Assembly: GCA_022652945.1 (NCBI GenBank) | Contig: JALCRV010000002.1 | Location: 124,001-188,000, forward strand | Direction of reading: 5' to 3' | DNA length: 64,000 nt | Source: Bacilli bacterium | Lineage (GTDB): Bacteria > Bacillota_I > Bacilli_A > RFN20 > CAG-288 | Shown here: piece by piece, positions 1 to 64,000 of the stretch | How positions within the stretch are numbered: the first letter of the stretch is position 1 | How the letters are laid out: every line of letters begins with the position of its first letter | The notes under the pieces: generated by a model | What the model was told of the DNA's origin: nothing | Databases searched by the model: none | The model's input: only the letters and a program-made list of their open reading frames with translations | Position numbers and translations under genes: made by a program

Positions 1-1
1 G

Positions 2-454
2 CCTTCCAGCCTGATTTCCTTTAACTTCGGTGAAGAGATGAATAAACTGGGTGAGGAAGAAAGAGAACTTAAGTTCGTCTCGATGAGAAGGAATCTCATC
101 ACCCCTAACCTCCTATGGCAACATTCTTCCTTACGTCAGATCGTCTATAGCTACCTAGATTCACTTAGACCGGTAAGCCAGACCTATTTCGGGCTGAAGC
201 AGCCGGACTACCTGAAACTTAAATATTATGAGGCGCAGGCCTCTACCCACGGAAACGGATATCTTTTCTACGCCTCTATGCGCTATTTCGCTTTTGATAA
301 AGAATTGGTCATGCTCCTTGATGAAATGATTAAAGAACTTGTCGATAAGATCCGCCTGACCTTTAAAGACACCCTTGATTTAACTGTTGAAGAAGAAGCC
401 ATCCGTTCCTGCTTAGGAAAGAAAGAGACCGTTCTACTTAGTTTTGATAAGTGA
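2..454 (+). CDS. hypothetical protein, 3' part of a gene cut by the window edge
   Basis: The frame is open from base 2 to a TGA at 452-454, so this is probably the C-terminal part of a longer protein. An internal ATG at 38 lacks a convincing ribosome binding site. The visible 150 residues are a mixed charged and aromatic helical protein with no signal peptide, membrane segment or motif I recognise. It converges on the sirtuin gene and the two coding ends overlap by 21 bases. Function unknown. Confidence 0.55.
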   Translation, partial: PSSLISFNFGEEMNKLGEEERELKFVSMRRNLITPNLLWQHSSLRQIVYSYLDSLRPVSQTYFGLKQPDYLKLKYYEAQASTHGNGYLFYASMRYFAFDKELVMLLDEMIKELVDKIRLTFKDTLDLTVEEEAIRSCLGKKETVLLSFDK

Positions 455-1156
455 GAAAACCTCACCTATTTTCGCATCGATATAGAAATAATCCCTTAGG
501 GGATTGTCATTAAGGTTGATGAAGACTTTTCTTTGGCCTTGGTAAAAATCGATAAAGGAAGCCGCCGGGTAGACCTTTAAAGACGTGCCACCGACGATTA
601 AAAGGTCAGCTTGCTTTAAGGCTAAGATGGTCTTGTTGATCACTTCTTCATCTAAAGCCTCTCCGTACAAGACTACTTCCGGTTTGACCAGCCCTCCGCA
701 GTCATCACAGTGGGGTACTCCCTCCGCCTCTTTAACGTATTTTGCTGAAAAGGATTTTCCGCAACTGAGACAACGGTTTTTATAAATCGTTCCGTGCAAT
801 TCGAGGACTTTACTGGATCCCGCCATTTGATGGAGGCCATCGATATTCTGGGTGACGATGGTGATATCCTTGCCATGCTTTTCCAATTCCGCCAACTTCC
901 GGTGGCAGGCATTAGGTTTGGCATCCAAGTACATCATCTTATTTTTGTAGAAGTCGTAAAAGCCGTCGGGATCTTGGAAGAAATATTCGTGGGAGACGAT
1001 CTCCTCGGCGGAGAGGTTGTTCGTATAAAGACCCGTGGCAGAGCGGAAATCCGGGATGCCGGATTCGGTGGAGACTCCAGCCCCGCCGAAGAACACGATA
1101 TGCTTGGCCTCATCGATCCATTTTTGGAGTTGTTCGATCTTTTCTTTATTTAACAT
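434..1156 (-). CDS. cobB: NAD-dependent protein deacylase, sirtuin family
   Basis: A full-length bacterial sirtuin of 240 aa that removes acyl groups from protein lysines using NAD. The NAD-binding signature GAGVSTESGIPDFR lies at residues 25-38, TQNIDGLH near 103-110, and the catalytic His in ELHG follows. Two Cys-x2-Cys pairs (RCLSCG and HCDDCG) make the structural zinc site, and VGGTSLKVYPAA is the C-terminal NAD contact. An AAAGGAG ribosome site precedes the ATG and a TATACT -10 box lies just upstream. It stands alone. A macrodomain or lipoyl-relay partner, typical of class M sirtuins, is not adjacent, so a general deacetylase/desuccinylase role is the best reading. Confidence 0.93.
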   Translation of the reverse strand: MLNKEKIEQLQKWIDEAKHIVFFGGAGVSTESGIPDFRSATGLYTNNLSAEEIVSHEYFFQDPDGFYDFYKNKMMYLDAKPNACHRKLAELEKHGKDITIVTQNIDGLHQMAGSSKVLELHGTIYKNRCLSCGKSFSAKYVKEAEGVPHCDDCGGLVKPEVVLYGEALDEEVINKTILALKQADLLIVGGTSLKVYPAASFIDFYQGQRKVFINLNDNPLRDYFYIDAKIGEVFSLIKTK

Positions 1157-1264
1157 AAGATGTCTCCTTTATTTCCTTTTAGTATAGACCTTAGGTCGAC
1201 TGATTAACCAAAGCCACGGACAAAAAACGCCATCTGTGGTATTATTTTCCTTAAGGTAACAAGC

Positions 1265-2089
1265 ATGATTCAAAAACTAGGCGAATCCGATGTCGAAAAA
1301 ATATTCGAATATATCTCCCCTGATCCGGAGATGACTCTTTTTATCCGTGGTGATATTGAACAGCTGGGGATTAATAACCCCAATGTCCAAATGTATGCTT
1401 CCTTCCTTTCTGATGGGAGCTGGGATTTTCTCGTCCTAAAATATCGGAACACGATGTTCCAAGTCTATTCTCCTAAAACGTCTTACGATGTCGCTGAAAT
1501 GGCTTCTTTCTTAAAGGCTGAGAAGCTCACTTCTATCGCCGGGAAGAAAGAACTGGTAAGTCCACTGGCTTCGTTTTTCCCCGACCTTGTTTTTGAGGAT
1601 ACTTTTATGGCCAGATGCGATAAACCAGATGACTCTTTCTTAACTCCTTTAGGCCCGGAAGCGGAGATCAGAAGACTCGGGCCTGCGGACCTTGATGACT
1701 ATCTCGCCATGCGGGCATCGATTGAAGAATTCGCGGCGTTTGCTTCTTCTGACCCGGCAGAATTGGCTAGGGAAAAGAAGACTACTCTCGAGCATCTCAA
1801 GGCCGGGGATCTTATCGTCGGCGTTTTTGTGCTTGGCAAACTGGTTGGAGTGGCCGGAACGACCGCTTCTCACCAGGAGTCAGCTATGGTCGTCAGCGTT
1901 TGCACCAAAGTCGGATTCCGAAACAAGGGTTACGCTTCCTATGCGGTCACCTCTTTATGTCGAGAGGCCTTTAAGACGGGAAAGAAATACCTTTGTTTGT
2001 TTTACGATAATCCCAAAGCTGGCTCCATATACCATAAAATCGGCTTTAAAGATGTCGGCGTCTATTCCTTGCTGAGGAAGAGGTCGTAG
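1265..2089 (+). CDS. GNAT family N-acetyltransferase
   Basis: A 274-aa two-part protein. The N-terminal ~125 residues resemble the degenerate acetyltransferase half seen in DUF4081-type GNAT proteins. The C-terminal half is a working-looking GNAT fold: acetyl-CoA loop GFRNKGYASYAV near residue 219 and the closing YHKIGF motif near 257. The substrate cannot be told. The start ATG has an AAGG ribosome site 8 nt upstream and a TATTAT -10 box at 1240. It lies just upstream of the alaS T-box leader, so alaS could receive some read-through transcription. Confidence 0.8.
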   Translation: MIQKLGESDVEKIFEYISPDPEMTLFIRGDIEQLGINNPNVQMYASFLSDGSWDFLVLKYRNTMFQVYSPKTSYDVAEMASFLKAEKLTSIAGKKELVSPLASFFPDLVFEDTFMARCDKPDDSFLTPLGPEAEIRRLGPADLDDYLAMRASIEEFAAFASSDPAELAREKKTTLEHLKAGDLIVGVFVLGKLVGVAGTTASHQESAMVVSVCTKVGFRNKGYASYAVTSLCREAFKTGKKYLCLFYDNPKAGSIYHKIGFKDVGVYSLLRKRS

Positions 2090-2094
2090 GTCTT

Positions 2095-2305
2095 CTTTCT
2101 CTTGTAAAGAGAAAGGGCGGAGTATAAGATATATTTGTTCCGTTGAGGCGAAAGAAGGGGAGAAATCCCTGGGCCACTCGCTTAGGGACCGCAAGGCGAA
2201 ACGAAAGATCCCGCATAACTAAGAGCACTAATAAGTGAATCAGGATGGTACCGCGGATTTAAATCCGTTCCTGAGAAAGCAGGTGCTTTTTTATTTGGAA
2301 GGAGC
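2095..2305 (+). promoter_or_regulatory. T-box leader of alaS
   Basis: The non-coding leader upstream of alaS carries the T-box core GGTACCGCGG at 2247-2256, with TGGT at 2246-2249 able to pair with the ACCA end of uncharged tRNA-Ala. The antiterminator half (CAGGAT...TTCCTG) competes with a terminator ending in the T-run at 2287-2292. A stem I with AGTA near 2120 precedes it. GCC at 2173-2175, followed by A, is a candidate Ala specifier by comparison with the ileS leader. The specifier choice is inference. Confidence 0.85.
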
Positions 2306-2315
2306 ATAAAAATTT

Positions 2316-4931
2316 ATGCGCAAAATGACAGCTGATGAAATTCGTGATATGTGGTTGGCCTTCTTCAAATCCAAAGGCCATTTTATCGAACCGTCCGCTA
2401 ATCTGATTCCGGTTAACGATCCGACTTTGCTTTGGATCAACGCCGGTGTCGCCGCTTTAAAGAAATACTTCGATGGCTCGGAAAGACCGGAGCATAGGAG
2501 AATCACCAATGCTCAGAAGTGCATCCGCACCAACGATATCGAAAATGTCGGCCATACCGCCCGGCATCATACTTTCTTCGAAATGCTCGGCAATTTCTCC
2601 ATCGGCGATTATTTCCGCCCCGAGGTAATCCCTTGGGCCTGCGAGTTGCTGATGGGCGATAAATGGTTCGCTTTCCCGAAAGAAAAACTGTATGTCACTT
2701 ACTATCCCGATGATGAAGAGACCAAGAATCTCTGGATTAAAAACGGGATGTTGGAAGACCATCTGGTCCCGTTGAAGTCCAACTTCTGGGAAATCGGCGA
2801 AGGACCTTGCGGCCCGGATACCGAAATCTATTTTGATCGCGGTGAGAAGTGGGATCCGAACCATATCGGTGACAAGCTTTTACGAGACGATATGGAAAAC
2901 GATCGTTACATCGAAATCTGGAACATCGTTTTCTCCCAGTTCAACGCTCAGCCGGGTACTCCCCGCGACCAGTATAAAGAACTGCCGCAGAAGAATATCG
3001 ATACCGGCGCTGGTTTGGAACGTTTCGCTTGTGTCATCCAGGAAGCCGATACGAACTTTGACACTGATTTATTTACTCCGACTATCGAGTGGATTAAGAA
3101 ACATTCTCCTTACCCTTATGAAGGCAAGTATCTTTTGGCTTACCGGGTCATCGCCGATCATATCCGCTCGGTGACTTTCGCCTTAGCTGATGGAGCTTCC
3201 TTCTCTAATGAAGGCCGCGGCTATGTCTTAAGAAGACTGGTTAGAAGAGCCGTCAGATACGCCAATGCCTTGAAACTGCCTACCGGTTCCTTATCTGAAC
3301 TAGTCGGGGTAGTCACCAAGACCATGGATCATTATTATCCGTATCTCGATAACGAACAATCCAAAGTCGCCAAGATGATCTTGGCTGAAGAGCAGAGATT
3401 TGAAAAGACCCTCCATCAGGGTGAAAACCTCCTTTCTTCTTATTTGGAGAAGAGCGGCGATATGTTATCAGGAGAAGATGCTTTCCGCCTTTCGGATACT
3501 TATGGCTTCCCGATTGAACTTACCGTGGAAATCGCATCCGAGCAAGGGAAGAAAGTCGATATGGAAGGCTTCAAGAAAGAATTGGCAGCTCAGAAAGAAA
3601 GAGCTAGAGCGGCTCGCGGAGACAGGGAATCCTTTAAATCCCAGTCGAAAGATCTGTTGGCTTTTACTTTGCCGAGTGAATTCACTTATGAAACCAAACC
3701 TTTGAAGAGCAAAGTCATCGGCTGCTTCAAAGATGGTGTTAAAGTCGACTCCATCGATGATGAGGGCGATATCATCCTGGCTAAGACGGATTTCTATGCG
3801 GAATCCGGCGGTCAGGTCGCTGATAAAGGCGAGATTGATTCCGCTTCGGCTGGCTTAAAAGTCCTCGATGTCCAAAAAGCCCCTAATAAGCAGTATCTGC
3901 ATCATGTCGAAGCTTTGTACGGGACAATCAAGGAAGGAGATGAAGTTGAACTGCATCCGGATTTTGCAAGGAGAGATATCATCAGGAAGAACCATTCTTC
4001 CTGCCACCTTTTCCAAGCGGCTCTGCAAAAGTTCGTCTCCAAAGATTGCCATCAGGCTGGTTCTTACGTCGATGATGAAATGATGAGATTTGATTTTACC
4101 TGCGACCGTAAACTCACCGATGAAGAGCTGGAGGAAATCGAAAGAGAAGTGAACCTCGATATCCAGAAAGCGATTCCTTGCGAGACGAAGATTATGCCGA
4201 TCGAAGAAGCGAAGAAGACCGGGGCGATGGCTCTGTTCAATGAAAAGTATGGCTCGGAAGTCAGGGTGGTTTCTTTTGAGGGTATCTCGAAAGAATTCTG
4301 CGCCGGGACCCATGTGGCGAATACGAAAGATATCGGTCTATATGTGATTGTCTCCGAGCAGGCTTTAGCCGCCGGGATCAGAAGAGTTGTCGGGTATACC
4401 GGGCTTAAAGCTTATGAGTATTTAAAGTCGAAAGAGGGTGCCTTAAGCGATATCGCCGCCTTTATCGGCGTGAAGTCCGATAAGGAAATCATCACCAAAT
4501 TAAAGGCGATGCAGGCGGAGAAAGATAATCTGAAAGCCCGTATTTCCGCTTTGGAAGGCAGCATTGTCGCAGCTAAACTGAAGCAGATTATCAAAGGGAT
4601 GCAAAAGTGTGATGGGTTTAACCTTTATGTCGATAGTGTCTCCGGCTTTAACCACGATCAGTTAGCGGAGATGATTAAGACCATCAATGTCAAAGATTCG
4701 TCTTCCTTGGTGATTCTCTTCGATTCGGAAGAATCCTCTCCCAAGGGGCAGATCGGTGTCGGTCTGGGCTTAGATGTGATCCAGGCTGGTCGCAAGGCGG
4801 GTCAGATTGTCAAAGAGCTCGCCACGAGGCTTAATGGCTCCGGTGGCGGCAAACCCGATTTGGCCTTCGGTGGTTTCACCGCTTTCGATCAAATCGAAAA
4901 GACTATCTCTGCTTTAGGGGAAATTCTTTAA
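2316..4931 (+). CDS. alaS: alanine--tRNA ligase
   Basis: Charges tRNA-Ala and edits mischarged Ser/Gly. The length of 871 aa is normal. The N-terminal class II catalytic core includes the TNDIENVG and RHHTFFEMLGNFS segments near residues 70-95. The editing domain has the zinc/editing residues HSSCH (HxxxH, about residue 559) and CAGTH (CxxxH, about 662). The C-terminal DHHA1 domain contains the glycine-rich GSGGGKPDLAFGG. A GGAAGGAG ribosome site lies upstream. An alternative start at Met4 is possible. It is controlled by the T-box leader and is followed directly by ruvX (TAA then ATG). Confidence 0.97.
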   Translation: MRKMTADEIRDMWLAFFKSKGHFIEPSANLIPVNDPTLLWINAGVAALKKYFDGSERPEHRRITNAQKCIRTNDIENVGHTARHHTFFEMLGNFSIGDYFRPEVIPWACELLMGDKWFAFPKEKLYVTYYPDDEETKNLWIKNGMLEDHLVPLKSNFWEIGEGPCGPDTEIYFDRGEKWDPNHIGDKLLRDDMENDRYIEIWNIVFSQFNAQPGTPRDQYKELPQKNIDTGAGLERFACVIQEADTNFDTDLFTPTIEWIKKHSPYPYEGKYLLAYRVIADHIRSVTFALADGASFSNEGRGYVLRRLVRRAVRYANALKLPTGSLSELVGVVTKTMDHYYPYLDNEQSKVAKMILAEEQRFEKTLHQGENLLSSYLEKSGDMLSGEDAFRLSDTYGFPIELTVEIASEQGKKVDMEGFKKELAAQKERARAARGDRESFKSQSKDLLAFTLPSEFTYETKPLKSKVIGCFKDGVKVDSIDDEGDIILAKTDFYAESGGQVADKGEIDSASAGLKVLDVQKAPNKQYLHHVEALYGTIKEGDEVELHPDFARRDIIRKNHSSCHLFQAALQKFVSKDCHQAGSYVDDEMMRFDFTCDRKLTDEELEEIEREVNLDIQKAIPCETKIMPIEEAKKTGAMALFNEKYGSEVRVVSFEGISKEFCAGTHVANTKDIGLYVIVSEQALAAGIRRVVGYTGLKAYEYLKSKEGALSDIAAFIGVKSDKEIITKLKAMQAEKDNLKARISALEGSIVAAKLKQIIKGMQKCDGFNLYVDSVSGFNHDQLAEMIKTINVKDSSSLVILFDSEESSPKGQIGVGLGLDVIQAGRKAGQIVKELATRLNGSGGGKPDLAFGGFTAFDQIEKTISALGEIL

Positions 4932-5360
4932 ATGAGTAAACGTCGCTTCCTTGGACTGGATGTCGGGACGGTCACTTTAGGCATTGCGATTTCCCGTACG
5001 GGAATCATCGCTTCCGGCTTAGAGGAGTTCCGTTATCCCCAAGGGGAGTGGCATATTCCTTTACAGGAAGTGGTCCGGCTTGTTAAACTTGAAGGGATAA
5101 CAAGTCTAGTTATCGGGCTGCCCCTGAATATGGATGGTAGCGAATCGGTGATGTCGAAGACGGTCAGAGAGTTCGTAAAGATGATAAAAGACGAACTTCC
5201 GGAAATTGAAATCATCTTCGAGGACGAGAGAAATTCGACAGAGAATGCTACCTCGTTGCTCCTAGAAGGTGATCTCAGCCGTAAGAAAAGAAAGAAAGTC
5301 ATCGATAAGGTCGCGGCCCAGTTGATCTTGGACCAGTACCTGGAAAGAGGAAATAATTGA
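4932..5360 (+). CDS. ruvX: Holliday junction resolvase-like protein RuvX/YqgF
   Basis: A small RNase H-fold protein (142 aa) of the RuvX/YqgF family, linked to Holliday junction resolution and 16S rRNA 5'-end processing. LGLDVGTVTLGIAIS at the N-terminus holds the first catalytic Asp. IGLPLNMDGSES and the DERNST segment carry further family residues, and the C-terminal KVIDKVAAQLILDQYL helix includes the last acidic residue. Its ATG follows the alaS stop codon without a gap, so the two are co-transcribed. The alaS-ruvX-DUF1292 order matches Bacillus. Confidence 0.92.
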   Translation: MSKRRFLGLDVGTVTLGIAISRTGIIASGLEEFRYPQGEWHIPLQEVVRLVKLEGITSLVIGLPLNMDGSESVMSKTVREFVKMIKDELPEIEIIFEDERNSTENATSLLLEGDLSRKKRKKVIDKVAAQLILDQYLERGNN

Positions 5361-5362
5361 AT

Positions 5363-5881
5363 ATGGCAGAAGAGAAAAAAAGAAACGAATCCGAAGATGG
5401 CGTCTTAGGTCCTTCCAAAGAAGAAGATAAGCATTATATCGTCCTGACCGATGAGAGCGGCAAGGATACCAAGGTAGAACTCTTGTTCTCCATCGTCTAT
5501 CATAAGACGGAGACCAGGTATCTTTATGTCGTCGATCCGGGCGATGAAGATGCGGTTATCATCTTCTCGGCTGACGATGACGGGAATCTCTTGATGGTCG
5601 ATGAGAAGGAGACTCCTAGTGAGACTATGGCTTTCCTGCAGGATACTTTCCAAGCCTATCTCCAGGGCGATTTAGCTCCGGTGAAGGATGGGGAAGACGA
5701 AGAGGAAGAAGAATGCGATGATCCTGATTGCGAATGCCACCATCACCATGATGGAGAAGAGAACGAATGCTGCGAAGGCGACGATGAGGAATGCCATTGC
5801 GGCTGCGGATGTGAAGATGAGAAAGAGCCTGAACCTGAGCAGGATTGCTGCTGCGGTGAGAAGAAAAATAAGAAGAAATAA
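5363..5881 (+). CDS. DUF1292 family protein with Cys/His-rich acidic tail
   Basis: Residues ~20-110 form a DUF1292 domain (YrzB-like), an acidic small fold found downstream of ruvX in many Bacillota and of unknown function. The remaining ~55 residues are an exceptional tail: 12 Cys, five His (HHHH plus one) and many Asp/Glu, in clusters such as ECHCGCGCED and DCCCGE, ending in a lysine patch. Such a tail should bind metal. A TTG at 5357 overlapping the ruvX stop has better spacing to the AGAGG site; the ATG at 5363 is chosen because it is a normal start. It is the last gene of the alaS operon. Confidence 0.85.
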   Translation: MAEEKKRNESEDGVLGPSKEEDKHYIVLTDESGKDTKVELLFSIVYHKTETRYLYVVDPGDEDAVIIFSADDDGNLLMVDEKETPSETMAFLQDTFQAYLQGDLAPVKDGEDEEEEECDDPDCECHHHHDGEENECCEGDDEECHCGCGCEDEKEPEPEQDCCCGEKKNKKK

Positions 5882-5895
5882 AACGTTTGGCATAT

Positions 5896-5926
5896 GAAAA
5901 GGCCTTTATGGCCTTTTTATTTTTTA
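5896..5926 (+). terminator. Rho-independent terminator of the alaS-ruvX-DUF1292 operon
   Basis: AAAGGCC / GGCCTTT stem with a short loop, followed by a T-rich run, starting 15 nt after the DUF1292 stop. Confidence 0.88.
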
Positions 5927-5942
5927 AGGCTAGGGAGGGAAA

Positions 5943-6707
5943 ATGAAAATTATTTCGTTTAATGTGAACGGCTTACGAGCCATCATAAAGAAAGATTTAC
6001 CGAAAGATTTCGCTTCTTTAGCCCCCGATGTCTTCATCATGGAAGAAATTAAGTTGACGGAAGAGGAACATAAGGATTTTCCTTTTGTTCCAGAAGGTTA
6101 CGAGGCTTACTGGACGGTCTCTAAGGAAAAGAAAGGCTACTCCGGAGTCGGAGTGCTGACGAGAGTAAAACCGATTAATGTTACTTACGGCCTATTGGAT
6201 GGCAAGTATGATAATGAAGGCCGCATCGTCACGTTGGAGTTCAAAGACTTTTTCCTGATCGGGTGTTACACTCCTAATTCTGGTGAGGAATTAAAAAGGC
6301 TGGATTTTCGGATGGGATTTGAGGAAGATCTGAAGGCCTATATGACAAAATTAGACCAGAAAAAGCCGGTGATTCTGACTGGCGATCTAAATGTCGCCCA
6401 CGAAGAAATCGATATAAAGAATCCGCAGGCGAATATCCATAATGCGGGCTTTACTAAAGAAGAAAGAGATAAGTTTTCTTCGCTTCTAGGAGCAGGTTTT
6501 AAAGATACCTTCCGTGAAATATATCCGGATACGGTCAAGTACTCTTGGTGGTCATATAGGTTTAATGCTAGGGCTACAAACGCCGGTTGGAGAATCGATT
6601 ATTTTGTCGTTTCAAACCGACTGATGGAAAAAGTAACTGATTCGAAGATCCATAATGAGGTTTTCGGCTCGGATCATTGCCCGGTTGAGTTGGATCTCCA
6701 AGACTGA
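5943..6707 (+). CDS. exoA: exodeoxyribonuclease III / AP endonuclease
   Basis: A 254-aa ExoIII-family base-excision repair nuclease that cuts 5' of abasic sites. Motifs in order: FNVNGLRAI (Asn at the metal site), MEEIKL with the metal-binding Glu (the family usually has QETK), CYTPN, the catalytic TGDLNVA, the WRIDYF segment and the terminal GSDHCPV with the catalytic Asp-His. A strong GGGAGGG ribosome site precedes the ATG. It is a single-gene unit between the operon terminator and the ileS promoter. Confidence 0.95.
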   Translation: MKIISFNVNGLRAIIKKDLPKDFASLAPDVFIMEEIKLTEEEHKDFPFVPEGYEAYWTVSKEKKGYSGVGVLTRVKPINVTYGLLDGKYDNEGRIVTLEFKDFFLIGCYTPNSGEELKRLDFRMGFEEDLKAYMTKLDQKKPVILTGDLNVAHEEIDIKNPQANIHNAGFTKEERDKFSSLLGAGFKDTFREIYPDTVKYSWWSYRFNARATNAGWRIDYFVVSNRLMEKVTDSKIHNEVFGSDHCPVELDLQD

Positions 6708-6761
6708 AAAAATTGTTTTATCCATTTAGTTTTATTTGCTTCCTTGGTTTTAGTTCGCTTA

Positions 6762-6790
6762 TTGCTTATCTTTCGTTTTGACTTTATAAT
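6762..6790 (+). promoter_or_regulatory. promoter of the ileS T-box transcript
   Basis: TTGCTT (6762-6767), a 17-nt spacer, and a consensus TATAAT (6785-6790). Transcription would begin near 6797, at the 5' edge of the T-box stem I. Confidence 0.7.
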
Positions 6791-6796
6791 AAATGC

Positions 6797-6995
6797 TAGG
6801 CGTTGAGAAGACACGTGACCAAGAATTCTTCTTCTAGCGAGCTGTGAAGATGGTGTAAGACAGCAGAAAGAGCTTGAGTCATATCACTTGGAGCCGAGTC
6901 TGAAGATTAAGCGCAAAGATTATTTAAGGTCTTTGAAGCGGGATGGTACCGCGCAAAAGCGTTCCCGTATCAGAAGGCCTTTTTGTTTTGAAAGG
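6797..6995 (+). promoter_or_regulatory. T-box leader of ileS
   Basis: The T-box core GGTACCGCG lies at 6945-6953, with TGGT positioned to pair with the ACCA end of tRNA-Ile. The antiterminator (GCGGGAT...GTTCCCG) competes with a terminator whose GGCCTTTTTG arm lies near 6977-6986. ATC at 6883-6885, followed by A, is the candidate Ile specifier. The ATG at 6943 lies inside the T-box core and is not a start codon. Confidence 0.9.
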
Positions 6996-7005
6996 AGAAA
7001 AGAGT

Positions 7006-9732
7006 ATGGAACTGAAAAAGACATTGCTGATGTTTAAGGGGACTTTCCCGATGAAAGCCGATTTAGCTCACCGCGAGCCGGATTTTGTCAAGCGTTGGGA
7101 TAAGGACGATATCTATAACAAAATGCGGACGAATCGCCAAGGGCAGACGGATTTCTATCTCCATGATGGCCCGCCTTATGCTAACGGAGACATCCATTGC
7201 GGACATGCTTTAAACAAGGTCGTCAAAGATATCATCAATCGCTATAAGGCTTTAAAAGGTTTCCATATTACCTATATCCCTGGCTGGGATACCCACGGTC
7301 TGCCGATTGAACAGCAAGTGACGAAAGCGGGCGTGGATCGTAAAGCAATCCCGGTTGCCGAGTTCCGAAAGTACTGCATGAAGTTCGCTTATAAACAAGT
7401 CGATCGCCAGATGGTTCAGTTCAAGAGGCTGGGCGTTCTTGGCGATTTTGCCCATCCATATATGACTTTGACAAAAGACTATGAGGCTGCAGAAATCTCC
7501 GTTTTTGCGGATATGGCCTTAAAAGGCTACATCTATAAGGGACTTAAGCCGGTGGCTTGGTCTCCTTCTTCCGAGTGTGCTTTGGCTGAAGCCGAAATTG
7601 AGTATCACGATGTGACAGCAAAGACAATCTATGTTCGTTTCCAAGTGAGTGAAGGCAAGGGCATCCTTTCCAAGGATGATTACTTTGTCATTTGGACCAC
7701 CACGCCTTGGACGATTCCGGCCGATACGGCTGTCTGCTTGAACCCGAAGATGGTTTATGGCTTATATAAGACCGATAAAGGAAATCTGGTTTTCCTCTCC
7801 GATTTAAAGGATCAATTGATTAAAGAACTCGATCTTAAGGAATGCGAATTAGTTAAATCCTTTACTGGCAAGGAAGTCGAATATTTGAAAGTCCGCCATC
7901 CTTTATATCCTGATAAAGAATCTTTAGTTATCGTTGGAGATCATGTCACTTCCGACTCAGGCACGGGTTGTGTCCATACGGCGGGCGGGCATGGCTTAGA
8001 CGATTACAAGGTTTGCTTGAAGTATGATATTCCTCCGTTCTGCCCGGTCGATGAAAAAGGCTTTATGACTGAAGAAGCAGGCGAAAGATTGAAGGGGCTG
8101 TTCTATGAAGACGCCAATAACGAGGTCATCAAGATGCTGACCGAAACCGGCGCCCTTTTAGCGAGCAAGGATATCACCCACGCCTATCCCCATGATTGGA
8201 GAACGAATAAACCGGTGATTTTCCGCGCCACTCCTCAATGGTTCTGTTCGATTTCGAAAGTCAGGGAAGCGATTCTTTCGGAAATCGAGAAGACTTCCTT
8301 TAAGCCGGAATGGGGCAAACTGAGACTGCATAACATGGTGGCCCAACGTGAAGACTGGTGTATCTCCCGTCAGCGCGCTTGGGGTGTGCCGCTTCCGATT
8401 ATCTATAACGAAGACGGATCTCCAATCGTGGAGAAAGCGGTCTTCGATCATATCGAAGAGCTTTTCAGGGAGTTCGGATCGAATATTTGGTTTGAGAAAG
8501 AAGCGAAAGACTTGCTGCCGGAAGGCTATCAGAATCCAGCTTCGCCTCACGGGCTGTTTACAAAAGAAAAGGACATCATGGATGTCTGGTTCGATTCAGG
8601 CTCTTCCTGGCTCGGATCCGATATTAAGCGCGGGGCTCCTTATCCTGCCGATCTTTACTTTGAAGGCACCGATCAGTACCGCGGATGGTATAATTCGTCT
8701 TTGACCTTGGCGGTTGCGACCGGACATGCTTCGCCTTATAAGGCGATTCTGACCCATGGTTTCATCGTGGACCAGAACGGACAGAAGTTCTCTAAATCCT
8801 TAGGTAACGGAATCGCTCCGGAAGATATTTACGGAGTATACGGGGCCGATATTCTCCGTCTGTGGTCGGCTTCGATTGACTTTACGATGGCGGAAATCAA
8901 ACTTTCAGAGGATTTGATCAAGACGATTGGTGAATCGTACCGCAAGATTCGCAATACCTTTAAGTTCATGCTTTCGAATCTTTACGATTCAGAGACTGAA
9001 ATGTTGGATCTTTCCAAGCCTTATAAGTATTCTCCGATGGATGAACTGATTCTGAATAAACTTAATGAAGTCGTTGTTCAGGCTGATAAAGAGTATGCCT
9101 CTTATGATTTATTGGGCGTTACTTCTTTAGTTGAGAATTTCCTGATTAACGATCTTTCTGCTTTCTATTTGGATGCAGCGAAGGACACTTTATATTGCGA
9201 GGGCGTGGATTCCTTAGCGAGAAAAGGTGTTCAACATGTCATTTATACGATCGTTAAAGATTTAGCGATCATTCTTTCGCCGATTCTGCCTTTCACGATG
9301 GAAGAAGTTAACGATAATCTGAAGGACAAAGTTCCGACTTCAATTGCGTTGGCTGATTATCCTGAGGTCAAGACTGATTCCCGCTTAGGCGAGATTTACG
9401 ACCAATTCCTGACGATCCGGGCTAATTCCTTGAAGGCCTTGGAAGCCAAGCGAGCGGAGAATGTCATTTCTTCTAACGCCGAAGCGGAAATCAGTTATAC
9501 TTATACGACGGCTTTAGCTAAAGAAACCGTAGAGTTCCTAGGCGAAAAACTGATCGCTAAAGAATTGCTCGTCGCCTCCTTCCACGCCTTAGATGGTGAA
9601 GAAGAGAAAACTGAAGTCTCCCACTTTAAGGGTGAAAGATGCGAAAGATGCTGGAACTATTACGATGAGCTTACCGTCGATGAGGAAGGTCACCATCTCT
9701 GCAAGCGCTGCAGCGAAGTGATAAAAGGATGA
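7006..9732 (+). CDS. ileS: isoleucine--tRNA ligase
   Basis: Class I synthetase of 908 aa. The HIGH signature appears as HCGH near residue 64 and KMSKS as KFSKS near 595. The CP1 editing domain sits between them (WTTTPWTIPADTA and the GTGCVHTAGGHG loop). The C-terminal zinc finger has RCERCWN and LCKRC. The start is ATG at 7006 because it has an AAAGGAG ribosome site 8 nt upstream and lies after the T-box terminator; the longer frame from 6943 would run through the T-box. It heads an operon with lspA and rluD. Confidence 0.97.
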   Translation: MELKKTLLMFKGTFPMKADLAHREPDFVKRWDKDDIYNKMRTNRQGQTDFYLHDGPPYANGDIHCGHALNKVVKDIINRYKALKGFHITYIPGWDTHGLPIEQQVTKAGVDRKAIPVAEFRKYCMKFAYKQVDRQMVQFKRLGVLGDFAHPYMTLTKDYEAAEISVFADMALKGYIYKGLKPVAWSPSSECALAEAEIEYHDVTAKTIYVRFQVSEGKGILSKDDYFVIWTTTPWTIPADTAVCLNPKMVYGLYKTDKGNLVFLSDLKDQLIKELDLKECELVKSFTGKEVEYLKVRHPLYPDKESLVIVGDHVTSDSGTGCVHTAGGHGLDDYKVCLKYDIPPFCPVDEKGFMTEEAGERLKGLFYEDANNEVIKMLTETGALLASKDITHAYPHDWRTNKPVIFRATPQWFCSISKVREAILSEIEKTSFKPEWGKLRLHNMVAQREDWCISRQRAWGVPLPIIYNEDGSPIVEKAVFDHIEELFREFGSNIWFEKEAKDLLPEGYQNPASPHGLFTKEKDIMDVWFDSGSSWLGSDIKRGAPYPADLYFEGTDQYRGWYNSSLTLAVATGHASPYKAILTHGFIVDQNGQKFSKSLGNGIAPEDIYGVYGADILRLWSASIDFTMAEIKLSEDLIKTIGESYRKIRNTFKFMLSNLYDSETEMLDLSKPYKYSPMDELILNKLNEVVVQADKEYASYDLLGVTSLVENFLINDLSAFYLDAAKDTLYCEGVDSLARKGVQHVIYTIVKDLAIILSPILPFTMEEVNDNLKDKVPTSIALADYPEVKTDSRLGEIYDQFLTIRANSLKALEAKRAENVISSNAEAEISYTYTTALAKETVEFLGEKLIAKELLVASFHALDGEEEKTEVSHFKGERCERCWNYYDELTVDEEGHHLCKRCSEVIKG

Positions 9733-9740
9733 AAGTTTAA

Positions 9741-10460
9741 ATGTCTGAACTGAAAGACAAAAAGCTTAACGGAGCAAAGATTAAAGTGGGAACTATCTGG
9801 TTCCTGAAGTCTTTGCTGTGGCTGATGCCAATCCTGTTAGCCTTAGATATTTGGAGCAAACTCGGCTTAGAGCAAGCCCTGTGGGATGATGCTTCTGCTA
9901 CTTCCAAGACAATAACGATTATTCCTGGCTTTTTTGATATTGAAGTCCTCCATAACCGTGGCGCTGCTTGGGGAATGCTGGCTAGTTCGACGACTTTCTT
10001 ATCGATTCTGTCTTTACTGGCTGGGATTGCGATGATTGTTTTCCTGTGTTGGAAATATAAGAAACTTAACTGGTGGTACCGCATCTCGCTCTATTTGTTG
10101 ATCCCCGGTGCTTTAGGCAACTTAATCGATCGGGCTTTCTCCTATCTGGCTCCGACGAGTCTATATCGATACGGTGTGATCGATTTTCTGAAGTTTACTT
10201 TCGGCTCTTATGTTTTTCCGACTTTTAATCTCGCGGACTCGTATCTGACAATCGGTGCCATCGTCTTAATCGTCGGCACCCTGGTTTCCGATTTAAAATC
10301 TAATAAGAAAGAAGATCCATACGGTGGCGTAAAGCCTGTCGAGAATAGTGATAAAAAAGTCGAAAAGCCGGAAGAGCAGTCTTCAGAAGTGAAAAAAGAA
10401 GAGGGTTCTGACGTGCAAATCGAAGGGAAAGGCCAAGATGGGAAAAATCAAAGCCACTGA
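9741..10460 (+). CDS. lspA: signal peptidase II (lipoprotein signal peptidase)
   Basis: Aspartyl protease of the membrane that cleaves prolipoproteins before the lipid-bearing Cys. Four membrane helices lie within residues ~18-185. The family signatures are present: NRGAAWGM, GNLIDR with the first catalytic Asp, GVIDFLKF, and FNLADS with the second. An additional ~55-residue Lys/Glu/Ser-rich tail follows the last helix and lies outside the catalytic fold, making the protein longer (239 aa) than usual (~150-170). Its 3' end overlaps rluD by 23 bases. The lipoproteins encoded in this window are its expected clients. Confidence 0.94.
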   Translation: MSELKDKKLNGAKIKVGTIWFLKSLLWLMPILLALDIWSKLGLEQALWDDASATSKTITIIPGFFDIEVLHNRGAAWGMLASSTTFLSILSLLAGIAMIVFLCWKYKKLNWWYRISLYLLIPGALGNLIDRAFSYLAPTSLYRYGVIDFLKFTFGSYVFPTFNLADSYLTIGAIVLIVGTLVSDLKSNKKEDPYGGVKPVENSDKKVEKPEEQSSEVKKEEGSDVQIEGKGQDGKNQSH

Positions 10461-11340
10461 AGACGGCCGGCTTGATCTTCTCCTAGCCTCTTCTTTAAGC
10501 ATCTCCCGTTCGAAAGCTCAGCAAATGATAGAACAAGGTGTTTTTGTCGAAGGCAAAAAGGCTCCGAAAGCTGGATTCCCGGTTAAAGTCGGTCAAGAGA
10601 TTGAATATCCTGAATTGAAGGAAGCGGAGGTTTCTTTCCAAGGGGAAGATATCCCTTTGAATGTCATCTATGAAGATGATGATATTCTTATCGTCAATAA
10701 ACCGCGCGGTTTAGTTGTCCATCCTGCCCCTGGTCATTTGGACGGGACGTTAGCTAACGCCTTAGCTTTTCGTTTTAACGATAAAGAAAAAGAAGAGGAT
10801 GAAGAGTTCCGCATGGGCATCGTCCATCGAATCGATAAAGACACTTCCGGCTTATTAGCAATCGCCAAAAATGATAAAGCTAAGGAAAACCTTTCCAAGC
10901 AGATTGCTTCCCATCAAGCGGAAAGAGAATATTTTGCCTTGGCTTACGGGATTTTCCCCGATAAGTTTTTTAAAGTGGATGCGCCGATTGGCAGGAATTC
11001 CTACGATCGAAAGAAAATGTCCATCGATCTCCAACATGGGAAAAATGCGGTCACGCATTTTGAAGTTTTAAAACAATATAAGGAAGCGGCCTTGCTTAAA
11101 TGTCGCTTAGAGACGGGAAGGACTCATCAGATCAGAGTCCATCTGGCCTATCTTGGCCATCCGGTTGTCGGCGATCCGCTTTACGGCACTAAAAAGGACC
11201 GTGAAATTGCGGAGGGTCAGGTCCTCCATGCCTATAAATTAACCTTGGTTCATCCGACCAGCGGTCAAAAGATGTCTTTTTATGGCGTCAGCGATGACTA
11301 CTTTAAAAAGTGCATCGTTTCTTTTGCCATTCGAAACTGA
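10438..11340 (+). CDS. rluD: RluA/RluD family 23S rRNA pseudouridine synthase
   Basis: A 300-aa enzyme that isomerises uridines in 23S rRNA. An S4 RNA-binding domain occupies residues ~8-60 (SRSKAQQMIEQGVFVEG). The catalytic domain follows with NKPRGLVVHPAPGH and the active-site HRIDKDTSGLL containing the catalytic Asp. RTHQIRVHLAYLGHPVVGD is the conserved C-terminal segment. It overlaps lspA, in the same ileS-lspA-rluD order as Bacillus ylyB. Which uridines it modifies cannot be told from sequence. Confidence 0.93.
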   Translation: MGKIKATEDGRLDLLLASSLSISRSKAQQMIEQGVFVEGKKAPKAGFPVKVGQEIEYPELKEAEVSFQGEDIPLNVIYEDDDILIVNKPRGLVVHPAPGHLDGTLANALAFRFNDKEKEEDEEFRMGIVHRIDKDTSGLLAIAKNDKAKENLSKQIASHQAEREYFALAYGIFPDKFFKVDAPIGRNSYDRKKMSIDLQHGKNAVTHFEVLKQYKEAALLKCRLETGRTHQIRVHLAYLGHPVVGDPLYGTKKDREIAEGQVLHAYKLTLVHPTSGQKMSFYGVSDDYFKKCIVSFAIRN

Positions 11341-11351
11341 GCTATTTTAAA

Positions 11352-12269
11352 TCAATTATCTTCTTTATAGTTTTTGAAAAAACGTTTTATGTAAGGATCG
11401 ATTCTTTCTTTTCCGTATTTTTTGACGAGGGTGATATAAACCTTATCAACGTCTTTATCAGCCCCTTTAGGAATGGTCATGCCTAAATCTGCTTCCATTT
11501 TTTTCCAATCCTCGAGGAAACACCAGCGAGCGATAACGGAAGCAGTAGCGACGGAGGGAAAATAAGTTTCGCCTTTGGTGCGGAAGACCAAAGGATTGCT
11601 AACTAACTTTTCTCCGACATAATGCTTATAGATTTCCTCTTTTTCAAACTGATCGATATAGACAGGGATTTTCGTAGACAAATGATAATGTTCGATTAAT
11701 GAGACGTGAGCGAAGTTATGGGCGGAAGCCAGCATTCGATGAGTCGACCAGCCCTTTTCTTTTAACTGCATCAATTTATCCGGGGATAAACGGACTACGT
11801 GTTTAAAGACTTTTTTATTAAGTATGGGCCCGATTTGTTCCATCCTGGAATCCGTCAGTTTTTTTGAATCGGTGACATGGAGAGAGTCGATGAAATCCAC
11901 CCCTTCTTTATCCAGATAAACCGCGACGACATAAAAGCCAAGAAAGAAATCTCCGACTCCCACTTCATCGGAGCCGATTTGAATCGACATATCCTGCCAT
12001 TTCTCATCTTGGGGAGTTACTACAGTCGGAGTCGGAAGCTCTTTAAAGAAAATTCTGGCTTCTGCTTCCGTCTCATCCTTTTCGCCCGAGAAGAGAATAG
12101 TGAAAAGACCATCGTTAGAGGTGAGATAGGCTTTGATTTGGACTCCTTCGGGAGAGCAGGCCTGAAAGTAATCGTATTTCCGCTTAGGGTCAGCGATAAT
12201 CGGGACTTGGTAGAAGTCTCTGATTTCTTCTGCCTTTGCCTTATCCGCTTTAAATTTGATGTATTCCAT
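11352..12269 (-). CDS. rnhC: ribonuclease HIII
   Basis: Cleaves RNA in RNA-DNA hybrids. The N-terminal ~85 residues are the TBP-like substrate-binding domain of RNase HIII. The type 2 RNase H domain begins with GSDEVGVGD near residue 96 (catalytic Asp-Glu) and continues with VTDSKKLTD and PVYIDQF. The start at 12269 (MEYIKF) has an AAAGG ribosome site 7 nt upstream; a longer frame to 12299 lacks one. The length of 305 aa fits the family. It is divergent from mutS2, as both act in replication-coupled DNA maintenance. Confidence 0.93.
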   Translation of the reverse strand: MEYIKFKADKAKAEEIRDFYQVPIIADPKRKYDYFQACSPEGVQIKAYLTSNDGLFTILFSGEKDETEAEARIFFKELPTPTVVTPQDEKWQDMSIQIGSDEVGVGDFFLGFYVVAVYLDKEGVDFIDSLHVTDSKKLTDSRMEQIGPILNKKVFKHVVRLSPDKLMQLKEKGWSTHRMLASAHNFAHVSLIEHYHLSTKIPVYIDQFEKEEIYKHYVGEKLVSNPLVFRTKGETYFPSVATASVIARWCFLEDWKKMEADLGMTIPKGADKDVDKVYITLVKKYGKERIDPYIKRFFKNYKEDN

Positions 12270-12347
12270 TATTGACCTTTGATAAAGATATTTTAGCATG
12301 CATTAAGCCCTGAGGCACGTATCATGGTAAAATATGTCGAGGTAAGT

Positions 12348-14672
12348 ATGAAAAGCGCAGTAGAAGCATTGGAATTCGGTGAACTGGAGAAAAAACTCTT
12401 CACCTATATGTCGTTTGAGGAGAATGTTACTTCCTTTGAAAAAGAAGAAATGATTTTCTCAAAAGATGTCTTGGAGGGGGAACACTCCGCTTTAAAAGAA
12501 GCGGAGAGCTTTTTTGCTTCCGGGGCGTATTGCCCTTTGCTTCATGTCTACGATCTCTCTCTTCCTTTAGAAATCCTCTCAAAAAACGGAATTCTGACGA
12601 TTAAAGAACTGGCTGATTTTGAACCATTCTTGGATAACGCCTCTTTATTCCGCTCCGTTTTGAAAGGCGGGACTAAGACTCCATATTTATCCGGCTTAGC
12701 CTCTGGCATCATGGATTTTCGCTGGCTGGATGATAGGCTCTCACAAGCGATCCTTCCAGATCTCACCTTGGCGGATGATGCTTCGGAGAATCTTTATGTT
12801 ATCCGAAACAAGCTTAAGAAAGCTCAAGCCTCATTAGGAGAGGCCTTGCGTTTGGCGGCAGGAAAGTATTCTTCCTATCTTGCAGAAGTCCCGGAGACGT
12901 TAAAAAGCGGTCTGCCTTCTTTGGCGGTGAAATCTGATTTTAAGGGCAGAGTGCCAGGGATGGTTGCTGATATCTCCAACACTGGGTCCACGACCTTTAT
13001 CGTACCGATCGAGGTTTTGGATATCCAAAACAAAATCTTCGAACTAAAAGAAGAAGAAATTGCTGAAATCGAGAAAATAATCAAGGAGTTGTCGGGCCTT
13101 TTAGGCCAGAACTATCAAGACTTAAGAACCGCGTATCTCGCATGCCTCCGTTTGGATTCATTGTTCGGGCGTACCCGTTTCGGCTTATCCTATCAAGGAA
13201 ACGTCGCTGAGTATGGGGAAGAGATTAAATTGGAAGATCTTTTCCACCCGCTTCTGAATTTGGAGACGGTGGTGCGCAACAATTTTTCCTTGGGCGGTCA
13301 GAAAGCCAAAATCCTTGTCATTTCTGGCCCGAATGCCGGCGGTAAGACTGTTTTGATTAAGGCGGTTGCTTTAGCGGTCTTAATGAATCAACGAGGTCTT
13401 TTAGTCCCTTGCCGTGGGCAGGCGGTTTTACCGATATACGATAGGATTTTCTTCCTGGCGGGCGATTCCCAGTCTATTATGGATTCTTTATCCACTTTCT
13501 CTGGACATGTGGCAGCTTTAAAAGAAGGCCTTGATAACGTTGATAAAGATTCTTTATTTATCGTCGATGAAATCGGGCAGGGCACTTCTCCTTCCGACGG
13601 CGAGGCTTTAGGCGTTGCTGTCATCGATTATTTGAAAAAAATCGGCTGTTATGGAATCCTGACTTCCCATTACGACGGTATTAAACAGAAAGCCTTTGAA
13701 GATAAGGACTGTCTGATCGGTGCCATGGTCTTCGATGAAGATACAATTAAACCGACTTTCGTCTACCATGAAGGAATGATCGGCAAGTCTTATGCTTTGG
13801 AAGTCTCCGCCAATCTCGGCTTAAATCCCGAGATTATCAAGGAAGCTAAAGAATACGTCAATGCGAAAAATAAAGATAACGGGAGAGAAATCCTTGAAGA
13901 GACTTTGAAGATTCAACAGCAGAATCTTAAATTGAAGGATGAATATGAAAAGAAGTTGAAGGAAACTGAGGCTTTATCCGCCAAGCGGGAAAGAGCCTTG
14001 GAAGCTTTAACCAATGAAAAAGAAGCCATCAATAAGAAGGCTGAAGAAAGAATTCAGCAGTTGGTTGATGAAAAGACCGAAGAACTGAATATCGCTTATA
14101 AGGAACATAAAATATCCCTTCAGCAGATGGCGGAACTTAAAGGTCTTTTAGGCCATGTTAGTTTAAATAAGCCCGAAGAGAAAAAGAACAATAAGGAAGC
14201 GGTTAAAGCCACCCGCACTTTAAGAGCTGGCGATCATGTTAGAGTTATCTCGCTAAATAATTCCGGCACAATCACTAACGTCGATGTCGTAAGGGGCAGC
14301 GCCAAGGTCAAAATCGATGGGATAGAAATTAAAACTACCACCGGTGATTTAGTCTTCCTCGATAACGGCCAGACAGTTACTAAGCCGGAGATTGCAGTGG
14401 CCGATCGCTTTATTGAGAAAAAGACTGGCATACCATTAGAACTTAATCTTTTGGGCTTGCGCCAGGATGAAGCTAGAGAAAGACTCGATAAGTATTTAGA
14501 TGACTGCTTATTGATGCATTTCCACATGGTAAGGATCATTCACGGCAACGGGACCGGGGCTTTAAGAAGCATGGTTCAGTCGTATCTGAAAAAGAATCCG
14601 AATGTCGCTTCCTTCCGCTTCGGGGAAGGCGGGGAAGGCGGAGTCGGGGTTACGGTGGTCACCTTAAAATGA
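12348..14672 (+). CDS. mutS2: endonuclease MutS2
   Basis: A MutS-family ATPase with a C-terminal Smr nuclease, implicated in suppressing recombination and in rescuing collided ribosomes. Walker A is SGPNAGGKT near residue 325 and Walker B FIVDEIGQGTSPSDG near 405. A long coiled coil spans ~505-605. The Smr domain (LNLLGLRQDEAR, IIHGNGTGALR) fills the last ~75 residues. The start at 12348 has a GAGG ribosome site and gives the usual family N-terminus; the ATG at 12324 does not. The ATGA overlap with uvrC shows co-transcription. Confidence 0.95.
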   Translation: MKSAVEALEFGELEKKLFTYMSFEENVTSFEKEEMIFSKDVLEGEHSALKEAESFFASGAYCPLLHVYDLSLPLEILSKNGILTIKELADFEPFLDNASLFRSVLKGGTKTPYLSGLASGIMDFRWLDDRLSQAILPDLTLADDASENLYVIRNKLKKAQASLGEALRLAAGKYSSYLAEVPETLKSGLPSLAVKSDFKGRVPGMVADISNTGSTTFIVPIEVLDIQNKIFELKEEEIAEIEKIIKELSGLLGQNYQDLRTAYLACLRLDSLFGRTRFGLSYQGNVAEYGEEIKLEDLFHPLLNLETVVRNNFSLGGQKAKILVISGPNAGGKTVLIKAVALAVLMNQRGLLVPCRGQAVLPIYDRIFFLAGDSQSIMDSLSTFSGHVAALKEGLDNVDKDSLFIVDEIGQGTSPSDGEALGVAVIDYLKKIGCYGILTSHYDGIKQKAFEDKDCLIGAMVFDEDTIKPTFVYHEGMIGKSYALEVSANLGLNPEIIKEAKEYVNAKNKDNGREILEETLKIQQQNLKLKDEYEKKLKETEALSAKRERALEALTNEKEAINKKAEERIQQLVDEKTEELNIAYKEHKISLQQMAELKGLLGHVSLNKPEEKKNNKEAVKATRTLRAGDHVRVISLNNSGTITNVDVVRGSAKVKIDGIEIKTTTGDLVFLDNGQTVTKPEIAVADRFIEKKTGIPLELNLLGLRQDEARERLDKYLDDCLLMHFHMVRIIHGNGTGALRSMVQSYLKKNPNVASFRFGEGGEGGVGVTVVTLK

Positions 14673-16444
14673 TTACCCCTTTGCTACAATCGAAGATTGA
14701 TCTGTTGCCCGACCGTCCCGGTTCTTACCAGATGAAGGATAAGAACGGGAAAATAATTTATGTTGGGAAAGCGAAGTCATTAGTAAAAAGAGTCAAACAG
14801 TACTTTACTCGCCCGCAGGCCGGTAAAGTTATGAAAATGGTCGAGGAGATTGCGGATTTTGATATTATCGAGACCAACACGGAGAAAGAGTCTTTGTTGT
14901 TGGAAATCAATTTAATCCAGAAGTATTATCCGAAATACAATATCTTGCTTAAAGACGGAAAGATGTATCCATATATCGCTTTAAAGAAGGATAATGACCC
15001 GTTTCTGAAGATTGCCCATCACGATAAGGAAAAGGGCTATTACTACTTCGGTCCCTTCCCCTCCTCCTCGTCTGCTTATACGATGATCAGGTTGATGAAT
15101 AAAGTATTTCCGCTGAGGAAATGTGCGCATATTCCGAATAAACCCTGCCTTTATTATTACCTTGGTCAGTGCCTGGGTCCCTGCATCAATAAGATTTCGG
15201 AAGATGACTATAAAGACATCGTCTCCCATATGACCAAATTGATGAACGGTGATTCCTCAGAACTGGAAGCGGAAATCAAGAAGAAGATGAAAGAAGCTTC
15301 CGACAAGATGGATTTTGAAAGAGCCGAGGATTTTAAGGAACAACTCAGCTCGATTCAGCATATCGTCTCTGAGCAGAAAATCATGTTCGAAGACCATATC
15401 GACCGCGATGTGGTGGGTTACTCACAAAGGGAAGGTTATCTTTCCGTGGTAATTTTCCTATATCGTCGTGGCATTCTTTTAGGCAAATCATTATTCGTTG
15501 TCCAGCAGATGGGAGAGTTAGCTGATCAGATTGAAGAAATCCTTTTCGAGTTCTATCAGAAGCATCCGAAACCAAAAGAACTGATCGTTTCCTTGCACGA
15601 AATCAAAGACGTTCTGGCCCAAGCTTTGGAAATTCAAGTAATTGTTCCGGAACGCGGGTTTAAAAACGACTTGCTTTTTATGGCATTGGAGAATGCCAAG
15701 CAGGGTTTGGACCAGCATTTCTTAACTGCACGGCTCGATGATGATAATCTAGTTTTGCTGGAAAATCTCGGGAAAATGCTGCAGATTCCAACTCCTTTAG
15801 ATATTGAGCTTTACGATAACTCCCACCTTCAAGGAGCGGATGCTGTCGGGGCCATGGTTAAGTTCATAAATGGCGAAAAGGCTCCGGAGATGTATCGGAA
15901 ATTCAATCTTCGCGGGGAGAATACCAAGGATGATCTCGCCTCGATGAAAGAAGTCTTGACTAGGAGATTTAAAAGGCTCAAAGAAGAAAACGGCAAATTC
16001 CCGGATCTGATTATTCTCGATGGTGGGGAAACCCAGGTCCAGGCGGCGGTGGAAGTCGAAAACGAGACTGACGTTAATGTTCCTTTAGCGGGTCTGAAGA
16101 AAAACGATAAACATGAGACCGAGGCCTTAATCAACGGGCAGAGCGGAGAATATATTCCCGTCGATAAGACTTCACCTTTATTTTTCCTTTTGATGCGAAT
16201 GCAGGATGAAGTCCATCGCTTCGCCATCTCCGCATTCCGCCATAAACACGCCAAGGATTTCTATCAGACAATTTACGATGATATCCCTGGAATCGGGAAG
16301 AAAAGAAAGAATATGTTGTTAGATGCTTACCCGACCATCGATTCTTTAAAGTCCGCTTCTTTAGAGGAACTCGAGCAGTTGATTCCTTTAGAGGCGGCCC
16401 AAGCGATAAAAGAAAAAATTGCTCAGGCGGAGAAGAAGAACTGA
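14669..16444 (+). CDS. uvrC: excinuclease ABC subunit C
   Basis: Makes both incisions in nucleotide-excision repair, working with UvrB. The GIY-YIG nuclease domain is at residues ~15-95 (GSYQMKD, IYVGKAK). The UVR domain FERAEDFKEQL is near 216, the RNase H-like second nuclease is in the middle (YDNSHLQGADAVGAMV, ILDGGETQVQAA), and a helix-hairpin-helix pair ends the protein (IPGIGKKRKNMLLDAYPT). The length of 591 aa is standard. It starts inside the mutS2 stop codon. Confidence 0.96.
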   Translation: MITPLLQSKIDLLPDRPGSYQMKDKNGKIIYVGKAKSLVKRVKQYFTRPQAGKVMKMVEEIADFDIIETNTEKESLLLEINLIQKYYPKYNILLKDGKMYPYIALKKDNDPFLKIAHHDKEKGYYYFGPFPSSSSAYTMIRLMNKVFPLRKCAHIPNKPCLYYYLGQCLGPCINKISEDDYKDIVSHMTKLMNGDSSELEAEIKKKMKEASDKMDFERAEDFKEQLSSIQHIVSEQKIMFEDHIDRDVVGYSQREGYLSVVIFLYRRGILLGKSLFVVQQMGELADQIEEILFEFYQKHPKPKELIVSLHEIKDVLAQALEIQVIVPERGFKNDLLFMALENAKQGLDQHFLTARLDDDNLVLLENLGKMLQIPTPLDIELYDNSHLQGADAVGAMVKFINGEKAPEMYRKFNLRGENTKDDLASMKEVLTRRFKRLKEENGKFPDLIILDGGETQVQAAVEVENETDVNVPLAGLKKNDKHETEALINGQSGEYIPVDKTSPLFFLLMRMQDEVHRFAISAFRHKHAKDFYQTIYDDIPGIGKKRKNMLLDAYPTIDSLKSASLEELEQLIPLEAAQAIKEKIAQAEKKN

Positions 16445-16987
16445 TTGCTTATGGTGGTCACACCTCTTTTAAAAACGGAAAGAATGATATTAAGGCCTTT
16501 TCAAAGGATCGATGCGCCTTTTTTGTTTCTTTGGTGTTCTTCTAAAGAAGTCACGAAATATCTTTTCTATCTGCCCCATAAAACGGAAGCGGACAGTTTA
16601 AGGCTTCTAGAGAGTTGGACTAAAAAAAGAAAGCATCTGTCCTGGGCGATGGAATATCAAAATGAAGTTATCGGGGAAATCGAGATTATTAAGAATTTGC
16701 CTGAGCACGGCTTTATGCTCGGCTATACTTTAAGGGAAGATAAATGGCATCAAGGCCTGATGAGCGAAGGTTTAAAGAAGGTCTTCGAATACATGAAAGA
16801 GGAAGGCTATCTTTACGCCTTAGCGGAGACGGATGAACGGAATGTCAATTCGATTAATCTATTAAAACACAACGGCTTCTTTTTCGTCAGCAAAGAAGAA
16901 GGGCGTTACATTGCTAAAAAGGCGGAAACAGTCGATGTCGTCAAGTACAAGAAGGATTTGACGACAATCAATCAGGCTGAAATGTAG
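16445..16987 (+). CDS. GNAT family acetyltransferase, RimJ/RimL-like
   Basis: A 180-aa single-domain GNAT protein. LLKTERMILRPFQ at the N-terminus and NVNSINLLKHNGF near the C-terminus are typical of the RimJ/RimL subgroup that acetylates N-terminal amines, though many members act on small molecules. The frame opens with TTG directly after the uvrC stop; ATG at 16451 is an alternative, two codons in. The GGAG upstream (16430-16433) is closer to the TTG. It is probably the last gene of the mutS2-uvrC operon. Confidence 0.82.
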   Translation: MLMVVTPLLKTERMILRPFQRIDAPFLFLWCSSKEVTKYLFYLPHKTEADSLRLLESWTKKRKHLSWAMEYQNEVIGEIEIIKNLPEHGFMLGYTLREDKWHQGLMSEGLKKVFEYMKEEGYLYALAETDERNVNSINLLKHNGFFFVSKEEGRYIAKKAETVDVVKYKKDLTTINQAEM

Positions 16988-17104
16988 AGCAAAACACTGT
17001 TATTTTTCTTTAAAAGCCATATTCTCTAAAAGATGGACATTCTTGTCCTTTATTGACTGAAGCCTAAGATTGAAGATATATCCGCAAAGGAGCAATTTCA
17101 AAAA

Positions 17105-17956
17105 ATGAAAGACATCGGAAAGATTATCTACGAAAGAAGGAAAGAACTTAGGATGACGCAGTCCGCCTTAGCTGAAGAATTAGATGTGTCATCTAAAACG
17201 GTGAGCCGCTGGGAATTGGATGAGGCTATCCCTGAAACTGAGATGATTCCTTACTTGGCGAAGGCCCTGAATTTGAAAATAGAAGATTTCTTTGATCCTG
17301 AAGATGCGGTCTTAAATAAAAAAGAAGACGTCAAAGAAGGTGAGAATAAAAGACTGAGATTCAAAAAGTGGTGCTTGGTTGCTGATATTGTTTCGCCTTT
17401 AAGCATCTTTCTGACTGCGCTTGGGCTTGGCTTAAATGCGACATCTCTGACCTCGTCTTTAATCTTGATTATCTTTGGTATTCTGCTTTTCGTTTGTTCC
17501 GTCCTGCTGATTGTTTTAGCGCGGATGGATTTCACCTCTTACTACAAGAAAAAATACCGCGAGAGCGAATATCGCGAGGAAGATTTAAGATCTTTACTGC
17601 TGTATCAAGGAATTACTTTTACTGCCTTGCTTGTCTTTTTGACGAGCTTTTGGGAAAATCTCTTCCAGGACGCTATTTTTTATCAATATCAAAGCATTAG
17701 TTATAACAACATTATCTGGATCTTGATTTTGGTGTCCCTGAGTCTTCTGACGGCTTTTTTGCTTTTGAAGGGTTTCCAACGTGGATTGGACTTAACTTCA
17801 CATAAAGCTAAGGCGTTTTTGATTACAATGATTTGTCTGCTGTTAAGCGTCATCGGTTTTGGTTTTAATCCTCATCCGGTCTTTTTTCAAATCGGCTACG
17901 ATCTTGCTCCGGGAGTGACCCTCGCGGAAATTTTCCTCTTCCGTAACTTAAAATAA
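17105..17956 (+). CDS. membrane-bound XRE-family regulator
   Basis: Residues 1-65 are a clear XRE/Cro helix-turn-helix (MTQSALAEELDVSSKTVSRWE). After a charged linker, the remaining ~200 residues form about five membrane helices (for example ILIIFGILLFVCSVLLIVLA and IIWILILVSLSLLTAFLLL). The architecture suggests a DNA-binding protein tethered to the membrane, perhaps sensing membrane state, but no ligand can be inferred. An AAAGGAG ribosome site precedes the ATG. It stands alone and converges on the lipoprotein gene through a shared terminator. Two other XRE-membrane proteins occur in this window (33.8 and 51.5 kb). Confidence 0.82.
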   Translation: MKDIGKIIYERRKELRMTQSALAEELDVSSKTVSRWELDEAIPETEMIPYLAKALNLKIEDFFDPEDAVLNKKEDVKEGENKRLRFKKWCLVADIVSPLSIFLTALGLGLNATSLTSSLILIIFGILLFVCSVLLIVLARMDFTSYYKKKYRESEYREEDLRSLLLYQGITFTALLVFLTSFWENLFQDAIFYQYQSISYNNIIWILILVSLSLLTAFLLLKGFQRGLDLTSHKAKAFLITMICLLLSVIGFGFNPHPVFFQIGYDLAPGVTLAEIFLFRNLK

Positions 17957-17960
17957 CGGT

Positions 17961-17996
17961 AAAAAAGGGCTCGGGATGTTTTACCCGAGTCCTTTA
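17961..17996. terminator. bidirectional terminator between convergent genes
   Basis: A 9-bp stem (17967-17975 with 17984-17992, one G-T pair) and an 8-nt loop. A six-A run on the left gives a T-run on the minus strand; a shorter T-run lies on the right. It serves both the XRE gene and the lipoprotein gene. Confidence 0.85.
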
Positions 17997-18021
17997 TGAT
18001 GATTTTCTCAGCTTATTAAGC

Positions 18022-19878
18022 TTACTTTTTAATGAAACGGAAAACCAGAGAGAGATTGTCTTTCGGCCAGTGGGTCGATAAAGAGTATTGCACGTGAGGA
18101 GAAGAGGTATCCGTTTCATCGTAGGCGTAATTGAATAAATAATCAGCTTCTTTATAGATGGTCTTATTACCGAAGACGTAATAATAACCATCAATGCCGA
18201 CCGTGATTGCTTTCTCGCTGATTTCTTCCCCCTGATAGCCGGTGACAGTAGCTAGAGTATCGATCGCGGAAGTGGTGTCATTGAAGACTTTGAAAACCAC
18301 GGTGACTTTCTTGGCGACGATGGCGTAAATGGTTCGGGCTGTCGAAACGTCGAGCGGGAATTGCACCGTCTTCAGATAAGTCGTGGTATCCGTCGAATCG
18401 ATTCCTTGGACGAAACGGGAAATCTTATATGCACCGCTTTCGGTTGTGAAGGCGGTAGAACTTAAGAATGAAACAGCCGTCGAAGAAACCAAAGTTGAGG
18501 AAGCGGCGTTCTTGCCGGATTCCGCATAGATTGAAGTGGTGGAGGAAGCGCCTAAAGACAAAGCAGTCCCGTAAGGATCGGCAAATCCGATGGTCAAAGG
18601 GTAATCTAAGATGAAATAAGCATAGATATCCAATCCGGCTTCCTGCACAGTGTAGGTTTTCTGATTAGTGAGGTAAGTGGTCGGGATGCCGGTGGTGCCA
18701 TCGACAGCGGAAGCGAAGCCTTCGAACGAATAATGCTGCGAGGCCGTCAGAGACGGAATTTCCGCACTCAGATCAATCTGGCTTCCAGGAATCAAAGTGT
18801 TAAAAGCCTTAACAAAGACTTTGTTTGTCGCATCATCGGAGAAAACTTTATAAATGTTGATGACCGGATCATCTGACCATAAAGCGGTTAGGCTGACATT
18901 GTTGGCAGGCATCGTAAGGAATTGGAACTTAGTCGTCAAATCAGTGATATCAGTGTACCAGCCATTGAAGAACTTGCCGGCTTGAACAAACTTGGACCGA
19001 TCGAGGACCGGAGCGGTGATGCCATCGGCATCTTCAGCCGGAGCGGCGATGGTCTCGCCTTCAAACCTACCGATTGTCGGCAAAGTATAACCATCCACTT
19101 TGGTATCGAAGGAAATCGTGAATTTTTCAAGGAATTTTGCATAAATCGTAGTAGAAGCGCTCGGCATCGACTCGAAATTGAATTGGGTCTTAAAGGCGCT
19201 ATCAGTATACCAAGCATCAAACTTAAAACCGGTGCCCTTGGTTAACTTGGACATATCGATTAAGTCAGCAGGAATCTTCTCTCCGGCTTTGATTTGTACA
19301 GAAGCAATCTCGTAGCCGGGAACGTTAGTGACAAAACTTAAAGTCGGCCAGGCGTTATAGTGAGCCGTGAGAGTCAAATCATCCGAAGGGAAGTAACGGG
19401 AAGTATATTCGGTGCCATCCGCTTTAAACCAGCCGCCAAATTCGGCTTTATCCTTGCTAGGAGTCGGGAAGCTTTCGGGGATTTCCTGACCTTGGACACC
19501 TTCGAAAACTGTTTTAGCACCGGTGGCGAAAACCCCGTCTCCGGCGCTTAAGGTGATACGGACGTCTTTAAGGAAATCAGCGTAGAGTACTAAATCAGAA
19601 TATGGAATATAATTGACAGGCACGACAGCATCCGAAAAATCAGCTTTGGAGTGCCAGCCGTTAAAGGTAAAATCGGTTTTCGTTTCATAGCCAGTTAGTT
19701 TGGTCTTGAGATCTTCTTTTTCCGCAATCTTAGTTCCCGAAGTGCCTTCCAAGGTACCTAAGAGGGTTGTTCCGTCATAAAAAGAAATCTTCCCATTGAA
19801 GGTGGAAGCTTGGCACGAAGCCAAAACTGATAACAAACTAGCTGCGATAACTAAGGAAAGTACAGTTTGCTTCTTCAT
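18022..19878 (-). CDS. lipoprotein with InlB B-type (Listeria-Bacteroides) repeats
   Basis: A 618-aa surface lipoprotein. The signal peptide ends in the lipobox LASC, so the mature protein is anchored by a lipidated Cys at about residue 22. It is built of beta-grasp repeats of the Listeria-Bacteroides/InlB-B type, with recurring GW cores: FNGWHSKADF, FGGWFKADG, FDAWYTDSAF and FNGWYTDITD, each followed by a Leu-Thr-Ala-style strand. The second half keeps a similar strand pattern but less clear repeats. The start at 19878 is fixed by an AAAGGA ribosome site and the signal peptide. TTCCAA-17-TATAAT upstream is a likely promoter. It is probably an adhesin or spacer-like wall protein; the ligand is unknown. 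Confidence 0.85.
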   Translation of the reverse strand: MKKQTVLSLVIAASLLSVLASCQASTFNGKISFYDGTTLLGTLEGTSGTKIAEKEDLKTKLTGYETKTDFTFNGWHSKADFSDAVVPVNYIPYSDLVLYADFLKDVRITLSAGDGVFATGAKTVFEGVQGQEIPESFPTPSKDKAEFGGWFKADGTEYTSRYFPSDDLTLTAHYNAWPTLSFVTNVPGYEIASVQIKAGEKIPADLIDMSKLTKGTGFKFDAWYTDSAFKTQFNFESMPSASTTIYAKFLEKFTISFDTKVDGYTLPTIGRFEGETIAAPAEDADGITAPVLDRSKFVQAGKFFNGWYTDITDLTTKFQFLTMPANNVSLTALWSDDPVINIYKVFSDDATNKVFVKAFNTLIPGSQIDLSAEIPSLTASQHYSFEGFASAVDGTTGIPTTYLTNQKTYTVQEAGLDIYAYFILDYPLTIGFADPYGTALSLGASSTTSIYAESGKNAASSTLVSSTAVSFLSSTAFTTESGAYKISRFVQGIDSTDTTTYLKTVQFPLDVSTARTIYAIVAKKVTVVFKVFNDTTSAIDTLATVTGYQGEEISEKAITVGIDGYYYVFGNKTIYKEADYLFNYAYDETDTSSPHVQYSLSTHWPKDNLSLVFRFIKK

Positions 19879-20163
19879 AGTTAATCCTTTATTGGAATTA
19901 TTATATATTAACTGAGACCGTTTTGGAAACGAAAAAAAGCAGAAAGGGCCTTGAGGATGTTTCAAAAGCACTTGATTTTCCCGAATTAACCTTTTTGGAA
20001 ATTTTAAAAAAGAGATTTTTGGGCAAAATGTTTTTTAGGGGCTTTTTTTAAAAATGCTGGTTGATTTGCAAGGGAAAGGCATCTGTTTTCCATACAAACC
20101 AGACGTTCTGTCTATTCAGTTTTTTAGCGAGGGTGCTATTTTAAAAAAAGTGGGTAAGTATTT

Positions 20164-20730
20164 ATGAACTTTATTGTCGAAGAAAGAAATCAACGGGTGT
20201 TCTCCGCCTGCTTTCTGATTTTAATCGGCATTCTTATGTGTCTTTTCACTTCGTTCTCCGCCGGAGTCTTCGTCATCGTCTGCGGTGTGATGTGCATCGT
20301 CTTCGGTTGTTTATATGTCGGCGCTTATTTTGCAACTCTGCTCATCCATGACCCTTACCTTTTGATGAGAGGCTTCTTCCTTTTGCTTTTGGGCTCCTGC
20401 ATACTCTCGGATCCGGGTGTCTTCCTTTATGTTGTCGTCTTCGCTACTTCTTTATTCATGATGTTTATGGGAGTGGAAGAGTTGGCATATGCCGTCGATC
20501 TAGCTAAACTGCACGTGAAAAACTGGTGGATTGATCTTCTTTATTCCATTTTGTCCTTAGGCTTAGGCATCGGAATAATCGTGGTCGAATATACCGGCGG
20601 GAATTCATTAGCGATGGTCGTGACGATGGCGGGTGCTTTCTTAATCTTCGAAGGTGTCTTTGAACTTGTGATGATTTATGGACTGCATCGAGATTATAGA
20701 AAAACGGTGAAGTTCTTCGAGCAAGAATAA
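20164..20730 (+). CDS. HdeD/DUF308-like membrane protein
   Basis: A 188-aa protein made almost wholly of six membrane helices, arranged as repeated short pairs, as in the DUF308 (HdeD-like) family. Examples are FLILIGILMCLFTSFSAGVF and DLLYSILSLGLGIGIIV. HdeD itself is tied to acid resistance in enteric bacteria; that role should not be carried over here. The ATG has only a weak GGGTAAG site upstream. It is a single gene ended by a bidirectional terminator. Confidence 0.7.
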   Translation: MNFIVEERNQRVFSACFLILIGILMCLFTSFSAGVFVIVCGVMCIVFGCLYVGAYFATLLIHDPYLLMRGFFLLLLGSCILSDPGVFLYVVVFATSLFMMFMGVEELAYAVDLAKLHVKNWWIDLLYSILSLGLGIGIIVVEYTGGNSLAMVVTMAGAFLIFEGVFELVMIYGLHRDYRKTVKFFEQE

Positions 20731-20733
20731 ATT

Positions 20734-20773
20734 AAAAAGGCGGAATCAGGATTAAGGTGATTCCGCTTTTTTT
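20734..20773. terminator. bidirectional terminator
   Basis: A 9-bp stem, GCGGAATCA (20740-20748) with TGATTCCGC (20758-20766), flanked by A-run and T-run. It lies between the HdeD-like gene and the convergent DUF2871 gene. Confidence 0.88.
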
Positions 20774-21203
20774 ATGCTTTCTTTTCGGCTTTCGGACAGA
20801 ATACTTTAAACAGAGCGATAAAGAGAAAAACCAGTCCGACGGTGATTCCTAGATGGCCAAGCCCGCTGAAGGTGGATAGCAAAGTATCAATTCCTTTGGC
20901 CAGGGTAACTTGCTCAACCATCAGGATGCCTCTAACCAGCATCATCACGACAGTCCACGGCAAGGCGATATTATGGATAATGAAGAAAATCTTGAATTGT
21001 TTATTTTCCTTAAGCCCGCTGTCTTTGGCGAATAAGGCTAGTATCAGGTAGAGAAACATCCCGAGAACGAAGAAGTGGACGTGAAGATAACTGAGAGGTG
21101 TTAATCCGGTGAAATTGTTCCATTTGGTGAACTCTCGATCGAAGACTCCTAAGGCGATAGCACTAAAAGCGTAAATTGCAGCGGTTTTAAGAAGCTTTTT
21201 CAT
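20772..21203 (-). CDS. DUF2871 family membrane protein
   Basis: A 143-aa protein with four membrane helices and a conserved YLHVHFFVLGMFLYLILALF segment that matches the DUF2871 family. Its histidines within membrane helices resemble heme- or metal-binding membrane proteins, but no function is established. It is the third gene of the TetR operon and overlaps the gene before it by 17 bases, so the pair is translated together. Its stop codon touches the T-run of the downstream terminator. Confidence 0.75.
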   Translation of the reverse strand: MKKLLKTAAIYAFSAIALGVFDREFTKWNNFTGLTPLSYLHVHFFVLGMFLYLILALFAKDSGLKENKQFKIFFIIHNIALPWTVVMMLVRGILMVEQVTLAKGIDTLLSTFSGLGHLGITVGLVFLFIALFKVFCPKAEKKA

Positions 21204-21885
21204 TTTGGTCGATTCCTTTCATTTTTTGTAATTCTTTTCTTTGAGCCATAAACCCGATGAGGATTGTCCAGACGTAAGCGCAAGTCTTCGGAATCATTAG
21301 GCTTCCGACCCAGCTGACTTGCTCAGCCCAGATGACCACCGGGATATAGAAACCAAAACTCAAAATTATCGTCAAGGCCATGAAGCGGAAATCCTTATCC
21401 TCTTTGGCTTTTAAGGCGAAGAGGACAATGATCTCGATTCCCATTAAAGCGAAGGGGATATTCCGGTAGATGCCCCAACTCAAGGGAGCATCGAGGGATG
21501 TCCATTTATTCTCAGGGAAACAGCAGAGAATCACCCTCGCTAAGCCCAAAGCCCAGATGGAGATATCTAAATATCTCTGGCCTTTGATTTCATATCTCAT
21601 CCGATAGATGTAGAAAAGGATAAGGTAGAAGATGGTCATCGTGATCGAGGTGATAAGTTTCCCGATACCCAAGCTGACCACGTTAGCGTCGATCCCCGTT
21701 CCCCAGAGAGCAATTAAACGTGGAATCAGATGGAAACTGTCGCCGCTTCCTAGGACCACCGCCATAATCCCAAACCAGCGGTACTGGTCCCACTTTTTGC
21801 TTTTCACGATCATAATAATTCCCAAGGGAATGACCCCGAGAAGATAAAAAGCATCGAAGATTGTCTCACCGATCGCTTGTCCCAT
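21187..21885 (-). CDS. multi-pass membrane protein of unknown function
   Basis: A 232-aa protein with about seven membrane helices. Conserved-looking features include GSGDSFHLIPR near residue 47 and WAEQVSW near 190, but I cannot place it in a named family. It is encoded directly after tetR (two bases apart) and overlaps the DUF2871 gene, so all three form one operon. A TetR-controlled two-protein membrane unit suggests an efflux or stress-response role; this is inference. Confidence 0.7.
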   Translation of the reverse strand: MGQAIGETIFDAFYLLGVIPLGIIMIVKSKKWDQYRWFGIMAVVLGSGDSFHLIPRLIALWGTGIDANVVSLGIGKLITSITMTIFYLILFYIYRMRYEIKGQRYLDISIWALGLARVILCCFPENKWTSLDAPLSWGIYRNIPFALMGIEIIVLFALKAKEDKDFRFMALTIILSFGFYIPVVIWAEQVSWVGSLMIPKTCAYVWTILIGFMAQRKELQKMKGIDQNEKAS

Positions 21886-21887
21886 AA

Positions 21888-22451
21888 TTATTCATTCTCC
21901 TTTTTATAGATAATTCTTCTTACCATCTCTTCTAAAGCTTTCATCTCATCTTTTTTCTCTAGGTAGCTGTAAAGCAAAGAGTCGAAGGTCAGATCGATGA
22001 AGGCTTCTTCATCTAAAGTCATAAAGGCGTCTTTTCTGACCAGAGGATCTTGCTCCAAGGCTTCTTTCATCTTCTCTTTGATGGCATTGCGACTGTGGTT
22101 TTTCTTTTCCTGGGCTTCTTTGAGATTCTTAGCTTCGAAAACGAAAGAATGGGAAGTAAAGAAACCTGGGTATTTTCTCTCTCCTTCCTTTAAAGCCTCG
22201 TAAAGGAAATGCAGATAAGGGATAAACCCAGCTTCGGGGGTCTTTTGACTGGAGAAGATATCCTTAAATACGCTTTCAACGCTGGCTTGGACTAACTGAT
22301 CCTTAGAGGTGAAGTAATGATAGATCGATCCGACAGAAATCTTTAGGAAGGTTGCTAAGGATCGCATATTAAGTAAAGCGAGGGAATTCTTTGAGACGAA
22401 TTCCGACGCACCTTTCAGGATTTCTTCTTTTGATGTGACAACAGTATTCAT
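21888..22451 (-). CDS. TetR-family transcriptional repressor
   Basis: A 187-aa TetR/AcrR regulator. The N-terminal DNA-binding domain includes the recognition region ISVGSIYHYFTSKDQLV near residues 35-52. The C-terminal ligand domain is helical and divergent. It is the first gene of a three-gene operon with two membrane proteins. A palindrome directly downstream of its -10 box is the expected autoregulatory operator. The inducer cannot be inferred. Confidence 0.9.
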   Translation of the reverse strand: MNTVVTSKEEILKGASEFVSKNSLALLNMRSLATFLKISVGSIYHYFTSKDQLVQASVESVFKDIFSSQKTPEAGFIPYLHFLYEALKEGERKYPGFFTSHSFVFEAKNLKEAQEKKNHSRNAIKEKMKEALEQDPLVRKDAFMTLDEEAFIDLTFDSLLYSYLEKKDEMKALEEMVRRIIYKKENE

Positions 22452-22465
22452 CTACGCCCCCATAT

Positions 22466-22506
22466 TGAACAACGTTCACTTTAAACGATTGTCCCTTCTT
22501 TGTCAA
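22466..22506 (-). promoter_or_regulatory. promoter and operator of the TetR operon
   Basis: Reading the minus strand: TTGACA (22506-22501), a 17-nt spacer, then TAAAGT (22483-22478). The perfect palindrome TGAACAACGTTCA (22466-22478) begins in the last base of the -10 box and covers the start site, the usual place for a TetR operator. Confidence 0.8.
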
Positions 22507-22674
22507 CTGAAAAGCTCTTAATCAACAGGGTAAATATATTCTTGACAAAAAAGAGCTAAATTGTTGCTGGATCTTTGATGCCTATTATCCTGAAAAAGCC
22601 TTGAAGCAGGAATAAATGGCACTTTTAGCGTGACTTTTTACAGTGAATATAAAATGTCGAAATCATTATGCCTG

Positions 22675-22706
22675 TATCAAAATCTGATACCTTGCAACTT
22701 TATACT
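22675..22706 (+). promoter_or_regulatory. palindrome-plus-(-10) element upstream of the small HTH gene
   Basis: TATCAAAATCTGATA (22675-22689), extendable by one base pair on each side, lies 11 nt upstream of TATACT (22701-22706), with no -35 box. The same arrangement recurs at 53624-53655. An activator-dependent promoter is inferred. Confidence 0.5.
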
Positions 22707-22720
22707 TGCCTTGTATCGCT

Positions 22721-22969
22721 ATGAAAAGAAAACTGTCCAAGACGGAAATCGTCCTTTCCTTATATACGGGGCTTATGGATGGCAAGGAAATTGCCATGGA
22801 TGAGTTTTGCTCGAACTCTTCGATATCTGTCCCGACTTTTAAAAGATACATCCAGGAGATCAGGTCTTTCTTATCTATTCCCATCTGCCTTATGAATTGC
22901 TTTACTGCCGGACGGATAAGGTTTATAAATTCCGCTACTCGGGAACAAACTAAAAAAGCCAACATCTAA
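22721..22969 (+). pseudogene. frameshifted small HTH protein, paralogue of the gene at 50.9 kb
   Basis: The first ~50 residues match the intact 73-aa protein encoded at 50861-51082 (shared core FKRYI.EIR.FL preceded by DEFCS/NEFCS). After RSFL (about 22873) the frame runs on into unrelated sequence. In the -1 frame, from 22873 to a TAA at 22951-22953, the sequence ELLYCRTDKVYKF aligns with EIVYSQKDNSYSM of the paralogue. This is a frameshift; no slippery heptamer is seen. The ATG at 22721 is chosen because it aligns with the paralogue start; TTG at 22706 overlaps the -10 box. No ribosome site is visible. Confidence 0.65.
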
Positions 22970-23004
22970 GCTGAATTCCGATTATTTAGGAAAAAATTCT
23001 TTCT

Positions 23005-23913
23005 TTAGAAGGAAGTGTAATAAGGAGCGTTAAAAGCGCCTTGGTAGATTTTTAACGTATAAGCATCCCCGATCTGATAACTGGTGTAAGTATCAAGACT
23101 AACACCCATTCTGACAGTTTTTTGCTGATTTTTTTCCAAAACGAAATAATAACTGGTGCCGCCGCGATATACGTAACGGGTGTCTTTATCTTTAATCGTA
23201 AAGATTTCTTCCGTCGGGGTGGAATTATCGAAGGCGAAATTCCAGCTGGAGGCGTACGCCCAGCCTCCGAAGAAAAAGACTGTGTAGGCGAAGAGGCTAT
23301 AAAAAGCAATCAGTCCTTTAACTCCTAAGGGGCTTTTGGTTTCTTTCAAAGATGGGAAGAGTTCCTGATGAGCTATGATCAGGTAAAGAAAAAGGGAACC
23401 GAAGACTAAACTGACGATTAAAGACGGAAGCCAGAAATAGAAATAATCGGAAAGGTATTTGATCTCATCATCGGCGAAAAGAATGAGGGCAATTAAAAGA
23501 GAACCCAATCCGCAGCAGACCGGGGAAGTGACATTGCTAGAACGCGAGAATAACAGGCGGAAAGCGGCGTAACTTAAAAAGACTAAAGGAAGGATCGAGG
23601 CGACCAGAATCCGCAAGCGAAAACTCTTAAAAAACAAGCTGCCGAATAAAGTCAGGACCGTCAGGATATAGATAATGATGCCGTCGAGTTTTATCGGCTT
23701 CTTATTGCGGGAGTTGAAGATAATAAGGCCTAAAAGAGCCGAAAATAAGGTGTAGTCGATAAGAAAAAACCAGAGGGTTTTCCGAAAAGGCTTTAAAGCT
23801 GGTAAGACCGAAAGCAAAAAAATCAAAGCTAAAACCGCAAGGGTCGAGATACTTAACCAGTTTATCGGCCTTTTGATATTGTGGTTTGGGTTCTTCTTTT
23901 CCTTATCATCCAT
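23005..23913 (-). CDS. multi-pass membrane protein of unknown function
   Basis: About 302 aa: a charged, Lys-rich N-terminus, then eight hydrophobic helices to about residue 215, then a ~75-residue soluble C-terminal domain rich in Tyr and Thr (YRGGTSYYFVL, YTSYQIGDAYTLKIYQG). I do not recognise the family. The ATG at 23913 follows a GGGAGG site 12 nt upstream; a start at 23937 would place that site inside the coding sequence. It is transcribed separately from the glycan operon that ends upstream. Confidence 0.6.
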   Translation of the reverse strand: MDDKEKKNPNHNIKRPINWLSISTLAVLALIFLLSVLPALKPFRKTLWFFLIDYTLFSALLGLIIFNSRNKKPIKLDGIIIYILTVLTLFGSLFFKSFRLRILVASILPLVFLSYAAFRLLFSRSSNVTSPVCCGLGSLLIALILFADDEIKYLSDYFYFWLPSLIVSLVFGSLFLYLIIAHQELFPSLKETKSPLGVKGLIAFYSLFAYTVFFFGGWAYASSWNFAFDNSTPTEEIFTIKDKDTRYVYRGGTSYYFVLEKNQQKTVRMGVSLDTYTSYQIGDAYTLKIYQGAFNAPYYTSF

Positions 23914-24002
23914 CTTCTGATCTATCCTCCCTGGCAAATATTATTATAAGGCCAATTAAGAGTGTTCAAAGAAAAGATAAACGATATACGAAAATGTTTT
24001 TT

Positions 24003-25319
<1,317 letters not shown>

Positions 25320-26870
25320 TCAGTCCTCCTTTATAAATTCTAAGAATGCGACATCGTTGCTCTTAATCGTAAGCTCGACTTCGGTGGTCTGTTCTTTTTC
25401 CTGCACAGGGAGTTTTTCTCTTTTTAAACGGCTTTTCTCTTTGATCGCTTCGACTTCCTTTAAAGTCAGGTTGCTCTTCCTCCCGCCTTTTTCCCATAAG
25501 GCTTTCGGATTCGTATGCATATCATCGATCCGAGAGATGAAAGCCTGGCGATAAGTCCCGTCTAATCTTAGATGGATTTTTTCTTCCTCCTGAGCGTAGT
25601 AATCCTGATCCTGAGAGTAAATCAGGACTTGGATATTCTCTTTCTGACGGAAGAGAGCGTACTCGGTCTTCCCGTCAGTTTTGGCGCTGACTAACCGTTC
25701 AGGGTAGAGGGAAGAAAGAATCTTAAAGGCCCAGAAATTCGGTTTAGGGATCCCGTCGTTATTGATAATGCCGTATCCGCCGTGAAAAGGCTGGTTTAGC
25801 ATAAAGAGCTCCTCGAAGATATCCGAGACGCACCAGAACATATAACCGCTAGTAAGGCTTTGGTTATCCATGACCGACTTAATGACGAAAGCGGAAGAGA
25901 ACTTTTCATCGTGGACTAAAGAACCGAAAGTCGCCATCGAATTCCATTCGGTGATAAATAAAGGGTACTTTCCGGCTTCTTCCTTAGCCTTAAGATCCAT
26001 CTTCGCTAAAGTCCCCCGCTCCCATTTCTTAAATAGATCCGGACGGAAGAAAAGATCAGCCATGACATCCGAAAGCGGCTTCTGCGCTTTGGCATCCGCC
26101 TTAGCCTTTTTCATCATATTAAGGGAATCTTTCATCGTCAGGATATTGCCGAAAGCATCCCCAGGGTAATGGTGAGTTGAAACAAAATCCAAGGGGACGT
26201 GATTCTTCTCGCAGTAAGCGATAAACACCTTGAGCCATTTGCAGGCCGAAGTCGAAGGCCCCCCGACTCTTAAAGAAGAATCGACTTTTTTTATCGCTTT
26301 AGCCGTCGTCTCGTAAAGAGCGAAATAGTCCTCTTGAGACCCGGAAAAGAAACCATCCAGATCCGGTTCATTCCAGACCTCGAAATACCAGCTCTCGACC
26401 TCTTCTTTTCCGTAATAAGAAAGGAGAGAATTAAAGAAAGTCTCAATAAAAGCCGACCATTCCTCGAGGCTTTTAGGCATCGAGGTATTGTTGTTATAAC
26501 GTAAGCCGTACTTGCTCTTTTTAGCTAGAGCGCTCGGCATAAAGGACAGCTCCATAAAAGGCTTCACCCCGGTGGATAAAAGGTTATTCAAGCCGAGAAA
26601 GACCTGATGGAAATTGATTTCCTTTAATTCATTTTTATAGGGCATCATCCCGAATTTGGAAAAATCCGAGAGCCGTTCGTAGACGTTCATGTCATCATCG
26701 AAGATCCCGTGGCAGCGGAGATATTTGATGCCTAGTTCCTCGTGGGCGAACTTAATCTGCTCGATGACATCTTTTCTTAAAAGCTGGAAGAAATGGTCGT
26801 TGCCCATCCCCAGCTGCCAACTGAAATCGGTCGGTTGGCTTAAAGCCTTGGTCTTAATCTCGATTTCCAT
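25320..26870 (-). CDS. GH39 family beta-xylosidase-like glycosidase
   Basis: A 516-aa retaining glycosidase of the GH39 type. The acid/base Glu is in WYFEVWNEPD near residue 166 and the nucleophile in LFITEWNS near 306. SFMPSAL and VSTHHYPGD are further family segments, and a C-terminal beta domain follows the barrel. No signal peptide is present, so it acts on imported xylo-oligosaccharides. The start at 26870 has an AAGGAGG site; the longer frame to 26990 runs back into the GH43 gene. It lies 2 nt downstream of GH43. Confidence 0.88.
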   Translation of the reverse strand: MEIEIKTKALSQPTDFSWQLGMGNDHFFQLLRKDVIEQIKFAHEELGIKYLRCHGIFDDDMNVYERLSDFSKFGMMPYKNELKEINFHQVFLGLNNLLSTGVKPFMELSFMPSALAKKSKYGLRYNNNTSMPKSLEEWSAFIETFFNSLLSYYGKEEVESWYFEVWNEPDLDGFFSGSQEDYFALYETTAKAIKKVDSSLRVGGPSTSACKWLKVFIAYCEKNHVPLDFVSTHHYPGDAFGNILTMKDSLNMMKKAKADAKAQKPLSDVMADLFFRPDLFKKWERGTLAKMDLKAKEEAGKYPLFITEWNSMATFGSLVHDEKFSSAFVIKSVMDNQSLTSGYMFWCVSDIFEELFMLNQPFHGGYGIINNDGIPKPNFWAFKILSSLYPERLVSAKTDGKTEYALFRQKENIQVLIYSQDQDYYAQEEEKIHLRLDGTYRQAFISRIDDMHTNPKALWEKGGRKSNLTLKEVEAIKEKSRLKREKLPVQEKEQTTEVELTIKSNDVAFLEFIKED

Positions 26871-26872
26871 TT

Positions 26873-28354
26873 TTATTCTCCTCCTTGAAATGAAAAGCTT
26901 AAGAAATCTCTTTTGTCTTTGCCTTCGTATTTGAAATATAAAGCGTGTATCCCTTCCAGGGGCGGAAGCTTGATTTCGTCTTCCTGCCAAACTGGGCTGG
27001 GCTTTAAACTGATTGAACCGAGGGCTTTTTTCAGATTATCGAGGAATAACGTTATTTTTCCTTGGCTGCCTCTCGTCTTAAGAAGAAGGCTAGCCGGCTT
27101 AGCAAAGCTAAAATACTTAAATCCGACATAGGTCTGGTTAACTAAGCCGGAGACATAGCGTTCTTGGTTAAAGCAAACTAGACAAGGTACTTCTTTATTG
27201 TGTCCGTTGCCTTTCACACCTTTAATCCCGGGATAGAATAAGTTGCAACAACAGAAAGCCGGATAGGTCCCCTCAGCCTTTAAAGGACCACCGTTAAGCC
27301 CCTGAGTCGTTACTTCCGCCTGGTTAAAGGTCCCATCGGGATTCATCGTGATTTCTTCGGCCATGGCTTGGCGGGAGAAATCAGTATTGTTCGTGGTGCG
27401 GTGGTAGAAAACATAATATTTGCCGTTGATCTTTTCCACTCCCCCGTGGATTGTCCCTTGGGAGGCTAAGGGCTTCAGATTGCCTTTATAGCCTAAATCG
27501 GCGGAAGAAATCACCACCCCTCGGCAAATAAAATCCCTATCCGGATATAAAGAGGTGGCGTAAGCCAACTCGTTATTTTTCCCGGAAGAATAGAATAAGT
27601 AATAAAGGTCGTTGAACTTTCTGATCGCTGGGGCTTCATAAAAAGGATGCTTATATAATAAAGTCCCTTTCTTGGCGGTCGAAAGAGAATCCAAGACCGG
27701 TTTTACTTCATCCTTAATCGTCAGCATATCGTCCTCTAGTTCCACTTCCGCTAAGGAGAGAATCGAAGGGAAGGTGGTTTTCACCTCCTCCAGGCTTCGT
27801 TGGCTTAAGGCGGATAAGACTTTATCGTAAAGGGGCTTTAAGGCCCGATTACGAAAATCCCTTCCCAGACCCCAGCCGTAATAAAGATAGATATGTTTCT
27901 GGTCATTGATGACCGCGGGGTCGTTATTTAAGTACTTTAAGACTGGGCTGCCATTGCGGTTTCTTACGTCCCCGAGATAGCTGAAAGGCCCTTGGGGATA
28001 AGCGGAGACCGCGACACCGATCGGCCCGAAAGGGTGGACGGAAGGCCCCATCGGGGAATAGTAAAGATAATATCTTCCGTCGTTGCCTTTAACGCAGTCA
28101 GGAGCGTAATAATCGGGAGTTTTGCCGTCTTTTCCACGCGGATCCTGGCTTTTTTGATAGCTAACTCCTTCTAAGGTCCATTCGCGAAGGTTAGTTTCCG
28201 CGGCCGAATAGACCACGTAATCCTTCGGGCAGAACCTCGTGCCGTTTTCGCTATCGTGGGAGCCGTATAAGTAGACCCGATGATTAAAGACGTGGGCTTC
28301 CCCGTCCGGGACGTACTCATCTAAAGGCAGGAAAGGATTAAAAATCTGTTTCAT
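26873..28354 (-). CDS. GH43 family beta-xylosidase/alpha-arabinofuranosidase
   Basis: A 493-aa inverting glycosidase with a five-bladed propeller. The likely catalytic base Asp is in VPDGEAHVF near residue 17, the pKa-modulating Asp in LNNDPAVI near 143, and the acid Glu in FYEAPAIRKF near 240. The last ~120 residues form a beta-rich module like CBM6. It has no signal peptide. It overlaps the transporter gene by 4 bases (ATGA). Activity on xylose or arabinose side groups of xylan fragments is inferred from the family and the neighbours. Confidence 0.88.
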   Translation of the reverse strand: MKQIFNPFLPLDEYVPDGEAHVFNHRVYLYGSHDSENGTRFCPKDYVVYSAAETNLREWTLEGVSYQKSQDPRGKDGKTPDYYAPDCVKGNDGRYYLYYSPMGPSVHPFGPIGVAVSAYPQGPFSYLGDVRNRNGSPVLKYLNNDPAVINDQKHIYLYYGWGLGRDFRNRALKPLYDKVLSALSQRSLEEVKTTFPSILSLAEVELEDDMLTIKDEVKPVLDSLSTAKKGTLLYKHPFYEAPAIRKFNDLYYLFYSSGKNNELAYATSLYPDRDFICRGVVISSADLGYKGNLKPLASQGTIHGGVEKINGKYYVFYHRTTNNTDFSRQAMAEEITMNPDGTFNQAEVTTQGLNGGPLKAEGTYPAFCCCNLFYPGIKGVKGNGHNKEVPCLVCFNQERYVSGLVNQTYVGFKYFSFAKPASLLLKTRGSQGKITLFLDNLKKALGSISLKPSPVWQEDEIKLPPLEGIHALYFKYEGKDKRDFLSFSFQGGE

Positions 28355-30063
28355 TTAGATTTCGCTGCCTTTCTTTTTCGCTTCTGTTCGGCTTTGAATT
28401 CCTTCTTGGCTTTCTTATCCAGGTACTTCTGATTCTCCGCGGTAAAATCCAGATTTTTCTTTTGACAATAATCTTTGAGATCCAGGACTCTGGCTTTTTC
28501 GAATTCTTTCTCGGCTTTTTCTTTCTCCTGTCTTTCTTCCTCTTCCGGCTCAATCCAGACTTTGCCTTCTTTTATACAGGCTTCCTTCTTCCGCCTTAAG
28601 AGTTCTTCGGAGATCTGCGGCATCTTTTTTTCGATATCGACGAAAGGCAGGATAAGAAGATTCAAGGCGGCGAGCACTAGATCGAAAAGATAGAAGGCCA
28701 AGACCATGAAGTTTTTGATATCCGCGCTCGGGATGACATTCTCTTTATCCGTAAAGCCCATTTTTAAGATGGTGCTTTCATAACCCCCGGCGAAAGGGGC
28801 GGAGATAGCGGTGATTAAAGCGGCAATCAAGGCGACTCCCAGCATCCCATCGACGCGGTTATGGGTCTTATATTCGATGTCATCGAAAGCGTAGAGGCTT
28901 AAAGTCATCAGGATATAAGCGGAAGGGATGGAACCGAGCTGCCTTAAAAAGCCAGCGACGAAAGCCAGGTAGAAATTCGTCGGGAAGAGGAGCCCTAAAA
29001 AGGAACCGGCTAAGGATAAGGCGAATCCGATAATGGTGATATTCCTAATGCTGAATTTGCGAGCTAAGGGGTAAATGATGATAGCCCCTAGACCTAATGG
29101 CACCCCGGTGATGACTTGATATAAAGTATACATCTCGGGCTTTTCATTTCCGCCGAGGATGAACTTAATGAAGAAATACTGGACGTTTCCGCCTTTGAAG
29201 TTATCGACGACGGAACCGGCGATGGTCAGGATTAAGAGCAGGACATAGTATTTATTAGTCAATAAAGATTTCAATTGGGCCTTTAAAGGAATCCGATTCG
29301 CCTGATCTTGCTTTTCTTCTTTTACATCCTCGGTGACCCGTTCCTTGGTGTAGTAATACTCGATGAGGAGCAGGGGAATCGCCACGATTGATAGGCCGAT
29401 CAGCAAGAGCGGGTAGCCGTTGATATCCTTATCCAGCCAATAAGGCAGGACCACGGAATTAATCAGCATCCCGATGACGATCCCGGAAATCAAAGTCCAG
29501 GAAAGCTTACGGATAAAGGCAATCTGCTCTTTCTCCAGCGCATTCCGGGTTGTCAAAGAACAGATCGTATCCCGGAAAAAGTAGAAATACGAGGAGCCGA
29601 CCGTATTAAAGGCGATCAGCAGCAGGAAGAAATAATACCAGTACGCCTCCCCGAGTACATTTCCCGGGAAAAGGAAAATCAAAAAGCCGATGGCGATCGT
29701 GCAGAAGCCGAAAATCAAAAGCCAGGGTCTTAAGCGTCCTTGCTTGGACTTGGTCTTCTCCACCAGCCAGCCGTTCAAGATCCCCGTCAGCACCGCGAGG
29801 ATTTTAGCGGCGATCATCACCCATTCGTAAGCCGAGCCGATCTTTTGACTCATCGTAAGATCGGAAGCGTACATAGCTCCGGTCTGCTGAGTAAAGAATT
29901 TCTCCACTAAGGCCGCGATGGTATTGACTACGAAAATCAGGCCCAAGGGTCCGATCAGGTGCCCGAGGATCTTTTCTTTCCCACCGATCGCTCTAGTCTT
30001 CACTTTGGAATCCATGAAGGGCTTCTCGAATAGGCCTTTAGATAATAGCTGGACTTCTTTCAT
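28351..30063 (-). CDS. GPH-family glycoside:cation symporter
   Basis: A 12-helix transporter of the glycoside-pentoside-hexuronide family (MelB/XynP type), 570 aa. Helices include LIGPLGLIFVVNTIAALVEKF and YYVLLLILTIAGSVVDNF. Unlike most members (~450-500 aa), it has an extra ~85-residue charged, Lys/Glu-rich cytoplasmic tail after the last helix. It imports short glycosides with a cation. Its place between GH2 and GH43 makes it the uptake step of this locus. Confidence 0.88.
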   Translation of the reverse strand: MKEVQLLSKGLFEKPFMDSKVKTRAIGGKEKILGHLIGPLGLIFVVNTIAALVEKFFTQQTGAMYASDLTMSQKIGSAYEWVMIAAKILAVLTGILNGWLVEKTKSKQGRLRPWLLIFGFCTIAIGFLIFLFPGNVLGEAYWYYFFLLLIAFNTVGSSYFYFFRDTICSLTTRNALEKEQIAFIRKLSWTLISGIVIGMLINSVVLPYWLDKDINGYPLLLIGLSIVAIPLLLIEYYYTKERVTEDVKEEKQDQANRIPLKAQLKSLLTNKYYVLLLILTIAGSVVDNFKGGNVQYFFIKFILGGNEKPEMYTLYQVITGVPLGLGAIIIYPLARKFSIRNITIIGFALSLAGSFLGLLFPTNFYLAFVAGFLRQLGSIPSAYILMTLSLYAFDDIEYKTHNRVDGMLGVALIAALITAISAPFAGGYESTILKMGFTDKENVIPSADIKNFMVLAFYLFDLVLAALNLLILPFVDIEKKMPQISEELLRRKKEACIKEGKVWIEPEEEERQEKEKAEKEFEKARVLDLKDYCQKKNLDFTAENQKYLDKKAKKEFKAEQKRKRKAAKSK

Positions 30064-30077
30064 TGTTTTTTCCTCCT

Positions 30078-32390
30078 TTAATCGATCTTCACTGCCTTAT
30101 TTCCGTATCGGCTAATGACCGTCACTTCCCCTTGGCTAAGAGGAGTCTTTTTCCTAAGGATGGCTAATAACCTGCCTTGGAAAGTCGAAGAAGCGGAGGA
30201 AACGTAACTTCCTTCCTGCTTGACATTGCTATTACCTAGCGCTAGTAAGCATATTTCTCCTTCGGTCTTCACTTGGATTTCTTCTTTAAGGCTAGACTTA
30301 ACTAAACCGGCTTCATCGACTAATGAAATATCGAGGTAAACCAGTTCCTTAGCGGGGTAGTTTTCTTTCTGGACCGCTAAGAAGGTTTCTTTCTTCGGGG
30401 AAGAAAGAAAGCTTTCTTCTTCTTTTTGGCCTTGCTTGTTCAGCCCGACCGCTTTTAAGGTCCCTTCTTGATATTTGAAGCGGAAGACCGCCCGGTAGTT
30501 CTTGGTCTTCTTCTTTCCGATGCTCTTGCCGTTTAAAAATAGTTCTACATAAGGGCTATAAGTATAAATCTCCGCCCAGCCCTTTTTACCAATGCCGTTA
30601 GCGATATCGTAAGAGTTAATGGCATCGCTGAAGCGCCAAGCGCTTTTCTTCGGGATCTTTTTTAAGTTCGGCACGGGTTCGATAGCGATATAAGGCTTTT
30701 TCCTTAAGCCCCAGACTAACTGGATAAAGGCCATCTCGGGGCCGGGAAGCCCGAGGATATCAATCGCTCCGGAACCGGCCAGTAAGTTAAGTCCTTTTTC
30801 ATCTAGGTAGTCATACGCTCCCACTCCCGCCTCCCCTAGATAATCAAATCCGGCCCAGATGAAATCCCCGATGACCGTCGGCAACTTTAAGGATTCCTGA
30901 TAATTAAAAGGGAGATTCGAGATTAAGGATTCGGTTCCGAGAATCATTCTTTTAGGATGCTTGATAAAGTCTTCTTCGTAGCGGGAAGAGGAATAATTAA
31001 GACCCAGGACATCGAGTTTCTCCCCGACCTCGGAGATTGCCTCATCAGCCTTTTTCCCTTTGCTGATCAGAAAGAAAAGTTTCCCGAGTCTTTGCGCCCA
31101 GAAATTAAAGAAGTTCGAGCCGCTCTTTTTTTGTGGGATCTTTACTTCCTTAGCCTTTAAAGGATCGTAAGTGCCTTTCTCCTTATAGACTCCGATGCCC
31201 TTGCGGAAATAAACATTGAGTAAAGTATTGATCGCGGCGGTCACTTTTCGGGTCGGATCCGCCTGTTTTAAGATAGAAACCATCTTTTCGGCGACTTCGA
31301 CCCCTCTTTTCTCCGCTGTCTCGCTGACTTCGTTGCCGAGCGAGTACATGATGACGCTCGGATGGTTAAAGTCCTTTTCCGCCATCCTTTGAAGGATGTA
31401 GGCATAAGTCTCAGCAAAATCCCTGGAGGAATCATAATATTCCTTGGGGATATACCAGCCGTCAAAAGCCTCGTCGATGAGATAAAGGCCCAGTTCATCA
31501 GCGGCCTTAAGGATTTCTTCCGAGCAGGGATTATGAGCGGAGCGGATGGCGTTGAAGCCTTGGTCTTTTATGATCTTCAGTTTCCGGTAAGCCGCCTCTT
31601 GATATTCGTTCATACCTAAGATCCCGTTATCGGCATGGAGGCAGGCGCCTTTTAAAATCGTCCGCTGGCTGTTAATCAATAATCCGACCGCGGGGTCTAA
31701 AGCGATCGTGCGGATTCCGAAGCGAGTCTTATACAAAGCTTCACCATCGGCGATGGTTAAATCATATAAAGCGGGGGTATCGGCTGACCAAAAAGAGGCC
31801 TTTTCCAAAAAGATTTCCGTCTCCTGGCCTTCGTAGACGGTCTTATTTTGAAAGGAGATGGTGATTAAAGGCTTCTCCTTAAAAGTCCCTTCAAAGCTGA
31901 CTCTGAGTTTGGTCGGAGCAAGGCTTAAAGTCTCAACCCTGACATGAGTAAGATGTTCGCAAGGTCTTTTCCGTAAGTAGACTTTCCGGTAGATGCCGCT
32001 GCCGGTATAAAACCTGGCGTTCGGAGTTAAGCTATTATCCACTTTGACATATAAGGTATTCTTTCCTTCGTGGGCCGCTTGATTAATCTTGAAGCTGAAG
32101 GAGGTAAAGCCGGAAAGTTCTTTTCCGAGGAGCGTATCGTTTAAAAAGACCTCTGAATGCCGATACACCCCGCCGAAAGAAAGCTCCAATTCCTGCTTTA
32201 AATCCTCTTTGGTCAGGAAGAATTCTTTTTTATAGAGATATTTCCCACCGGGAAAAAAGCCGCACTGGGGGCCGTTAGCATACGCTCTCTTTTCAAAAAG
32301 CATGGCATCGTAAGGCAGGGAAATACTTCTTTCTTCTTCCCCCTCTTTCGCAAAACTCCACCCTTGATTGAATTCCTCTGCTGTTTCCAT
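30078..32390 (-). CDS. GH2 family glycosidase (beta-galactosidase-like)
   Basis: A 770-aa GH2 enzyme with the sugar-binding N-domain (GFFPGGKYLYKKEF), an Ig-like middle domain, the TIM barrel and C-terminal beta domains. The acid/base Glu is in YSLGNEVSE near residue 350 and the nucleophile in ILGTESL near 483. AIRSAHNPCSEE and LYLIDEAFDGW are typical of GH2. It is the first gene of the glycan operon and has no signal peptide. Exact specificity (galactoside, glucuronide or arabinoside) cannot be told. Confidence 0.9.
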   Translation of the reverse strand: METAEEFNQGWSFAKEGEEERSISLPYDAMLFEKRAYANGPQCGFFPGGKYLYKKEFFLTKEDLKQELELSFGGVYRHSEVFLNDTLLGKELSGFTSFSFKINQAAHEGKNTLYVKVDNSLTPNARFYTGSGIYRKVYLRKRPCEHLTHVRVETLSLAPTKLRVSFEGTFKEKPLITISFQNKTVYEGQETEIFLEKASFWSADTPALYDLTIADGEALYKTRFGIRTIALDPAVGLLINSQRTILKGACLHADNGILGMNEYQEAAYRKLKIIKDQGFNAIRSAHNPCSEEILKAADELGLYLIDEAFDGWYIPKEYYDSSRDFAETYAYILQRMAEKDFNHPSVIMYSLGNEVSETAEKRGVEVAEKMVSILKQADPTRKVTAAINTLLNVYFRKGIGVYKEKGTYDPLKAKEVKIPQKKSGSNFFNFWAQRLGKLFFLISKGKKADEAISEVGEKLDVLGLNYSSSRYEEDFIKHPKRMILGTESLISNLPFNYQESLKLPTVIGDFIWAGFDYLGEAGVGAYDYLDEKGLNLLAGSGAIDILGLPGPEMAFIQLVWGLRKKPYIAIEPVPNLKKIPKKSAWRFSDAINSYDIANGIGKKGWAEIYTYSPYVELFLNGKSIGKKKTKNYRAVFRFKYQEGTLKAVGLNKQGQKEEESFLSSPKKETFLAVQKENYPAKELVYLDISLVDEAGLVKSSLKEEIQVKTEGEICLLALGNSNVKQEGSYVSSASSTFQGRLLAILRKKTPLSQGEVTVISRYGNKAVKID

Positions 32391-32477
32391 CTGTTTAAGT
32401 TCACTTTTAAACTTAGTCTAAAGGAGTTAAGAGACCTAATATTGAACTTAAGGACAAAAAAATGTAAAATTGGCTAA
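32391..32477. promoter_or_regulatory. divergent control region between the glycan operon and its AraC regulator
   Basis: On the plus strand TTGAAC (32442-32447), a 17-nt spacer and TAAAAT (32465-32470) end 7 nt before the araC-type ATG, predicting a leaderless mRNA. A 9-bp inverted repeat, TTAAGTTCA (32395-32403) and TGAACTTAA (32443-32451), flanks the region with centres 48 bp apart; the right arm overlaps the -35 box. These are likely AraC half-sites. Confidence 0.6.
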
Positions 32478-33665
32478 ATGGAAAACTCGCTGGAGACTTA
32501 CCTGCCTTTGTTCTACGCCGCAAACCATATTCCTTTCATTTGGTTAAAAGATGAGCGGGACATCGCCCTCGCTCTGCCCAAAGGGGACATCTGGCCCAAT
32601 TGTCTTTTCTCCTTAAAGGAAGCTTTTAAGAAAGGACCTTTAGCTTTTATTTCGGTCAGCAATGTCGGATTCTATGGGAAGATTGTTTTAAAAAGCGGGG
32701 ATGTCCTTCTTTTAGGCCCCGTCAGTGGCTCTCCGGTCAGCACTTATAATGTTTCCTCTTTTTTAAACTATTTCTCTTTACCGCATTCTTTATCCGGTCA
32801 GGCCAGCGATTTTTTGAAGGGGATTCCTCTTTTGGATTACAACCGCTTTTTATCTTTGCTTTCCTTCTTACTTTATTCGGTCGATGGCAAGTTTGTCTCT
32901 ATCGATTCGATGTTGGAAGGTGAAAAGACTAACGAGAAGATCAATAAAGAAAAAGCGGAAGACGATATCTTAGAAAACGAAAAATACCACGGGACTTATA
33001 ATCTGGAAAAGCAGCTGATCAGCTTAGTCAAAGACGGCAATAGCGCCGAAATGGATAAGTTCCTGAAAAAAGAAGTCGCTAGCAAAAACATTTCCGAAGG
33101 GAAGCTGGCGGAAGATCAGCTACGACAAGCGAAGGATATCTTTATCGGCTTTATCTCAATGGTCGGCAAAGACGGGGCGATCCAAGGCGGGTTAGGGATC
33201 GAGACGACTTACGCCTTGATCGATTCCTATATCCAACAATGTGAAAACTGCACCAGCCTTGAGCAGGTTATGTCCATCCAGTATCAGATGCTTCTGGAAT
33301 TCACCAAAAGGGTCGAGGAGAATAAGCTCCCCACCAGTTTAAGCGATGATGTCTATCAGGCCGTTCAGTTTGTTTTGTCCCATCTACATGAGAATATCGG
33401 AATCATGGAAGTCGTCGCTGCCACTTCCCATTCTAAAAGCTGGCTCACTTCCGCTTTCCGTAAAGAACTTCACCTTTCCATTAATGAATACATCACCAAA
33501 GCTAAGTTGGAAGAAAGCAAAAGGCTTCTGATTTATTCGGATTCGACCATCTCGGAGATCGCCTATTCCTTAGCCTTTTCTTCCCAGTCTTATTTCCAGA
33601 ATCAATTTAAAAAGGCTTACCATGTCACGCCTTTAAGTTTTCGGAACAATAAAGGGGAAAAGTAA
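32478..33665 (+). CDS. AraC-family regulator of the glycan operon
   Basis: A 395-aa regulator. The last ~100 residues form the two-HTH AraC domain (VVAATSHSKSWLTSAFRKEL and ISEIAYSLAFSSQSYFQNQFKK). The N-terminal ~290 residues are a sensor region with no named domain that I recognise; the same layout is found in the AraC protein at 56.7 kb. It is divergent from the GH2 gene, which fits local control of the operon by a sugar. No ribosome site is present; the promoter lies so close that the transcript should start at the ATG. Confidence 0.9.
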   Translation: MENSLETYLPLFYAANHIPFIWLKDERDIALALPKGDIWPNCLFSLKEAFKKGPLAFISVSNVGFYGKIVLKSGDVLLLGPVSGSPVSTYNVSSFLNYFSLPHSLSGQASDFLKGIPLLDYNRFLSLLSFLLYSVDGKFVSIDSMLEGEKTNEKINKEKAEDDILENEKYHGTYNLEKQLISLVKDGNSAEMDKFLKKEVASKNISEGKLAEDQLRQAKDIFIGFISMVGKDGAIQGGLGIETTYALIDSYIQQCENCTSLEQVMSIQYQMLLEFTKRVEENKLPTSLSDDVYQAVQFVLSHLHENIGIMEVVAATSHSKSWLTSAFRKELHLSINEYITKAKLEESKRLLIYSDSTISEIAYSLAFSSQSYFQNQFKKAYHVTPLSFRNNKGEK

Positions 33666-33811
33666 AAGCAAGAGGTATCTAAATAGAATGCCATTCATCA
33701 ACAGTCTGGCTTTTTACTGATATTCTTTTTTTAAAAGGAAGACGGTATATAAAGGGAAGGTCTTAATCTTATTTTTTTCATCGTACCCGTAATTATTAGC
33801 GGAGATTTTGC

Positions 33812-35902
33812 TTAGAAGTGGAATTCGAATAAGAGGAATTCGCCGATATAGGCGTAAGCGAAAGAGAAAGAAATCAAGTAAATAAAGGTGATACCGTTAT
33901 CGACAAAAGGATTGCGTTTTCCGATATGCGGATGATAGAAGAAGATGAAGGGAATGATGATTGCCATCATGTAACTCTTGTTTAAATCCAAGGCTTTGCC
34001 ATACTTAGATCCCGCGCCTAAGTAATTGGCTAGGACGATCGTGGCGACCCATAAGCAGGCGATAAGGTTCTTCGTGAAGTAATATTCGTTCCCGTGGAAG
34101 AACTTATAAGCGTTATCTTCCCCGTAACGATGGATGATGAACAAACGATAGAAGTAGATGAAAATCGGGTAGAAGATCGCAAAAGTCATGACCGCGAATT
34201 GCTTGCGGAATAAAAGCGCGGAAAGATAAGAAGGCCATTCCGTCCAATTCCAGAGTTTGATGCCGACTTGATAAAGGTACGAGAACAACAGATAAAAGAT
34301 CGGCAAAAGAGCTAGGAATCTCCAAATCAGGACCTTTTTCTTGTGGCCTTTGATCGAATCAGGGGTGGTCAGTAAGAACATAACGATCAAGGAGAAGCAA
34401 CTTAAGCTCCAGAAGAGATTTCCCGGGAGGAACATTGTAAAGGCGGTAAATAAGGCGGTGTAGTAAATATCCGAGGTCTGGGTGAGATAGTAAGACAAAA
34501 CATTCTCCCCGACGTAATAGACGGCTCCGAAGAAGAAGAACATTAAGACCGAAGGGATGATGTTATATTTTTCGCTCATCATGATCTCGAGACGGACGAA
34601 GAACCATAACAGAGCCGCTGCGGTCATATAAGGCAAAAGATAATAGAAACTCTGGATATCACCGATCAGATTGAGGATGGCGAAAAAGTCGTGATTAGTG
34701 ATGATCGGATAGGTGATTTTAAAAAGCAGGATCGAGGAAGTGAGGATTAAAGCGATACCTCCTAATCTTAAGACCGTCTCCGGCAGGAAAGGGAAGATCT
34801 TCCAGTTATTTTTTAAAGGTCGCTTCGCTTTTCTTTCAAAACCTTTTAAGTCCACCGCTTCGCTGAGGGCCGCTTCCGGAGTACTAGTAAGGAACATTTC
34901 AGCGGCTTTCTTCTTTTTGATATGGTAGACGCCCCAAGCGAGAAGCAAGGAAGCGAAAAAGAAGGCGGTAGCGAAAACCGAAGGGAGCATCAGAAGGTGG
35001 TTAGAAAGATCCGCCATGCCTTTTAAAGCCCCGTTTCCTTTCCCTTGGGAAGTCAGAATCTCAACTAGGCTGGATTTTAGGTTCAACTTGGTCATGCTAT
35101 TCCATTTCTGATAGAGATCTTCGATTTTTGGAAGGCAAGTATCGACGAAAGCTTTCTGTTGGTCGAAGATGGTCTGCTCGACATCTTTCTGCTCCGCGTC
35201 GACGACGGCGCCGACATCGAAAGCGTTGTTTAAGATGTAGCCGGTGCCTTGATAAGTCATCTCCCCGCTGGTCTGGTCAGCGAAATAGAACCAGATGGTA
35301 TCCATGTTTTCCTGGAAAGCGAAAAGATATAAACCGTTGCCAACGGGAAGGTAGGCATTAAATAAAGTCTTGGAAGCATCCGAAAAAGAAGAGACCAAAA
35401 AGGCTTCGGTTTCTTTGTCATCAGAATAAGTGACACATTTAACCCCGGTTTCTTCAATCGTGTTTTCATCTACGTCCTCGCCATTTTTCTTGACGTATTC
35501 ATTGATGGCGTTATATTCCGTACTGAAGACCGCTTCGACCCCCTGGGTGCTCTTATTCTGATAGACTAACCCGCTGATCACTAAACTTAAGGAGACGAGG
35601 AAAATCAAAAGGGAAGCCAGTAAGACGGGCCACGAAAAGACTTTCTTCATCATCTTATTATCGAAGTAATCTTTTTTCTCTTGTGGGAAAATCGGAGCCG
35701 GGAAGCCTTCTTCGTCCTTCAAGGTTTCTTCATTCACATTAAAGGCCGAGGCAAAAACGGGGATTTTCTTCTCGGGAATTCTCAGGTAGCCTTTTTCGTA
35801 TAGATATAAAGAAAAGACTGAGATTCCAGTCTTTTGGCTTACTTTTCTGAATGAGAGGCCGCTTTTCTGTCTTAAAGAGGCCAATACTTCATTTGCTGCC
35901 AT
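33812..35902 (-). CDS. XRE-type HTH protein with large membrane domain
   Basis: A 696-aa protein. Residues ~5-60 form an XRE-like helix-turn-helix (LSFRKVSQKTGISVFSLYLYEKG). A first membrane helix is at ~92-115, followed by a ~190-residue extracytoplasmic-looking region, another helix near 305-330, a linker, and about seven helices to the end. I know of no named family for the membrane part. A DNA-binding head plus an external domain suggests one-component transmembrane signalling, in the style of ToxR or CadC but with an XRE head. Inference only. Confidence 0.7.
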   Translation of the reverse strand: MAANEVLASLRQKSGLSFRKVSQKTGISVFSLYLYEKGYLRIPEKKIPVFASAFNVNEETLKDEEGFPAPIFPQEKKDYFDNKMMKKVFSWPVLLASLLIFLVSLSLVISGLVYQNKSTQGVEAVFSTEYNAINEYVKKNGEDVDENTIEETGVKCVTYSDDKETEAFLVSSFSDASKTLFNAYLPVGNGLYLFAFQENMDTIWFYFADQTSGEMTYQGTGYILNNAFDVGAVVDAEQKDVEQTIFDQQKAFVDTCLPKIEDLYQKWNSMTKLNLKSSLVEILTSQGKGNGALKGMADLSNHLLMLPSVFATAFFFASLLLAWGVYHIKKKKAAEMFLTSTPEAALSEAVDLKGFERKAKRPLKNNWKIFPFLPETVLRLGGIALILTSSILLFKITYPIITNHDFFAILNLIGDIQSFYYLLPYMTAAALLWFFVRLEIMMSEKYNIIPSVLMFFFFGAVYYVGENVLSYYLTQTSDIYYTALFTAFTMFLPGNLFWSLSCFSLIVMFLLTTPDSIKGHKKKVLIWRFLALLPIFYLLFSYLYQVGIKLWNWTEWPSYLSALLFRKQFAVMTFAIFYPIFIYFYRLFIIHRYGEDNAYKFFHGNEYYFTKNLIACLWVATIVLANYLGAGSKYGKALDLNKSYMMAIIIPFIFFYHPHIGKRNPFVDNGITFIYLISFSFAYAYIGEFLLFEFHF

Positions 35903-36374
35903 ACCAAAAATATAATTCTTTTAGGGCCTTTTTTCTAGTACCCGCCTTCTGTTATCAATGGATAATTCCAAAAAGGCGGGAGGCGTGATGTGTTTTTTTC
36001 TGACTTTACCCTCAAACGTTCTTTTAAGAAGCTGGATTTCAAATGTTAAGAAAACAGTCTGATTTCTAGATAAAATCATCGTTTCATAGGATTTCTACCA
36101 GAATACTAACGGCTATTTTTTAAGCTTCTTTTCCCCGAATGTCATAGCGGAAGGCCAATTAGTCATTATCCGTTTCAATTTATTTTGAAATATAAACCTT
36201 TACGTCTCCTTAAAAAAATGGCGATTTGCAAACCCCGAAAATAGAAAGCTGAATAATTCAAGGAAACTAGATTCGAAGGCAGATGGAAAACTTCCTGAAT
36301 TAATAGGCATTAAAAGCTGTTTTGAAACACCCAGATTCTTTTTGCGCTTTTGTCTAGGTAAGTAGGAAACAACG
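35903..36374. other. intergenic stretch, no gene found
   Basis: About 470 AT-rich bases. An inverted pair CCCGCCT / AGGCGGG brackets 35941-35978 with a long loop. A 34-codon frame from 35958 has no ribosome site and is rejected. Nothing else is supported. Confidence 0.5.
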
Positions 36375-36421
36375 TTTTCAAATAGACAAAAACATTGACA
36401 ATGTCCATTTGAAAATATAAT
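36375..36421 (+). promoter_or_regulatory. promoter of the Fic gene wrapped in palindromes
   Basis: TTGACA (36395-36400) and TATAAT (36416-36421, 15-nt spacer; TAATAT at 36418 gives 17). A 14-bp inverted repeat with one mismatch, 36375-36388 and 36402-36415, embraces the -35 box. A second palindrome, ACATTGACAATGT (36392-36404), contains it. The layout suits a repressor site, possibly bound by the winged-helix end of the Fic protein itself. Confidence 0.65.
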
Positions 36422-36429
36422 ATAAACTT

Positions 36430-37608
36430 ATGGTAGACAAAAAAGAGACTTCAACTTATCGCCGTTTCTTCACTCTTTCTTCTGCGGAATTCGACGCTTA
36501 TGTCGCTCAAAGTAAGAAAGAAGGCACCGTTTTTCCACTTCGACTCAATGGTGAAGATGTTTTTTATCATCGTACCGAGGCTCTTTCAGACTCTTTGATC
36601 TTGCTTACCTCGTTGGAAGGTAATTTCCACATGCTCGAGCAGAGCCTCTCGAAAATGGCGCAAGAGGAGTTGATTCGAAGTTGCCTTGTCGAAGAGATTT
36701 ATCAGACCAATCTCATCGAAGGAGTACATTCGACCCGAAAAGAGATCTTTCGTCTCCTTGATGATTTCGCCCATGCGAAAAAAGACAAAATCACCTCGAT
36801 TGTCAATAAATACCGTCTTTTATTGAAGCAGGGCTTTTCTCAAATCCTGAACCTTGAGGACATCCGCCATCTTTATGATGCGTTGATGGAGGGGACCATC
36901 ATAAAGAAAGACCAACCTGATGGCATTCTTTTCCGTAAAGACAGCGTGGCGGTCACCGATGGAGTCGAAAGACTCCATGAAGGCTTATATCCCGAAGAGC
37001 GGATCGATGAAGCGCTGCGAGTTGTCTTATCGATCTTGAATAGCAAGGATTTCACCTTCTATGAGCGGTCTGCCATCGCCCATTATCTTTTTGAGTACGC
37101 CCACCCGTTTTATGACGGGAACGGAAGGATGGGACGTTACCTCCTTTCCCTTTATGCGCTTGAGGAGAAACCAAAGGCTTTCGCTTTTCGCATTGCTGCG
37201 ACCATTGGCGAGAGAAAAGGCAAATACTATCGGGCCTTTAAGGAATGTCAAGACATTCGCAATCGTAATGATCTTGCCACGTTTGTTGGGCCAATGCTTG
37301 ATTTTTATGTCGAAGACTATCGCCATTTAATCAAGGAAATTCAAGATAAGAAAGCGGAAGTCGCCCTTTGGCAGAGCAAACTTCCTTCCTTGAATCTTTC
37401 TAAAGGCGAAAAGAAGACCGCTGTCATCCTTGTTGAAGGGAGCATTTGGTCCGCTTATGGTGTGAGCAAGAGCGTGTTAGCCTCGGCCCTAAACTTGGAT
37501 GAGCGGAGCGTTCAAAGGCATTTAGCTTCTCTTGAAAAAAAGAAACTGGTACTTCGCCAAAAAATCGGTCGGCAAACATATTTCCGCCTGGCTAAGGGAT
37601 CATTTTAA
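36430..37608 (+). CDS. Fic family protein (class II) with C-terminal winged helix
   Basis: A 392-aa protein with an N-terminal Fic_N region, a Fic core and a DNA-binding-like tail. The active-site motif HPFYDGNGRMGR (residues 225-236) is complete, so AMP transfer to a protein hydroxyl is expected. The inhibitory helix motif TNLIEG (93-98), of the form [S/T]xxxE[G/N], lies N-terminal, which defines class II. The last ~60 residues (SIWSAYGVSKSVLASALN, RSVQRHLASLEKK) look like a winged helix. The -10 box is 8 nt from the ATG and no ribosome site is present. The target is unknown; autoregulation is plausible. Confidence 0.9.
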   Translation: MVDKKETSTYRRFFTLSSAEFDAYVAQSKKEGTVFPLRLNGEDVFYHRTEALSDSLILLTSLEGNFHMLEQSLSKMAQEELIRSCLVEEIYQTNLIEGVHSTRKEIFRLLDDFAHAKKDKITSIVNKYRLLLKQGFSQILNLEDIRHLYDALMEGTIIKKDQPDGILFRKDSVAVTDGVERLHEGLYPEERIDEALRVVLSILNSKDFTFYERSAIAHYLFEYAHPFYDGNGRMGRYLLSLYALEEKPKAFAFRIAATIGERKGKYYRAFKECQDIRNRNDLATFVGPMLDFYVEDYRHLIKEIQDKKAEVALWQSKLPSLNLSKGEKKTAVILVEGSIWSAYGVSKSVLASALNLDERSVQRHLASLEKKKLVLRQKIGRQTYFRLAKGSF

Positions 37609-38008
37609 AACAGATTTTGTGAGCGGAACCCTTGGTTTTATATTTCACGACTATCTTTGCTTCAGCACTAAACCTATCGACGAAGGGGAGACCTTATAAT
37701 CTGTTTTTCCTCCTCCGCTGATAGTGAGAGTCGGCAAGATGAAAGCCTTTTACTCATCAAGAAAGCGGATATAAAACATTCGGGCATTGCTTTTTTATAG
37801 CTTTGCAAAAAAACATTCAATTGGAAGTAAGAGGAGGAATTTAAAGAGAAGTTCTGATTTCTAACTAAATGCTCCCAAAGTTAAGAATCCTTTTTTTATC
37901 GTATAGTTTTTCACAATTAGAGTTAAAGTTAACATTTTTTTCTTGGCGAAATGGGCACCCCAGGCATCAAAATCTCAACTTGTTTCTTAATAAATGCGTA
38001 AAAAATAA
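37609..38008. other. intergenic stretch, no gene found
   Basis: 400 AT-rich bases between the Fic and ATPase genes. A ribosome-site-like AGAGGAGG near 37830 is followed by no usable frame. I see no RNA gene or terminator. Confidence 0.45.
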
Positions 38009-38042
38009 TTTACACTATTGATTAATACTATATTAATGTAAA
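38009..38042 (+). promoter_or_regulatory. promoter and palindromes upstream of the AAA ATPase
   Basis: TTTACA (38009-38014), 17 nt, ATTAAT (38032-38037). The palindrome ATTAATACTATATTAAT (38021-38037) covers the -10, and the outer arms TTTACA and TGTAAA (38037-38042) are also inverted. Confidence 0.45.
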
Positions 38043-38063
38043 ACAATATTGACGGGGGATATC

Positions 38064-39272
38064 ATGATGTTTAAACGAGAAATGTACTTAGAGAGAATCC
38101 GACCCTTTTACAACAATGAGCAGATCAAAATCTTAAGTGGCGTCCGTCGCTGCGGGAAGACAGAAATATTGAAAATGATCATGGCTGAACTCCGAAAGAA
38201 TTGCCGAGAAAGCCATATCGTTTATCTGAGTCTCGAATTATTGGAAAACGAGGACTATCGAGATAAAAAGAATCTCTATGCCTATTTAGAAAGCCAAATC
38301 AAAGGTGAAGGTCGCTACTACATTTTCATTGATGAGGTTCAGTTCTGCGAGGGCTGGAGCAAAGTCGTCAATTCTCTTACAACGAAGTATCCTAAAGTCT
38401 CTATTTTTGTTACTGGCAGTAACTCTTCGCTTCTCAATGACGATAAGGAAGGGGAACTTGGAGAAAGGACAATCTTGTTTCGAATCATGCCTTTCTCCTT
38501 TTCCGAATACGTCTTATTCATGAAAGAACTTGGTCGTTACCAAAGCGATGAGTCCTCTTTTTCCGAATATTTGAAATGGGGCGGCCTCCCACTAGTTTTT
38601 CTTGAAAAGGAAGAACAGAACAAACAGACGATGCTCGAGTCAATTTATGACTCGATTGTTTTAAGAGACATCGTCTTAAGGGAAAAGATCAAAAACTCTA
38701 TCTATCTCGCTAAGGTCATCGATTACGCCCTGTCTTCTTCCTCTCTTGCCATCAGCGGGAGGAACATTCAAGAAAGGGTTGCCAAAGATGGGATGGATAT
38801 TTCACTCCCGGTGGTGCTTGATTATCTTAGAGCTATCAAAGAAAGTTATATCGCTTCCTTGTCCCCGCGTTATGACGTCATCGGACTACGGGAACTGGAG
38901 GTTAAGAACAAGATTTACTCGGTGGACCCCGCTTTCGTTCAATATAAGAAGTCCTTGGTGAGCGATCTTTACCGCTCGCTTTACGAGACACTGGTCTATA
39001 ACGACCTCATTGCCAAAGGCTATCAGGTCAAAACTGGGGTGAATGAAGGCAGGGAAATTGATTTCGTGGTTTTAAAGGGTGGAAGTATCGTTGCTTACGT
39101 CCAGGTCGCTTATGAGATCAACGAAAGCAACAAAGAACGGGAGTTAGGTAACTTGGAATCTATTCCCGATTTCTATCCTAAATACGTTGTCTCCAAAGAT
39201 AAGGTCGTCTTGGACAGGAAGGGAATCAAACATCTCTCGATTATCGATTTCCTTCAGCTTAAAGGCTTTTGA
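38064..39272 (+). CDS. AAA family ATPase with DUF4143 domain
   Basis: A ~402-aa protein of the AAA_14/DUF4143 type. Walker A is LSGVRRCGKTE near residue 25-35 and Walker B YIFIDEVQ near 90. The sensor-like FVTGSNSSLL follows. The C-terminal DUF4143 half ends in a restriction-nuclease-like fold with GREIDFVVLKGG and YVQVAYEI. The family is common in gut bacteria, has no settled function and is often linked to mobile or defence loci. ATG at 38064 has GGGGG 6 nt upstream; the frame from TTG 38049 includes that site and is rejected. Confidence 0.87.
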   Translation: MMFKREMYLERIRPFYNNEQIKILSGVRRCGKTEILKMIMAELRKNCRESHIVYLSLELLENEDYRDKKNLYAYLESQIKGEGRYYIFIDEVQFCEGWSKVVNSLTTKYPKVSIFVTGSNSSLLNDDKEGELGERTILFRIMPFSFSEYVLFMKELGRYQSDESSFSEYLKWGGLPLVFLEKEEQNKQTMLESIYDSIVLRDIVLREKIKNSIYLAKVIDYALSSSSLAISGRNIQERVAKDGMDISLPVVLDYLRAIKESYIASLSPRYDVIGLRELEVKNKIYSVDPAFVQYKKSLVSDLYRSLYETLVYNDLIAKGYQVKTGVNEGREIDFVVLKGGSIVAYVQVAYEINESNKERELGNLESIPDFYPKYVVSKDKVVLDRKGIKHLSIIDFLQLKGF

Positions 39273-39353
39273 TTCTTGTAGCTTGGCACACTTATCTAGA
39301 AATATCTTCTATAATTCTCTGACCTAGGAAGGTAATGTCTTCGTTTACTGTGC

Positions 39354-39373
39354 TAAAATTATCCTTAAGGATA
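39354..39373 (+). promoter_or_regulatory. putative -10 box and palindrome upstream of addB
   Basis: TAAAAT (39354-39359) is followed at once by the perfect 14-bp palindrome TATCCTTAAGGATA (39360-39373), at the expected start site. No good -35 is seen. Confidence 0.35.
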
Positions 39374-39387
39374 AAAGAAAAGATTCC

Positions 39388-41781
39388 ATGATTGATTTTT
39401 CTAAGCTTCCTCCTGAAAGCGTGATTATCTGTCCCGAAGAGATTAAGGACCTCTTTTTAAGGTCTTTTAAAAAGATCTACGCTTGTCATTTTAAGTTTCT
39501 TACCAAAGAGGAACTGAGGGAGAGAGCGTATTTTACTTACTCTTTTGAGGCTTTGGAGTACGTGCATCAAAAATACGGCTATTCCTTAAGCCTGGCTGAC
39601 GAGGTGCTTTCGAGGCTGAAAGGCATTAAAAAAGGCGATGAGAAGCTTGAGATTCTTTTCAACATCTACCAGGATCTGCTTTCCCATTCTCTGCTAAAAG
39701 AAGATGCTTTGTTCCCTTTGCTTTTTAAAGGGAAACAGACTTTAATTATCGGTTATTCTTCTTTAGATCTAGAGCTGAAGACCGCTCTGGATAAACTTCA
39801 GGTTTCTTATTCTTATGTGGCTTTAAAGGACGAAGACAAAGGAAGTAAAGAATACTTGGCTTTTCAAAATAAGGAAGAAGAAGTCAATTATGTCTTTAAT
39901 TTAATCGGAAAATTGATTTCTTCGGGGGTGGAGTTAAAGAAGATTTTTATCTTCAATCCCAGCGAGGAATACGCTTTCCTTTTAGAAAAAACTTTTTCTT
40001 ACTATCAGTGGCCTTTTGATGATGGGGAGCAGATGTCTTTAGCTTCTTCGCCTTTATTTCTGGCCTACCTGGCCTATTTAAATAATAATAGCCCGGAAGC
40101 TAGTTATCAGAAACTGAAAGAGGAGTCGAAAGAAGATAACTACCACGCGCTGGATCGTTTAGTCTCCCTCTTGGAGAAAATCCTGCCTTTAAAGCTGGAG
40201 AAGGAAGAGTTCATAGAGCTTTTGACTTATGAGGCGAAGAAGACCTATCTAAAAAAGAAAACATATGAAGATCAAATCTCTTTCTGCTCAGCTTCCAGTT
40301 ATCTGGAAGATGACTGTTACGCTTTCTTATTAGGTTTCCAGATTGGGAATTACCCGCAAGTATTTAAAGATACGGACTTTTTCTCCGATGAGGAGAAAAA
40401 GCTCCTCGGCTTAAATGATTCCGTCCTATGTTCAAAACTGGAGGAAGAAAAGCTGGGCGGGTTTATTAAAAGAACGAAGAATCTCACTCTCACTTATAAA
40501 AAGAAGGACGGCAAAGCGGACCTTTATCCTTCCTTGCTGGCGGCTAAATTAGGGATTAAAGAAGCTGATAGTCTTCAAGTCACTAACGAGCGTTATTCGC
40601 TTTTAGCCGCTCAGATTGAATGTGGGAAAGGGAAGGATCTTCTATTTTCCTATCTTTTAGATACTCCTTATAAGAACGCTTTTACCGATCAAGAACTGGA
40701 TTACCGCTCTTACGATCATTCCTTTAAGCCGCTTTCTGATTACCGTAAAAAGAAAGTCGATCTTTCTTATTCACAGATCGATATGTATCAGTCCTGCCCG
40801 TTTAAGTATTTTGTCACGCATATCCTGCATGGCGGGACTTATGAACAGGATTTTGCTGCTCATCTGGGTTCGTTCTACCACGATATCCTCCAAAGATCTT
40901 ATACCGAAGAGATCGACTTTTCCAAAGTCCAGACCGCTATCGATAACGATGGGGGATTTAAGAATGCCAAGGAGAAGTTCTTGGCGAAGATGAATCTTTA
41001 CCAGGTGCAGGAAGTCATTAAGAAAAATAAGGAATTCCTCGCTGAATCCCACTTCAACACAGTTAAAACTGAGCAGGAAGAGCATTATAAATTAACTGAA
41101 CAGATCGCTATCAACGGCAAGATCGATAAGATCTTGACCGATGAGACGACTAAGAAGGCTCTCGTGGTCGATTATAAGACTGGTGATTTGTATTTCGATG
41201 TGAAGAAGACCGTTTACGGTTTTGACCTGCAGCTGCCTTTCTACGCTTTTATGCTTTCTAAGACCCTTCCTTTTTATCAGGTCGGAGGGATCTATATCCA
41301 GAAGATCCTTTACGCCTTAAAGGAACAGGAACCTTATAAATGCTATCTTATGGACGGGGTGACTTTAGCTGATCCGGAGATGCTTAAAAGAATCGATCCG
41401 CTCCTGGGGACTAAAAAGGATCCGGAGACGGGAAAGGATATCAAGACTTCCCCTTTTATTGCTGGCATGAAACTGAAGGCCGATGGGAGTTTCGCCAAGG
41501 CCTTTAAGGTATATGACTCAACGTATTTTGCTTCTTTGATTGACTTAGCGGGCTTTATGGTTGACTATACCGCTAGTAAGATCTTCGCGGGGGAGTTTAT
41601 GATCCAGCCGAGGAAATTCTCCACTGAAAGGAGACTCCCTTGCGATCTATGCGAATTCAAGGATATCTGTTACGTCAACGCTGGCGACGTGGTGTCGATC
41701 AATCCGCTTTTTGATCCGCCGCTTTATCAAAAGCCGATCGGAGACGGGGAAGATAAGGACGATGAGGAGGAAGAGAAATGA
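39388..41781 (+). CDS. addB: AddB-like PD-(D/E)XK nuclease subunit
   Basis: Partner of AddA in processing double-strand breaks to recombinogenic 3' ends. The C-terminal nuclease has YSQIDMYQSCPFKYF (first Fe-S Cys near residue 469), GSFYHDILQ, and LVVDYKTGDL with the catalytic Asp and Lys. Three more Cys (PCDLCEFKDIC, near 751-760) complete an AddB-type 4Fe-4S cluster. At 797 aa it is shorter than Bacillus AddB (~1,160), and no Walker A is visible at the N-terminus, as in RexB-like forms. ATGA overlap with addA shows one operon. Confidence 0.82.
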   Translation: MIDFSKLPPESVIICPEEIKDLFLRSFKKIYACHFKFLTKEELRERAYFTYSFEALEYVHQKYGYSLSLADEVLSRLKGIKKGDEKLEILFNIYQDLLSHSLLKEDALFPLLFKGKQTLIIGYSSLDLELKTALDKLQVSYSYVALKDEDKGSKEYLAFQNKEEEVNYVFNLIGKLISSGVELKKIFIFNPSEEYAFLLEKTFSYYQWPFDDGEQMSLASSPLFLAYLAYLNNNSPEASYQKLKEESKEDNYHALDRLVSLLEKILPLKLEKEEFIELLTYEAKKTYLKKKTYEDQISFCSASSYLEDDCYAFLLGFQIGNYPQVFKDTDFFSDEEKKLLGLNDSVLCSKLEEEKLGGFIKRTKNLTLTYKKKDGKADLYPSLLAAKLGIKEADSLQVTNERYSLLAAQIECGKGKDLLFSYLLDTPYKNAFTDQELDYRSYDHSFKPLSDYRKKKVDLSYSQIDMYQSCPFKYFVTHILHGGTYEQDFAAHLGSFYHDILQRSYTEEIDFSKVQTAIDNDGGFKNAKEKFLAKMNLYQVQEVIKKNKEFLAESHFNTVKTEQEEHYKLTEQIAINGKIDKILTDETTKKALVVDYKTGDLYFDVKKTVYGFDLQLPFYAFMLSKTLPFYQVGGIYIQKILYALKEQEPYKCYLMDGVTLADPEMLKRIDPLLGTKKDPETGKDIKTSPFIAGMKLKADGSFAKAFKVYDSTYFASLIDLAGFMVDYTASKIFAGEFMIQPRKFSTERRLPCDLCEFKDICYVNAGDVVSINPLFDPPLYQKPIGDGEDKDDEEEEK

Positions 41782-44700
41782 AGTTTGAGGATTTTAATCC
41801 CATCCAGCAAGAAGCGATTACCTCGGATGGGGAAAATATCATCGTCTCCGCCGGAGCGGGCTCGGGGAAAACCGAGGTGCTTTCCCAGCGCGTCTCTTAT
41901 TTTATCCGGAAGAAGGGCTATACCTTAGATAACTTTTTGATCCTGACCTTTACCAACCTCGCCGCCGGGGAGATGCGCTCTAGAATCCGTAAGCAGTTAA
42001 CGGCTGATGGCTTGAAGGAAGGGGAAGATGTCGACCGAGCCGACATTATGACTTTCGATGCTTACGCCTTGGCTTTGGTGAAAAAATACCATTTTCTTTT
42101 AAAGGTCAGCGCTGATTTGACTTTGGTCGATGAAGCGGTGATCTCCGTCCGCAAGAGGACTTTGATTGAAGAAATTTACGAGGAGTATTACCAAGAGCAA
42201 AAAGCTGATTTCACCTCGATGATCAAGAGGTTCTGCTTGAAGGATGATAAGAGTCTGACTCAGCTTACTTTTGATTTCTGGACGAAAGCTGATAAGGAAC
42301 TTGATACCTCTTTTTATCTTGATACTTATGTCGATACTTATTATTCGGAAGAAAAAGTTCAGGAGATTGAAAAAGCCCTTTGCCAAAAGATCATCGCTTT
42401 ACGCGAGAGTTTAAGGCCGCTTTTCTTTAAACTTCCCAGTAAGGAAGTCGGGAAGAAGAAAAAGCCTTATAAAGATGCTGTCGTAGAAGCCTATAGCAAG
42501 TTTATGGCGGTTTCTTCTTACGATGATCTGATAAGCAGCTTTAAAGAGATGAAGGTTTTAAAGCCCTCCGCTCCTAAAGGCACCGCCTCGGATGAGGGAA
42601 AGAAAGCTTTTGATGATGCTGAAAAAGAACTTGCTAAGTTAATTCTCTCGTTACCCCAAGATGAGAATCTTTTAAGAAAGTCTCTTATGGACTTAAAACC
42701 TTTTGCCGCTTTGCAGGTGGAGATTGTGAAGGAAGCGGAGAAAAGACTTCAGGCCTTTAAAGAGGAAAAACAAGCTTATGAGTTTGAGGATATCGCCAAG
42801 ATGGCGCTTAACTTAGTTAAAGATCATCCCCAAGTCAAAGCGGAAATCCAGAAGAAGCTGAAGATGATCATGGTCGATGAGTACCAGGATACCTCTCTGC
42901 TTCAGGAGTCTTTTATCAATGAGATCGCCAACCATAATGTCTATATGGTCGGGGATATCAAGCAGTCGATTTACCGTTTCAGAGATGCTAGATGCGACAT
43001 CTTCCAAGCTAAGTATGAGGCTTATAAGAACCATCAAGGCGGGAAGGCGATCGACATGAACGTGAACTTCCGTTCACGTAAGGAAGTCCTGGAAGATATC
43101 AATTACCTCTTTAAGGGTTTGATGACTAAAGAGGTGGGTGGGGCGGATTATGTCGCTTCCCATCAGATTGGTTTTGGTAACTATAAGGCTTATGAAGGCC
43201 AAGGCGATAATAAGGAGAATAACCATACCGCAATCTTTGCTTATCCGGAAGAGAAACACTTGGACCAAGCCGCTTATGAGGCGGAGATTATCGTTAAAGA
43301 TATCATTAAGAAAGTTAATGAAGGCTACCAGGTTGTCCATAAGAAAGAGAAGGATGAAAAGAAAAAGACTGAGGATGGTGACCAAGCGAACAAGAAGAAA
43401 GACAGCCCGCTTGAGAATTGCACCTATTCTGATTTCTGCATCATCATGGACCGGCATGGGGCTTTCGAGGAATACGCTAAAGTCTTCTCCCGCTACCAGG
43501 TGCCTTTATATATTCAAAACGATGAAGATGTTTCTTCTAATCAGGTGGTCTTGGTCCTTGCTAGCCTTTTAAGGATGGTGAAGGCCATCGAAGCGGGGGA
43601 TTATGAAAGCGGGGATTTCATCCACGCTTTCCTGTCTTTGGCCCGTTCTTTCCTTTTCTCTTATACCGATCAAGAGCTTTATGACCTGAGCCGGACAAAC
43701 GGCTATAAGGATGATAAGCTGACCAAGAAGATACAAGAGATTGTCGAAGATAACCAAGAACTGCCAGTTTATGAGCTGGTGAAAAAACTTGTTTTCGAGT
43801 TGGAGGTCTATAAGCATCTGCTCTCTTTGGGAGATGTGAAGACCAATGAAGGCTATATCGATTTCTTCTTGCAGATGTTTAAGTCGATGAGCGAGTTGGA
43901 TTATAGCTTAGATGATTTCTTGCTCTTTTTGGAATATGTCGATACTTATGATCTTCGGCTTAAGCTTCCGGCGAATGGAAGTGAGACGGACAGCGTCACC
44001 TTGATGAATATCCATAAGTCGAAAGGCTTAGAGTATCCGATTATCTATTATTCCGGATTGATGAAGGGGTTTTATAGGCAAGATATGGACTCCGAGTTCG
44101 GGGTTTCTTCTTCATACGGCCTGATCCTGCCGACGGAAAGTGTTAAGACGGCTAACGTTGTGAAGATGCTTAACAAGGATCAAGAGCTTAAGGAAGATAC
44201 CTCGGAGAAAATCCGCCTTCTTTATGTGGCCTTAACCAGAGCCAAAGAAAAAATCACTCTTCTGCTGCCATATAAGGACTTCGAGGCTTTAAAGATGAAA
44301 TCTGTGATGCAGGACGGGATGAGGATTTACCAGGATCTTAAGAATCTCGGGATGGATACCGAAGAAAATTTCTGCACCTTGTATCTGGAGAATATCATTA
44401 ATTCAGATGTTTTGAATTTGCTTGTTTATCAGTTGCATTTGAATCTGCCGCTCGGTTTTTCTTTACGAAGCGTGAAGGAGCGGAAGAAACTGACTTATAA
44501 GGAAATCAGAAATTTCCGCTTGAATGAAGAAAGCTACCAAGCCTCCTTAAATAGCAATCCGGTGAAGAAAGAAGATCAGGATGAGATAATGGAGGCGCTT
44601 TATAAGTCGGTGAAAGCGGGAAAGAAAGATGTCGGGGTGTTCTTTGTCGCCTTAATCGCCTTTAGGGGTATCTCTTTTGTGGATATTGTGGATGGGAAGG

Positions 44701-46166
44701 GTTATGACTTATTCTTTACCTCTTCAAGTAAAGAAGACCTGATTTTCAGGATTGAGCGCTTGATTCCGCCTGGAGAGGAAGAAAGCCACTGCGACATAGG
44801 GGATATTCCTGAAGGCGGTTTCCTTCCGCCTTACGAGCCTTTCATGATGGATTTAATCGATGATTGCAAGGATGGCAAGCTGACCCCGGCTTTGCTTCAT
44901 AAGGGGATGAAGATCTTAGGCTATGAAACCAATGAAGACTTTTCTTCCTTCTTCCCGGAGGGAAAAGAAGTTACTGAAAAGGCTATTGAGGAGTTGAAGG
45001 CTCATCTGTTTTTCACTCTTGATGAGACGAGCTTTGTGGCTGGGCAGGAAGAAATCTGTATTTTACGGCTGCTCTTTAAAGCTTATAAGAATAAAGACCT
45101 GACATATGAGGAATTTAAGACTTTAGCTCGCCGGGGTTTGTTCCCTTTTAAGGAAGCGATGGAAAAGGCTTATAAGCTATATGGGGAAGATAAGCTGAAC
45201 GCTGGGGAACTTACTCTATTTGCTTTTGCTGGTGGGTATTTGCTGAATAAAGAGTATCTTTTAGCTAATCAAAATAAACCTAATCTTGATAACTATGAAT
45301 TCCTCGATCTTTTCGAACCGGAAGCTTGCCTTAATATCACCAAAGACGAAGAGAAGAACTTATTTGCCATCTTCCATAAGCTTTACTCCTACTTCGCTAA
45401 TGGAGTTTTTAAGACTGACACCTTCGATCTGCTCTTGAATATTTTCGGCTATGAGTTCTCTTCTTACTTCCTCTATCTTTCCGAGGAAGAGAAGAAAGCG
45501 GTCCCGAATGAAAGAATCGATGATATCTTCGCTTTACAATCTTTCACCATGGAAAACCGGGAAGAAGTTAAATCCCTCGGGGAATTCCTTTTGCCATATC
45601 TTTCTTACGATCAATTTGTCCTGCAACCGGTGGATGAAGAGATCGATCCGGAGACTCCCCTCGTGCCTTATAAGGCGGTCGTTCATCAAAGTTTTAATAT
45701 AATTGATACCGCTAAGCCTTTTAAGGAAGTAATTCAAGAAAGAGCCAGTAAAGAGCTTAATCTGACTTCTTCTAAGGCCGGCTTGGAATTCGGCACCTTG
45801 CTCCATGAAGGAATGGAAGCGACCGACTTTAAGAATCCGGACTATGCGGCCTTAAAAGATCCGACTTTAATCCAGTGCGTTAAAAGATTCTTGGACTCAA
45901 GTTTGATGAAGGACATCAAAGACGGAGAAATCTATAAGGAATATGAATTTATCGATGAGGCCCATAAAACTAGAGGCATCATTGATTTAATGGTCGTTTA
46001 TCAAGATCATCTGGATATCATCGATTATAAGACGAAGGATATTTCTGATGAGGTGTATTTGAAGCAGCTTAGTATTTATAAGGCCTTTGCGGAAGAGGTC
46101 TTTAAGAAGCCGACGAAGACTTATCTTTATAGTCTGTTGACTGGAGAGGTCAAGGAAGGAAAATAG
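41778..46166 (+). CDS. addA: ATP-dependent helicase/nuclease AddA
   Basis: UvrD-type helicase with a C-terminal RecB nuclease, the motor of the AddAB break-resection complex. Motifs in order: FNPIQQEAI (Q motif), SAGAGSGKT (Walker A, near residue 24), FTNLAAGEMR, VDEYQDTSLLQ (Walker B, near 366), GDIKQSIYRFR, NIHKSKGLEYP, LYVALTRAKEK, then LLHEGM and IIDYKTKD for the nuclease. At 1,462 aa it exceeds the usual ~1,200; a Lys/Glu-rich insertion lies near residues 515-545 and there are long unassigned stretches after the helicase core. Confidence 0.92.
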   Translation: MKFEDFNPIQQEAITSDGENIIVSAGAGSGKTEVLSQRVSYFIRKKGYTLDNFLILTFTNLAAGEMRSRIRKQLTADGLKEGEDVDRADIMTFDAYALALVKKYHFLLKVSADLTLVDEAVISVRKRTLIEEIYEEYYQEQKADFTSMIKRFCLKDDKSLTQLTFDFWTKADKELDTSFYLDTYVDTYYSEEKVQEIEKALCQKIIALRESLRPLFFKLPSKEVGKKKKPYKDAVVEAYSKFMAVSSYDDLISSFKEMKVLKPSAPKGTASDEGKKAFDDAEKELAKLILSLPQDENLLRKSLMDLKPFAALQVEIVKEAEKRLQAFKEEKQAYEFEDIAKMALNLVKDHPQVKAEIQKKLKMIMVDEYQDTSLLQESFINEIANHNVYMVGDIKQSIYRFRDARCDIFQAKYEAYKNHQGGKAIDMNVNFRSRKEVLEDINYLFKGLMTKEVGGADYVASHQIGFGNYKAYEGQGDNKENNHTAIFAYPEEKHLDQAAYEAEIIVKDIIKKVNEGYQVVHKKEKDEKKKTEDGDQANKKKDSPLENCTYSDFCIIMDRHGAFEEYAKVFSRYQVPLYIQNDEDVSSNQVVLVLASLLRMVKAIEAGDYESGDFIHAFLSLARSFLFSYTDQELYDLSRTNGYKDDKLTKKIQEIVEDNQELPVYELVKKLVFELEVYKHLLSLGDVKTNEGYIDFFLQMFKSMSELDYSLDDFLLFLEYVDTYDLRLKLPANGSETDSVTLMNIHKSKGLEYPIIYYSGLMKGFYRQDMDSEFGVSSSYGLILPTESVKTANVVKMLNKDQELKEDTSEKIRLLYVALTRAKEKITLLLPYKDFEALKMKSVMQDGMRIYQDLKNLGMDTEENFCTLYLENIINSDVLNLLVYQLHLNLPLGFSLRSVKERKKLTYKEIRNFRLNEESYQASLNSNPVKKEDQDEIMEALYKSVKAGKKDVGVFFVALIAFRGISFVDIVDGKGYDLFFTSSSKEDLIFRIERLIPPGEEESHCDIGDIPEGGFLPPYEPFMMDLIDDCKDGKLTPALLHKGMKILGYETNEDFSSFFPEGKEVTEKAIEELKAHLFFTLDETSFVAGQEEICILRLLFKAYKNKDLTYEEFKTLARRGLFPFKEAMEKAYKLYGEDKLNAGELTLFAFAGGYLLNKEYLLANQNKPNLDNYEFLDLFEPEACLNITKDEEKNLFAIFHKLYSYFANGVFKTDTFDLLLNIFGYEFSSYFLYLSEEEKKAVPNERIDDIFALQSFTMENREEVKSLGEFLLPYLSYDQFVLQPVDEEIDPETPLVPYKAVVHQSFNIIDTAKPFKEVIQERASKELNLTSSKAGLEFGTLLHEGMEATDFKNPDYAALKDPTLIQCVKRFLDSSLMKDIKDGEIYKEYEFIDEAHKTRGIIDLMVVYQDHLDIIDYKTKDISDEVYLKQLSIYKAFAEEVFKKPTKTYLYSLLTGEVKEGK

Positions 46167-46202
46167 GTTTAAAGACTATTTCTGAAAGGAAGGAAATCAT
46201 TT

Positions 46203-46757
46203 ATGAGCGAAGTAAATAATCATGTCTTAGCCTTTAGTAAATACATTGCTTCCGATGATTATCAGGATAGGGTTCTTGTTAAGATGATTGAGGCCTGGCC
46301 GGCTGATTTCAAAAAGTTCCTTTTGACCTGCAACCAGGATGAACTGGAAACGGTGGGGAATGCGATTGAAAATGCCGTGTTGGATTTAGATGATTATTCT
46401 TTGCTGGATTCTTTTAAAGCCCGCGCCCAGAGTTTTCCTTTGATTAAGAATGAAATGAATAGATGGGTTGATTATATTGGAAAAATGTTTAAGTTACCTA
46501 AAGACTTCAGATTATATAAGCTGATTATCGACCAGTGGGATCCTTTATCTTTGCTTGAAATCAATGGTGCCCCTTTAGATGAGTATGATTCGGAAAGCCA
46601 GGAGGCCTATCGAAGAATCAGTGCCTTAAGGAATCCTTCATTAGAGGATATCGAAAATGTCCTAATCGATATCTTCTCCAAGTCATTTAATGAAGACTTC
46701 TCCTCAGAAGAGACAAAAGACGCAGCCCAGAAAATCAAAGACTGCTTTAATAAATAA
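46203..46757 (+). CDS. DUF1871-like small protein
   Basis: A 184-aa soluble acidic protein. Its C-terminal third has WDPLSLLEINGAPLDEYDSE, resembling the WDP...DEYDxE signature of DUF1871 (Bacillus YugE), whose function is unknown; related folds occur among toxin-immunity proteins. The N-terminal ~90 residues are helical with no match that I recognise. A GAAAGGAAGG ribosome site lies upstream. It is 36 nt after addA and could be co-transcribed with it. Confidence 0.6.
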   Translation: MSEVNNHVLAFSKYIASDDYQDRVLVKMIEAWPADFKKFLLTCNQDELETVGNAIENAVLDLDDYSLLDSFKARAQSFPLIKNEMNRWVDYIGKMFKLPKDFRLYKLIIDQWDPLSLLEINGAPLDEYDSESQEAYRRISALRNPSLEDIENVLIDIFSKSFNEDFSSEETKDAAQKIKDCFNK

Positions 46758-46782
46758 TACTTTTTTTAAAGAATTTTTATCG

Positions 46783-47373
46783 ATGAAAGACCCGACCACT
46801 GAGTATTACAATCAGAACTCTAAAGACTATATCGCTGATACTTTTAACTGCGATATGTCTTTAAGGTATAAGGAATTCCTCGCTTATCTTCCGAAAGGGA
46901 AAAGACTGACCATCCTTGATTTGGGTTTCGGCTCCGGCAGGGATTCTTTATTCTTTCTTGAACAAGGTTATGAAGTGTATTCGATGGATCCTTCGGAAGA
47001 GATGATTAAACATGGAAAAGAGATCGGGCTTTCTCATCTGATCAAAGGCCAAGCCCAGGATCTTCATGAGAAGGAAGTTTACGATGGCATTTGGGCTTGC
47101 GCTTCCTTGTTGCATGTGCCTTATGAAGACTTAAAGGAGGTCTTCATAAGATGCCGGGTAGCTTTAAAACCAGAAGGGATTATGTATGCCTCTTTTAAAG
47201 TTGGAGATTACGATGGAATCAGAAGCGGAAGACATTATACGGATATGAATATAGATAGGGCGGAAGAATTAATTAAGGATACAGGATTAGTCATAAAGAA
47301 GTGCTTTTATAATGATGACGTGAGGCCAGGAAGGAAGGATAAGTGGATAAACCTGATACTTATTTGCGAGTGA
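46783..47373 (+). CDS. class I SAM-dependent methyltransferase
   Basis: A 196-aa Rossmann-fold methyltransferase of the Methyltransf_11/25 type. Motif I is ILDLGFGSGRDS near residue 45, followed by an acidic residue in YSMDPSEEM (motif II) and the LLHVPYEDL segment typical of TehB-like enzymes. The substrate is unknown; small-molecule methylation is likely. ATG at 46783 is chosen because the upstream frame from 46690 overlaps the DUF1871-like gene. The ribosome site is weak. Confidence 0.82.
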   Translation: MKDPTTEYYNQNSKDYIADTFNCDMSLRYKEFLAYLPKGKRLTILDLGFGSGRDSLFFLEQGYEVYSMDPSEEMIKHGKEIGLSHLIKGQAQDLHEKEVYDGIWACASLLHVPYEDLKEVFIRCRVALKPEGIMYASFKVGDYDGIRSGRHYTDMNIDRAEELIKDTGLVIKKCFYNDDVRPGRKDKWINLILICE

Positions 47374-47411
47374 ATTTTTAAAACTAGGTTTTTAATTTTG
47401 TGTGTAATAAC

Positions 47412-48890
47412 TTATTCGTCTAAATGATTGCTGCTTTTAAGATAAAAAGTATTAATCACATCGTTATTTCCGTCGCACTCAATAATCTTTCGTATATATG
47501 TGTTTTTCAACCAATAGCATTGTTTTGTGAAGGATGTTTGGCCAGTCAGTTTATCTCTTTTTGGGAGCTCCGCCACATCTTTTTTATTTAATCCTTTTGG
47601 ACGAATATGGAAAATAGGACTGTCACCCATTCCAGGGAAATTATTTAAGACTATTTCTTTTCCATCTTTCGTTTGCTTCTTTCCAGAAATAACTGAGCCT
47701 GTTTGGAGAATGTCCCGAGTCTTTTTCCATACTTCATAAACGTATGTGTTAAGAATTGATTCGGGCATATTCCAAATGAATATTTTATAGAAATAATAAT
47801 CTTGACCGTTGTTCTTTAGGCAAACAAATAAGAACCTTTTTTCACTGAAAGTCTTATAAAAAGGAGATTCGGTCCATTTTTGTTTACAAAGATTGCAAAA
47901 ATCAAAGTTTTCGAAAGACATGCTTTGCTCAATAAAGCCGTTTTCTTCAATGCGAATAGTCTTAGATTCGATATTTGCTTTTTCAAACTCGTCGGTTGAA
48001 TTAATATTTCCTCTTAGGCCAAGCATTCTACTTAGAAGTGTTGAAACGGCTTGCTTTGATTTAACATTAACAGAGTATTTTTGGCAGAGGTCAGTGAAAG
48101 AATAATCGAATGCTCCGACTTTTTTCAGCCTGTTAGTAATAACCTCGGCAAATGAATGACCCAAATCTTCATCTTTTAATAGGGACTCGGCTTTTGAACC
48201 ATTTGCTGATAGGCTTTCCAAGAAAATTTTGTTGATGAAGCTTCGCTTATAACAATATGCTCTAGGCTTTACTTTATTTATTCCATTAAAGCCTGTTGTT
48301 CTAACAGAGGAATTTTGACTTTTAGTGCATGCCGCAAGGTAATTTGTATCCGACTCTGAGATGTTAGCTTCTTGATTATTTGCTATTTTTTGATGTATTA
48401 ATTCCCAATCTTGCTTAATAATTTCTAAATCTTCTTTGCTGGCCTGATCCATAAGCTTATATAAAGAGTAATTAGAAATTATCCGCCTTAAATAGTCATA
48501 AGAATTGTCATCTGAATATTCATAGAAAAGCAGTAAGAGATTCAAGTCTTTATGACAAAAGGAACTTTTCTCAAAGGTCGTTTGTCCTTCGTCACGGTAG
48601 TTTATATCAGATAAAACAAGTCTTTCCTTTATAGATGTCGAGCCGTTTTTTAGGCGCTTATAACCCGCGGTTTTTATTTCAATTCCTAAATTGATAACAT
48701 CCGGATCGGGTAGTGAATTGTTTTTTATTCCAAAGACATTTTCTTGCACGAATTGACCAAATCCACCTTTGTTCCGATTTTGTGGAGTCTCATTATTACA
48801 AAAAGCGGACATCTTTTTTCCAAGTGAATACTGGGTTTGCTTAATTAATGATTCTTCAGTGGGATAATATCTGTCATTGTTTTCATTCAT
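47412..48890 (-). CDS. Sau3AI-like type II restriction endonuclease (GATC)
   Basis: A 492-aa endonuclease matching the Sau3AI/MutH architecture: an N-terminal MutH-like nuclease and a second, MutH-related half. The segment GGFGQFVQENVFG followed by PDPD and GIEIKT (near residues 44-75) has the D...ExK catalytic triad. Sau3AI cuts before GATC; the same specificity is inferred here and supported by the adjacent methyltransferase of matching type. The ATG at 48890 is 6 nt from an extended -10 (TGATATAAT), so the mRNA should be leaderless; the TTG at 48896 lies too close to the -10 to be transcribed. The gene looks more AT-rich than its neighbours, suggesting transfer. Confidence 0.85.
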   Translation of the reverse strand: MNENNDRYYPTEESLIKQTQYSLGKKMSAFCNNETPQNRNKGGFGQFVQENVFGIKNNSLPDPDVINLGIEIKTAGYKRLKNGSTSIKERLVLSDINYRDEGQTTFEKSSFCHKDLNLLLLFYEYSDDNSYDYLRRIISNYSLYKLMDQASKEDLEIIKQDWELIHQKIANNQEANISESDTNYLAACTKSQNSSVRTTGFNGINKVKPRAYCYKRSFINKIFLESLSANGSKAESLLKDEDLGHSFAEVITNRLKKVGAFDYSFTDLCQKYSVNVKSKQAVSTLLSRMLGLRGNINSTDEFEKANIESKTIRIEENGFIEQSMSFENFDFCNLCKQKWTESPFYKTFSEKRFLFVCLKNNGQDYYFYKIFIWNMPESILNTYVYEVWKKTRDILQTGSVISGKKQTKDGKEIVLNNFPGMGDSPIFHIRPKGLNKKDVAELPKRDKLTGQTSFTKQCYWLKNTYIRKIIECDGNNDVINTFYLKSSNHLDE

Positions 48891-48896
48891 AAGCAA

Positions 48897-48961
48897 ATTA
48901 TATCAAAATTGTGCTTTTTAAGTATTTCGATCTTCACAACAGCGTCTCCATCTGCTAAAAT
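48897..48961. promoter_or_regulatory. divergent promoters of the restriction-modification pair
   Basis: Minus strand: extended -10 TGATATAAT (48905-48897). Plus strand: TTCACA (48933-48938), 17 nt, TAAAAT (48956-48961) for the methyltransferase. A GATC (48929-48932) abuts the plus-strand -35 box, so methylation of the system's own target could influence transcription. Confidence 0.6.
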
Positions 48962-48990
48962 GATAGGGCGTTATTAAAAGAGGTGTCTTT

Positions 48991-50229
48991 ATGGATAAGA
49001 CTGTTGCAGAGCTCTTCGCGGGGGTTGGCGGTTTCCGTGTCGGAATGAATAATGTGACACTTAAAAATGGCCAGACACATGAATCAGCAACTTTTAAGTT
49101 CGTTTGGTCCAATCAGTGGGAACCGGGTGCCAAAAATCAATATGCTTTTGATTGCTATAACAAAAGATTTAATGGCGGCTCGGAAAACACAAATATTGAT
49201 ATTGCAAAAGTTGATAAAACGACGATTCCTGACCATACAGTTCTTTGTGGCGGTTTCCCTTGTCAGGATTATTCAGTCGCAAGGTCTTTATCTCAAGAAA
49301 AAGGTATTGAAGGGAAAAAAGGTGTTCTATGGTGGGAGATCAATTCTATTTTAAAAGCTAAAAAGCCTCCTTTTGTTTTCTTGGAAAACGTTGACAGGCT
49401 TTTGAAATCGCCGCATAAGCAAATAGGACGTGATTTTGGCATAATGCTTCGCTGCTTTTATGAACAGGGATATGGTGTTGAATGGCGAGTCATCAATGCA
49501 GCAGAGTATGGTTTCACCCAAAGGCGACGCAGGACTTTTATTTTTGCTTTCAGAAAAAACACAAAGTTCTTCGCTGATGAGCTTCAGAAGTCACCAAAAG
49601 ATGTTTTTCTAAAAGATGGAATTTTTGCTCGCGCTTTCAAAGTGAAAAACAAAGATAATATTATTTCAGAGATTGAAATAAAGAAACCTAAAGATATGGT
49701 CGAGTTTTCTGATTCTTTTAAAGCTGACTTTAAAAACTCTGGATTTATGATTGATGGGGTTGTATATACGACTAAAACATTCCCTGTGGCCGAATCCCCA
49801 ATCACCTTGAGGCAAATGGTTGAGGAAAATGTTGATGAACATTATTATCTTGATTCTTATGCCCGGGAAAAATTCATCTACCTTCGTGGCAGGAAAAAGA
49901 TAGAAAGAACTAGTAAGGATGGACATAAATATTTCTATTCGGAAGGTTCAATGTCTTCTGTGGATTCATTAGATTTACCAGGTCGAACTATGCTTACAAG
50001 TGAAGGATCGATTAATCGCAGCACGCATATTATTGTTGATCCTCAAACTAACAGAGAGAGAATTCTTACGCCGGTTGAATGCGAAAGACTAAACATGTTT
50101 CCAGATGGGTGGACTGATACTGGCATGCCTGAAAAAATGAGATATTTCATCATGGGGAATGCATTGGTTTGCGGGATTATTAAAAGAGTTGGCAGACAAA
50201 TCTCGAAGATTATCGATCAAGAGGCTTAA
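48991..50229 (+). CDS. DNA (cytosine-5) methyltransferase, M.Sau3AI-like
   Basis: A 412-aa C5-cytosine methylase that protects DNA from the adjacent nuclease, presumably at GATC. Motif I is ELFAGVGGFRVGM, motif IV CGGFPCQDYSVAR with the catalytic Cys, motif VI FLENVDRLL, motif VIII TQRRRRTFIF, motif IX TPVECERLNMFPDGW, and motif X MGNALVCGIIKRV. The target-recognition region is residues ~200-310. An AGAGGTG ribosome site precedes the ATG. It is transcribed away from the nuclease, about 100 bp apart. Confidence 0.93.
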   Translation: MDKTVAELFAGVGGFRVGMNNVTLKNGQTHESATFKFVWSNQWEPGAKNQYAFDCYNKRFNGGSENTNIDIAKVDKTTIPDHTVLCGGFPCQDYSVARSLSQEKGIEGKKGVLWWEINSILKAKKPPFVFLENVDRLLKSPHKQIGRDFGIMLRCFYEQGYGVEWRVINAAEYGFTQRRRRTFIFAFRKNTKFFADELQKSPKDVFLKDGIFARAFKVKNKDNIISEIEIKKPKDMVEFSDSFKADFKNSGFMIDGVVYTTKTFPVAESPITLRQMVEENVDEHYYLDSYAREKFIYLRGRKKIERTSKDGHKYFYSEGSMSSVDSLDLPGRTMLTSEGSINRSTHIIVDPQTNRERILTPVECERLNMFPDGWTDTGMPEKMRYFIMGNALVCGIIKRVGRQISKIIDQEA

Positions 50230-50466
50230 TGCTTTCTTGCTGACCTGGAAGTGATTAATTAAGGCCAAATAAAACACTTGCAGCTAATTGCTAGATATCG
50301 AATTTACTTTAGCTATGTGCCTTTCATGAAAGCGAAGTTTGTTTTAATTGCAATGGGCATTTTCTTTAATCTTCCCGCATTTTCTATATCATTTTTCTCT
50401 TTTATATGCCATATTTAATATGTCCGTTTTGATCCGATTTGAGTCGATATGAAAGGAGGTGCCTAA

Positions 50467-50778
50467 ATGATCATTTATGGAGAAGAGAACCGCCTTAAGA
50501 AGAAAGAAGAAGATGAGGAAGATTACTACCAAGGAACAGCCTATTACTTCCGTCCGAAAAAGCTGACTCTCATCAGAAATCCGTTGATGATTATAGCCAG
50601 GAACGAAGAAAACGCCTTACGCCTCGCTAAGTTTATTGAAGAGAGAACCCAAATAGAGGTAATTAAATGCTTCTTCAAAAGGCCTAAGAAAGTCGAAGTA
50701 AAGATCCCGATAGATGAAGTCGAAGAGATGGAAATGAAGAATATTCAGGAAAGCTTCGAGACATCAGATTCCGACTAA
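50467..50778 (+). CDS. small charged protein of unknown function
   Basis: A 103-aa acidic/basic protein preceded by an unusually strong ribosome site (AAAGGAGGTG, 5 nt before the ATG) and followed by a strong terminator, so it is a real, well-expressed single gene. The middle (YYFRPKKLTLIRNPLMIIARNEENALRLAKFIEERTQ reads as a short strand-helix unit at residues ~26-62) is flanked by Glu/Lys runs. No family is recognised. It sits between the RM pair and the small HTH gene. Confidence 0.7.
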   Translation: MIIYGEENRLKKKEEDEEDYYQGTAYYFRPKKLTLIRNPLMIIARNEENALRLAKFIEERTQIEVIKCFFKRPKKVEVKIPIDEVEEMEMKNIQESFETSDSD

Positions 50779-50791
50779 AGAAAAATCGCTC

Positions 50792-50838
50792 AAGGCCTCC
50801 TAAGGTAAGAAAGACTCTTACCAAAGGAGGCCTTTTCA
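50792..50838 (+). terminator. strong two-tier terminator
   Basis: Outer 10-bp stem AAGGCCTCCT / AGGAGGCCTT and inner 7-bp stem GGTAAGA / TCTTACC, separated by a symmetric AA/AA loop; TTTT follows. The symmetry could also end minus-strand transcripts. Confidence 0.88.
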
Positions 50839-50860
50839 ATCAGTAAAACTCAATAAAGGC

Positions 50861-51082
50861 TTAGTTCGCTTTCACCATCGAATACGAATTGTCTTTCTGA
50901 GAGTAGACGATCTCTTCATCCATAAAGGCATTCGAGAGAAAACAACGGATCTCACAGATGTATCTTTTAAAAGTCGGGATCGAAATAACATGTTCTGAAC
51001 AGAACTCATTCATATTGACTTTCTTACCATCTTTTAGAAGAGAATACAGGAAAAGAACAGCTTGCGCTTTGGAGACTTTCAT
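50861..51082 (-). CDS. small HTH protein (intact paralogue of the 22.7 kb gene)
   Basis: A 73-aa protein resembling the first winged-helix of DeoR/WYL-type regulators: SLLKDGKKVNMNEFCSEHVISIPTFKRYICEIRCFL is reduced here to its core, with FKRYICEIRCF (residues ~38-48) as the recognition helix. There is no effector domain. The 22.7 kb gene encodes the same core but is frameshifted. A perfect 12-bp palindrome (51098-51109) lies 16 nt upstream of the ATG, fitting autoregulation. No ribosome site is clear. Confidence 0.65.
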   Translation of the reverse strand: MKVSKAQAVLFLYSLLKDGKKVNMNEFCSEHVISIPTFKRYICEIRCFLSNAFMDEEIVYSQKDNSYSMVKAN

Positions 51083-51097
51083 ATTTGATCATATTCA

Positions 51098-51109
51098 CAA
51101 TAGCTATTG
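51098..51109. promoter_or_regulatory. palindrome upstream of the small HTH gene
   Basis: CAATAGCTATTG is a perfect 12-bp palindrome 16 nt from the start codon of the HTH gene; possible operator. Confidence 0.4.
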
Positions 51110-51501
51110 CCCCCTGTGGGCTTTCTTGCCGGCAACCACATTGTAAAATGGTGTATCAAAAAACGTTCTCCCCATAAAAAGATATCTCTATCTAAAAACG
51201 TAGAAAAACTATATTTTCGTGGAGACAATTAAAAAATCTCTGCGATTTAGCAGATATTTTGATTTCTCCAAAAACAGACTTACTTCTTGGAAGAAGAAAA
51301 TCCTTTTTTAAAAAAGAATTATCTTCTATTTCCATCATACAAAGAGGATGATTCAGGAACTGAGTCAGCTAAAATAATTTGTCAAAAGATTTAAAAGCCC
51401 CTTATACAAAAGGGAAATCTTAAAGAAAGAAATATCTCGGTTTTTTTTAAGAAGACAGTAAGATGCGGATTGTGCTATCCTATTTTTAAAGAAAAAAGCA
51501 T
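51110..51501. other. intergenic stretch, no gene found
   Basis: About 390 very AT-rich bases between divergent genes. A TACAAT-like -10 for the HTH gene is near 51142 on the minus strand, and TATCCT near 51477 may serve the tandem-XRE gene. No frame or hairpin of note. Confidence 0.45.
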
Positions 51502-52107
51502 ATGGAATTTGGTGAATTTCTGAAAAATCGGAGAATCAGGTTGAACCTCTCCCAGAATGACTTGGCGGAGAAGATCTCTTATAGTCCCCAGGTTATCTCT
51601 AAATGGGAAAAAGGTCTTTCCTATCCTTCGGTTGAAACGGTTTTCCCACTTTGCCAAGCTTTGAAACTCTCCTTAAAGGATTTCTTCCTTTTTGATCCTT
51701 CCGTTCCTACCCGCACCTTAAAAGAGGAAGACTCTTTTAATGAACAGGACTTCTCCGCCTTCGTAAGAGTCTTAAGAACCCGGAACCGTCTGACTCAAAA
51801 GGAACTAGCTAATCAGGTCGGCTTAAATGCTCAGACCATTATTAAGTTAGAAAGCGGGAAGACCTCCCCGGATATCCATCTGCTGCAGAAATTGGCGGAA
51901 GTCTTAAATGTCGATGCCTTATATCTTTACGGTTATAAAGAGAAGATTGAAAAGAAACCTTTAGGTCAGAAAGAAATGGAGTTAAAGAAAGCCCGCTTTG
52001 CCAGGCTCGGATTCGCATTAAGTCTTCTTCTCATCCTTATCGCTTATGCAATCTGGTTTTCTTACACCCGCGGCTATCAGTTTTGGTTTAACGGCAGCCG
52101 ATATTAA
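51502..52107 (+). CDS. tandem XRE-domain protein with C-terminal membrane anchor
   Basis: A 201-aa protein with two consecutive XRE/Cro helix-turn-helix domains, residues ~5-62 (LNLSQNDLAEKISYSPQVIS) and ~85-140 (LTQKELANQVGLNAQTIIKLE), then one membrane helix (FALSLLLILIAYAIWF, ~173-190) and a short outer end. Two DNA-binding heads in one chain could bind a pseudo-palindrome as a monomer at the membrane. No target is known. The ribosome site is weak. Confidence 0.82.
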   Translation: MEFGEFLKNRRIRLNLSQNDLAEKISYSPQVISKWEKGLSYPSVETVFPLCQALKLSLKDFFLFDPSVPTRTLKEEDSFNEQDFSAFVRVLRTRNRLTQKELANQVGLNAQTIIKLESGKTSPDIHLLQKLAEVLNVDALYLYGYKEKIEKKPLGQKEMELKKARFARLGFALSLLLILIAYAIWFSYTRGYQFWFNGSRY

Positions 52108-52144
52108 AACCGGGATTTTAGTCTTTAAGCCGTAAGATAAAAGG

Positions 52145-52173
52145 GAAGGTTAACTCTCTTCACCTTCTTTTTA
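52145..52173. terminator. terminator between convergent genes
   Basis: GAAGGT (52145-52150) pairs with ACCTTC (52162-52167), followed by TTTTTATTT. It ends the tandem-XRE transcript and touches the stop of the RDD gene. Confidence 0.65.
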
Positions 52174-53445
52174 TTTGTCTTTCTTCTCTTCTAGGTTACT
52201 GACGGGGGTATATTCAAAAGAAGACTGGTCTTTAGTGATTTCGCTCTTGCGTAAATCGATAAAGACTAAGCCGAGTTTTTCTTCGCTTAGGGAATTGCCG
52301 TCACGGTGATTCATTAAAGAAGAAATAAAAGCCGCTAGGCAGCTCAAGACAGAAAAAGCCCCTAAAGCGATAAGGACATAAAGATTTCCTAATAAGGCGC
52401 TGAGTAACCAGGTGAAAGTCGCCTCACGATAGATTATCAATAACGGTAGGGCAGCAAAGCCGAAATATTTAATGGTCTTAAGGGAGAAATTAATCCAGGG
52501 TTCTTTTTTCGTCAGGCCGCTCCCGTCTTTCTTTTCGATTCCGATTCTCAACATGATTTCTCCTAAAGTCCTTTTATCCTGATTAAAAAGCGGAATGAAA
52601 AGGAAAGTAATAAAGAGGGAAAGGAAGTAAGAAAAGATAAGCTCTAAGTCATAAGACAAAACGATTTGCTCTTTGGCTTGCTTCACGGACTCAGAAGCGG
52701 CCTTATATAAAGAATTATAAGTGGTGAATTCTTTCCGTCCGATTTGTAAGCACTCCTTATAGCCTTTAAAAACTTGGTCGTATGCTTCCTTGCCTTTCTC
52801 GTTTGTATTATCAAAGAGATACTGATCGATATCTTTAGCGGTCTCCAGACTGAAATAAGGATATTTACTTGCGTGGTAGGCCTCTTTAATTCTGCCCTTA
52901 TGTCTTTCGAAGGGAGGTGTGGTACCCGGAGTGAAAAAGGTCTCATCGGTATGAGAGACCAATAAATCGTAGTATTTTTCTTCTCCGCAGATATTTAGAT
53001 ACTCATCTTCGGCTGGATAGCAATCCAGAAAATCCGGTTTATAAATCGAAAAGTAGGTAAAGCAGTAATCCAGACCTGAATCGAAATCATAAGTGTACTT
53101 GTAGTTGCCGTTATGGTAATCCGAGTAACCATTCCTTTTAAAAGTTATAATAAGGACAGTCTCCATATAAGATCTAGTTAATTGATCTTCCCCTTCTCCC
53201 CAGGGGGCGATGCCGTTTGCGGAATATAAGCCGGAAAGGTCTTTTTTAGTCTTAAGATCAAAGAAGGCGGTATAATTATCCTCCCTGTTTTTCTGGAAAT
53301 AGGGGGATAATTGAAAGAAACCTTCCATAAGCGCCAAGAAGACGCTGGCTAACAAGACGGCAGTCACCAAGTCCCAGAATCTGGCCAACAGCTTTCTAAA
53401 AGGCTTAACTAAGATGTGATTTTTATAAAATAAAGGTTTTTTCAT
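52171..53445 (-). CDS. RDD family membrane protein with extracytoplasmic domain
   Basis: A 424-aa protein. A first helix (~23-42) is followed by a ~200-residue outer domain, then the RDD-type helices from ~265 with the typical NQDKRTLGEIMLRI segment. The basic N-terminus (FRKLLARFWDLV) also fits the R-D pattern that names the family. RDD proteins are thought to be transporters; the outer domain is an addition with no known relative. TTAAAA-17-TATACT ends 13 nt from the ATG and no ribosome site is present. Confidence 0.72.
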   Translation of the reverse strand: MKKPLFYKNHILVKPFRKLLARFWDLVTAVLLASVFLALMEGFFQLSPYFQKNREDNYTAFFDLKTKKDLSGLYSANGIAPWGEGEDQLTRSYMETVLIITFKRNGYSDYHNGNYKYTYDFDSGLDYCFTYFSIYKPDFLDCYPAEDEYLNICGEEKYYDLLVSHTDETFFTPGTTPPFERHKGRIKEAYHASKYPYFSLETAKDIDQYLFDNTNEKGKEAYDQVFKGYKECLQIGRKEFTTYNSLYKAASESVKQAKEQIVLSYDLELIFSYFLSLFITFLFIPLFNQDKRTLGEIMLRIGIEKKDGSGLTKKEPWINFSLKTIKYFGFAALPLLIIYREATFTWLLSALLGNLYVLIALGAFSVLSCLAAFISSLMNHRDGNSLSEEKLGLVFIDLRKSEITKDQSSFEYTPVSNLEEKKDK

Positions 53446-53623
53446 GCTTAATATATTTAGTATAATCCGAAGCCAGCACCTTTTTAAGACTGAAACAACA
53501 AAAAAGCCTTTCTAAAAAAAGACGGAAAAGATTCCTAAAAGAGGGCTTAAGGCGTGAAAGAAAGTTAAAAGAAGCGATAATTTTAAATTATTTCCTTCCA
53601 AGCTTGCTTATCGAGAATGTATG

Positions 53624-53655
53624 TATCAGATTCTGATATAAGTCCTTTTTATAAT
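53624..53655 (+). promoter_or_regulatory. palindrome-plus-(-10) element upstream of the SHOCT gene
   Basis: TATCAGATTCTGATA (53624-53638) lies 11 nt upstream of TATAAT (53650-53655), without a -35 box. Sequence and spacing match the element at 22675-22706. Confidence 0.5.
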
Positions 53656-53706
53656 AAGAAAATAATTAAGAAATTCGTTTTGAGCATATAGAAAGGACTA
53701 TAAAAC

Positions 53707-54510
53707 ATGAATACACTCAAAAGGACCTCGAAACTGATCATAGCTGGCTTACTCGCCTCATTGCTGGGATTGATTTTTATGGCCTTAACGGCTATCAGGG
53801 TCACCGACACAAATCTGGGGAATATTTATCAGTTTGCCTTCGGGTCTGATAAATATAAACAACTCGGTTTCGTTGCGATAGTTTTCTGGACGGAGATTTT
53901 GGGGTTTGTCATCCTTGCCATATCGGTTTTTGTCAATGAATCCCTATTAACTGGAATCAAAGCTCAATTGGTGGTTGGACTCGGAGCGGGATGCTTGCTA
54001 TTTGCCGCCATCTGGTGCTTTTTCATGCGAGTGAATTTCTGCGATGAAGCCGCCCAATATAATCCTTCATATACTGCCGAGGAATATAAGAGCATTTGCT
54101 CGCTTGGAGCTGGCCCGATTCTCTTAGGGATCTTGAATGTCCTCATCGGTGCTTACTATGTCACTTATGTCGGAAGGGAAATGGTGAAGGAAAATAACCC
54201 GCTGCTTTACAATTTTGACGATAGTGCTGGTTCAGGCTATGATAATTACGACAGCACTTCTGATTCTTCAACAGATAATCAACCCGTGTCTCCTTCTTCT
54301 GAATATTCCTCCTCAAATCCCAGCGGTCAGCCAGAAAATGAGATAACTTCCGCTCCTGCTCCTACTCCTGCTCCGACTCCGGAGAATGAAGAAATGGACC
54401 AAGAAAAGGTCATCTCCTTACTACGGGAGTATAAGAAACTCCTCGATGAAGGGATTTTAACCCAGGAAGAATTCGAGCAGAAGAAAAAAGAACTGTTAAG
54501 ACACGAATAA
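53707..54510 (+). CDS. four-helix membrane protein with C-terminal SHOCT domain
   Basis: A 267-aa protein. Four membrane helices fall within residues ~8-160 (for example LIIAGLLASLLGLIFMALTA and FVAIVFWTEILGFVILAISVFV). A ~60-residue Ser/Asp/Pro linker follows, with a PAPTPAPTP run. The last ~35 residues (VISLLREYKKLLDEGILTQEEFEQKKKELL) form a SHOCT helix pair, a short motif found at protein ends and thought to mediate oligomerisation. A GAAAGGA ribosome site is present. Single gene with its own terminator. Confidence 0.78.
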   Translation: MNTLKRTSKLIIAGLLASLLGLIFMALTAIRVTDTNLGNIYQFAFGSDKYKQLGFVAIVFWTEILGFVILAISVFVNESLLTGIKAQLVVGLGAGCLLFAAIWCFFMRVNFCDEAAQYNPSYTAEEYKSICSLGAGPILLGILNVLIGAYYVTYVGREMVKENNPLLYNFDDSAGSGYDNYDSTSDSSTDNQPVSPSSEYSSSNPSGQPENEITSAPAPTPAPTPENEEMDQEKVISLLREYKKLLDEGILTQEEFEQKKKELLRHE

Positions 54511-54514
54511 AAAG

Positions 54515-54540
54515 AAGCCAGCTTGCCCGCTGGCTTTTTC
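54515..54540 (+). terminator. terminator of the SHOCT gene
   Basis: AAGCCAGC (54515-54522) pairs with GCTGGCTT (54529-54536), followed by TTT. Confidence 0.9.
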
Positions 54541-54889
54541 AGTAAAAGGCTTTTTCACAAGGCGTTTTTATAATTTCCTAACAGTTTTTTTATCAATAAA
54601 GAATCTTTGAAAAAGAACCTTGAAGTTTCAAGCAGGTTACGGTGATTTTTCTCTGCATCTTTTTAGTAATAAACTTATAAATACGGCTATCTTGTTAATT
54701 TGCGTGCGCATATTCTGCCAACAGGGTAAGGTCTTTCTTCATCTTGGCGAGGAGCTTTTTGGCGGTTGCTTTTCTGACTTAATCCTCTTGTAGCCTGACT
54801 TTAAAGTCTAAAGAATATTGGAGTTTTTGTAACAATTAAAGCGAGGTGATATCTAAACTGATTTTAAAGCTAACTAAGGAGGTCTTAAT
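54541..54889 (-). other. intergenic stretch with a possible gene remnant
   Basis: Mostly unassigned. On the minus strand, from ~54830 to a TAA at 54695-54697, one frame reads like protein (DFKVRLQED, stop, VRKATAKKLLAKMKKDLTL, then AEYAHAN) with one internal stop. This may be the tail of a decayed gene or chance. The plus-strand ribosome site AAGGAGG at ~54877 belongs to the next gene. Confidence 0.3.
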
Positions 54890-56722
54890 ATGTCAGGAAA
54901 GACTAAGGCTCTAAAAAGTTTACTATGTATCTTATCTTTAATCTCTCTAACCGGATGTGGTCAAAGTGAAGATAACCTTTCTAATTCAACCGCTTTAAGC
55001 AAGGATCAGGAATTTTCTTACTGGTTGGGAACCGGGGAGAATGTTTCCTATTATCCGACTTACGCTGACAATCCCTGTCTCAAGTATCTGACCAACACTA
55101 AAAAATGGGGAACCAATCAGGCTAATATCAAGTTCTCCTTCCGCACTCCGCCCAGCGGAACGCAGACTAGCGATATTGTCACGATGTTCGGAACGGATGA
55201 TCTAAGTGATATTATTGACTTCAGTTTCTATAAAGGCCAAGCCTCGATGGAGGATCTTTATAATAACAACACTTTGCTTGATCTCACCGAATATGTGGAA
55301 AACAAAATGCCCAACTATAAGAAATGGCTGGCTGACCATCCGGATATCGCTAAATACTATATCGATCGTGTCGGGGACACCAAACGATATATGGAGCTAT
55401 ATTCGTTCAATGATAGTGTCGTTCCTTTCTGGGGCTACTGCTATCGGAGAGACTGGCTGGTGGAATACGGCACAAACCCGACAACCGGGAAGGCTTTTAC
55501 CGGTGGCTGGCAAAACGGCAAATGGTCGGACGATGTCGTCTTTCCTTCCAAATTGACTTATCCGAAATACATTTCGGACTGGGAATGGATGCTGGACATT
55601 TTCAAGAAAGCTGTCAGCGCCAAAGCCATCAGCGACGGTTATCCGATGTCCTTATATTATACGGGCGCTAACCCTAACGGTGATCTTGTCAGTTCCTTTG
55701 GAGGTGGGGGCAGCTTTTTCTATAACGATAACGGCACGATTGAGGTAGGCACCACTTCTGATAACATGCGCGTCTACCTTACCTGTATGAATAAATGGTA
55801 TCAGAAAGGTTACATCGATAAGACTTATGCGGAACATACCTCCGATATGTTCTATGCGACCGACTCCAAGAAGATCCATGCGGGCAAAGTCGGGCTGTGG
55901 TACGGCCAAAGTGCGACTTTGGATAATTTCCTGGATATCTCGGAAGGAAAAGAAGATTCCGCGGAAAACGGCTATACCAAAGGAATCTGCGTTTTCGGTG
56001 CGCGCCAGCCAATCAATGATATTTACGGTGGAGAAGAGAATAAATACAAAGATCCTAATTGTTTCTATTCGCCTTCTTTAGAAGGGGCTCCGATCGTTAT
56101 CTCCTCCAAAGCGAAAAACAAAGATTTAGATGCCTTATTCTCCTTCCTCGATTACACGTTCTCAGATGAGGGAAAACTCCTGAATCAGTACGGATTGTCG
56201 AAAGCCCAGTATGAAGAGACTCAAGATTCTTTCTATACCGAACATAAATTAACTGATGGAGCTTATAGTTATGTTGACTCTCTGGGAAATAGTTATCAAG
56301 AAGGCGTTTCGGATAAGAAGCTTGTGAAGTTGAATCCGGTTTTATCATCCGATACCGCTTTATGGTCAGCTTCCAAGATGCTGAGGACCTTTGGAAGAAG
56401 GTTTGTCGATGAAGGAGAAAGAAAGTTCTCATATACCGACATTTATAATAATGCCCTCGATGAATGGCTGGTCTTTAAGAATAGCGGAACCCTCCAGACT
56501 TCTTTCTACGGTCAATTGAAATCCGAGGATGCCTTAAAATTCTCAACCTTTAACAGCGCTGCGAGCGAATTCTTATCCAAGAGTTTCCCGAAATTCATCT
56601 CCGGAGCGGTCGATATCGCTTCGGATGATAACTGGAACTCTTTCTGTACGGCATTAAAGAAAAGAGGCCTCGATAATGTCAAGGCCGCTTTACAGGAGAC
56701 GATGGATTACTTATCAGCTTAA
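54890..56722 (+). CDS. extracellular solute-binding lipoprotein (family 1)
   Basis: A 610-aa lipoprotein. The signal peptide ends in LTGC with the lipidated Cys at residue 23. The rest is a large ABC-type substrate-binding protein of the sugar/oligosaccharide class, like the LipO/YtcQ group (FYKGQASMEDLYNNNTLLDL, FGGGGSFFYNDNG, ISDWEWMLDIFKKA). No permease or ATPase gene is in the window, so it either feeds a distant transporter or acts in sensing with the kinase block downstream. A strong AAGGAGG ribosome site is present. It converges on an AraC gene. Confidence 0.86.
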   Translation: MSGKTKALKSLLCILSLISLTGCGQSEDNLSNSTALSKDQEFSYWLGTGENVSYYPTYADNPCLKYLTNTKKWGTNQANIKFSFRTPPSGTQTSDIVTMFGTDDLSDIIDFSFYKGQASMEDLYNNNTLLDLTEYVENKMPNYKKWLADHPDIAKYYIDRVGDTKRYMELYSFNDSVVPFWGYCYRRDWLVEYGTNPTTGKAFTGGWQNGKWSDDVVFPSKLTYPKYISDWEWMLDIFKKAVSAKAISDGYPMSLYYTGANPNGDLVSSFGGGGSFFYNDNGTIEVGTTSDNMRVYLTCMNKWYQKGYIDKTYAEHTSDMFYATDSKKIHAGKVGLWYGQSATLDNFLDISEGKEDSAENGYTKGICVFGARQPINDIYGGEENKYKDPNCFYSPSLEGAPIVISSKAKNKDLDALFSFLDYTFSDEGKLLNQYGLSKAQYEETQDSFYTEHKLTDGAYSYVDSLGNSYQEGVSDKKLVKLNPVLSSDTALWSASKMLRTFGRRFVDEGERKFSYTDIYNNALDEWLVFKNSGTLQTSFYGQLKSEDALKFSTFNSAASEFLSKSFPKFISGAVDIASDDNWNSFCTALKKRGLDNVKAALQETMDYLSA

Positions 56723-56737
56723 TATGCAGCTGATGCT

Positions 56738-57919
56738 TTATTGATGATTTCCGGACTGACGGCACTTCTTGGGCGTCAGTCCTTTATATTTCTTGAAGGT
56801 ATTCTGAAAGTAAGACTGGGAGGAGAAGCAGAGATATTCAGATATTTCCTCCAAAGGTTTCGAGGTGTACTTTAAAAGTTTCTCCGCTTCCTCGACTTTT
56901 TTCCTGTTCACATATTCCGGAATACTTTGGCCGGTCTCTTTTTTAAAGGTGGCGGACAGGTAGGAGGAAGAAAGGTGCAGGGACTTGGAAATAATCTGGG
57001 TGGTCAATTTCTGTCTGACATGCTCGGCGATAAAGATTCTGGCCCTGGCGACGGTCGGATTATAAGTGCCTTTGTCTTTATAGGAGCGGACTCTGCTTAG
57101 ATAATCCTGGATTGCTAAAGTGATGATTCCTTCGACTTCTTTCCCCTGGCTTGCTTGCTCGATTTTCTCGACGTAAATATCGTAGAGGAAAAAAGAAGCA
57201 TCAACCCCCATACCGCCCTCGATAGCTTTTCGGGAAATCAAAGTCAAAGTTGCTAAAGCCCGATCTTTCAAATGCCTCAATTTATCGACATTATAAAAGG
57301 AAGAACGCTCCTTGAAGATTTTTTCTTTGTTACTGCTGAAATCATTTAAGGTCCCTTCTTTGATCCCGTAGAGAAGTTTTTGCTCGAAATTATATGAGTC
57401 TTCCCCTCCGTAAGCCTCACCTTCTTTTTCTAAGGTTTCAGCCTCTTGATTCACGGTCTCTTTGCCTTGGAGATGTTCTTGATAGAAGGGAAGGAAATCC
57501 TCTTCTTTTATTTCCTGATGGTTGACGGTCGCTTCTAAGAGCATCTGAAGCTGGTATAGCTCTAAGAATGTTATTTGTTTTAATGATGAAAGATAGGAAG
57601 GAAACCAATCCTGACGCTCTTTTTGATTAAAGGAAGCTAAAACCGAACTGGCTTCTTGGCCATAGACGATAAACGGGCCGCTGATGATGACGAAAGGGGA
57701 ATCTTTGACGTCTAGCTCCGTCCAAAGCAACAACTCTTTATACGAATAGAAAGTCAGCCCCTTAAAAGAAATGATGGTCTTTGACGGAAGGGAAGATATA
57801 AATGATATATTTCTTTTCTCTTCTTCCTCCTCATCCTCTTTCAAGCCTTTAACAGCTAAAAAATGACTGTAAGGCCGAGCTACTTGGTTAAGGAGAAAAG
57901 ACAAAAACTGTTTATCCAT
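56738..57919 (-). CDS. AraC-family regulator
   Basis: A 393-aa regulator with the AraC DNA-binding domain in the last ~100 residues (IISKSLHLSSSYLSATFKKE, ISEYLCFSSQSYFQNTFKKYKGLTP). The N-terminal ~290 residues lack a domain that I recognise but follow the same layout as the glycan-operon AraC protein, including a central E-K-L-rich helical section (FEQKLLYGIKEG compared with LEKQLISLVKDG). Its target is probably the convergent solute-binding gene or the sensory block; neither is proven. No ribosome site is present. Confidence 0.88.
   Translation of the reverse strand: MDKQFLSFLLNQVARPYSHFLAVKGLKEDEEEEEKRNISFISSLPSKTIISFKGLTFYSYKELLLWTELDVKDSPFVIISGPFIVYGQEASSVLASFNQKERQDWFPSYLSSLKQITFLELYQLQMLLEATVNHQEIKEEDFLPFYQEHLQGKETVNQEAETLEKEGEAYGGEDSYNFEQKLLYGIKEGTLNDFSSNKEKIFKERSSFYNVDKLRHLKDRALATLTLISRKAIEGGMGVDASFFLYDIYVEKIEQASQGKEVEGIITLAIQDYLSRVRSYKDKGTYNPTVARARIFIAEHVRQKLTTQIISKSLHLSSSYLSATFKKETGQSIPEYVNRKKVEEAEKLLKYTSKPLEEISEYLCFSSQSYFQNTFKKYKGLTPKKCRQSGNHQ
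56753..56787 (+). terminator. terminator inside the 3' coding end of the convergent AraC gene
   Basis: GGACTGACG (56753-56761) pairs with CGTCAGTCC (56774-56782), then TTTATATTT. It would end the solute-binding transcript while encoding the last residues of the AraC protein on the other strand. Confidence 0.6.
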
Positions 57920-57932
57920 AATTATTGAATCA

Positions 57933-57960
57933 ATTATAACTTATCGTCCATCTTTTTCAA
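57933..57960 (-). promoter_or_regulatory. promoter of the second AraC gene
   Basis: Minus strand TTGAAA (57960-57955), 16 nt, TATAAT (57938-57933). The ATG follows 13 nt later, leaving a leader of only about 6 nt. Confidence 0.65.
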
Positions 57961-58233
57961 AAAGACAAAGGCTCATTATTATAAAAAGCCGATTTTATGG
58001 CCACTATTCATCTCACTTAAATGCCGGTTGTTTATGCCGTAACGCGAAGCCATTCAAGTTTATCAATTTTTCTATTAGCGGAGGGGAACAACTTTTGATC
58101 AAGAAATGGCAAAGTCTGGCCAAGTTCATTATTGTGCTATAAGCACATGCCCAAATGGGTCTGTCTTTACAATCCAGGCCGGAAAAAGTACACTATGGTA
58201 AAGATTTTATTTATTATTTTGAATAATTTAAAG
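57961..58233 (+). promoter_or_regulatory. upstream region of the sensory operon, with palindrome
   Basis: TGTGCTATAAGCACA (58133-58147) is a 6-3-6 inverted repeat and a possible operator. A 15-codon frame, TTG at 58095 after GGAGGGG, ends inside it; it might be a leader peptide but is too short to support. No clear promoter. Confidence 0.35.
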
Positions 58234-59340
58234 ATGGCAAGTAAACACCCAATTAAACACAGTTTTAATCTTTTGTTGATACTTGTCTTTTTAACTGGCT
58301 GCAATAGGAATTCTTACTTTGAGACTATCGATTATTCCAAACTTGTCGTCCTCGCTCAAAAGGAAGGCAAAATAAATTCTGCTGGGATGCCAGATACCTG
58401 GGCAAACTGGGGTGCCACTTGGAATGAACTAAGTCTTTTTTATAACTTAAACCATGCGGATGTGGATATGCGTTCCGGACAGGTCCTGGAAGGATTTGCC
58501 GAAGGGAACTATGACATCGGCGATGTCGGGCTTTCTTATGCGATTGAAGCTCGAAACCAAGGCTTGCTGGCCGGTTATAAGACCTCTTACTGGGACGAGA
58601 TCCCTTCCTGGGCAAAAGATGACAGCGGTGATTATCTGGTTTCTTTCACCGGGACGATGTCTCTTTTAATCAATAATTCCGTCCTGACGACTGAAGAGGC
58701 TCCCAAGAGCTTCGCCGACATTAAAAATGGCTCTTATAAAGTTGCAATCTCCAACGTCTTAACTGGTTATACGGGGCAATTTGCTGTCTATGCAGCCACG
58801 ATTGCTTTAGGAGGCAGCGCGGATAATTTAGACCCCGGCATTCAGTTCTTTAAAGATTTGGCCAAGGGCGGACGGCTGGTCGGAAAGACATCTGGATATG
58901 ACGATTTTATCGCTTCCGGGGCCGGTGTGATCTTCAAGTGGGATTTCGAAGCCTTGAATTTCCGCGATCAAGGGGCCGCTTTAACAACACCTGTCTCCTT
59001 ATCAGCCTGCATTCCTTCCGATGGCTCGGTCACCTCGGGTTACTGCACGATCATCAATAAACTAGCTAAAGATCCATATTCAGCAATGTTGACTAGGGAA
59101 TATGCTTTATCGGATGCTGGGCAACTGAATTTTGCGAAAGGCTATGCTACTCCTATCCGTTCGGTCAGACTTCCTTCGGACTTAGAAAATAAACGCATTC
59201 CCCATAGTCAATACAATCAAACACAGATTGATAACGGTGGAAAGTTCACCGTCGAACTCTCGACAAAGATCTCTTCTCTATGGAGCAAAGAGGTCTCTCC
59301 TTATTTGGCTTTGGAAGAAGAGGCTACTGAGATTATCTGA
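58234..59340 (+). CDS. solute-binding lipoprotein (PotD/FbpA type)
   Basis: A 368-aa lipoprotein. From the ATG at 58234 the signal peptide ends in LTGC with Cys at residue 23, identical in layout to the 54.9 kb protein; longer frames to 58132 would spoil it. The mature part is a class II periplasmic-binding fold of the iron/polyamine/thiamine group (EGNYDIGDVGLSYAIEARNQG, GTMSLLINNSVL, KGYATPIRSVRLP). Ligand unknown. No transport genes adjoin; instead a hybrid kinase starts 8 nt downstream, so ligand-dependent signalling through that kinase is likely, as in LuxP-LuxQ or XylFII-LytS. Confidence 0.82.
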   Translation: MASKHPIKHSFNLLLILVFLTGCNRNSYFETIDYSKLVVLAQKEGKINSAGMPDTWANWGATWNELSLFYNLNHADVDMRSGQVLEGFAEGNYDIGDVGLSYAIEARNQGLLAGYKTSYWDEIPSWAKDDSGDYLVSFTGTMSLLINNSVLTTEEAPKSFADIKNGSYKVAISNVLTGYTGQFAVYAATIALGGSADNLDPGIQFFKDLAKGGRLVGKTSGYDDFIASGAGVIFKWDFEALNFRDQGAALTTPVSLSACIPSDGSVTSGYCTIINKLAKDPYSAMLTREYALSDAGQLNFAKGYATPIRSVRLPSDLENKRIPHSQYNQTQIDNGGKFTVELSTKISSLWSKEVSPYLALEEEATEII

Positions 59341-59348
59341 AAGGGGCA

Positions 59349-61895
59349 ATGATGGATAGAAAAAAGAGACTGGCTTCCATAATCTACTCTACCGTCTTGA
59401 CTGCCTTTTTATTCGTGGCTACTGTTTTCAGTTCCTCTAAAGTAGTTTCTTCACCACGGATTAAAGAAGAAAATAGCACGACCACGACTTTGATTGGGCT
59501 TACTAACCCGGAGGAAGCCCCATTTTTCACGAATGATGAAGGCTATAAAGTCGGCTTAATCCCCGAATTAACCTCCTTGATCAACAGCAACCTTTCTCAA
59601 GCGGGAGCTAACATCCAAATTAAAATGATGGATGGGGTTTCCTCTTATGATGACTATAAATCTCACTTGGAGAAGGGAGATTTCGATTTGCTTCTCGATG
59701 CTACTGACTTAACTCCTCAGACATATATATCCGGATTTGATCTGACCAACACTTATCTGAAGGCCAGCTATTCAAAACTCTCTTTGAAGAAAACTTCAGT
59801 CTCGGTCACAAATGTCGCCGCCTTGTCCTCCTTGGCTTTAGGCGGACAATATGCCCATTCCTTCTATTACTCTGAACAGATCGACGAATTTTCTACCATA
59901 GATCAATGTTTGACCGCGGTGAAAAATCAGCAATGTTCGGCAGCCGTCATCAATTCTTTCTCCGCTCAGAAAATCATCAACTCTGATGTCCGCAACACTT
60001 ATGTCTCGGTTAAACTATCAGAAAACCCCTTAGAGATTAAAATAGGAGTCAAACAACAAGCCAGCAAAGAATATCTGACAAAACTGAATTCGGCGATCAA
60101 TTTAATCAGCGAGGATACGTATAATGCCTTAGTCTCGCGTTACTCCCATTTTATCGTTCCGTCTTTATCCTTCGCTGATCAGATTTATCTTAACCCGATG
60201 GCTTTCATTTTGACTTTACTCGGTGTCTTCTTGGTCTTGATTGCTTTTGGCATCATCACCATTAATTTCCGAAACCGCAAAACCATCGACCGAACCAAAA
60301 AGGAATTCGAGCGTTTTATCGCTTATGTCTGCCAAACCAATGAAGTCGTCTACGAAATCAACATGGCTAATAATACTAAAAGCCAGTATCGCTTAGTTAA
60401 GGGCAAAGTAACCAACATCTCTTCCGCTTATTCTAAACAGACTGATATTTTGGAGATGATAGCCCCTGAGGACCGTAAGGGCGTGGAAGAATGTTTCGAT
60501 GATACCGCCCTCAAAAATCTGATTCAGACTTCCGGGCAGACTTCTTTTGAAGCGAGGATTTACAATGAAAAGAACCAGATTATTTGGACTTACTGTATCC
60601 TTCAAGGCATCGCTCCGACCAAGAATAAGCCAGCTAGCTTTATGCTCTTCCTTCACACGATCGATGAGCAGAAAAGAAAGGAAGCCCAGGCGAAGCTCCT
60701 GTTAGAGAACGCTTTAAGCCAAGCCGAGGATGCTAACCGCTCGAAAAGCGATTTCCTGGCTCGTATGAGCCATGAAATCCGCACCCCTTTAAATGCCGTC
60801 ATCGGGCTTTCCTCAATCGCTAAGCATTACGAGAATGATCAGGCCAAAGTCGATGAATGTCTCGATAAGATTGAATCATCTTCCAAAGTACTTCTCGGTC
60901 TCATCAACGATATTCTGGATATGTCGGCGATTGAAAATAATAAATTGAAAATTTCCTACGAGGAATTCAGCCTAAGGAAGATCATCAACGATTTATATAA
61001 TATCTACCAGCCCCAATGCCAGGAGAAGGGCATTCAGTTAATTATCGATGGCACCATTCCCGATGAGACGCTTATCGGGGATTCCCTCAGGGTCAGCCAG
61101 ATTCTGTTGAATCTGCTATCCAATTCCTACAAGTTCACCCCGAAAGGCGGGCGGATTGGTATTTTGCTTAAACGAACTTCCAAGGATCAAAACCGGGTAT
61201 ATTACCGCCTCGAGATCAGCGATAACGGAGTCGGCATGTCCGAGGAGATGCAAGCGCGCTTATTCCGTCCTTTCGAGCAGGAAAACAGCGATACCGCTCA
61301 AAAATACGGCGGAAGCGGTTTAGGCCTTTCGATTGTGAAAAGCCTCGTCACGATGATGGATGGCACCATCGCTGTCAGCTCGAAGCTCAATGAAGGCTCT
61401 TCCTTCTCTATCAACCTTCCGTTTGGCTATCCTAAGGACAGCAAGGAAAATCTTTCCGAGGTAGATTTAAAGAATAAGGCTGCGCTCAAGCATTATGATT
61501 TCCACGGGGCGAAAATCCTGCTGGCGGAAGATAACCAGATCAATATGGAAATCGCCGTGGAGCTTTTGAAGATGGTTAATCTTTCTCCTGACTGTGCTGA
61601 GGACGGAGAGAAGGTCGTAGAGCTTTATCTAGAAGCGAAAGACAATTATTATAAGGCCATCCTTCTCGATGTCCAGATGCCGATTATGAATGGCTACCAA
61701 GCCTGCCGGACAATCCGTAAGGCGGATAAGCCGGATGCTAAGAACATCCCGATTTTCGCCATGACCGCTAACGCTTTCTCCGAAGATGTTACGAAAGCTT
61801 TGGCCGCCGGTATGGACGGGCATATTCCAAAGCCCATCGATTCTGCTCTGCTATATAAGGAACTGGACGAAGCGATCAATAGGAAAAAGGCTTAA
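59349..61895 (+). CDS. hybrid sensor histidine kinase with extracellular solute-binding domain
   Basis: An 848-aa membrane kinase. Order: membrane helix (~10-30), an extracellular SBP_bac_3-like domain (~45-275), a second helix (~285-307), a PAS-like domain (~325-440), HisKA with the phospho-His in RMSHEIRTPLNAVIG (near 473), HATPase (NLLSNSYKF, ISDNGVGM, GGSGLGLSIV), and a receiver with the acceptor Asp in LLDVQMPIMNGY (near 773). The kinase residues are complete. The layout recalls BvgS, without an Hpt domain. No response regulator with an output domain is in the window. It is co-transcribed with the binding lipoprotein. Confidence 0.92.
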   Translation: MMDRKKRLASIIYSTVLTAFLFVATVFSSSKVVSSPRIKEENSTTTTLIGLTNPEEAPFFTNDEGYKVGLIPELTSLINSNLSQAGANIQIKMMDGVSSYDDYKSHLEKGDFDLLLDATDLTPQTYISGFDLTNTYLKASYSKLSLKKTSVSVTNVAALSSLALGGQYAHSFYYSEQIDEFSTIDQCLTAVKNQQCSAAVINSFSAQKIINSDVRNTYVSVKLSENPLEIKIGVKQQASKEYLTKLNSAINLISEDTYNALVSRYSHFIVPSLSFADQIYLNPMAFILTLLGVFLVLIAFGIITINFRNRKTIDRTKKEFERFIAYVCQTNEVVYEINMANNTKSQYRLVKGKVTNISSAYSKQTDILEMIAPEDRKGVEECFDDTALKNLIQTSGQTSFEARIYNEKNQIIWTYCILQGIAPTKNKPASFMLFLHTIDEQKRKEAQAKLLLENALSQAEDANRSKSDFLARMSHEIRTPLNAVIGLSSIAKHYENDQAKVDECLDKIESSSKVLLGLINDILDMSAIENNKLKISYEEFSLRKIINDLYNIYQPQCQEKGIQLIIDGTIPDETLIGDSLRVSQILLNLLSNSYKFTPKGGRIGILLKRTSKDQNRVYYRLEISDNGVGMSEEMQARLFRPFEQENSDTAQKYGGSGLGLSIVKSLVTMMDGTIAVSSKLNEGSSFSINLPFGYPKDSKENLSEVDLKNKAALKHYDFHGAKILLAEDNQINMEIAVELLKMVNLSPDCAEDGEKVVELYLEAKDNYYKAILLDVQMPIMNGYQACRTIRKADKPDAKNIPIFAMTANAFSEDVTKALAAGMDGHIPKPIDSALLYKELDEAINRKKA

Positions 61896-62106
61896 ATAGT
61901 TTTTTGATTTCTATAAAGGTCTTCTTAAAGTTAATCTAATCAATAAAAGGTTGTCTGAATAATTGCTTTTTGGTCCTTTCTGAAAAAAATAAAAGCTGAT
62001 TAAGGTAAAGCGATTTAATAGTAAATCCGAAGGGTTTTGCCTTCGCTTTTTTAACTTTGATCGGTCGCTTGTCTTATAATAGAAAAGGTTAATTAATTCT
62101 CTGAAT

Positions 62107-63309
62107 ATGGAAATAGATTTACTCGGCCTCCTATCTAGATGTTCCCAGGCTCTGGATGTTTTTTATAATGATGAAGCGGGGGAAGAGGTAAATAACCGTA
62201 GTCAGCGTTTGGCCTTGATCAGCGTGAAGATGGCAAAAAACGAAGGCTGGAGCCAAGACAGGCTTTTCGATTTAGCCTCCCTTTCCTTGCTTTCCGCTTC
62301 CGCTTGGACTCAGATTTTAGGTGAGAATTCAACTTTCTCCAAGAGCGATCGTTTAGCGGATTTAAAGGAAAACCATTGCTTTCTAGCCGAAGAAAATGTG
62401 AAGCAGTACCCCTTTATGACTAATTATTGGCGGGGTGCTTTGCTTTATATGGACGAAAAAGTCAACGGTAAAGGTGTCTATCATCTAAAAGGCTTCCAGA
62501 CCCCCTTATTCGCTCGGTTTATCCATACCGCTTCGGAAGCGGATAAGTACTTTATCTCGAAAGGGAAGAATATCTTAGCTTACGATGGAATGCTTAAAGT
62601 CCTCCATGCGGAAGCGGGAAACGAAGTGGATGAGGATGATACGGATATTTTATATTCCGCCTTCTCCGCCTTATCCTTCAATAAACTTTATAAAGGAGAT
62701 CTGACCGAACAAATCAGAAAAGAAGTCGGTATCTATAAGCTTGATCTTTCTTATGAGACCATTAAAAAGATCGTTCTCCTTTACGCTAAAATCATCGACT
62801 ATAAATCTTCCTTCACCAGACTGCACTCTACCTGGACGGCCGCCAAGGCTTTCGCCCTTGCCAATCTTTTAGGATATAAACCGGAAGAGAGCTATAACCT
62901 CTGCTATGCCGGGGCCTTACATGATTTCGGATTGATGTATGTGCCCAATACCATCCTTGAGAAACCTTCTAAGCTTTCCGATGAGGAATATCAACAGATG
63001 ACATCTCACGTAACCTATATCGATTCCTTATTGGATGGAATCCAAGGTTTGGAGACTGTCAGGAGCCTATGTGCTTCTCACCATGAAAGAATCGATGGCT
63101 CCGGGTATCCTTATCATTTAAGCGGGGAAAAATTAAGCCGCGATCAAAGACTTCTCGCGGCTTTAGATGTCTACCAGGCTTTAAGAGAAGAAAGACCTTA
63201 TCGTAAAGCGATGGGCCATGAGATGGCTGTCGCTTTGATGAAAGAGATGGCTAACGACAGGAAATTAGATGAAGAACTGGTAGAGAAAATAGGGGAAAAA
63301 ATGAAATGA
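62107..63309 (+). CDS. HD-GYP domain protein, predicted c-di-GMP phosphodiesterase
   Basis: A 400-aa soluble protein. The C-terminal HD-GYP domain has ALHDFG (metal-binding His-Asp, near residue 274) and ASHHERIDGSGYP (near 325), both complete, so cyclic-di-GMP hydrolysis is expected. The N-terminal ~220 residues are helical with no receiver or PAS domain that I can recognise. A TATAAT at ~62075 suggests its own promoter. No GGDEF or EAL gene is present in the window. It follows the hybrid kinase by 211 bp and may belong to the same signalling unit. Confidence 0.88.
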   Translation: MEIDLLGLLSRCSQALDVFYNDEAGEEVNNRSQRLALISVKMAKNEGWSQDRLFDLASLSLLSASAWTQILGENSTFSKSDRLADLKENHCFLAEENVKQYPFMTNYWRGALLYMDEKVNGKGVYHLKGFQTPLFARFIHTASEADKYFISKGKNILAYDGMLKVLHAEAGNEVDEDDTDILYSAFSALSFNKLYKGDLTEQIRKEVGIYKLDLSYETIKKIVLLYAKIIDYKSSFTRLHSTWTAAKAFALANLLGYKPEESYNLCYAGALHDFGLMYVPNTILEKPSKLSDEEYQQMTSHVTYIDSLLDGIQGLETVRSLCASHHERIDGSGYPYHLSGEKLSRDQRLLAALDVYQALREERPYRKAMGHEMAVALMKEMANDRKLDEELVEKIGEKMK

Positions 63310-63557
63310 TTTTATCTTTGGCGGGTCATTAATAATCTGTTTGAGCTTTCCTTTGACTTTTTACAGGAATTTTCATTTTAATTTCGAAAATAAGTTAATA
63401 ATACTTATCAGTTGAAAAGCGCATCAATCCTTGAGCCTTTGCCAGCTTAGTTTGGCCTTAAAATAAAAATTATACGAAGACGATAACAATATATTTATAT
63501 TAATTTACTTATATGTAGATTTGGTATAAACTTTTAAGGACGATTTATTGTGGGAAA

Positions 63558-64000
63558 ATGGGAACTTATAATTTCAAACGACTGAATCTAATACTTACAA
63601 CCTTGGGAATTGTCTCCACAATGTCCATCGGGTTTTCAACTTGGCTGATTACTGGGAATGATGTAGTAACTGCGACGACGATGAACATTTTTACTGAACC
63701 TGTTGTGGCAACTGTTTATAGGCTGTTTAGTTATGATTCAACCAATTCAGTAAATCTCATTTATATTTCCGAATCTTTTTGGAAAGATAGCAGCCCGAGT
63801 TTTAAAGGGAGCCTTACTAGCGCTTTTACCGCTGTTGATGTTGTTACATCTGGGAAGGTCTTTAACTACAAAATAACCTTCACTCCAAAAACAGGTTATA
63901 CACCTTCTATTTCTTTGACTGATGGATCTTTGATACCTGTTCCTACTTATCAAATCACCGCTCCTATTAATTCGAATACATCATCGACTTCTGCAAGCAC
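63558..64000 (+). CDS. exported protein, N-terminal part only
   Basis: From ATG at 63558 the frame stays open to the window end (147 codons). The N-terminus is a basic stretch plus one hydrophobic helix (LILTTLGIVSTMSIGFSTWLI), a signal peptide or anchor whose FSTW end recalls SipW-type exported proteins. The rest is rich in Ser, Thr and beta-strand pattern, as in surface proteins. The ribosome site is weak (AAGGACG, 14 nt upstream). Family not identifiable from this part. Confidence 0.65.
   Translation, partial: MGTYNFKRLNLILTTLGIVSTMSIGFSTWLITGNDVVTATTMNIFTEPVVATVYRLFSYDSTNSVNLIYISESFWKDSSPSFKGSLTSAFTAVDVVTSGKVFNYKITFTPKTGYTPSISLTDGSLIPVPTYQITAPINSNTSSTSAS

Follow-up and report, generated by a model that had tools for sequence, protein, structure and literature searches.

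Gene context of the DUF1292 locus

We analyzed a stretch of 64,000 nucleotides (hereafter the window; positions 124,001 to 188,000 of contig JALCRV010000002.1, assembly GCA_022652945.1, a member of the Bacilli), in which a gene of the DUF1292 (YrzB) type lies directly behind ruvX and close to alaS. The features of this locus, in window coordinates, are as follows.

2103..2275, + strand: T-box leader preceding alaS (31.9 bits and E = 2e-4 for Rfam RF00230), with the AGGATGGTACCGCG element present
2316..4931, + strand: alaS, alanyl-tRNA synthetase (Pfam PF01411, PF07973, PF02272)
4932..5360, + strand: ruvX (yrrK/yqgF), immediately 5′ of the DUF1292 gene (PF03652, E = 8.9e-35)
5363..5881, + strand: DUF1292-like (YrzB-type) protein of 172 amino acids (ORF list, leave-genus-out profile, PF06949 matches in relatives)
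5426..5674, + strand: predicted folded core, approximately residues 22-104, five strands and one helix (AlphaFold2 model)
5675..5878, + strand: acidic tail rich in Cys (12) and His (5), spanning residues 105-172 and predicted to be disordered (composition count, AlphaFold2 pLDDT, tails in relatives)
5894..5920, + strand: terminator-like hairpin with a T run just 3′ of the DUF1292 gene (pattern scan)
5943-6707: Exo_endo_phos gene, downstream of the DUF1292 gene (PF03372)
6943-9732: ileS, after the Exo_endo_phos gene (named by eye)

The start of the DUF1292 gene was taken as the ATG at 5363, with an in-frame TTG six bases further upstream at 5357, and its stop codon ends at 5881. Terminator-like sites are no more common in the region than in shuffled sequence (4 against a mean of 5.8), and it is therefore the position of the hairpin, just behind the gene, that speaks for it. 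The T-box leader of alaS was found at a relaxed threshold alone and went unreported at the Rfam gathering threshold (93). A second T-box leader, at 6794-6969 upstream of ileS, scored 50.8 bits, which is likewise under that threshold. AlaRS is a zinc enzyme, and the product of the window's alaS carries the motifs NHSSCH (from residue 559) and CAGTH (from residue 662), which we take to be putative zinc ligands.

The preliminary description of this DNA had presented the gene as a conserved partner of alaS and ruvX, and the Pfam matches in the window confirm that context. Among loci with enough sequence (and with rows below 55 bits excluded), ruvX lies directly upstream at all 41 tailed loci and at 137 of the 139 untailed ones, and alaS is present in the context of 17 of 17 tailed and 84 of 96 untailed loci. 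Because tailed and untailed loci share this arrangement, the position beside ruvX and alaS is a property of the family rather than of the tail; DUF1292 proteins are widespread beside these two genes in the class. A literature search combining AlaRS, zinc, T-box and ruvX returned nothing relevant.

A divergent member of the DUF1292 family

The whole window protein matched no Pfam family at E ≤ 0.001, the core by itself reached 17.1 bits against PF06949 (E = 0.01; cut-off 24 bits), and a PF06949 search across the window's own genome gave no match. Nevertheless, the core was matched at 42.6 bits (E = 3e-12, Z = 1000) by a profile of 132 relatives from which the window's genus (four rows) had been excluded, these relatives having been recruited by searches that started from the window protein, and 128 of the 136 aligned relatives matched PF06949 at E ≤ 0.001. 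These two results support homology of the core to DUF1292, and we regard the window protein as a divergent member of the family; the DUF1292 label given in the preliminary description thus holds for the homology of the core, although the protein itself falls under the PF06949 cut-off. Core sequence and gene order with ruvX and alaS are what the window protein has in common with PF06949 (YrzB, UPF0473), which in Pfam is a 75-position domain of unknown function, whereas the window protein bears a long tail.

The AlphaFold2 model, built from an alignment of 136 sequences, predicts strands at residues 24-29, 35-46, 51-58, 61-70 and 76-78 and a helix at 86-100. Block means of pLDDT are 91-96 over residues 21-100 and 44-60 from residue 111 onward, and in this model the core is folded and the tail disordered. 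Searching the PDB with the core model in Foldseek gave 0 matches at E ≤ 0.001, and the best E in a profile search of PDB sequences with the core family was 0.06. VIA-align placed the core model closest to H. pylori DsbG (3tdg, Z 6.1), followed by Tudor-, SH3- and polo-box-like folds; every row had Z below 8, and the likenesses may perhaps reflect merely a common arrangement. In an excerpt of one study, yrzB is tabulated among genes that co-evolve with polC, as a "putative anti-sigma factor" (PMC3814617). The titles and abstract openings retrieved under DUF1292, YrzB and UPF0473 gave no account of family function.

Composition of the tail

The 12 Cys and 5 His singled out in the preliminary description, including the motifs CHCGCGC, CCC and HHHH, are all present in the last 68 residues. 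Other proxy genes of the window (the longest non-overlapping ORFs, 46 counting the DUF1292 ORF) contain 1.0% Cys and 1.5% His, relative to which the tail is enriched approximately 18-fold and 5-fold, respectively. At the window background the binomial chance of at least 12 Cys in 68 residues is 4e-12, a value that measures oddness and is no blind test, given that the stretch was picked for its Cys. The densest 40 residues of the tail hold 15 Cys and His together; the runner-up in the window, at the C-terminus of the ORF at 6943-9732, holds seven, and no comparable stretch was found in the other proxy genes. When the window's own genome was searched with the tail alone, the matches listed at E ≤ 10 comprised only the tail itself. 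The Cys codons are 11 TGC and one TGT and the His codons are mixed, and the tail is no simple DNA repeat.

Appendages among relatives

The core profile matched 244 of the 279 genomes of the order (8 of them solely through a weak region in a longer protein of the sister genus g2) and 304 of the 395 genomes of the class. We then counted as an appendage at least four Cys and His beyond the core, in all examined proteins whose core scored 45 bits or more. By this measure 54 of 249 distinct relatives have a C-terminal appendage, 5 an N-terminal one, 0 both and 190 neither, indicating that the core does not need an appendage. Relatives from the order and class were chosen largely for long reading frames, and the ratio of 54 to 249 is therefore no frequency. 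The rows below 45 bits that were excluded from this set (the g2 proteins and many from families f16 and f21) showed no appendage. Tails were found in 11 of our coded families of the class, and the last 40 proteins examined (f10, f12, f16, f17, f19, f21, f27, f28) contributed two.

Tail conservation in relatives had been proposed in the preliminary description as a check, and the outcome is mixed, though on balance mostly favorable: two of four other genomes of the window's genus (G003 and G002) keep a long Cys/His tail, but a third (G001) has only CCSSC near its end, yet five His at its N-terminus (MAHEHENHEHSH). The fourth (G004, 65% complete) gave no core match, and G008, from another genus of the window's family, has a plain end. 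Elsewhere in the order tails occur in G039 and G034 (f8), G110 and G111 (f5, genus g36) and G027 (f6), and the examined proteins of f2, f3, f4 and the remainder of f5 have plain ends. Among the proteins examined in the wider class, which were mostly long frames, tails were found in f12, f14, f20, f23, f25, f27 and f28; they are Cys-only in five of seven f27 proteins and mainly His in three of eight f28 proteins.

Named records gave a similar range of states. A scan with alignment A3 yielded 80 named loci (a scan with the window protein alone confirmed none), some of which, such as L166 and L118, duplicate proteins already in the genome set. Eight of the 80 have at least four Cys and His behind the core: five from Erysipelothrix, together with Beduini massiliensis, Longibaculum muris and an uncultured Erysipelotrichaceae bacterium. 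No tail is present in a further Erysipelothrix record, which is a MAG, or in records of the Bacillus type or of Listeria, Granulicatella, Carnobacterium or Streptococcus. The earlier remark that the tail is unlike known YrzB proteins accordingly stands for Bacillaceae (0 of 13 proteins tailed) and Listeria (0 of 1), but not for the many tailed proteins of Erysipelotrichales and of other lineages of the class. Relatives that lack a tail often end in short acidic stretches. In one record (L170), which the tree does not include, the frame is interrupted within the core; the tblastn match of this record extends to query residue 122, and it may be tailed though counted as absent.

A His-rich N-terminus (e.g., MSHEHDHEHDHDHEEHEH) with no long C-terminal tail was observed in Granulicatella balaenopterae (L216), Carnobacterium sp. 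(L217), Streptococcus sp. (L222), Granulicatella elegans (L231) and the protein of G001 from the window's own genus (L004). With His-rich N-termini replacing tails in these five relatives, the appendage can evidently sit at the opposite end of the core.

Conservation and history of the tail

We compared tails in 31 pairs, which are not independent of one another, drawn from nine hand-chosen groups (15 pairs within a genus and 16 within two wider groups). Cys was identical in 338 of 438 cases (77%), His in 158 of 286 (55%), Asp and Glu in 498 of 964 (52%), Gly in 92 of 234 (39%) and other residues in 82 of 355 (23%). Merging Asp with Glu raises the acids to 69% and thereby narrows the lead of Cys. 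Within genera the corresponding values are 79% for Cys, 72% for His and 56% for the acids, or 72% with Asp and Glu merged. Matches of Cys and His total 248, against 149-179 in 20 shuffles, although only 16 of the 31 pairs exceed the highest of their own 20 shuffles; those that do not include the pairs of g17 and g36 and both pairs with G002 of the window's genus. The spacing of Cys differs between lineages.

We then mapped the tail onto a tree of the core, built from 86 columns and 188 rows (42 of them tailed; rows below 55 bits excluded) and containing many unresolved forks. The tree requires at least 13 changes of tail state, of which at least four are forced by well supported branches, whereas shuffled tail labels require 38 changes. 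The tail therefore runs in lineages and came or went several times, gain and loss being indistinguishable on the core tree. Taken together, the tail is real, non-random and recurrent.

These patterns bear on two explanations in which metal plays no part. One is that the tail is an acidic entropic or solubility tail whose Cys and His are incidental. The tails are indeed acidic, as are the short ends of many tail-free relatives, and the acids are kept nearly as well as Cys once Asp and Glu are merged; against this, the window tail is strongly enriched in both Cys and His, and in some pairs Cys persists despite synonymous codon change where the neighboring acids do not. In one f27 pair, for example, all six of six Cys are kept, five of them by a different codon, and Asp/Glu is kept at one of seven positions. 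We therefore regard an incidental origin of the Cys and His as quite improbable. The other explanation, a neutral expansion of low-complexity sequence through repeat slippage, would fit the variable length and order of the tails among lineages and the HD repeats that differ in length between Erysipelothrix anatis and E. aquatica. It is harder to reconcile with the mixed codons of the repeats, with Cys conserved through synonymous change, and with tails that persist within several genera while their linkers change, and we consider it scarcely credible.

Putative ligands and candidate metals

Erysipelothrix offers the clearest view of the exchange between Cys and His. The tail of E. tonsillarum contains both residues (CACGHNH...CNCGCGHDHSH); at the same site the tail of E. 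inopinata is mostly His with one Cys, and those of E. anatis, E. aquatica and Erysipelothrix sp. HDW6A are Cys-free HDHDHD tails. G735 (f25) likewise has a pure HD/His tail. As metal binding is common to Cys and His and thiol chemistry is not, the exchange of one for the other at a single site argues for a metal role rather than a redox one. This weighs on the possibility that the tail is a thiol buffer or redox sensor, in which Cys would form disulfides or scavenge electrophiles or oxidants. Adjacent Cys (CC, CCC), the Cys-only tails of most f27 proteins and the rank of Cys as the best-kept tail residue would all suit such a role; His, however, is incapable of thiol chemistry, and Cys-free His tails occupy the same place in Erysipelothrix, in G735 and in two f28 proteins, making a thiol function very unlikely. 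The preliminary description had likened the tail to a metal reservoir or chaperone, and comparison now backs metal binding as its probable property, through the recurrence of tails, the conservation of Cys and the Cys-His exchange at the same site.

Which metal would be bound is a separate matter. If the protein were a nickel chaperone, the tail would feed Ni to HypB or to urease accessory proteins, as SlyD does for the E. coli hydrogenase, and poly-His/Asp tails would suit this metal. However, NiFe hydrogenase or urease alpha was matched in 0 of 32 tailed genomes, the window's own included, 29 of which have a completeness of 90% or more and a contamination of 5% or less, whereas the same searches matched the two enzymes in 5 and 4 of 14 control genomes. 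Furthermore, 18 of the 32 had either no cobW-family match or a best one no better than 2e-6. With no enzyme match in any of these 32 tailed genomes, delivery of nickel to hydrogenase or urease is unlikely as a general role. The window's own genome does encode HypB (L246:2398-3075, contig C11 of G000; TIGR00073, 225.9 bits against a cut-off of 121.2), which keeps nickel conceivable for the window's genus; in favor of nickel one may also cite G003, of the same genus, where two adjacent ORFs with cobW-family matches look HypB-like by eye (L247). On the whole we judge the nickel reading unlikely. It may be noted separately that HypB occurs in the window's genome alongside no match to NiFe hydrogenase or urease alpha.

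Zinc is the commonest metal suited to Cys-only, His-only and mixed sites, and since it fits both ligands and the nickel enzymes were not matched, we infer that it is the likeliest metal. The zinc-uptake protein ZnuA does not follow the tail: it exceeded the cut-off in 19 of the 32 tailed genomes and in 12 of 28 used for comparison, with no correction for relatedness and with not all of the comparison genomes examined for tails. Literature searches on Erysipelothrix with zinc and histidine-rich sequences found nothing, and those on DUF1292 with histidine-rich sequences and on disordered metal-binding tails found no metal role for the family.

Comparison with known metal-binding tails and proposed role

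The closest known counterpart is SlyD, which in an excerpt of one paper is described for E. coli and H. pylori as having a C-terminal extension that varies in length and is rich in His, Cys and carboxylates, with 13 His and 6 Cys in the E. coli protein (PMC7840056). The window protein also has a His/Cys/acid-rich C-terminal tail that is predicted to be disordered. The two differ in that the body of SlyD is an FKBP/chaperone, and FKBP was not among the Pfam matches of the window protein listed to E = 10 (HMMER filters drop most weak matches), and in that the 32 tailed DUF1292 genomes lack a hydrogenase or urease match. H. pylori HspA provides a second counterpart, being, in the same excerpt, a GroES protein with a lineage-specific His/Cys-rich extension, associated with nickel and confined to Helicobacter (PMC7840056). 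A lineage-specific His/Cys extension on a conserved protein is just what DUF1292 tails resemble; the scaffold of HspA is GroES, however, a family (Cpn10) likewise absent among the Pfam matches of the window protein listed to E = 10, and its extension is limited to one genus, whereas DUF1292 appendages occur in many lineages and at both termini. Metallothioneins and storage proteins of the Hpn type are Cys- or His-rich and stand alone. They share with DUF1292 tails this richness and the likelihood of multiple metal sites, but the DUF1292 tail is appended to a folded core with a conserved gene context. By analogy, then, the DUF1292 tail is a SlyD-like tail on another scaffold: its kind is known, and the scaffold would be new.

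The explanation we favor, and regard as probable though far from assured, is that the protein combines a DUF1292 core with a disordered metal-binding tail, most likely for Zn(II), and buffers or donates metal locally. The tail would hold several metal ions of borderline character, Zn(II) foremost among them, in loose and exchangeable sites built from Cys and His with Asp and Glu around them, and the core would tether this metal load to a partner, so that the protein might serve as the SlyD and HspA tails do on their own scaffolds. What we observed is the tail, its disorder in the model, its recurrence, the conservation of Cys, the exchange of Cys and His between relatives and the ruvX/alaS context; metal binding in the cell, zinc as the metal, and buffering or donation are inferred. 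More broadly, the recurrence of the tails suggests that the handling of metal, probably zinc, is a role that the family has taken on repeatedly.

One may postulate a more far-reaching scenario in which DUF1292 is a general zinc-handling scaffold at the translation machinery, its core docked on an operon partner such as AlaRS. The His/Cys tract, at either end depending on the lineage, would keep zinc near AlaRS; zinc-starved AlaRS would leave more tRNA-Ala uncharged, which would turn on the T-box of the operon, expected to be a sensor of alanyl-tRNA, and the T-box response would thereby switch on AlaRS's own zinc donor. We hold this general scheme to be a quite doubtful one, and the zinc link between the tail and AlaRS is offered as an idea only.

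Returning to the buffer or donor role, the recurrence of metal-binding appendages at both termini may be a hint to the function of the family, or to a role for which it can be recruited. If the metal and the partner are found, the protein would represent a device that buffers metal in the cytosol on a new scaffold, and interest would rise further if the DUF1292 core proved to be a metal-dependent partner of a neighbor such as AlaRS.

Other variants of the family

Several relatives depart from the common architecture in other ways. The sister genus g2 (L047-L054) has a conserved protein of approximately 320-360 amino acids with a weak DUF1292-like region, and its L047 representative had no match at E ≤ 0.01 in Pfam or NCBIfam. 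Two proteins of f13 (L273 and L274, from G294 and G283) carry a C-terminal extension of approximately 90 residues with no Cys or His, and a second DUF1292 gene lies close behind the extended one. In L064 (G097) the N-terminal part of DUF1292 is apparently duplicated, giving two matched stretches. Lastly, the DUF1292 end of a record titled Chryseobacterium sp. ISL-80 (L203) is almost like that of Bacillus sp. ISL-55 (L189), and the title is perhaps mislabelled.

Follow-up and report, generated by a model that had tools for sequence, protein, structure and literature searches.

We analysed a window of 64,000 nt, the whole stretch considered here, from a Bacilli bacterium (CAG-288, RFN20; GCA_022652945.1, contig JALCRV010000002.1, positions 124,001-188,000). 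The host genome is a draft of 20 contigs with 92.7% completeness, and the genome-wide counts reported below came from family searches of this genome, not from annotation; functions were assigned through homology. ORF calling recovered two lipoproteins, a hybrid kinase and an HD-GYP protein where a sequence-only reading had placed them, within a block at 54890-63309. All block genes lie on one strand, except for an AraC-family gene. The features are as follows.

54890-56722, + strand: SBP1, a family-1-like solute-binding lipoprotein, one of about ten paralogues, judged to lie outside the kinase system (paralogue searches, PDB)
56738-57919, - strand: AraC-family regulator, 393 aa, convergent with SBP1 and divergent from SBP2 (ORF, Pfam, paralogues)
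58234-59340, + strand: SBP2, an SBP_bac_6 lipoprotein (Pfam, PDB 5t1p match, importer-family relatives, conservation, tree)
59349-61895, + strand: hybrid histidine kinase, 848 aa, with TM1, one Venus-flytrap (VFT), TM2, PAS-like, HisKA, HATPase_c and REC, and no Hpt (ORF, Pfam, sequence)
59478-60176, + strand: extracellular Venus-flytrap of the kinase, VFT2-like, limits approximate (homologues, AF2, Foldseek to BvgS 4q0c/3mpk)
60741-60938, + strand: HisKA of the kinase, PF00512, residues 465-530 (Pfam)
61077-61424, + strand: HATPase_c of the kinase, PF02518, residues 577-692 (Pfam)
61515-61865, + strand: REC of the kinase, PF00072, residues 723-839 (Pfam)
62028-62045, + strand: terminator-like hairpin followed by a T run, in the gap between the kinase and HD-GYP genes (consensus match only)
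62107-63309, + strand: HD-GYP protein without REC (Pfam, 5z7c alignment, sequence)

Our analyses suggested that the block is probably not a single unit; its core of SBP2 and the kinase is real, and the other genes likely belong to different systems.

Both SBP1 and SBP2 carry the lipobox LTGC and were rightly called solute-binding lipoproteins. The lipobox Cys codon of SBP2 is at 58300-58302, the frame is open from a TTG at 58132, and the candidate starts are the ATG codons at 58197 and 58234. Pfam assigned SBP2 to SBP_bac_6 (E 1.1e-16), and its nearest PDB chain was 5t1p (E 1.8e-76). We searched 84,980 species genomes for relatives of SBP2 and examined the neighbourhoods of the best 80 of 293 confirmed relatives. 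An identity of 40-48% to relatives over most of its length placed SBP2 in the 5t1p/PhnS-like importer class. Permease genes follow the SBP homologue in 79 of these best 80, mostly in the order perm1-perm2-ATPase and often with a PF01663 phosphodiesterase gene between SBP and permeases; in the remaining one (L056) the contig breaks off immediately behind the SBP homologue. Judged by sequence and gene order, the 80 best relatives of SBP2 are thus an ABC-importer family, whose importer parts scored top or near the top against 2-aminoethylphosphonate systems, yet below the cut-off. Because the best 80 of 293 relatives were examined, a kinase-linked relative could exist among the remainder. In addition, SBP2 kept 81 of the 110 near-invariant columns (conservation of 95% or more across 84 relatives), MPDTWANW among them, and differed at other conserved sites (DMSSAEE to DMRSGQV; GDV..A.QAQ to SNVLTGYTGQ). 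The tree placed SBP2 alone on a long branch, which by itself is weak evidence. No relative of SBP2 was found in 195 other close relatives searched, so an older transfer or a loss may have occurred. A recent horizontal transfer of the SBP2-kinase pair was considered and dropped, as composition gave no support (GC and GC3 are near the window average). The literature on the P. aeruginosa relative, which we take to be locus PA3250, yielded no ligand.

The kinase gene starts 8 nt after SBP2, which confirmed the spacing noted from the sequence. Its H-box (His475), N-box and the REC Asp774 and Lys are all present. TM1 spans residues 8-34 and TM2 about 280-309, and there is only one domain-sized ectodomain between them. 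This ectodomain had no Pfam match even at E 10. Among 395 genomes of the class searched, its homologues (best E 9e-16, over the ectodomain length) were the second, membrane-proximal flytraps (VFT2) of proteins that join a tandem SBP_bac_3 pair to a hybrid kinase, a GGDEF or an EAL output. The AF2 model obtained from a 10-sequence alignment with these VFT2 homologues reached pLDDT 74 and pTM 0.65 (a 3-sequence alignment gave pLDDT 35), and Foldseek matched it to amino-acid-binding proteins and to BvgS, with 4q0c at rank 3 and the VFT2 structure 3mpk at a target TM-score of 0.74 and an rmsd of 3.5. An iterated profile from two SBP_bac_3 kinases matched the sensor weakly and hhalign gave a probability of only 45%, and therefore the flytrap assignment is based on the homologue searches and the model match; one profile result dominated by two clear SBP_bac_3 rows was left out of the evidence. 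A search of plasmids with the sensor gave no match. L193 was dropped as a candidate sensor homologue, having a weak, below-cut-off Lig_chan match only. Taken together, the homologues and the BvgS match indicated that the kinase carries a VFT2-like domain alone, and the proposed extracellular solute-binding domain was upheld.

Amino-acid-binding members of the flytrap family carry a T-x-x-R motif, in which the Arg binds the carboxylate. In the alignment the kinase flytrap reads T-P-Q-T at this position, and therefore a canonical amino-acid ligand is unlikely. The suggestion of two stacked ligand sensors held for the presence of the flytrap and is uncertain for its role as a sensor, since the T-x-x-R Arg is absent; by its sequence, the kinase flytrap may dock and transduce only.

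The pairing of a lipoprotein with a hybrid kinase is not restricted to this locus. We found three further pairs in the host genome, each on the same strand.

C18: SBP_bac_1 lipoprotein, 20 nt from a hybrid kinase
C1: 618-aa lipoprotein overlapping a hybrid kinase, with no significant Pfam match and weakly similar to an SBP_bac_8 protein
C7: SBP_bac_8 lipoprotein with a 5'-nucleotidase C domain, overlapping a hybrid kinase

Furthermore, in one family of the same order, 13 genomes have an SBP gene next to a hybrid kinase; this SBP gene usually overlaps the kinase end by 4 nt or lies divergently beside the kinase start. The operon contains a REC-GGDEF-EAL gene in nine of the 13 genomes and also a recognised Hpt gene in seven, several contigs ending inside the operon; three of the effectors were typed by Pfam, and the others were assigned by BLAST to one of those. 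This operon is the best evidence that an SBP lipoprotein, a hybrid kinase, an Hpt and a c-di-GMP enzyme form one pathway in the lineage. Its SBP belongs to SBP_bac_1 and SBP2 to SBP_bac_6, so it bears on the window pair by analogy. If it works as one pathway, it would constitute a compact route from solute to c-di-GMP in little-studied Bacilli, of which we found no description in the literature searched (coverage incomplete). The exact SBP2-kinase pair occurred in no other genome searched. Thus, the expected conservation of the neighbourhood was seen as a pattern, within the genome and the order, and not for the exact pair; the importer-family context (79/80), the three further pairs and the 13 order relatives all lent good support to a binding-protein/kinase pairing.

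From these results, the best explanation of the locus is that SBP2 together with the kinase makes up a single ligand-sensing input to a phosphorelay, a core to which we assign a probability of about 0.6. SBP2 would derive from an ABC importer similar to phosphonate (PhnS-class) systems, in which its ancestor would have been the binding protein; it would now be a membrane-anchored extracellular sensor, filling the position that the distal cis VFT1 occupies in tandem BvgS-like kinases. Its ligand-dependent docking on the single membrane-proximal flytrap would alter kinase activity; by analogy with HptA-HptS, CuaD-CuaS and the role of VFT2 in BvgS, this is the likeliest mechanism. Phosphate would move from His475 to Asp774 and be handed to a separate Hpt, the sole detected one being encoded elsewhere, and on to a response regulator, the most plausible target being the one REC/HD-GYP/GGDEF protein of the genome, which would control c-di-GMP. 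That SBP2 is a signalling partner of the adjoining kinase we regard as quite likely. The importer family is widespread and poorly characterised, and the locus is a clear case in which its binding protein is followed by a kinase instead of permeases, which opens the repurposing of SBPs as sensors to comparative study.

Compared with known systems, in which an SBP gene likewise adjoins a membrane sensor kinase with no dedicated permease found, the SBP2-kinase pair is a variant of the LuxPQ/TorTS/HptAS/CuaDS type, and is neither a LuxQ equivalog nor a tandem-flytrap kinase. LuxP-LuxQ-LuxU-LuxO of Vibrio comprises a separate binding protein, a hybrid kinase without its own Hpt, and a separate Hpt. 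The window too has a separate binding protein and an Hpt-less hybrid kinase, whose core matches a region of the LuxQ model; the match covers residues 453-839 only and scored 315.7 against the 1200 bits of the equivalog cut-off (NF041947). The LuxQ ectodomain is PAS-like, whereas that of the window kinase is a flytrap, and SBP2 belongs to another SBP class. TorT is a periplasmic binding-protein-like partner of the hybrid kinase TorS, as SBP2 is predicted to be of its own kinase; TorS has an Hpt in cis and another ectodomain fold, while the window kinase has no cis Hpt and matches the TorS model in its core only, below the cut-off.

HptS, for its part, is not a hybrid kinase. Its partner in Staphylococcus aureus, HptA, is a secreted binder of phosphorylated solutes, and the ligand moves the contact toward the membrane-proximal part of HptS (PMC8774646). 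HptA was absent from the PDB sequence matches of SBP2 and of its family profile, and is therefore no close relative in sequence. Binding of CuaD to CuaS increases sensitivity (PMC10384115). CuaD-CuaS-CuaR and XylFII-LytS, both from Clostridia, resemble the window in encoding an extra, sensing-dedicated SBP beside the kinase, but their SBPs bind sugars, their two-component systems are non-hybrid and their ectodomains are different. In domain order the kinase resembles BvgS/EvgS, where a membrane-proximal VFT2 also precedes TM2, PAS, HisKA and REC. BvgS has its Hpt in cis. It also carries tandem VFT1-VFT2 in cis (PMC4352136), while the window kinase combines a single VFT with a lipoprotein in trans and lacks an Hpt. 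For c-di-GMP, an external binding protein controls one of its enzymes in NspS-MbaA (PMC8967002), although NspS acts directly on a GGDEF-EAL protein with no kinase. In Hk1-Rrp1, a c-di-GMP pathway combines a response regulator with a neighbouring hybrid kinase that bears periplasmic sensor domains (PMC4013479). Hk1 contains both these domains and an Hpt in cis, and the kinase-to-c-di-GMP step in our case is one that we only infer.

HATPase_c and REC were found in the same frame at 13 places in the host genome, which we count as hybrid kinases, one of them a short frame of 327 aa. A search for the Hpt and response regulator elsewhere had been proposed, and it gave a single detectable Hpt (C1, 133856-134047), which has a GGDEF gene as neighbour and lies downstream of the lipoprotein-kinase pair on C1, and a single protein joining REC, HD-GYP and GGDEF (C3). 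A ratio of 13 hybrid kinases to one Hpt points to convergence, although a further Hpt could have diverged or lie in an assembly gap. With these three counts a c-di-GMP output is no more than an inference, and the three further pairs and the order-level operon make the wiring from SBP through kinase to c-di-GMP plausible. As an observation on the window itself, this step has no direct support there, the HD-GYP protein lacking a REC and lying beyond the hairpin. Of the 11 GGDEF domains over the cut-off in the host genome, none adjoins the block, as had been remarked.

The strongest competitor leaves the SBP2-kinase sensor pair in place and changes its output, which would be the transcription of uptake genes through a DNA-binding response regulator. 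Among characterised SBP-kinase systems, HptASR and CuaDSR regulate genes for uptake (PMC8774646, PMC10384115), and the host genome encodes several non-hybrid REC proteins whose short frames are about as long as those of DNA-binding regulators usually are. In contrast, a single operon of the order-level relatives encodes the REC-c-di-GMP enzyme together with the hybrid kinase, the SBP and the Hpt, and the sole detected Hpt adjoins a GGDEF gene. We rate this transcriptional output as a serious contender at somewhat less than an even chance, and a c-di-GMP output of the SBP2-kinase pair is likewise proposed tentatively. More speculative, and rather doubtful, is the general idea that binding lipoproteins in the order, in this case one drawn from an importer family, are detachable distal sensing modules for hybrid kinases, several pairs in a genome converging via one Hpt on a single c-di-GMP regulator. 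If true, extracellular nutrient sensing would be wired to c-di-GMP through a many-to-one phosphorelay.

SBP2 could also still be a transport protein, its permease elsewhere or in an assembly gap, with the kinase sensing its own ligand and the adjacency coupling expression only. In favour of this, most columns conserved across the importer family are kept in SBP2, the draft genome is incomplete and contains 37 permease-domain matches, and kinases also stand beside complete importers there (L107: kinase, SBP, fused permease, ATPase). Against this, permease and ATPase genes directly follow or adjoin the SBP in the family and not in the window, and homology searches of the 92.7%-complete genome found no family-type permease. 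The nearest to the family perm1 among the permeases read (L108, E 1e-17) comes with an SBP and an ATPase of its own, and permease-free SBP/kinase pairing recurs in genome and order. We therefore regard a transport role as unlikely. The cognate permease of SBP2 could nevertheless sit in the missing part of the draft. The claim that both lipoproteins lack a permease was borne out locally for both and, as far as homology goes, genome-wide for SBP2; SBP1 has its paralogues, and LplB/YtcP-type permease pairs are present elsewhere in the genome. The refutation set out in advance thus applies by half: permeases for SBP1 plausibly exist elsewhere, but the pairing of lipoprotein and kinase does recur as a pattern.

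That the whole block, with SBP1 and the HD-GYP protein, forms one sensory unit is highly improbable: its genes are physically close and on one strand apart from the AraC gene, but that gene, overlooked at first, lies on the opposite strand between SBP1 and SBP2, SBP1 and the AraC gene belong to an unrelated family of roughly ten paralogous copies away from kinases, and the HD-GYP gene stands apart behind the hairpin with a paralogue (38%) elsewhere in the genome that has no kinase beside it.

The HD-GYP domain itself was confirmed (HD_5, E 4e-34), and the gene does follow the kinase; its membership of the unit did not stand, with 211 nt and the hairpin in between. The region held 9 terminator-like hairpins against 7.6 expected by shuffling, so the one at 62028-62045 is suggestive only. 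The HD-GYP gene probably has a transcript of its own and would share with the SBP2-kinase pair a c-di-GMP network at most; its tie to the pair rests on proximity and is unproven. Alignment with 5z7c, the closest solved structure (E 6e-31; a 3'3'-cGAMP phosphodiesterase, which does not imply the substrate), revealed a tandem HD-GYP with a degenerate first half. Residues H240, H272, D273, H301, H325, H326 and D354, presumably the metal ligands, are present, and the K of HDxGK is replaced by L.

SBP1 had seven more matches in the genome at 41-48% identity, plus others in the regions read, giving about ten copies in total, and weak matches only in relatives (3 of 146). Its weak PDB matches were family-1 SBPs. 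About ten AraC paralogues lie beside the SBP1 copies, often divergently, with glycoside hydrolase genes near some. The C12 contig carries five SBP1 copies and also two paired permease genes, accompanied by an ATPase gene but by no recognised SBP, a pair that the SBP1 copies may share. SBP1 and the AraC gene most likely represent a separate sugar-uptake cassette.

The SBP1-type lipoproteins, 600 aa in length, were represented by approximately 10 paralogues in a single 2.1-Mb genome, and approximately 10 paralogous AraC regulators were found at the same loci (L262, L263, L264, L265 and L266, together with window positions 54890-57919). These paralogues were nearly missing from the relatives (146 searched), and the lipoproteins and regulators together represent a species-level expansion. 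A permease encoded at C12:35913-37874 is possibly common to the SBP1-type paralogues.

Two lipoproteins at other loci combined domains in an unusual fusion:
L152:3877-5766, SBP_bac_8 domain and 5'-nucleotidase C-terminal domain, adjoining a hybrid kinase
L199:6714-8597, the same two domains, adjoining a hybrid kinase

Same-order relatives (loci L226, L230, L231, L234, L237, L209 and L239) displayed a conserved set of hybrid kinase, SBP_bac_1 lipoprotein, REC-GGDEF-EAL and Hpt, in which the SBP_bac_1 gene either shared a 4-nt overlap with that of the kinase or was its divergent neighbour. The window's own genome carried 13 hybrid-kinase-like frames (contigs C1, C2, C4, C7, C8, C9, C11, C17 and C18), whereas only one Hpt protein was detectable, its gene adjoining a GGDEF gene on C1.

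Further window genes were judged by eye:
47412-50229, DNA cytosine methyltransferase-like gene (+) and a divergent 494-aa gene
63558-64000, gene start whose N terminus resembles a SipW-type secreted surface protein

By the same inspection, the 494-aa product may be the restriction enzyme partner of the methyltransferase-like gene. The SipW-type-like gene is the next one after the HD-GYP gene.
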